From a virus: a stretch of DNA of 20,412 bases. The DNA lies in the IMG/VR virus record IMGVR_UViG_3300020411_000902, positions 1 to 20,412 of that record; one strand, written 5' to 3'. The position numbers were made by a program, and so were the translations under genes. This document shows, in pieces, positions 1-20,412 of the stretch. The notes beneath the pieces were generated by a model. It was not told the DNA's origin and made no database searches. It saw only the letters and a program-made list of their open reading frames with translations. The number at the start of each line of letters is the position of its first letter. The first letter of the stretch is position 1.

Positions 1-75
1 GGAGTCGAACCTTCAAGTCCCGCCAGGAACATCAGTTAAACAGACTGACACGTTTACCAATTTCGTCACCTCACA
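1..75 (-). tRNA. Partial tRNA with long variable arm, apparent anticodon GUU (3' end cut by window edge)
   Basis: Read on the minus strand this folds as a tRNA. It has a 7-base 5' acceptor strand (75-69), U8 and G9, and a 3-bp D stem (ACG/CGT) with an 11-base loop containing GG. The anticodon stem is a perfect 5 bp (TCAGT/ACTGA, 48-44 with 36-32). A 17-base variable arm (31-15) has its own 5-bp stem GTTCC/GGGAC. The T arm carries the TTCGACT loop (9-3). The 3' half of the T stem and acceptor lie outside the window. The 7-base anticodon loop is CTGTTTA, giving GUU (Asn), but a long variable arm is normal only for Leu, Ser and Tyr. Position 37 is a pyrimidine, which is unusual. That this is a tRNA is well supported; its amino-acid identity is not. 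It lies 9 bases after a synthetase-like gene. Confidence 0.82.
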
Positions 76-84
76 ATGGAGGCT

Positions 85-882
85 CTATGAAAGAGCACTC
101 ATTAGACGTTGCATACCGATTCCTCCACCACTTCTAGGAAAGAAGTCAAACTCTAGGAACTCATCAAGTTCTTTTTCAACTCTTTCCTTACCAAATAATT
201 TGTAAAGTAGTTCAGCATATTGTCCATCAGAAATAGTATGGAATGTTTCACGCATCTGATCCTTATCTGTACTACGTTCAGCACTACCAATGGTTTCCAT
301 ACCACCAATAATTACATCAATCTTCTTACTAGTATCATCAGAATTCCTTGCCATATTCCAGAAAGGTGATGTCCATTCAGGGAACTTAGTAATCATACCA
401 AGACCAATTGATTCTTCATGATCATGGTCAAGTTCATCTGTATCAAACTTTTTCTGCCACTCTTTATAAGTTTTAACATTAACTTGATCTAATGGTAATC
501 CAATATACTCACATAATTCTTTTTCCATATCTTCTAATTCTTTAACACCACCTTTCATTTCAAACTCAAACATAGGGAAGATGGTTTCATGTCTTCCTTC
601 AACTGGATTTGGTTCTGCTCTATATGAAGTAGATACACAAAAGAAACCTGCAGCATCAGGGTTGGAAAGTAATTCATATTCTAACCACATTTGTCCAGTC
701 TGTGGTAGTGGCCATACTTCTCCATTATACTCATAAGTTGCTACTGTTTCTGGATCTTCACATGCAGCAAGAATACTCAATCTATTCTGAGTATGGACTT
801 CTAGGAAATTTTTAGACAAAAAAAATGACCTCAATAGGTCAACAGTCTCACTATACTTTTTTGGATCAATCAAAGCGGTCAT
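85..882 (-). CDS. Stand-alone class II aminoacyl-tRNA synthetase-like catalytic core (Asx family)
   Basis: A 265-residue protein carrying the class II synthetase core. A motif 1-like helix/strand lies at about residues 16-31 and a substrate loop TGQM at 62-65. Motif 2 begins SYRAE (86-90) and continues to a strand ending FPMFEFE (102-108). A GGMETIGSAER segment (193-203) resembles AsnRS. Motif 3 is GGGIGMQR (252-259), with the conserved Arg at 259. Motif 2 looks like AspRS/AsnRS, while the GGGIG of motif 3 recalls asparagine synthetase AsnA. The N-terminal OB-fold that binds the anticodon in AspRS, AsnRS and LysRS is absent, so canonical charging is doubtful. Amino-acid activation, asparagine synthesis or modification of another target are alternatives. 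I start at the ATG at 882; a TTG at 897 is in frame but lies too close to the late promoter. That promoter implies late expression, and a tRNA follows directly. Confidence 0.82.
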   Translation of the reverse strand: MTALIDPKKYSETVDLLRSFFLSKNFLEVHTQNRLSILAACEDPETVATYEYNGEVWPLPQTGQMWLEYELLSNPDAAGFFCVSTSYRAEPNPVEGRHETIFPMFEFEMKGGVKELEDMEKELCEYIGLPLDQVNVKTYKEWQKKFDTDELDHDHEESIGLGMITKFPEWTSPFWNMARNSDDTSKKIDVIIGGMETIGSAERSTDKDQMRETFHTISDGQYAELLYKLFGKERVEKELDEFLEFDFFPRSGGGIGMQRLMSALS

Positions 883-904
883 TTTATTTCTTGACAAACT
901 GAGT

Positions 905-912
905 TATTTATA
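905..912 (-). promoter_or_regulatory. Late promoter TATAAATA before the synthetase-like gene
   Basis: This is an exact match to the T4 late promoter core TATAAATA on the minus strand, 22 bases before the ATG at 882. It overlaps the TAA stop of the 43-residue gene and lies directly after the U-tract of a terminator. It should be read by gp55-bearing RNA polymerase. Confidence 0.72.
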
Positions 913-1039
913 CAAAAAAAGCACCTTTGAGTTTCCTCTTAAGTGCTTGTCTCCTGACTTTTGCCTGTCTCAGGGCTTGTGGTCTAAGTTTTCGTTTTTT
1001 CTCCTTCTTGGAGTGGTGTATCCAGTTTGGGACTTTCAT
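908..1039 (-). CDS. Very basic 43-residue small protein, function unknown
   Basis: A short gene starting with ATG at 1039 and stopping with TAA at 908-910. A good ribosome binding site (GAGG) lies 8 bases upstream. The product has 10 Lys and 6 Arg in 43 residues: a short N-terminal part with Trp6 and two His, then a Lys/Arg-rich helix-like stretch with the repeated element RQAL/RQAK. Such composition suggests nucleic-acid or ribosome binding, but that is inference. It lies 22 bases downstream of gp46 and is probably co-transcribed with it. Its last codons also form an intrinsic terminator and its stop codon sits inside a late promoter. Supporting it as a gene are the ribosome binding site and the biased but non-repetitive composition; it is unverified by homology. 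Confidence 0.66.
   Translation of the reverse strand: MKVPNWIHHSKKEKKRKLRPQALRQAKVRRQALKRKLKGAFFV
914..948 (-). terminator. Intrinsic terminator embedded in the 3' end of the 43-residue gene
   Basis: The transcribed strand forms an 8-bp stem (AAGCACTT/AGGTGCTT, one G-U), a symmetric AA/AA internal loop and a 3-bp GAG/CTC stem. The cap is a GAAA tetraloop, and a run of seven T follows at 920-914. It would end transcripts coming from gp46. The whole hairpin is coding, reading through QALKRKLKGAFF. Confidence 0.75.
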
Positions 1040-1061
1040 TACCCTATCCTCACTACACTAT

Positions 1062-2774
1062 CTATGATAGCATACTTGAAAACCCTTTGACCTTATCAAA
1101 TTTAATGACATGCTCAAACCTCTCATCCATACCACTCTTATGGGATATAACAAAGATATTAGCATCCTGAATTACATACTTAATAATCTTCAAGAATTCT
1201 TCTGTTCCAAACCCATCTAGAGAACTATCAAATACCTCATCCATAATTAAAAGATTTGTATTAACAGAATTCTTAAACCTTGCAACTTCTCTCCATGTAA
1301 AAAGTAATGCTAGGTCAATCCTCATCTTCTCACCTTCACTAAATGAAGCGTAGGAAAAATCCTCATGAATAGGGGACTCTATGGTTTCATTGAATTGTTC
1401 ATCCAACTTGAAGTTGATGTAAAAGTCCATCATCTGCAAGTACTTATTAACCTGTTGATTAATTAAAGGAAGATACTTTTTAATTATCATAGACTTGACT
1501 CCACCATCCTTTAGAAGGCTATAAGTGAAATCAAAATAAGTTATCTTCTCTTTCTTCTCAGCAAGGTTTTCATATGTCTTTTGGAGACTTGATCTAAACT
1601 CTTCTAATTTCTCATGCTCAGTATTTCTATTTGCAAGTTGGTTGGTAAGTTTCTGAATTTCTTGTTCCAGATCTCTGATTTGTCGTTGACACCCAGATAT
1701 CCTAGTATTGTTTTTAGAAATGCCATGCGTGAGTTTAGTAATCTCCTTAGATAAATTTGTAAAATGAAGCTCTCGCTCTTGTTCCTTTTTAATTGCTTCT
1801 TCTAGTTCCTTATAACCAGATTGCAACTCCTTTGCTTTAGTTTGAGCTTCATCAATTCTATTTACACGGAACTCTTCTTCTATAGATTGTGTACAGGTAG
1901 GACAAACCCTATTATCTGTGAAAAACTTATGTTCCTTGGTAATTGTTGCTACTTTTTGAGTAATTTTACCTTTAAGATTATTAAGTTTCACTAACTTATC
2001 ATCTGATCCAGAAACCTTTTTTTGCTCTTCCATAAGATCAGAGATAGTTGATTCTTTCATCTGATTATGTTCTATATGAGTATCAACTTCTATACTCAAC
2101 ACTTTAATCTTATCATCCTTCTCTTGTATATTATTCTTTCCTTGCTCTTCTAATTCTTTAATAAAGTTCTCTTGCATCTCTGATTTATCTTTTAGAGATT
2201 CTTTCTTCAACTCAAAAGTTTTTACTTCTTCTCTAACCATTCTAATCTTATCTTTAATAAGAGTATTCATAGAAGAGAAAATTTTAATATCTAATAAATC
2301 TTCTACCACTTCTCTTCTACTAGATCCATTCAATTGCATGAATGGAACAAATGTACTAGACCCCAATATAACAATCTGAGTGAATGACTTATAGTTCATC
2401 TTAAGAACATTCTGCTCTAACCATTTTTGTTGATCATTAACATTAGCAGATTGATTTAATTCCTCACCATCTTTTGTAATAGTAAAGATATTAGGTTTTA
2501 TTCCACGTACTATTTTCCATTCAGTAGAATTGACAGAGAAATCTATCTCTACCTCACAATTTTTTTCATTGGTAGTATTAATTAATTGACTCTTACTAAT
2601 CTTTCTGAAAGACTTTCCATATAATACAAATGTCAATGCATCTAGTATAGTAGACTTACCAGCACCATTAGCACCAATAATTAAAGTAGTTGCTTCCTCA
2701 TCTAATTTTACTTCAATAGGATGATTACCAGTACTTAAAAAATTCTTCCAAGATATTTTTTTAAATGTAATCAT
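1062..2774 (-). CDS. 46: gp46 recombination endonuclease subunit (Rad50/SbcC-like ATPase)
   Basis: A 570-residue SMC-family ATPase that pairs with gp47 to resect double-strand ends for recombination-dependent replication and host DNA breakdown. Walker A is GANGAGKST at 34-42. Long heptad-rich coiled coils flank a central zinc-hook CPTC (Cys291, Cys294), through which two molecules can dimerise. The ABC signature FSEGEKMR lies near residue 476, followed by Walker B LLIMDEVFD near 505. Length is close to T4 gp46 (560). The start overlaps the DUF3110 gene by about 14 bases, so translation is probably coupled. No late promoter precedes it; it appears to belong to the transcription unit that includes gp55 and gp47. 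Confidence 0.96.
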   Translation of the reverse strand: MITFKKISWKNFLSTGNHPIEVKLDEEATTLIIGANGAGKSTILDALTFVLYGKSFRKISKSQLINTTNEKNCEVEIDFSVNSTEWKIVRGIKPNIFTITKDGEELNQSANVNDQQKWLEQNVLKMNYKSFTQIVILGSSTFVPFMQLNGSSRREVVEDLLDIKIFSSMNTLIKDKIRMVREEVKTFELKKESLKDKSEMQENFIKELEEQGKNNIQEKDDKIKVLSIEVDTHIEHNQMKESTISDLMEEQKKVSGSDDKLVKLNNLKGKITQKVATITKEHKFFTDNRVCPTCTQSIEEEFRVNRIDEAQTKAKELQSGYKELEEAIKKEQERELHFTNLSKEITKLTHGISKNNTRISGCQRQIRDLEQEIQKLTNQLANRNTEHEKLEEFRSSLQKTYENLAEKKEKITYFDFTYSLLKDGGVKSMIIKKYLPLINQQVNKYLQMMDFYINFKLDEQFNETIESPIHEDFSYASFSEGEKMRIDLALLFTWREVARFKNSVNTNLLIMDEVFDSSLDGFGTEEFLKIIKYVIQDANIFVISHKSGMDERFEHVIKFDKVKGFSSMLS

Positions 2775-3039
2775 GCTTAGTATCAGTATCAGGAGGAATA
2801 ACTATGTCATCTGGAGTGATGACTGTATATTTGTGTCCATGTAGTTCACAGGTCTTAATCATCAAATCATCTTCAATTTTTAAAACTTTCATTTTTGGAT
2901 AATCCATTTCTTCCAATTGTAAAGCATATCTTGTAGCATCATCTTCTTGTACAAAAATATAAAGTACTTGATCTAGATCCTCATCAACTACTGAATAAGC
3001 ACCTTCTCTCTCTTTACCTTTTACTGTTATAATATACAT
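2761..3039 (-). CDS. DUF3110-like small protein between gp47 and gp46
   Basis: A 92-residue protein starting MYIITVKGKE. The ATG at 3039 overlaps the gp47 stop as TGATG, which is why I prefer it to a longer TTG start at 3054. The stretch YIFVQEDDATRYALQLEEMD, followed by a Pro-containing segment and a C-terminal IPPD, matches my memory of DUF3110. That family is small proteins of unknown function widespread in cyanobacteria, with a core like FEDEDDATRYAxxLEAQDFP. No catalytic motif is visible. Being wedged between the two subunits of the recombination nuclease and overlapping both, it is made in step with them. T4 also has a small unassigned gene at this position, but I cannot show it is related. 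Confidence 0.8.
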   Translation of the reverse strand: MYIITVKGKEREGAYSVVDEDLDQVLYIFVQEDDATRYALQLEEMDYPKMKVLKIEDDLMIKTCELHGHKYTVITPDDIVIPPDTDTKHDYI

Positions 3040-4088
3040 CAGGTTATTTCGCAAGCTTCTTGGTATATCTCATCTACCATTTTCTTAATAACAGACTTAT
3101 CAAGTGATATTTCTGCTTCTTCAATATATCTATTGAGAATGGAAAGAGTATCTTCTGATTCAACCTCAGATGAATCATCCTTATCATACCATCCTGCAAA
3201 ATCAAAGTTCTCAACAATTTTCAACTCTGCCACATTAGCAGAATATAATTTATCAATAAACTTTTCAAATTGAGTAAGGTCAGACTTCTTACGAACTATA
3301 ACCTTAACAATCTTATCTTCATACTCTCTTGCATCAAAGGTCTGATGTGGTGTATCCTCATAGTATATCTTATAGAATAAACGATATGGATTATTAACTG
3401 GTGTATGTTCTAGGGTTTCTGTATCAAAGAAATGAAATCCTCTTGTATCAGCATGATCATTCCAATATATCTCATAAGGATTTCCCAAATAATAGATATT
3501 ATCCTGATTAGACCTTGTATGATAATGTCCAGAATATACTTTATCAAACTTTTTAAAAGGTTGATCATCTAAACCATGATCCATTATAACATAATCATTA
3601 ACCTTATATCCTTGTAATTCTAGATGTCCCATACAAACAGGAGAACTTGACCTATTGATTAATCCAAGAGTTTGTTTTTGATTTTCAGGATTAATCCAAG
3701 GAACTAAAAGAATACTTAAATTATCAACCAATATACTACTAGTCTCTGAATAAACCTTTACATTATCATATTCTCTCAACAACAAATCTACAGCATTTAT
3801 CTCATTAGTATTTTTATAATAAGCAGTATGATTTCCTACAATAGTATGGACAGTAATGCCCATATCTTTTAATCTATCAAAATAATTCTCTTTAGCCCAA
3901 GTCAGCGCAGAAAAATCAATACCCTTTCTACTATCAAAGGTATCACCCATATCTATAACAGTATCAATACCTTCCTCCTCTAGCGCAGGAAAGAATACAT
4001 CATTATAGAACTTCAGGAAATAATCGTGAAAAAGTTTTGAATTTTTTCTACACCCAAAGTGCTGATCTGTTATAATTGCAATCTTCAT
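3039..4088 (-). CDS. 47: gp47 recombination endonuclease subunit (Mre11/SbcD-like)
   Basis: A 349-residue calcineurin-like metallophosphoesterase, partner of gp46, that cleaves DNA ends at the ATPase head. The metal-binding motifs occur in order: DQH at 8-10, GDTFDSR starting at 48, GNH at 85-87, then GHLEL and GHYH further on. Motif III reads GNHT rather than GNHD/E. Length is close to T4 gp47 (339). The C-terminal third is acidic and probably forms the gp46-binding cap region. Its ATG overlaps the gp55 stop as TAATG, so it is translationally coupled to gp55 and shares its sigma-70 promoter. Confidence 0.95.
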   Translation of the reverse strand: MKIAIITDQHFGCRKNSKLFHDYFLKFYNDVFFPALEEEGIDTVIDMGDTFDSRKGIDFSALTWAKENYFDRLKDMGITVHTIVGNHTAYYKNTNEINAVDLLLREYDNVKVYSETSSILVDNLSILLVPWINPENQKQTLGLINRSSSPVCMGHLELQGYKVNDYVIMDHGLDDQPFKKFDKVYSGHYHTRSNQDNIYYLGNPYEIYWNDHADTRGFHFFDTETLEHTPVNNPYRLFYKIYYEDTPHQTFDAREYEDKIVKVIVRKKSDLTQFEKFIDKLYSANVAELKIVENFDFAGWYDKDDSSEVESEDTLSILNRYIEEAEISLDKSVIKKMVDEIYQEACEIT

Positions 4089-4594
4089 TAACCACGCAGC
4101 TTACTATGAACCGCATCTTTAATACTATTATAGTCTGAATAATTAGCAGAGTCAAGTTCATTTGAATCAAAGACTTCATCAAAATTAGACTTCTCAAGAA
4201 TTTTATTTTTTATTTCTAACTGCTTCTTCTCTTGTGATATCCTTCTTAAAAAAGCATAGTAAATGATTTGAGTAAAATAAGCAAATGGATTTTTAGATTT
4301 CTCTGGATTGAAGTTATGAATATATCTCACACAATTTTCTATACCATCACATATCATATCATCCTTAAACATATAATTCACAAAATTTGGCTTATATGAT
4401 AAATGATTAGCAATCTTTAAAAAACATTCTCCAATATATCTTGGTATTTGAGGTTTTGGTTTATCCTCTAAAGCAGCCCTTTCAACAGAAGCAAAATATA
4501 TTTCTAATGCAGAAAGAAATTCTTTATTATTAACATAATGTTCCGATCTCTTTCTACGCTTAGTCATAGTAATAGGCACTGTATAATTTGGCAT
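4088..4594 (-). CDS. 55: gp55 late-transcription sigma factor
   Basis: A 168-residue divergent sigma factor that directs host RNA polymerase core to the TATAAATA-type late promoters, with the sliding clamp as activator in T4. The diagnostic region 2-like block at about residues 76-120 contains KDDMICDGIENCVRYIHNFN followed by an AYFTQI..AFLRRI segment; this is nearly the T4 gp55 pattern (DGIEDCV...NFNPEKTNNAFAYFTQI). T4 gp55 is 185 residues. The N-terminus is basic (TKRRKR at 11-16). A sigma-70 promoter lies directly upstream, fitting early or middle expression before the late genes it activates. The stop overlaps the gp47 start. Confidence 0.95.
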   Translation of the reverse strand: MPNYTVPITMTKRRKRSEHYVNNKEFLSALEIYFASVERAALEDKPKPQIPRYIGECFLKIANHLSYKPNFVNYMFKDDMICDGIENCVRYIHNFNPEKSKNPFAYFTQIIYYAFLRRISQEKKQLEIKNKILEKSNFDEVFDSNELDSANYSDYNSIKDAVHSKLRG

Positions 4595-4617
4595 ATTGCT
4601 GCTTATCTGCTCTTAAT

Positions 4618-4646
4618 ATTATAACAGAGTTAAGCAACGTTGACAA
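4618..4646 (-). promoter_or_regulatory. Sigma-70-type promoter upstream of gp55
   Basis: On the minus strand TTGTCA (4646-4641; 5 of 6 to TTGACA) is followed by exactly 17 bases and then TATAAT (4623-4618; 6 of 6). The predicted start is near 4611, giving a leader of about 17 bases to the gp55 ATG. It should be used by host polymerase early and would drive gp55, gp47, the DUF3110 gene and gp46. The palindrome CAACGTTG (4634-4641) overlaps the edge of the -35 element and spacer. Confidence 0.82.
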
Positions 4647-4689
4647 GGTATCAATTTATGAGTAGAATACCTTTGTTGGGTTTGAAGGG

Positions 4690-5082
4690 TTAGTTAGAGC
4701 TAGATTTATATAATTTTTCTAATGCATCTTTAGCGTCATTTACACTAGATAAATATCCCATCTTCTTATTTAATTTAGTAAGATTGGATTTATTCATCTT
4801 CTTTATATAGTCTTTATAGAACATAATCATTTCAATATTTTCTGATTCTGAAAGAGTCAGTACATCATCAAGATTAATAATAAATAAATCCTCATTAGAA
4901 GTTTTTAGCCAAGGTTCAAATTTAAATCCAGTTAATTGACCACGTGCTTTTACTTCCTCTACAACAATAGGATTAGATACTAACAATAAAGTTCTATCCC
5001 CTTCATCAGAAGCGCATACTTTAGCAAATATTTCATCACCACATTTAAGTTTTACAGTAGCATAAAAATCATCTTCCATCAT
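4690..5082 (-). CDS. Sm-like (LSm fold) protein, putative RNA-binding
   Basis: A 130-residue protein whose N-terminal 80 residues look like an Sm fold. An Sm1-like strand set VKLKCGDEIFAKV (10-22) is followed by a charged turn and LLLVSNPIVVEE; then comes a second block with EDLFIINLDDVLTLSES, where Sm proteins have their second motif. The C-terminal 50 residues are Lys-rich and helical. I recall a structural-genomics description of an Sm-like protein of cyanophage origin, but cannot check that it is this family. Sm/Hfq proteins form rings on U-rich RNA, so an RNA role is plausible but inferred. Tandem ATGs (5082, 5079) overlap the uvsW stop; a strong AGGAGG lies about 11 bases upstream. No -10/-35 promoter of its own is evident, so it is probably transcribed with uvsW. 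Confidence 0.68.
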   Translation of the reverse strand: MMEDDFYATVKLKCGDEIFAKVCASDEGDRTLLLVSNPIVVEEVKARGQLTGFKFEPWLKTSNEDLFIINLDDVLTLSESENIEMIMFYKDYIKKMNKSNLTKLNKKMGYLSSVNDAKDALEKLYKSSSN

Positions 5083-6554
5083 TCTTTATTGCCCTCCTTT
5101 ATATTGATTGATATGATTTCATAATTGAATTGCTCTTGAACATAAATTTTTACTCTTTCAATAAAATGGTTTAAAGTATAATTTTTTCTTGATCCTATTG
5201 TCAGATCATCAGCAATATCATATAGTTTGGCTTTCACTTTATCCTTCCCTTTTCTTAAAACTCTTCCGATAGATTGAAGGTTTCTAATTCTAGACTTAGA
5301 TGGAGAAGCAAAAATAACGTTGTGTAACCTCCTAATATTGATGCCTGTAGAGAATGTTCCATAAGAAGCGACTATGATAGCGTTGGTTTCTTCTTCAGTT
5401 ATTTTTCTAACTTCTTCTCTATCTTCAGCGTCAACCCCACCATGTACAAAAAATACTTTTCTATCATGGTTTACAAGGCTATTTATTAATTCATAAAGTA
5501 TCTTTCCATGAGTCTCTACTCTACTATAAAGAATAAGAGTGTTACCATTTAAATCAATTGCTAACTTAGAAATAAATTTGTTTCTTTTTTCATGTCCTAT
5601 TAAGTATTGGATTTCATCCTCATAAGTCTCAAATTTTTTAGGTTTATGTTTAAGAACTAAACACTGAATATCTAACTGAGAAAGATGTCCCTGTTCCATC
5701 AAGTCCTTAGTTTGCGTTACTTTATATGATGGTCCAAAGAGTCCCTCTAACACCCATTTATGGGTCTGTGTGCCATCTAAAGTTCCAGTAAACCCATATC
5801 TATGCTTTGCATGTTCTAACTTATCCATTATCTTTACTAGTGACTTGCTCTTGAAAAGATGAGCTTCATCACCTATAATGACATCATAATCTACAAAGAA
5901 ATTTCTTTCTAGTTCATAAACAGATTGCCAAGTGGTAATTGTTACTTCATTCACATTAGTCCTTTCTCTACCAGCATAAATCCTATGACAATGATTTTTG
6001 ACATCCCAACCATACTCTATAAAATCCTTATACATTTGTTCTACAAGAGAGGTGGTAGGAACAACTAAAAGAATCTTTTGCTTCTTAGCAACGAAATATC
6101 TTACTATGGCATAGATCATTAAAGATTTACCAGATGCAGTAGGAGATATTAAAAGTTTTCTATTATATCTTAACGCTTCATAAACTGCTTCTATTTGATA
6201 TGGTCTAGGTTTAAACCCAGTAATAGAAGACATGTAATCTTTTACACCTTCCATAGAAATCATTTCATTGACTTCAAATGGAGGACCATAATATTTGTTA
6301 TTTTCAAATTGATATGTATATCCAGATTTCTCACAAAAGGCAACAATCTTGTCCAATAGACCAACATAAATTCTCTTGGTCTTCATATTGAAAAGATGTA
6401 CATATCCATCCCAATACTTACTTCTGTATTGAGGCATGAATTTTTTATTGGGTACTTCAAAAGTAAATCTATCTCTTAATTCATATTCAATAGATGGTTC
6501 AGTTTTTACTTTTAAATATACCTCATTTACTTTTTCTATAGTAAGATCAGCCAT
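5079..6554 (-). CDS. uvsW: UvsW RNA-DNA/DNA helicase
   Basis: A 491-residue superfamily 2 helicase (T4 UvsW is 503) that unwinds R-loops and branched intermediates and helps switch from origin-dependent to recombination-dependent replication. An N-terminal double-psi-like DNA-binding region (1-100) precedes RPYQ (117-120), Walker A SPTASGKS (137-144) and the DEAH box at 229-232. FTGT of motif III follows, and motif VI QSIGRVLRKG sits near residue 440. The start overlaps the end of uvsY by 8 bases. No exact late promoter lies before it, although T4 uvsW is expressed late, so timing here is uncertain. Confidence 0.96.
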   Translation of the reverse strand: MADLTIEKVNEVYLKVKTEPSIEYELRDRFTFEVPNKKFMPQYRSKYWDGYVHLFNMKTKRIYVGLLDKIVAFCEKSGYTYQFENNKYYGPPFEVNEMISMEGVKDYMSSITGFKPRPYQIEAVYEALRYNRKLLISPTASGKSLMIYAIVRYFVAKKQKILLVVPTTSLVEQMYKDFIEYGWDVKNHCHRIYAGRERTNVNEVTITTWQSVYELERNFFVDYDVIIGDEAHLFKSKSLVKIMDKLEHAKHRYGFTGTLDGTQTHKWVLEGLFGPSYKVTQTKDLMEQGHLSQLDIQCLVLKHKPKKFETYEDEIQYLIGHEKRNKFISKLAIDLNGNTLILYSRVETHGKILYELINSLVNHDRKVFFVHGGVDAEDREEVRKITEEETNAIIVASYGTFSTGINIRRLHNVIFASPSKSRIRNLQSIGRVLRKGKDKVKAKLYDIADDLTIGSRKNYTLNHFIERVKIYVQEQFNYEIISINIKEGNKE

Positions 6555-6981
6555 AACCAGCTTGGAACTTCATTACTTCAACTGCATTCTTAATCTGATA
6601 TGTTCTATTAGATATCTGTTTAAGTATGCTCTCTAAGTAATTTAGCATGGTTTCATAGTACTCTATTTTGAGATTAGACGCAGAAAGTTTTTCATCAGCA
6701 TCTAGATACTTTTGCATTGTATCTTTATCTCTGATCTTTTTAGGAAAAGGATCTTTTATATAAACCTCTGGATCTGCTTTACCACCATAATATTCATATC
6801 TATCATGTCTAATATTTTTTCTTTGTTGCTGTGCTTTCTTCATTAAAAGAAAGATGTTATTATATAAGTCAAAATATTTTGCATGAAGTAAGGGAATATT
6901 TAAAGATTCAGTGTGTAAATTATCTGGGTCAATTTTAGAATCCTCTTCCCACATCTTTTGGATTCCATTCAAATCAATCAT
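6547..6981 (-). CDS. uvsY: UvsY recombination mediator
   Basis: A 144-residue protein (T4 UvsY 137) that loads the UvsX recombinase onto single-stranded DNA covered by gp32. The match to T4 is visible in the spacing of ID...L at 17-22, a central K..R.DYY.G-like segment (RHDRYEYYGGKADPE at 58-72), the LDADEKL..SN..IEYYETML block, and the C-terminal AVEVMKFQAGYG ending (T4 HIQDMRAFEAG). It is mostly helical. The gene lies 3 bases after the tail-tube-fold gene and overlaps uvsW, so the recombination genes directly follow structural genes, as is usual in marine T4-like phages. Confidence 0.92.
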   Translation of the reverse strand: MIDLNGIQKMWEEDSKIDPDNLHTESLNIPLLHAKYFDLYNNIFLLMKKAQQQRKNIRHDRYEYYGGKADPEVYIKDPFPKKIRDKDTMQKYLDADEKLSASNLKIEYYETMLNYLESILKQISNRTYQIKNAVEVMKFQAGYG

Positions 6982-6984
6982 AAA

Positions 6985-7548
6985 TTAACATTCAGTACCA
7001 TTTATTTCTCGTATATTGTATATAGTGTAGTTAAAAGTGACCTCTGCTGTGAAGTATTCTAAGTCTGTTTGAGTAGCATCAAAGTCTAATGTAGATAAAC
7101 TGACAGGGAACATATTTTCAAAAACTATTTTAAATTTAGGATTATTAACAGAATCCAATACAGTTAATGTTCCATCAGAATATAAATTTAATTGACTTTT
7201 ATTAGGTTGAGATATATCACTCTTCTCTTTTTGATAATCATATATTTCTTTTAAACTTTCTGGAAATCCAAGTCCTCTCATCCAGTGTTGAATTTCTTGA
7301 TAATTTTCTAAATCTTCATCTACTAAAAATCTTAAAGTAAAATCCTCAAAATCCATCTTATCCCCTGGTAAGGGAATGTCTTTTAGATACGTAGGAAAAT
7401 TAGTAACCCCTAAAGTCATAGCAGGAATATTAACAGAATTGCCAAAGTAAGCAACTTTAGGTGCTCTGTTTAATTGAAATTGGAAACCAGTAGGCGATAA
7501 AAAATTCCTATTTTCAATTTGTCCAACTATAGTCTTCTTAACAGCCAT
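6985..7548 (-). CDS. Tail-tube-fold structural protein (gp3, gp54 or gp48 type)
   Basis: A 187-residue protein that parallels gp19 in this same window. It has an N-terminal FQFQLNRAP strand, IPAMTLG (gp19: LPASNIG), DIPLPGDKMDFEDFTLRFLV (gp19: DIPFRGRILKVAGDRTFDDW) and DEDLENYQEIQHWM (gp19: DEDFKLRTAFEQWA). The C-terminal half has FENMFPVSLSTLDFD (gp19: LFPTTVGEIALSYD) and EVTFNYTIYNI. It is therefore a tail-tube-fold protein; in T4 this fold occurs in the tube (gp19) and tube-initiating proteins (gp48, gp54). From memory, cyanophage genomes often carry gp3 (tail completion) in this slot next to uvsY, so gp3 is the positional candidate. I cannot choose between them by eye. An imperfect late promoter lies just upstream. 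Confidence 0.72.
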   Translation of the reverse strand: MAVKKTIVGQIENRNFLSPTGFQFQLNRAPKVAYFGNSVNIPAMTLGVTNFPTYLKDIPLPGDKMDFEDFTLRFLVDEDLENYQEIQHWMRGLGFPESLKEIYDYQKEKSDISQPNKSQLNLYSDGTLTVLDSVNNPKFKIVFENMFPVSLSTLDFDATQTDLEYFTAEVTFNYTIYNIREINGTEC

Positions 7549-7556
7549 AATCTTTT

Positions 7557-7748
7557 TTAATTATTTAGATACTCGTATTCCATTTTCACTTTATAAAACA
7601 AATTTCTAAGATATGTAAGTCTTTCCTTTTCTGAAGGATGTAGGGTTGAAGAATTTTCTGCGTATGATTCTATACAATCATACAGTAGTCTGACTTCTTT
7701 TATTCCTATATCTAAATTCAGAAAAGGTTTTTCTTGCATTACTACCAT
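7557..7748 (-). CDS. Small helical protein of the accessory island, function unknown
   Basis: A 63-residue protein, not recognised. The sequence is largely helix-forming (IKEVRLLYDCIESYAE, then KERLTYLRNLFYKVKMEYEYL) with a single Cys25 and no metal or catalytic motif. Two ATGs are in frame at 7748 and 7739; the first overlaps the stop of the DUF1257 gene (ATGGTAGTAATG), so translational coupling is likely whichever is used. It is the last gene of the island and is followed 8 bases later by the tail-tube-fold gene. Confidence 0.75.
   Translation of the reverse strand: MVVMQEKPFLNLDIGIKEVRLLYDCIESYAENSSTLHPSEKERLTYLRNLFYKVKMEYEYLNN
7562..7569 (-). promoter_or_regulatory. Imperfect late promoter before the tail-tube-fold gene
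   Basis: TCTAAATA differs from (N)ATAAATA at one position and lies only 13 bases before the ATG at 7548. It is followed by the same AATTAAAAAA tract that follows the exact late promoter at 9377. A structural gene would be expected to have late expression, but the spacing is short. Confidence 0.35.
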
Positions 7749-8119
7749 TTAGTAACTGTTAACTCAATTGAATTATCATCCATTTCCCATTCTTCCTGAA
7801 CAGAAAATCCCATATCCTTTATAGTATTATGTATGGTCATTCTTGCGTATTGTTGAGTAACCTTTTCTATAAACCTTTTAGGTGGAATAGGATCTTTCCA
7901 AGTTTGTATATCTGCTACTAATTCATATACACCATCTTTGTTTAATCTAAATCCAATATCATCCCCTATAGCAACATCAACTTGCCATTGTTTATGTTCA
8001 TGGTCAAGTGGATTTTCCAATTTAACATCTTGAACTACATTATACTGTAGAAGTTCTAATGCTTCTACAAGTTCAGGTTTATTCTTAATCGTTGTTTTGA
8101 TTGTGCTGAAGTGTGACAT
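7742..8119 (-). CDS. DUF1257 / Ycf35-like protein
   Basis: A 125-residue protein matching the DUF1257 (Ycf35) pattern that I know from cyanobacteria and red-algal plastids. It has the N-terminus MSHFSTIKTTIKNK followed by a LVEALELL helix, a central DIGFR element, YELVAD, then KVTQQYARMTI and a C-terminus ending VTKW. Length is typical for the family. The biochemical function of the family is not known to me. It overlaps the upstream DUF2997 gene by 35 bases in another frame, so the two are probably made together. In cyanobacteria, from memory, these two families are also neighbours, sometimes with a ferredoxin; no ferredoxin is present here. Confidence 0.85.
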   Translation of the reverse strand: MSHFSTIKTTIKNKPELVEALELLQYNVVQDVKLENPLDHEHKQWQVDVAIGDDIGFRLNKDGVYELVADIQTWKDPIPPKRFIEKVTQQYARMTIHNTIKDMGFSVQEEWEMDDNSIELTVTKW

Positions 8120-8294
8120 TTTCTTCTGTAGTTAGTGGTTGATAATACTCTTGAGTTTCTTTTCTCCATTGGACTACTCCTAATTTTTCTTCTAACTTTT
8201 CAGTTAGATCTAAACATTGAGTTCCAGTAACTCCTATAACTTCTTCAGTTACAGTACCATCTTGTCTGATAGTAAATTTAATACTCTGTGCCAT
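8085..8294 (-). CDS. DUF2997-like small protein
   Basis: A 69-residue protein with the DUF2997 layout. An N-terminal beta hairpin SIKFTIRQDGTVTEEVIGVTG is followed by Cys27-LDLTEKLEEKLG, then a VVQWRKETQEYY segment. The Cys before the helix and the EEV.GV.G.xC.xLTxxLE pattern are the features I recognise. The C-terminal tail is polar (HNQNND). No known enzymatic role. It starts 2 bases after the stop of the 49-residue gene and its own end overlaps the DUF1257 gene, placing it in the middle of a tightly packed operon. Confidence 0.82.
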   Translation of the reverse strand: MAQSIKFTIRQDGTVTEEVIGVTGTQCLDLTEKLEEKLGVVQWRKETQEYYQPLTTEENVTLQHNQNND

Positions 8295-8296
8295 AG

Positions 8297-8446
8297 TTAG
8301 AATTGTTTAGGATGTGTAACAACATCACCATGTATCTCACCAATATCATCTATATGAGCATGATCAATCTTTTCAATATGTAGGTGTTCTAATGCAGTTG
8401 CAATTCTCTCTAAAGAGTTAGCAATTCTTGTAAATTCTTCAGACAT
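8297..8446 (-). CDS. Small 49-residue helical protein, function unknown
   Basis: A short gene starting at the ATG at 8446, whose A is shared with the TAA stop of the preceding membrane-protein gene (TAATG). It ends with TAA at 8297-8299, 2 bases before the DUF2997 gene. The product begins MSEEFTRIANSLERIATALE, a regular amphipathic helix with hydrophobic residues at heptad spacing, suited to self-association. It continues with a His- and Asp-rich segment (HLHIEKIDHAHIDDIGEIHG) that has five His residues and could bind metal. No family is recognised with certainty. The tight overlaps on both sides and the clear amphipathic pattern argue that it is real. Confidence 0.78.
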   Translation of the reverse strand: MSEEFTRIANSLERIATALEHLHIEKIDHAHIDDIGEIHGDVVTHPKQF

Positions 8447-8643
8447 TATACCCTTCTCCTAGTAACAGTAACAGGATCAACAACTTTTACCTTATATACA
8501 CTCTTATCCCAAGCATGTTGGGTTTTACGAGCAAACCTATAATCTAGTTTCTTCTTACCCCAATAAAGTCCAACCAACCATAATGTAAAAATAAATCCCT
8601 CAACCCAAGTGAGTTCAGTCCAGATTTTGTAGACCCATTCCAT
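8446..8643 (-). CDS. Small single-pass membrane protein
   Basis: A 65-residue protein with one hydrophobic helix at about residues 12-29 (WVEGFIFTLWLVGLYWG), rich in Trp. A basic region KKKLDYRFARK follows, and the C-terminus ends RRR. By the positive-inside rule the C-terminal part should be cytoplasmic. It has no lysis-protein signature that I recognise, and is too short for the usual two-helix holin. It is translationally coupled to the 49-residue gene downstream. A TATAAT element lies 22 bases upstream of its ATG, raising the possibility that this half of the island has its own early promoter. Confidence 0.75.
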   Translation of the reverse strand: MEWVYKIWTELTWVEGFIFTLWLVGLYWGKKKLDYRFARKTQHAWDKSVYKVKVVDPVTVTRRRV

Positions 8644-8664
8644 AATTAAAGTACATTTTTGTAC

Positions 8665-8670
8665 ATTATA
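8665..8670 (-). promoter_or_regulatory. Candidate sigma-70 -10 element in the accessory island
   Basis: A perfect TATAAT lies on the minus strand between the Gly/Asn-rich gene and the membrane-protein gene. At 17-base spacing the -35 position reads TGGCAA, a weak match (3 of 6). It is followed by the inverted repeat GTACAAAAATGTAC (8651-8664), which could be an operator. Support is moderate because the region is AT-rich. Confidence 0.4.
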
Positions 8671-8683
8671 ACATACTTATTTA

Positions 8684-8950
8684 CTAATTGCCATTACCAC
8701 CACCGCCATTACCGCCACCATTGCTGCCACCGTTACCACCATTACCATTACCATTTCCACTATGCCCATTCCCATTAGCATGTCCGTTACCGCTTTTTCC
8801 ATTACCATTTTCTCCATTTTGATGTCGACCTACACCCCACCAGCGCATACCATATATTTTACCAGTAGGAACACAGTCTTTTAGTTTTGAATCCCATTTC
8901 ATACCAGCAGGACATTTTTTCTGCTCCATGAAATTATTGAAGGTTTTCAT
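8684..8950 (-). CDS. Gly/Asn-rich protein with capsid-targeting-like N-terminus
   Basis: An 88-residue protein in three parts. Residues 1-10 (MKTFNNFMEQ) resemble the capsid-targeting sequence of T4 internal head proteins (MKTYQEFIAE). Residues 13-29 form a compact Cys-flanked unit, CPAGMKWDSKLKDCVP, whose two Cys are 13 apart. From about residue 45 the chain is almost only Gly and Asn with scattered Ser, Lys and His. If the targeting reading is right, gp21 could cut after Glu9 (F-M-E) and leave the rest inside the head; this is inference. Its ATG overlaps the stop of the upstream gene (ATGA). No enzyme function is suggested. Confidence 0.78.
   Translation of the reverse strand: MKTFNNFMEQKKCPAGMKWDSKLKDCVPTGKIYGMRWWGVGRHQNGENGNGKSGNGHANGNGHSGNGNGNGGNGGSNGGGNGGGGNGN
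8687..8818 (-). repeat. Low-complexity (GGN/NGN)n coding tract
   Basis: This DNA encodes residues 45-88 of the Gly/Asn-rich protein. On the plus strand it shows repeating units of the type CCATTACCACCA and CCGCCATTA. The units are imperfect, so it is a degenerate tandem repeat and not a CRISPR array. The number of units probably varies between relatives. Confidence 0.7.
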
Positions 8951-9177
8951 TCTTCTGATTGCAATTCTTTTTTAACTTCTTGCTTTATCTGTTCTCTTTC
9001 TTTCATCTTTCTTTCTTTCTTTGCAATTGCTTCTCTTTTATCATCTACTTCTTTCTCAAAAGAAGCACGTGCTTTATCACCAGCTTCAGCAGATTGTTGT
9101 TTTTGTGCTTTCTGCTTTCTTAGTAATTGTAATCTTCTATCTTGTAAATTTTCTCTAAATGTAGCAAAGGATTTCAT
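8947..9177 (-). CDS. Highly charged coiled-coil protein with capsid-targeting-like N-terminus
   Basis: A 76-residue protein. The first residues, MKSFATFREN, share the MKxFxxFxE pattern with the adjacent Gly/Asn-rich protein and with T4 capsid-targeting sequences. The remainder is a continuous Lys/Arg/Glu/Gln-rich helix (RRLQLLRKQKAQKQQ, then KERKMKEREQIKQEVKKE), likely a single long charged helix or coiled coil. Small basic proteins of this kind in T4 (IPI-IPIII) are packed in the head and injected with the DNA; that role here is inferred. A GAGG ribosome binding site precedes the ATG at 9177, and the upstream stop is 2 bases away. Confidence 0.78.
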   Translation of the reverse strand: MKSFATFRENLQDRRLQLLRKQKAQKQQSAEAGDKARASFEKEVDDKREAIAKKERKMKEREQIKQEVKKELQSEE

Positions 9178-9179
9178 AT

Positions 9180-9359
9180 CTATCCCTCATCTACAACAGT
9201 AGCATTTTCCCACTTGTAGATATAAGGTTCTGCTTTAGCAGCTGCCTCAGTATCATAAAGTTTTCTATTAGCAAATGTTTCATCCCACTGATTGCTACCT
9301 TTATAGTACACTGTACCTACACTGGGCATAATACTAGGTTTTTGTATACGGAACGCCAT
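9180..9359 (-). CDS. Small 59-residue protein, function unknown
   Basis: A short gene from ATG 9359 to TAG 9180-9182, preceded by a GGTGAT ribosome binding site and an exact late promoter core. The product starts MAFRIQKPSIMPSVGTVYYK and continues with SNQWDETFANRKLYDTEAAA, then a segment with Tyr/Trp and Val. The pattern of a Tyr/Trp-rich beta strand, a helix with AAAKAE, and a closing strand suggests a small folded domain. The middle TEAAAKAEPY-type element is reminiscent of small phage proteins, but I cannot assign a family. The gene is packed 2 bases before the next start. Confidence 0.76.
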   Translation of the reverse strand: MAFRIQKPSIMPSVGTVYYKGSNQWDETFANRKLYDTEAAAKAEPYIYKWENATVVDEG

Positions 9360-9375
9360 ATCACCAGTTTTTTAA

Positions 9376-9537
9376 TTATTTATCTACTACAGTATCTCTT
9401 TCTATCTGCTCTTCTAGTTTTGCTTTAGCAGCATTAATAGCAGCAGATCTTATCTCTAAATTATCTAACATGCGAGTATAGAATTTTAATTTCCACTCAC
9501 GATATTCTTTAATACTCTTCTTTACTTTACAAAACAT
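9376..9537 (-). CDS. Small 53-residue helical protein, function unknown
   Basis: A short gene from ATG 9537 to TAA 9376-9378, the first of the island after the gp23 terminator. It has a late promoter 20 bases upstream and a GGAG ribosome-binding-like element in the leader. The product begins MFCKVKKSIKEYREWKLKFY and runs on as an amphipathic, strongly charged helix (LEIRSAAINAAKAKLEEQIE) that looks like a short coiled coil. One Cys at position 3. No family recognised. Promoter, leader and composition together make it a believable gene. Confidence 0.72.
   Translation of the reverse strand: MFCKVKKSIKEYREWKLKFYTRMLDNLEIRSAAINAAKAKLEEQIERDTVVDK
9377..9384 (-). promoter_or_regulatory. Late promoter GATAAATA before the 59-residue gene
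   Basis: An exact ATAAATA core 17 bases before the ATG at 9359, the shortest spacing of the eight sites. It overlaps the last codons and stop of the 53-residue gene. Confidence 0.6.
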
Positions 9538-9557
9538 TGGTAGAAAGCAGGTCTCCG

Positions 9558-9565
9558 TATTTATT
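9558..9565 (-). promoter_or_regulatory. Late promoter AATAAATA at the start of the accessory island
   Basis: An exact ATAAATA core 20 bases before the ATG of the 53-residue gene, and 11 bases after the T-run of the gp23 terminator. It restarts late transcription into the island. Confidence 0.68.
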
Positions 9566-9576
9566 TAGAGGAACAT

Positions 9577-9606
9577 AAAAAAAGACCCCCTGCAAGAGGA
9601 GGTCTT
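9577..9606 (-). terminator. Intrinsic terminator after gp23
   Basis: A 9-bp stem (AAGACCTCC with GGGGGTCTT, one G-U) closes a 7-base loop and runs into seven T on the minus strand. It begins about 20 bases beyond the gp23 stop and would end the capsid transcript. Confidence 0.92.
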
Positions 9607-9625
9607 GTGAGATATGTAATATGAT

Positions 9626-11071
9626 TTACATTAGGTTCTTAACAGCAACTCTTCTGTAATAACGGTTAGAGTTAATGATTAGGCGACCATTACCTTGTGT
9701 TGTACCTTGAGCAAATGGGTTAGCAACAATACCATATCTGGTCTTGAAGCCAATCTTAGGCTGGAAGGTGTTCTCACCCACAGCACGAACCATTTGTAGA
9801 GGAACGTAAGGACAATAGAACAGACCTGCATCATATGGGCTAGTACCTTTGTAGCCAACTGTGTAGTACTGATTACCAGAGTTGGTAGCAGTGTTAGCAG
9901 CAGCAAGGTTAGCAGAATATGGGTCAATGTAAACTCTGAACTTACCATTGATTGTACCAGCAAATGTATTGCCTGTATCATCAACATTCAAGTTTGCATT
10001 AAGTGCAGGAGTATAGTCTAGGATACCAGCCATTGTAAGAGCTGAAGCAACGTCTGCAGAGCAGAGGATCATGTTGCCTTTTCCGCGACGTGTTCTCTGT
10101 GCAATAGCATTTGCATCTCTTTCAATCTGGAACAGAAGTCCCTTGAACTTCTCAACTGACCATCTTCCATTTGAGTCAATGTCTAGGTCAAATACACCAG
10201 CAGTTGCAGTATTAGAAACAGCACCCTGTTCAGCAGTCATATAGATTGTTCTAATGACTTCCCTGTTGATTTCAGCAAGGATTTCAGTTGAAAGGATGTT
10301 TGCTAATTCTGCTTCAGCATTTAGACCATGAATTGCCTTGAGGTCTTGAGCTAGTTCTAATGAGTACTCAGCTTTTAGTGCTCTTGACTTAGCAGTAACA
10401 GTGACTTTCTCAATAGAGAATGCCATCTGGTTGAACTGGTTATTAGCACCAGCACCTAAGTTCTCAGAGTCACCAGTAGGCATACCCTGACCAACTGTAT
10501 ATGCTGCAGTGTTTGTAGATGCAGTACCTACAGGGTTAAGGGCAGATGGGTTAGTACCATTCTGAGTAACTGTACCAATACCTACATCAACGTCAGAGAA
10601 AGGTCTGGTTAGTGTAGTATCAGAGTTAGAGTCTGTACCAGAGAAAGCTGTATCTGCTTCATTGAATAGAGCTTCAGTTCCACTTTGTGAAGTGTAACGT
10701 GATCTCATTGCAAAGATTAGTCCAGTAGGACCAGACATTGGCTGAACACCAGCAAGGTCATAAGCGACCAAGTTAGGCATTGCACGTCTGATAAGACTAA
10801 TTAGAACTGGGTCGAAACCAGCAACTGGACCAGCTGCAGTGGCATCTGAACCAAATCCACCTTGAGCACCAACTGCGTTAGCAGAGTTGGTTGGGCTTTC
10901 CATCAGATTTAATCCACCAGAATTAAATGCTGATTCTTCTTTTAAAAATTTTTCTTGGTTTTCTAACAGGACAGCGGTAACTGCTTTTCTATGACTGTCT
11001 TTAATTGGGTCAAGACCTTCATAGTCTAGCAAAGGACTCCACTTTTCCTGCAGATGTTCTGATTGGAACAT
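9626..11071 (-). CDS. 23: gp23 major capsid protein
   Basis: A 481-residue precursor of the hexameric capsid shell (T4 gp23 is 521). The match to T4 is clear: LQEKWSPLLDYEGLDPI at the N-terminus (T4 LLNKWKPLLEGEGLPEI), LLENQEK, then RRAMPNLVAYDLAGVQPMSG and PTGLIFAMR (T4 RRAIPNLIAFDICGVQPMNS). The first ~58 residues are the delta domain that anchors scaffold; a likely gp21 cut is after Glu58 (L-M-E, then SPT). The C-terminus ends with SNRYYRRVAVKNLM. An AGG-type ribosome binding site precedes the ATG. No late promoter core lies directly upstream, so it is probably read from the gp22 promoter. A strong terminator follows. Confidence 0.97.
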   Translation of the reverse strand: MFQSEHLQEKWSPLLDYEGLDPIKDSHRKAVTAVLLENQEKFLKEESAFNSGGLNLMESPTNSANAVGAQGGFGSDATAAGPVAGFDPVLISLIRRAMPNLVAYDLAGVQPMSGPTGLIFAMRSRYTSQSGTEALFNEADTAFSGTDSNSDTTLTRPFSDVDVGIGTVTQNGTNPSALNPVGTASTNTAAYTVGQGMPTGDSENLGAGANNQFNQMAFSIEKVTVTAKSRALKAEYSLELAQDLKAIHGLNAEAELANILSTEILAEINREVIRTIYMTAEQGAVSNTATAGVFDLDIDSNGRWSVEKFKGLLFQIERDANAIAQRTRRGKGNMILCSADVASALTMAGILDYTPALNANLNVDDTGNTFAGTINGKFRVYIDPYSANLAAANTATNSGNQYYTVGYKGTSPYDAGLFYCPYVPLQMVRAVGENTFQPKIGFKTRYGIVANPFAQGTTQGNGRLIINSNRYYRRVAVKNLM

Positions 11072-11120
11072 TGCGTTTACCTATAAAGTGTGAAAATTTA
11101 CGTTTGAATTAATAATTAGT

Positions 11121-12212
11121 TCAGCTCTGCTTGAAGTTTCCTAATGCTCTTACATAAGCATCCATTCCACCAGCAACTGGTGCAACAGTACTATCTACAC
11201 CTTCAGAAAGGGTTTGAGCAGCCTTAGGTGCTTTAGCAGATTCAGTAGTTGTTCTTGTGAAGTATGACTCCTTAAGAACTTCTAACTTTTCACGATATTG
11301 TGTCTCACTATCAAACTCTACACTTTCAGCAAGTGAAGCGAGCTTTTCCTTTTGAGTTGCTGCCAACCCTTCAGAAACTGATTCTAAGATATTAGAAGCA
11401 ACAGACTCACCGAGTCTCTTGTTCAATCCAATATTCTTATCAATCTGCTCATTGAGTTTTGTCTCCATATCATCTAGTTTTTCTACCATGCTCTCAAGCA
11501 CATCATATTTGTCTTCAGGAATAGTTACATAATGTTCTTCAAAGAGACCCTTCATTCCACTAAGGAATGATTCAGTCATTTCAGTCTTAAGACCATGTTC
11601 AATTGCAAGAGCATTCTCTACCATCCATTCTTCAGCAACATACTCAAGATAAGAATCTACACGATCTTGTAAAGCAACTTTAAGTTCTGCTTTCTCTTCC
11701 TCGAGTTTTGCTTCATACTGGACTTCAAGAGTCTCTTGAATCTCTTTTACCTTAGAATTAAGAGCAGCTTCAAAAATTACCTTTGCTTTCTCTTTAAATT
11801 CTTCGGATAATTCTTCTCCTCCTAAGAGGGCATTAACATCATCATCGATGTTAACAGTTTCATCCACTGTCTCTTCTACTTGGTCTTCAGCAACCACTTC
11901 TTGTGAATCTTCCACTTCTAGCTCATCTCCTTGCTTAAGTGTACCTGGCGTTGCATTACCACTAGGAATTCCTGAATCCCCTTTGGTAGCATTTTTAGTG
12001 ACCACATCTGCAACAGTCTTAATCTTCGGCTCTTTCAACTTGGCAGAGTCGTTAGTAGGACTAGCGTTTTCAGGTGTAGGTCCACCTAGATCCTCATATG
12101 AGGGTGAAGTGCCACCTGTTGTCAACTTAGGCATTGCTTCAGGTGCAGGTGCATTGGCATTCACGGCAGTTTTAGATTGCTCCATTTCTTGTAAATTCGT
12201 ACCACGAGACAT
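11121..12212 (-). CDS. 22: gp22 prohead core scaffold protein
   Basis: A 363-residue acidic, helical protein that forms the inner scaffold of the prohead and is later degraded by gp21. Residues 1-115 are Pro/Thr/Gly-rich and disordered (PTPENASPTNDS). From about 125 comes a Glu-rich scaffold domain with long helices (EEFKEKAKVIFEAALN, YEAKLEEEKAELKVALQDRV, YLEYVAEEWMVENALAIEHG), the last being the feature most like T4 gp22. It is about 90 residues longer than T4 gp22 (269), mainly through the N-terminal extension. A GGAG ribosome binding site and an exact late promoter precede it; gp23 follows after 49 bases. Confidence 0.92.
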   Translation of the reverse strand: MSRGTNLQEMEQSKTAVNANAPAPEAMPKLTTGGTSPSYEDLGGPTPENASPTNDSAKLKEPKIKTVADVVTKNATKGDSGIPSGNATPGTLKQGDELEVEDSQEVVAEDQVEETVDETVNIDDDVNALLGGEELSEEFKEKAKVIFEAALNSKVKEIQETLEVQYEAKLEEEKAELKVALQDRVDSYLEYVAEEWMVENALAIEHGLKTEMTESFLSGMKGLFEEHYVTIPEDKYDVLESMVEKLDDMETKLNEQIDKNIGLNKRLGESVASNILESVSEGLAATQKEKLASLAESVEFDSETQYREKLEVLKESYFTRTTTESAKAPKAAQTLSEGVDSTVAPVAGGMDAYVRALGNFKQS

Positions 12213-12248
12213 TTTGGACAGCTCCGATTTATTTTTTAGTTAAATCTA

Positions 12249-12256
12249 TATTTATT
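12249..12256 (-). promoter_or_regulatory. Late promoter AATAAATA before gp22
   Basis: An exact ATAAATA core in the gap between the gp21 stop and gp22, 36 bases before the gp22 ATG. It is the obvious source of gp22-gp23 message. Confidence 0.75.
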
Positions 12257-12271
12257 TAGTAGATATTATAT

Positions 12272-12922
12272 TTACAATGAGTTTAAGAACTCATTGAAAA
12301 GATTTGCTTTATTCTCATCTAGTTGCTTTTGATCAACTAAAGTATTGATTTGCTTATATGTTTTAGCAGCTTGGGCTTCTCTTAGGATACCACCATCCCA
12401 AACCCAATCCTTTCCTTCCATTATTCCTTCAACAAAAGCATCAGGTGCAGAAGGGTCTGCCACTATATCTGCAGCAGTTGATAACATAAAGTCATCACTT
12501 ACCACATTATATCCTTCGCGAGTTGGTTTCAATGAACCAATTCCTCTTGAAGAAACACCCAATTTTACTCCTTCATCAATAAGATTTTTAGCAATATTAC
12601 CCATTGGGGTATTCATAATTTTTGCCTTACCAATAAAGTTAGTACCACTTTCTTTTAGAGAAACAATTTTATGTGAAACTCTATCAAGATTAACAGTAGG
12701 ACCTTCTGGATGACCAAGTTCACCAAGTGCTCTTCCAGTTACAATATTAGATTCATTGTATCTTTGTACTTCCTTTTTCAAGGTTTCCATTGGATACATT
12801 CTTCCATTACGATTCTGGATATCACCTTGGAGGAAAATACCTTCAATATACAATGACTTTTTACCATTACGTTCTTCAACGATAAAGTCAACTGTTTCTA
12901 TTTCTTCTCTAATGAGTTTCAT
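12272..12922 (-). CDS. 21: gp21 prohead maturation protease
   Basis: A 216-residue serine protease (T4 gp21 is 212) that cleaves scaffold, capsid and internal proteins after (L/I/F)-x-E during head maturation. The fold signature is YIEGIFLQGDIQNRNGRMYP (25-44), the catalytic His is in GELGHP (His71), the catalytic Ser is in LGVSSRG (Ser124 or Ser125), and the acidic partner lies in the AADIVADPSAP segment (Asp152 or Asp156). The gene starts with TGATG, sharing bases with the stop of the 197-residue gene, so its level is tied to that protein. A late promoter for the next gene lies just past its stop. Confidence 0.95.
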   Translation of the reverse strand: MKLIREEIETVDFIVEERNGKKSLYIEGIFLQGDIQNRNGRMYPMETLKKEVQRYNESNIVTGRALGELGHPEGPTVNLDRVSHKIVSLKESGTNFIGKAKIMNTPMGNIAKNLIDEGVKLGVSSRGIGSLKPTREGYNVVSDDFMLSTAADIVADPSAPDAFVEGIMEGKDWVWDGGILREAQAAKTYKQINTLVDQKQLDENKANLFNEFLNSL

Positions 12923-13515
12923 CAGGCATCCCCCGAGACTTGAACTTGTTGATAATATAGTGCTCCAAGTTGAGCATTTGCAGCAGCTCCTTTACAGGAA
13001 ACTACTAAATCTGCTCTTGCTTCAGTATTGGATATTGTATTGGATTGTGTAAAGGCAGTTGCACCAGCACCAATTCCATAATCATTAGCAACTGTTATTT
13101 GTGTACTAGCAACATTAGCAGTAGTATCAATACTAGTAATAATCTTATTGGCAAATTCCCAATGCTTATCAGGAACACTGTTTGTTCTTACAGTAATAAG
13201 TTGTCCTACGTAGAATGGGCAACCAGTTCCTTCTGCAAAAGTAACAGTTGTATTTGTTCCACTAGTGGTTATTCCAGTGACTCTATTAGATGAAGGTCTT
13301 CCTGTATTGATATTTACAGTCTCTCCTCCTTTTATAAAAACACTACCTGCTGATGCAGCATTTGTAGAACCTATACCAACTGCTACAAGAGAATCAACAT
13401 TACTAGTTACTCTTAGAGTATCTGATTTGTGTTGTTCAAAAGAACCAGTGGTTACGGAACTACCATTGACTGCAACCGCCAAAGAAGCACCAGTACTGAC
13501 GGGATTAAATGCCAT
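12922..13515 (-). CDS. Beta-rich virion-type protein in the gp68 position, function unknown
   Basis: A 197-residue protein not recognised as any T4 product. It is rich in Ser, Thr, Val, Ala and Gly with few charged residues. It has alternating strand patterns (SLAVAVNGSSVTTGSFEQHK, DTLRVTSNVDSLVAVGIG, GTNTTVTFAEG, YVGQLITVRTN) and a short helical C-terminus (ANAQLGALYYQQV). This composition is typical of capsid decoration or fibre-like proteins. In T4 the slot between 67 and 21 is held by the core protein gp68, which is acidic/helical and unlike this one. It has its own exact late promoter and is translationally coupled to gp21, so a role in the head is likely but inferred. Confidence 0.83.
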   Translation of the reverse strand: MAFNPVSTGASLAVAVNGSSVTTGSFEQHKSDTLRVTSNVDSLVAVGIGSTNAASAGSVFIKGGETVNINTGRPSSNRVTGITTSGTNTTVTFAEGTGCPFYVGQLITVRTNSVPDKHWEFANKIITSIDTTANVASTQITVANDYGIGAGATAFTQSNTISNTEARADLVVSCKGAAANAQLGALYYQQVQVSGDA

Positions 13516-13547
13516 TATTTTAAATTACAATAGTCCTATACGTTAGT

Positions 13548-13555
13548 TATTTATT
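13548..13555 (-). promoter_or_regulatory. Late promoter AATAAATA before the 197-residue protein gene
   Basis: An exact ATAAATA core, 32 bases before the ATG at 13515, overlapping the stop codon of the gp67 gene. It would serve the 197-residue protein and gp21. Confidence 0.72.
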
Positions 13556-13808
13556 AATTTTCTACGCCCTGTTCTACAGGTTCTTCCTCAGTTTCAACCT
13601 CAGTTTCATTCTCAACTTCTAATTCAGATTCAACTTCTGTATCTACTTCGTCATCAATCTCCTCATCATTATCAAATAATTGTGCTGCAACTTCTGGTCT
13701 AATACCAGAAATTTTATCTGCACTCTTTGAATAAAGAAGATCTTTTATCTTGTCACTAATTTGTGAGGGTGATTCATCATTCACCATCAAATCCATTAAT
13801 TCTTCCAT
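13554..13808 (-). CDS. 67: gp67-like prohead core protein
   Basis: An 84-residue protein placed directly after the portal, as gene 67 is in T4 (80 residues). Shared traits are the N-terminus MEELMDLMVNDE (T4 MEGLIEAIKSND), a short helical first half (ISDKIKDLLYSKSADKI) and a very acidic C-terminal half with repeated ExEVE units (DDEVDTEVESELEVENETEV). In T4, gp67 is part of the inner core, affects head shape and is cleaved by gp21. The identification rests on position, length and composition as much as on sequence. Own late promoter upstream. Confidence 0.8.
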   Translation of the reverse strand: MEELMDLMVNDESPSQISDKIKDLLYSKSADKISGIRPEVAAQLFDNDEEIDDEVDTEVESELEVENETEVETEEEPVEQGVEN

Positions 13809-13842
13809 GTTTTAAAAAATCAATAATACAACGTTGTAGGGT

Positions 13843-13850
13843 TATTTATA
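13843..13850 (-). promoter_or_regulatory. Late promoter TATAAATA before gp67
   Basis: The full T4 consensus TATAAATA lies 34 bases before the gp67 ATG and overlaps the portal stop codon. The leader contains a perfect 12-bp palindrome, TACAACGTTGTA (13827-13838), close to the expected transcription start. Confidence 0.75.
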
Positions 13851-15513
13851 TCTCCCCACCCTTGGGAGGTTCAATTTTTTTCTCTTGTGGAGCAGGATCT
13901 ACAGGATTTGCACCCATATCTCCATTAATTTGAGGTGCTGCTGGATCTAAAGGCATTCCAGTTGCAGGATCAACAGGAGCATTTGGATCTGGAATTACAC
14001 CATCCTTAATTTCTTTTTCTATTTGTTCATCTTGCTCTATAATTTCTCCATCAGTTTGACGAAGAATATGTCTTCTTACATAATCAGCAGAGTAGTATTT
14101 ACCAACATATGGATCTGCTGCACCAGCAAGATTAAGTCTTTCTTGTAGAAGTTCAGCATCTTTAAGTTCAGCAAAATGATTATCATATAAGAAGTCATAT
14201 TGAATATGATCTTCCATTATATTCCAATCTTCTGGAGTAATTACATTCTTTAGAAGTAATTGTGTTTTTAGCATATCACTAAACAAGTGAGAAAATCTCT
14301 TTCTCATTCTACCCACAAACTTACTGAATTTTACTTCATCTCTTAAGATTTCAGAAGATCTTCCAAGATTAAATCCACCTTCTCCACCAATTCTAGTTTC
14401 AGGAACATTTAATGACTTGTATAATTTCTTCTGGAAGTAATTAATATCAGTAATTTCTCCAAGATTTTGACCACCAGGTAAAGTAGTAATTTCTGTTCCT
14501 CTACCACCTTCTCTTCTAGGAAGCCAGAAATCTTCCATCATACTCATAAATTTCTTATCATCACGCATCTCACCAGTATTAGCATCATAAACTAACTTAT
14601 TACGATACCTCATCATTACATCTCTGAGATATTGTTCTGCCTTAACTTTTGGTAGATTACCTACATCAATATAAAATATTCTTCTTTCAGGTGCTCTTGA
14701 TAATCTATAAATTACAAGACTATCCTCAATCATCATTAACTGATTGAGTGGTTTAATTGCTTTATGTAACCAAGAAAGAGTTGATCCCTTATTTCTATCT
14801 ACTAATCCAGAAGTGCAATAGGTGATAGAATCACGAGTCATCTTAATTCCCTTTGCAGGATTTCCCCCACTGGAAGTATAAGTAGGACCACTTTGATTTC
14901 CTTTAGGAGTATAAATGAAATATTCTTCTATTTCTGGGAAATTATATGCTGTTACATCTTCTCTTGCAAGCATTCCACCACTACCTGCATTTTTATCCTT
15001 TTTCATATGGCGGACAAAACGCATCTTAGCAGCATCAATATATCTTAATTCTTGTATACCTTCATGAGGTGCTTTTTGATCTATAACTTTATTATAATAG
15101 AGTCTTCCATCAATATACCAGTTTCTAAAAATTTCATGAGATTTTTTATCAAAATCTAATAACTCAAGTATAAAACTAAATTCTTCTCTTATCTTCTTCT
15201 TTATACCATCACTTGCATTTAAATTTGATAATTCTATTTGTACAGGACTATCATTTGTATCTGATACAATTGCTTCATTTACAATATCTTCAATGGCACT
15301 ATCACACTCTGGATATAAAGACATCTGACGATATCTTCTTAGTAAATCATTCTCTGTCTTATAAATTCCTTCAATATCTACATAACCGCCACCAAAAAAC
15401 CCAGAACTTACGTAGTGCTCCGATCCATCCTGATTGTTAGGAGGGACAGGAGATACCAGCCCTGGGGGTGTTTTTTCGGTATCTTCAATTGAGAATCCAA
15501 ATAATCTCGCCAT
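13846..15513 (-). CDS. 20: gp20 portal protein
   Basis: A 555-residue protein (T4 gp20 is 524) forming the dodecameric ring at the DNA-packaging vertex, on which the head is initiated and gp17 docks. Recognisable features are the N-terminal YRQMSLYPECDSAIEDIVNE block with following AIVSD. The central run LSWLHKAIKPLNQLMMIEDS, then YRLSRAPERRIFYIDVGNLP, is the signature of T4-type portals. DEVKFSKFVGRMRKRFS (clip/stem region) comes before LKNVITPEDW. The C-terminal 70 residues are Pro/Asp/Gly-rich and probably disordered. Preceded by an exact late promoter. Confidence 0.97.
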   Translation of the reverse strand: MARLFGFSIEDTEKTPPGLVSPVPPNNQDGSEHYVSSGFFGGGYVDIEGIYKTENDLLRRYRQMSLYPECDSAIEDIVNEAIVSDTNDSPVQIELSNLNASDGIKKKIREEFSFILELLDFDKKSHEIFRNWYIDGRLYYNKVIDQKAPHEGIQELRYIDAAKMRFVRHMKKDKNAGSGGMLAREDVTAYNFPEIEEYFIYTPKGNQSGPTYTSSGGNPAKGIKMTRDSITYCTSGLVDRNKGSTLSWLHKAIKPLNQLMMIEDSLVIYRLSRAPERRIFYIDVGNLPKVKAEQYLRDVMMRYRNKLVYDANTGEMRDDKKFMSMMEDFWLPRREGGRGTEITTLPGGQNLGEITDINYFQKKLYKSLNVPETRIGGEGGFNLGRSSEILRDEVKFSKFVGRMRKRFSHLFSDMLKTQLLLKNVITPEDWNIMEDHIQYDFLYDNHFAELKDAELLQERLNLAGAADPYVGKYYSADYVRRHILRQTDGEIIEQDEQIEKEIKDGVIPDPNAPVDPATGMPLDPAAPQINGDMGANPVDPAPQEKKIEPPKGGEI

Positions 15514-15542
15514 CGTATAACTTCTTTTATACTATTATAACC

Positions 15543-15550
15543 TATTTATC
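15543..15550 (-). promoter_or_regulatory. Late promoter GATAAATA before gp20
   Basis: An exact ATAAATA core, 29 bases before the portal ATG, overlapping the last bases of gp19. Confidence 0.7.
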
Positions 15551-16178
15551 AACTAATTAAAACCTCTCCACCAGAACCACTAGATTGTAGTGAATTACCA
15601 ATTGTGAAGTACTGAACTTTAAAGGTTACGTCAAACTGTTCTATTTCATCACTACTATCATAACTTAGTGCAATTTCACCAACTGTTGTTGGGAAAAGAT
15701 CATAGAACTTGTATGTTCTTAAGGTTGAAGACTCTCCTCCTTGATTTCCATCAGAGAAAGCTGTAGCACCTCTACCTAATTGTTGAACATAAGCATCAGT
15801 CATGTAAGAAGATGGATTAGTAACACCAGTTGCATCATCCAACTTACTCATAACATTTGCCCACTGCTCAAATGCAGTTCTTAGTTTAAAGTCCTCATCA
15901 TTGATAACTGATACTGTCCAGTCATCAAATGTTCTGTCTCCAGCAACTTTTAAGATTCTTCCTCTAAAAGGAATGTCAATACTACCTATATTTGAAGCAG
16001 GTAGATTTGCTGACTTACATAAAAATTTAAAGATGCCATTCTCAGCATCATCACCAGGTCCCCATGCTCCAGAAATGGAAGATGGGAAAGTAGGAATTGA
16101 TACTTCAAAGAGATTGGCTCTAGCAGCACCACCTGCTAGTTTTGCTTTAAATTGTGAGAGTGTCCTTGTTTCAGCCAT
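15549..16178 (-). CDS. 19: gp19 tail tube protein
   Basis: A 209-residue protein (T4 gp19 is 163) that stacks as hexamers to make the inner tail tube. Direct matches to T4 are ARANLFEVSI (T4 ARPNLFQVEI), FLCKSANLPA (FQCKATALPA), KVAGDRTFDDWTVSVINDED (NVAGDRTFDDWTVTVMNDEA), DLFPTTVGEIALSYDSSDEI (GLWPTNVGELQLDWDSNNEI) and the closing FDVTFKVQYF. The extra length comes from a loop between residues 30 and 50 and one near 115-145. A strong AAGGAGG ribosome binding site 9-10 bases upstream of the ATG fits the high copy number. It follows gp18 by 36 bases. Confidence 0.97.
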   Translation of the reverse strand: MAETRTLSQFKAKLAGGAARANLFEVSIPTFPSSISGAWGPGDDAENGIFKFLCKSANLPASNIGSIDIPFRGRILKVAGDRTFDDWTVSVINDEDFKLRTAFEQWANVMSKLDDATGVTNPSSYMTDAYVQQLGRGATAFSDGNQGGESSTLRTYKFYDLFPTTVGEIALSYDSSDEIEQFDVTFKVQYFTIGNSLQSSGSGGEVLIS

Positions 16179-16199
16179 TGTTTTTGATCCTCCTTATGT

Positions 16200-16207
16200 T
16201 ATTTAAT
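16200..16207 (-). promoter_or_regulatory. Imperfect late promoter before gp19
   Basis: ATTAAATA differs from the late core at one position and lies 21 bases before the gp19 ATG, in the gp18-gp19 gap. It could add transcripts for the abundant tube protein. Confidence 0.4.
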
Positions 16208-16214
16208 ATAATGG

Positions 16215-18425
16215 TTAAACAGTTCCTACAATTTCTTCAAATGCAACACCAGTTCTGGTGGCAACGAAGGTTAGAGTGACATAGTTGATAGACTTGGCAG
16301 GCTTCAAGTAAATATCAGCTCTAAATTCATTATTATCAATAACATCAGGGGTGTTATTTGTTTCATCACAAACAACTAGGAAGTCATATAAACCTCTCTT
16401 AGCTTGTACATCCCTTAGATATGGTTCAACAATATTAACAAAGTTTGATCTTGTGTTAACATCATTAAGTTCAAAGAGTTGAGCATTTGCTGCACCCTCA
16501 AGTGCTTGCTCTACTGTAAGGAATAGTCTTCTAACATTAATTCTATCAAATGCAGATGCATAACCCAGAGCAGTCTTATCACCAAAGAGTAGAATTCCCT
16601 GACCCTTTTGGTTAATAATTGGGTTAATCCTTGAAGAATAAAGAAGATCTCTTTGATCCTTATTAGGAGTATATGCTAACTTAACAGCATTGTTAAGTAT
16701 ACCTCTTTGCTGACCAGCAGGTGAGAACCAAGGATATGCATTGATTCCTGTTCTTACCATCAATCCAGCAATATCTCCATTACATGGTATCCAACGGAAC
16801 TCATTGTTAAATCTATCATACATGTACTTGTATCCACTATCAAATACACCATAAGAAGATGAGGAAAGTGGACTGAAGAATTTCAGTAGATTATTGGTCT
16901 GTGTTGTTGTGTTAGTAACATTAACAACATTTGCTCTATGAGGAGAAATACAAGCAACACAATCCTTTCTACTACCAGCAATTGATAGAAGATTATTTGC
17001 TTTTGCTTGAGTTTCACTCTCCTTAGTGCAACCTGGTCCCATGATTAGGAAGTCAACTGCAACATCATCTTTATTAGAGAACTTATCATAAGCATTGATT
17101 AAGTCTCCTAGATCTGCACTCATTCCTTGAGTAGCACTATAGTTGACTCCACCACCCAGTGAGTAAGTGTTGTTTCCTAGACTACTAAAGTTAACTCCTT
17201 GTGCGTCTAATCCCCAAAGACCATCAGCAGTTGTTACCTTAGTATAACTTGCTGAGAATCCATTTGCTTTAGGTGAAGTTAACCAATAAGCATCAGCACC
17301 TTGTGATGGGTTATATCCAGCATATATTTGAGATGAATTATCTACAAGGTAATCCTTATAGTAAGTCTTCTTACCAGATTCACCATCTGCAGATGCATCC
17401 TTTGCTTTAGAAAGGAATGTATGCTTCTCAAGAATATTTCCTTGAATTCCTGTAATTGAACCAGTATCATCTACAATGACTATATGCATTGTATCATTTT
17501 TACCTTGTCTCTCTGAGACATAATTACTTGTCTTAGGCTTACCAGCAATTGCTTTCCAGTAAACTGTTGAGTTTGTTAACCCTAGAGTCTGTTGATCATA
17601 CCAGTCAACTGCAGTTTGAGTTGCATAGTCTACTCCAGTAGCACCTCCACCACCAGTATTAATACCAGAGTTGTTAACAAAGAAGACTTTATTAGTACTT
17701 GATACAGAGAATGATTTACCAGGATCACTTTCTGCATATGTTATAGCAGTTTCTGTTCCAGCATATGAGACTTGTGAAGTAATCTTAACATCAAATGTAC
17801 TTCTACTATCTGTTGAATCAGTTGATACACCAGTAATAATTCCTTTTATGAAACCTTTGAAAGATGCTGTTGTTCCAACACCAACAGAAACAGTATCATC
17901 TATTGATTGTGTAACACCATATCCTATTACTATACCAGCACTATTTGGATCATCTGTAGTAATACCAATGGTTTGGTCTGCTAAATCATCTATTGTACAG
18001 ATCTTCATTGAGTCTGCCCAATTACCTGGGTTCTTAGCAGAATATGTAAAGTCTGTAGCAGTAGCATGATTACCTTCGTAATCGTCCTTATTGTAAATCT
18101 GCAAAGCAGTAGTAGATGCAATACCAACACCAGCATTGGCATTATTCAAGTTAGTATTACTAGCTCTAACTACCTTAAGTACTCCTCCGTATGATAGGAA
18201 GGATGAAGCAGCCATCCAATACTCATATTGTCTATCAGATGAAAGTGGCTTACCAAATGTATCGATAAATTGTTGTGAAGTCTGAATATCTACAACTTCA
18301 TCAACAGGACCAATTTTGAATGGACCTGCAATAGCACCAATGTTATCTAATACATTCTCGGCTCTTCCGACTGTAAGATCAACTTCCCTGATTAATACAC
18401 CAGGAGATAATTGAGGAGTCGCCAT
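16215..18425 (-). CDS. 18: gp18 contractile tail sheath protein
   Basis: A 736-residue sheath subunit (T4 gp18 is 659) that contracts to drive the tube through the cell envelope. N-terminal LSPGVLIREVDLTV (T4 LLSPGIELKE) and FIDTFGKP...YWMAASSFLSYGGVLKVVRA (T4 VNTFGQP...YFMSAMNFLQYGNDLRVVRA) identify it. The conserved C-terminal domain has RWIPCNGDIAGLMVRT, the PWFSPAGQQRGIL element and LAYTPNKDQRDLLY, then INPIINQKGQGILLFGDKTA near residue 600. The variable middle (about 150-420) is Ser/Thr/Gly-rich and accounts for the extra length, matching the protruding domains in T4. An exact late promoter precedes it. Confidence 0.97.
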   Translation of the reverse strand: MATPQLSPGVLIREVDLTVGRAENVLDNIGAIAGPFKIGPVDEVVDIQTSQQFIDTFGKPLSSDRQYEYWMAASSFLSYGGVLKVVRASNTNLNNANAGVGIASTTALQIYNKDDYEGNHATATDFTYSAKNPGNWADSMKICTIDDLADQTIGITTDDPNSAGIVIGYGVTQSIDDTVSVGVGTTASFKGFIKGIITGVSTDSTDSRSTFDVKITSQVSYAGTETAITYAESDPGKSFSVSSTNKVFFVNNSGINTGGGGATGVDYATQTAVDWYDQQTLGLTNSTVYWKAIAGKPKTSNYVSERQGKNDTMHIVIVDDTGSITGIQGNILEKHTFLSKAKDASADGESGKKTYYKDYLVDNSSQIYAGYNPSQGADAYWLTSPKANGFSASYTKVTTADGLWGLDAQGVNFSSLGNNTYSLGGGVNYSATQGMSADLGDLINAYDKFSNKDDVAVDFLIMGPGCTKESETQAKANNLLSIAGSRKDCVACISPHRANVVNVTNTTTQTNNLLKFFSPLSSSSYGVFDSGYKYMYDRFNNEFRWIPCNGDIAGLMVRTGINAYPWFSPAGQQRGILNNAVKLAYTPNKDQRDLLYSSRINPIINQKGQGILLFGDKTALGYASAFDRINVRRLFLTVEQALEGAANAQLFELNDVNTRSNFVNIVEPYLRDVQAKRGLYDFLVVCDETNNTPDVIDNNEFRADIYLKPAKSINYVTLTFVATRTGVAFEEIVGTV

Positions 18426-18460
18426 GTTTTTGTCTCCGAAAGTCTCAGTTTATCTGAAAA

Positions 18461-18468
18461 TATTTATT
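18461..18468 (-). promoter_or_regulatory. Late promoter AATAAATA before gp18
   Basis: An exact ATAAATA core 35 bases before the gp18 ATG, in an 81-base gap that contains no gene. I see no clear terminator in this gap. Confidence 0.72.
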
Positions 18469-18506
18469 GTTTTCGATGTTTTCAGAGGGGAAGCTTCGCA
18501 CGAACA

Positions 18507-18740
18507 TTACCAATCAGGATATGACCAGTCTGCAAAAGTTTTATGTTTCTTTCTATTCTCTACTACTCTTCTTACTGTACATATCTTACATTCATAAGAA
18601 TAAGCAGATGGTAAAGTTCCTCTTTCTTTTCTAGTTAAATAAAAATCACTTACTAAGTCCTTTACTTCTCCACAAATTCTACACTTCCTTTCAGAGAATA
18701 ATAAATGACTTAGTTTAATTTGTTCATCTATTAAATCCAT
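18507..18740 (-). CDS. Small zinc-finger protein (two CxxC pairs)
   Basis: A 77-residue protein with two Cys pairs, CRIC at 20-23 and CKIC at 51-54. They are spaced by 27 residues including an LVSDFYLTRK segment, a basic RKERG turn and Tyr-rich YSYE before the second pair. This is the zinc-ribbon pattern often found at the N-terminus of phage HNH nucleases, but no HNH His/Asn motif follows. The C-terminal tail is basic (VRRVVENRKKHK) and then ends with WSYPDW. It may bind nucleic acid or act as an adaptor; it could be a remnant of an HNH enzyme. Its ATG overlaps the stop of the previous gene (TAATG). Confidence 0.78.
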   Translation of the reverse strand: MDLIDEQIKLSHLLFSERKCRICGEVKDLVSDFYLTRKERGTLPSAYSYECKICTVRRVVENRKKHKTFADWSYPDW

Positions 18741-18931
18741 TACTTCTCAGCAGCATAAAGTGCAAATGTAGAAGTAGTTATAACAGTCATCATGTTGGCA
18801 ATATGTTGCTTTACATCTGAATCACATGTCTTACCAGGTAAAAAGCAACCAAATATAGTTGCTCCTACTATTCCTAACTGGAATAAGATTACAATCCTTA
18901 TAAGATTAATAACTTGTTTCTTAGTTTTCAT
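18740..18931 (-). CDS. Small two-helix membrane protein
   Basis: A 63-residue protein with two hydrophobic helices at about residues 9-29 (LIRIVILFQLGIVGATIFGCF) and 46-60 (NMMTVITTSTFALYA). A short loop with two Cys (Cys28, Cys36) and acidic residues separates them. The N-terminus is basic (MKTKK), which by the positive-inside rule puts both ends in the cytoplasm. Size and topology would suit a small holin or membrane accessory protein, but nothing specific proves lysis. It sits in a chain of coupled genes between terminase and tail sheath. Confidence 0.75.
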   Translation of the reverse strand: MKTKKQVINLIRIVILFQLGIVGATIFGCFLPGKTCDSDVKQHIANMMTVITTSTFALYAAEK

Positions 18932-18934
18932 TGA

Positions 18935-19291
18935 TTACATAGTCTTTAACCATGTTTCAAAATTTACCACTCTAATCCAAACCCAATCCCAAACTACCAT
19001 AAACCATCCATTTATATAAATGCCAGCTAAATCAATCTGTTTGAATATTGGTGTAACTCTATAATCAAACTCTGCTTGTGGTCCGTGTCCCCATTTGATT
19101 TCTTCATTACAAAACTGTGAAGTAACTGCACCTTGTTTTACTAACTTTGCACACAATTCTCTTTTCTCAAACATTTCATACTGTCTGTCTCTCCATCCAG
19201 TATAAACACCAGAAACATTACTGAATACAATTAAAGGTACTGCAAATGCAACTGTAAAATTAACATATGCTTTTTTTAATTTCTGTAACAT
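18935..19291 (-). CDS. Membrane protein of 118 residues downstream of terminase
   Basis: Start chosen at the ATG at 19291, whose A is the last base of the gp17 stop (TAATG), rather than an in-frame GTG at 19306. A GGGAG element 8 bases upstream serves as ribosome binding site. The product has an N-terminal hydrophobic helix at 12-31 (FTVAFAVPLIVFSNVSGVYT) and a second Trp-rich one at about 85-108 (GIYINGWFMVVWDWVWIRVV). Between them is a polar segment with two Cys (CAKLVKQGAVTSQFC) that may form a disulfide if periplasmic. No family recognised. Tight coupling to gp17 suggests late expression. Confidence 0.78.
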   Translation of the reverse strand: MLQKLKKAYVNFTVAFAVPLIVFSNVSGVYTGWRDRQYEMFEKRELCAKLVKQGAVTSQFCNEEIKWGHGPQAEFDYRVTPIFKQIDLAGIYINGWFMVVWDWVWIRVVNFETWLKTM

Positions 19292-20412
19292 TACATATAC
19301 TCCCACATATAACTCATATCTACTCCACCACCTTTATCTCCATATTCATCAGTAAACCATCTAGTACCATCATCATCTACAAAAGTATTCTCACCATCTA
19401 ATCCATCACTCATAAAACCAAATGGAGCCATATCTTGTTCTATTTGATTCTTTTGTTCATCATATAATCTCTTTCTAACATCTTGATCTGTTAATTCTTT
19501 AAAGTAATCCTGTGCAACTAACCAAGCATATATTACAAGACACATTGCAAGGTCATCATTACATCCTTCTTCTGCCTCAAACGAATTATGTTTTTGGATA
19601 AAAGTAGTTAACTCACTTAATATTTCATAATCATTGAATATTAATTTATCTGATTCAATAATAGTCTTTAAGTTAAGAGCACCTACCTTTTTCACAGTCT
19701 TAGACATTTTTACTCCAAGTTGTGTTTTCTTTCCAGAGAAACCCTGTCCTACAACTTGACCTGCTCTACCTCTCATAGAACATTGAAGTAAATTAGTATA
19801 TTCCATATCATAATTTAATATAGATGCTACTTGGTCTCCAACATCATTCACTTCACATAATACAAATGCATTATTATATTTCTTTCCTATCTCTTGTATA
19901 ACACTTGGGAATAACATTGGTTTAATTTCATTATTCCTATATTTTCCTACCACTTTGTGAGGAAACTTTGTAATGTCAATAATTACAAATGCTGAATAAT
20001 CTTTAGAAACTCCTCTAGCAACGTCTACAGTAATAGCATAATCATGCTTTGATACTGGTTCTTCATATATGTCCAGACCAGCATTTCTTTGTATAGGTTG
20101 TTCATATATTAAACTCCTTAATTTACTAGGAGCAATAAGAGTATCAACTGATCCTAAGAATTCACATTCAAACTCAATTTTAAACTGTTGCTCTGAAGTG
20201 TTTGCAATAGTTTGCTTTTTCCATTTCTCATCTCTACCAGGAACTTCAGTCCAATGAACATCAGTTGGAATATACTCATTCTTTTGCCTTTCAGCATCAT
20301 GCCACAAACGGTAGAAGTGATTCATACCATGAGGAGTTGAAACTATTATTACTTTTGTGCTTTTACCAGAAGTAATAGTAGGATAAACAGAACTAAAGAA
20401 GTCATCAGCGAT
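19291..20412 (-). CDS. 17: gp17 terminase large subunit, 3' part (5' end outside the window)
   Basis: The frame is open to the right edge, giving the last 373 residues of a protein that is 610 residues in T4. The part seen starts at the end of the ATPase domain, IADDFFSSVYPTITSGKSTK then VIIVSTPHGMNHFYRLW, which contains the STP coupling motif. The RNase H-like nuclease domain that cuts the genome concatemer follows. Its three acidic residues are in TVDVARG (first Asp), VLCEVNDVG (Glu) and GCNDDLAMCLVIYAW (last Asp). An extra acidic, Gly-rich C-terminal tail (DDDGTRWFTDEYGDKGGG) may contact the portal. The missing N-terminal half should hold the Walker A/B ATPase. Confidence 0.96.
   Translation of the reverse strand: MADDFFSSVYPTITSGKSTKVIIVSTPHGMNHFYRLWHDAERQKNEYIPTDVHWTEVPGRDEKWKKQTIANTSEQQFKIEFECEFLGSVDTLIAPSKLRSLIYEQPIQRNAGLDIYEEPVSKHDYAITVDVARGVSKDYSAFVIIDITKFPHKVVGKYRNNEIKPMLFPSVIQEIGKKYNNAFVLCEVNDVGDQVASILNYDMEYTNLLQCSMRGRAGQVVGQGFSGKKTQLGVKMSKTVKKVGALNLKTIIESDKLIFNDYEILSELTTFIQKHNSFEAEEGCNDDLAMCLVIYAWLVAQDYFKELTDQDVRKRLYDEQKNQIEQDMAPFGFMSDGLDGENTFVDDDGTRWFTDEYGDKGGGVDMSYMWEYM

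Follow-up and report, generated by a model that had tools for sequence, protein, structure and literature searches.

A free-standing asparaginyl-tRNA synthetase-like core and an unusual class II tRNA form an obligate pair in cyanophages: a possible new entry to pyrimidine synthesis

We have analyzed a 20.4 kb fragment from IMG/VR (the window, by which we mean this whole stretch of DNA) that comes from a relative of the T4-like cyanophages. At one end lie a gene, here called HOM, a tRNA and a promoter, all on the minus strand, with the following features.

905..912, minus strand: T4-type late promoter TATAAATA, lying 23 nt ahead of the HOM start codon
85..882, minus strand: HOM coding sequence, 265 amino acids, a free-standing class IIb catalytic core resembling asparaginyl-tRNA synthetase (AsnRS); ATG at 882-880, TAG at 87-85
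679..702, minus strand: QTGQMWLE, residues 61-68, equivalent of SGQLNxE of AsnRS; Glu68 corresponds to the AsnRS Glu
559..645, minus strand: class II motif 2, residues 80-108 (R88, E90, H98, F102); ATP site retained
94..144, minus strand: class II motif 3, residues 247-263, PRSGGGIGxxR, reading PR..(T/Q)R where most AsnRS have PH..ER
1..75, minus strand: class II tRNA with GUU anticodon, 5′ 75 nt only, the last 11 nt lying beyond the contig end
38..41, minus strand: tRNA positions 34-37, GUUU, made up of the GUU anticodon and U37; the same in all 54 distinct relatives
17..30, minus strand: long variable arm GUUCC-UGGC-GGGAC, differing in length and sequence among relatives

This arrangement bears out the first-pass annotation of the DNA, which had described an Asx-type class II core ending 9 bases before a tRNA with an asparagine anticodon, behind a late promoter. 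The coding sequence runs from 882 to 85 and the tRNA starts at 75, leaving exactly 9 bases (84-76) between stop codon and tRNA. The promoter sequence TATAAATA at 912 to 905 is one of two minus-strand copies in the window, which has none on the plus strand. In 29 of 81 relatives NATAAATA lies within 70 nt of the ATG, where about 0.03 would be expected per stretch, and others that were inspected carry a CTAAATA variant at the promoter site. The anticodon loop of the window tRNA is CUGUUUA, in which GUU reads Asn. ARAGORN and Rfam returned no tRNA match in the window because the contig stops 11 nt short of the tRNA 3′ end; a covariance model built from relatives (R1) matches positions 75 to 1 with 81 bits (E 5e-19), cut at the 3′ side. 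The complete tRNA is seen at L002:3308-3393, on a contig encoding a protein identical to HOM. Elsewhere in the window, amid structural genes, 8684-8950 (minus strand) holds an 88-aa open reading frame with a glycine/asparagine-rich low-complexity tail.

HOM matches the Pfam family PF00152 (tRNA-synt_2; D, K, N) with E 2.8e-15 over the core only, and PHROG 29758, which is annotated 'function unknown'. Its AlphaFold model (pLDDT 93.4) is structurally closest to AsnRS (Z 25.8, 8h53), followed by AspRS and archaeal asparagine synthetase A (23.7), and aligns solely to residues 230-528 of 8h53; the N-terminal anticodon-binding (OB) domain is absent. Scores fall far below the NCBIfam cut-offs both for AsnRS (TIGR00457, 22.9 bits against 342.6) and for archaeal asparagine synthetase A (NF005055, 25.5 bits against 389). 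The residues of the AsnRS ATP and asparagine sites are kept (E42, Q64, E68, R88, E90, H98, F102, E196, R203, R259), and R250 is invariant in 65 of 65 aligned members. The active-site residues are invariant across the phage and cell members of the family.

A scan of IMG/VR found at least 591 stretches encoding a relative of HOM, and linkage was studied in the best 80 of these together with cultured phages. A complete tRNA lies 7-12 nt past the HOM stop codon in all 79 relatives with sufficient downstream sequence, among them P-SSM2, P-SSM5 and P-SSM7, where a gene annotated 'tRNA ligase' is followed by an annotated tRNA-Asn. The converse search, using the tRNA only, recovered 80 contigs; the HOM gene was adjacent in 71 and about 100 nt away in two, and the other seven run out at the tRNA or immediately before it; where inspected, their edges still read as HOM-like coding sequence. 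A tRNA without the HOM gene was thus found in none of the 80. The genomic setting of the pair varies: P-SSM2 and P-SSM5 have it next to a 'lipase' gene, P-SSM7 between the tRNA cluster on the gp23 side and gp3, and the window alongside a gp46-like gene. The P-SSM7 genome further carries purine genes along with PyrE, nrdAB and td.

In 54 distinct copies the tRNA forms a cloverleaf with a 7-bp acceptor stem, a T loop and a long variable arm. Pairing is retained in 99.9% of cells of the alignment, with two-sided changes in 19 of 24 pairs, amounting to 253 such cells compared with 70 in shuffles. Retention of the tRNA in every testable relative, the preserved base pairs and the two-sided changes together exclude chance, and the conclusion that emerges is that HOM and the tRNA are a real, mutually obligate unit within the cyanophage clade. 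The dedicated pair proposed in the first-pass annotation therefore stands as a unit: the linkage is mutual, and it recurs in at least four lineages (see below) and at varied genome positions.

The sequence of this tRNA is a peculiar mixture. U1:A72, G73 and G34 U35 U36 U37 are invariant in all 54 copies from the cyanophage clade, 11 of the 54 have C at position 33, and CCA is not encoded. GUU and G73 constitute the asparagine identity set, and U1-A72 is the element recognized by GatCAB (PMC9976931, PMC4206432). As read from its sequence, the phage tRNA is of full asparagine identity (GUU, G73 and usually U1:A72). Of the features of an elongator tRNA-Asn, all 54 copies have GUU and G73, and all lack the short variable loop and the purine at position 37. 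Among tRNAs readable by ARAGORN, U37 is present in 208 of 208 gene-linked class II tRNAs and in 0 of 156 other tRNAs from the same loci, counted as sequences as called with near-copies included. With U37 and C33, normal decoding looks doubtful, and the tRNA is probably non-decoding; that GUUU might read the four bases AAAC is a further conceivable role. Synthesis of asparagine on tRNA exists, and in yeast aspartylation is blocked by t6A37, a modification that U37 is unable to carry (PMC9976931, PMC4206432). The earlier suggestion that recognition of the long arm makes up for the absent anticodon-binding domain now looks weak: close relatives differ in the length and sequence of this arm (their tRNAs span 82-97 nt), whereas GUU is unchanged in 54 of 54. 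An invariant GUU beside an enzyme that has no domain with which to read it suggests that a host synthetase reads the anticodon.

The special tRNA also accompanies distant members of the family (L090, L092, L097, L105, L108, L126, L096, L143 and L119), as well as the family gene in two MAG contigs that may be viral (L216 and L222). On a quick tree of the family, the tRNA-paired members fall in at least four places. These tRNAs are not uniform. Those of L090, L092, L097, L108 and L126 have A1:U72, those of L096 and L143 have G at position 33, and that of L119 has the aspartate anticodon GUC together with U1:A72, G73 and U37. The tRNA overlaps the gene end in L108 and L216, and lies about 94-1050 nt from the gene in L092, L096, L097, L126 and L143. 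With many other phage members of the family, two huge phages included, the special tRNA was not found, and the plasmid records searched contained no HOM homologue. The huge phages (L085, LR756501, 735 kb; L086, LR756508, 484 kb) encode the enzyme at 44-47% identity with no special tRNA nearby; they have matches to the tRNA model elsewhere, and those read are ordinary tRNAs. At L104:3810-3882 the last codons of the homologue contain the start of a class I tRNA-Asn of ordinary type (A37, U1:A72, G73). A separate set of tRNA-like elements occurs on the minus strand of large-phage contigs (L256:1501-1586, L258:1501-1613, L259:1501-1621 and L262:939-1061). They have in common an acceptor of AGTCAGG or AGTTAGG with CCTGACT, A73 and normal D and T arms; their anticodon region is long or odd, they may be intron-bearing tRNAs, and ARAGORN calls only some of them.

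Homologues 57-58% identical to HOM are encoded by Pasteurella atlantica (on a complete chromosome), Candidatus Bandiella and Aureispira, and further cellular homologues occur in many Patescibacteria. In Bandiella the gene order is homologue-PyrF-PyrE-PyrD-Prs-transketolase and in P. atlantica PyrD, homologue, PyrF, PyrE; these names are a reading of the sequences, with PyrD and PyrF backed by Pfam matches at the same places. Across 80 homologue loci the neighbors include a PyrF-type gene in 24, PyrD in 17 and PyrE in 5. Among 20 genomes with a homologue, only one each scored above cut-off for PyrB, PyrC and CarB, against 13 for dihydroorotate dehydrogenase (DHODH) and 16 for OMP decarboxylase, the PyrB, PyrC and CarB absences being weakened as evidence because several of these genomes are small MAGs; in 14 of 14 control genomes PyrB, CarB, DHODH and OMP decarboxylase were all above cut-off. 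Within 100 genomes of the Bacteroidota family of Aureispira, PyrB is absent from all three that have the homologue and present in 91 of the 97 others (p = 5e-4). Aureispira and P. atlantica are the strongest cases for a link to pyrimidines. Taken together, the cellular homologues share operons with pyr genes and appear to take the place of PyrB, PyrC and CarB; the phage gene shows neither. A search of cellular genomes with the tRNA model did not reveal the special tRNA in any named genome; the top matches read are ordinary Leu-type tRNAs, together with the MAG contigs L216 and L222.

Other neighborhoods were noted. In L173 and L230 an amidohydrolase gene and an argininosuccinate-lyase-like gene lie upstream of the homologue, L173 also having a PyrE-like gene, and L234 has an ArgH-like neighbor as in that cluster. 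In the Patescibacteria L199, L210, L213, L220 and L246 the homologue is placed between tRNA-dihydrouridine-synthase-like and DnaX-like genes, and the Dus-like protein, a flavoprotein of the DHODH fold, might substitute for PyrD. A role for the homologue as the sole AsnRS of the cell was considered and dropped, a full AsnRS being above cut-off in 5 of 10 homologue genomes.

What is observed is that gene and tRNA are obligate partners, how this tRNA is built, that the enzyme has an active site like that of AsnRS, and that among the cellular relatives the gene is linked to pyr operons and pathway genes are missing. We infer a reaction, its sharing by phage and cell enzymes, and a role for the tRNA. 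The explanation that we tentatively favor is an asparagine-consuming enzyme that makes dihydroorotate, served in the phages by a non-decoding, host-charged tRNA that carries asparagine. A dihydroorotate-making enzyme is preferred because the cellular homologues adjoin pyrD, pyrE and pyrF, while their genomes are mostly without CarB, PyrB and PyrC and, among those named, showed no such tRNA. The cellular relatives would stand in for carbamoyl-phosphate synthetase, aspartate carbamoyltransferase and dihydroorotase, feeding PyrD, PyrE and PyrF. In the chemistry envisaged, asparagine or its carbamate would be adenylated, bicarbonate would join the α-amine, and the side-chain amide would close the ring. 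Between them asparagine and HCO3- hold all the atoms of dihydroorotate; ATP would drive the reaction, and a single enzyme could suffice. On this proposal HOM may have arisen from the catalytic core of AsnRS as a ligase that binds asparagine and ATP, and with its tRNA may constitute a two-gene cassette. Because the active-site residues are common to both, the phage and cell enzymes are suggested to perform one chemistry, and the phage gene would be a nucleotide-supply gene.

The tRNA would enter as follows. With an anticodon of Asn or Asp identity and G73, it could be charged by the host AspRS or AsnRS; U1:A72 would allow host GatCAB to convert the attached Asp to Asn by amidation; and U37 and C33 would exclude it from the ribosome, so that the asparagine goes to the enzyme. 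The tRNA of L119 points to the same exclusion, since a GUC tRNA bearing asparagine would, if it decoded, miscode Asp codons. This role as asparagine carrier is the least certain step.

Its main rival is direct charging, in which the phage enzyme itself places asparagine on the phage tRNA for phage translation or another aminoacyl-tRNA-dependent reaction. The obligate linkage, the AsnRS-like asparagine and ATP sites, the AsnRS fold matches and a tRNA of Asn identity with G73 are what a charging pair should display. We nevertheless consider it rather unlikely: the anticodon is invariant although the enzyme lacks an anticodon domain, U37 and C33 set the tRNA apart from decoding tRNAs, and cellular members lie in pyrimidine operons without the special tRNA, in some cases in a cell that also encodes a complete AsnRS. 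Whether homologues usually occur without the tRNA, the check attached to the first-pass annotation, has a divided answer, since the cyanophage clade always has it and the wider family, in cells and many phages, does not. That absence and the cellular ties to pyrimidine genes argue that charging is not the basic role of the family. An asparagine synthetase of the archaeal AS-AR type (Asp + NH3 + ATP to Asn), with the tRNA supplementing Asn-tRNA, is more doubtful still. Archaeal asparagine synthetase A has the same kind of stand-alone core and matches the HOM structure at Z 23.5-23.7, and the NF005055 model is weakly matched; however, that match is far below its cut-off, AsnRS is slightly the better fit, and the pyr operons and missing PyrB and PyrC are left unexplained.

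Phage tRNAs are known to evade host anticodon nucleases, and the altered anticodon loop could make this a tRNA-Asn variant of that kind, kept charged by the enzyme. Yet GUU, the usual nuclease target, is invariant and we saw no link to defense in the cell neighborhoods of the family, making an anti-defense role very improbable. We give marginally less credence again to a regulatory RNA within the enzyme transcript, acting in autoregulation or as a sensor of asparagine charging. A single transcript, the 7-12 nt spacing or overlap and the lack of encoded CCA fit such an element; the perfect tRNA processing geometry (7-bp acceptor, G73) and the separation of about 94-1050 nt in five distant members do not. 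The dihydroorotate explanation has difficulties of its own. Many homologue genomes are small symbiont MAGs that are pathway-poor anyway, 7 of 20 lack DHODH, and loss of CarB can have other causes. Neither the special tRNA nor an adjoining pyr gene accompanies many of the phage homologues, and the tRNA-Asn at the end of the L104 gene is a normal one with A37. The A1:U72 pair of the five distant tRNAs misfits recognition by GatCAB, and host synthetases of class IIb might have trouble accommodating the long variable arm.

Taken at its widest, and held a little more loosely than the explanation of the phage pair, the proposal is of a new pyrimidine entry, in which a synthetase-derived enzyme might convert asparagine and bicarbonate to dihydroorotate in place of CarAB-PyrB-PyrC, in symbionts, Patescibacteria, Bacteroidota and phages, with marine phages adding a non-decoding asparagine-carrier tRNA. 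If true, this would be a second start to pyrimidine synthesis and a viral tRNA devoted to metabolism instead of decoding, and the HOM family would be a candidate for the missing pyrimidine steps of many reduced genomes. On a conservative reading there is a natural, mutually obligate pair of synthetase core and tRNA that is common in ocean phages, with an odd anticodon loop that predicts a tRNA charged yet not decoding. A literature search on the pair, on P-SSM2 and P-SSM7, and on a synthetase-like pyrimidine enzyme found nothing relevant, which does not prove absence.

Among known systems, class IIb AsnRS has in common with HOM the fold, the class II motifs, the Glu and Arg of the asparagine pocket and the ATP site, and differs in its OB-fold anticodon domain, its PH..ER motif 3 and its membership of TIGR00457. 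Archaeal asparagine synthetase A (3p8t, 3reu) is like HOM a stand-alone class IIb core of similar size, and is a metabolic paralogue of a synthetase; HOM differs in scoring far below its family cut-off and in gene context. EpmA/GenX (Z 22.7) likewise has a class IIb core without an anticodon domain. Aminoacyl-tRNA synthetase paralogues of this type have a non-translational job, and none is known to have a dedicated tRNA. The system of ND-AspRS and GatCAB for tRNA-dependent asparagine synthesis (PMC4206432) shares a tRNA with G73 and U1:A72 as the would-be site of asparagine formation, but the present tRNA differs in being carried by a phage and coupled to an AsnRS-like enzyme, and in possessing U37 and a long variable arm. 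The phage tRNA resembles tRNA-Asn in its anticodon and discriminator base and tRNA-Leu in its D arm and long variable arm; neither unites these traits, and its U37 is unique among the tRNAs in these loci.
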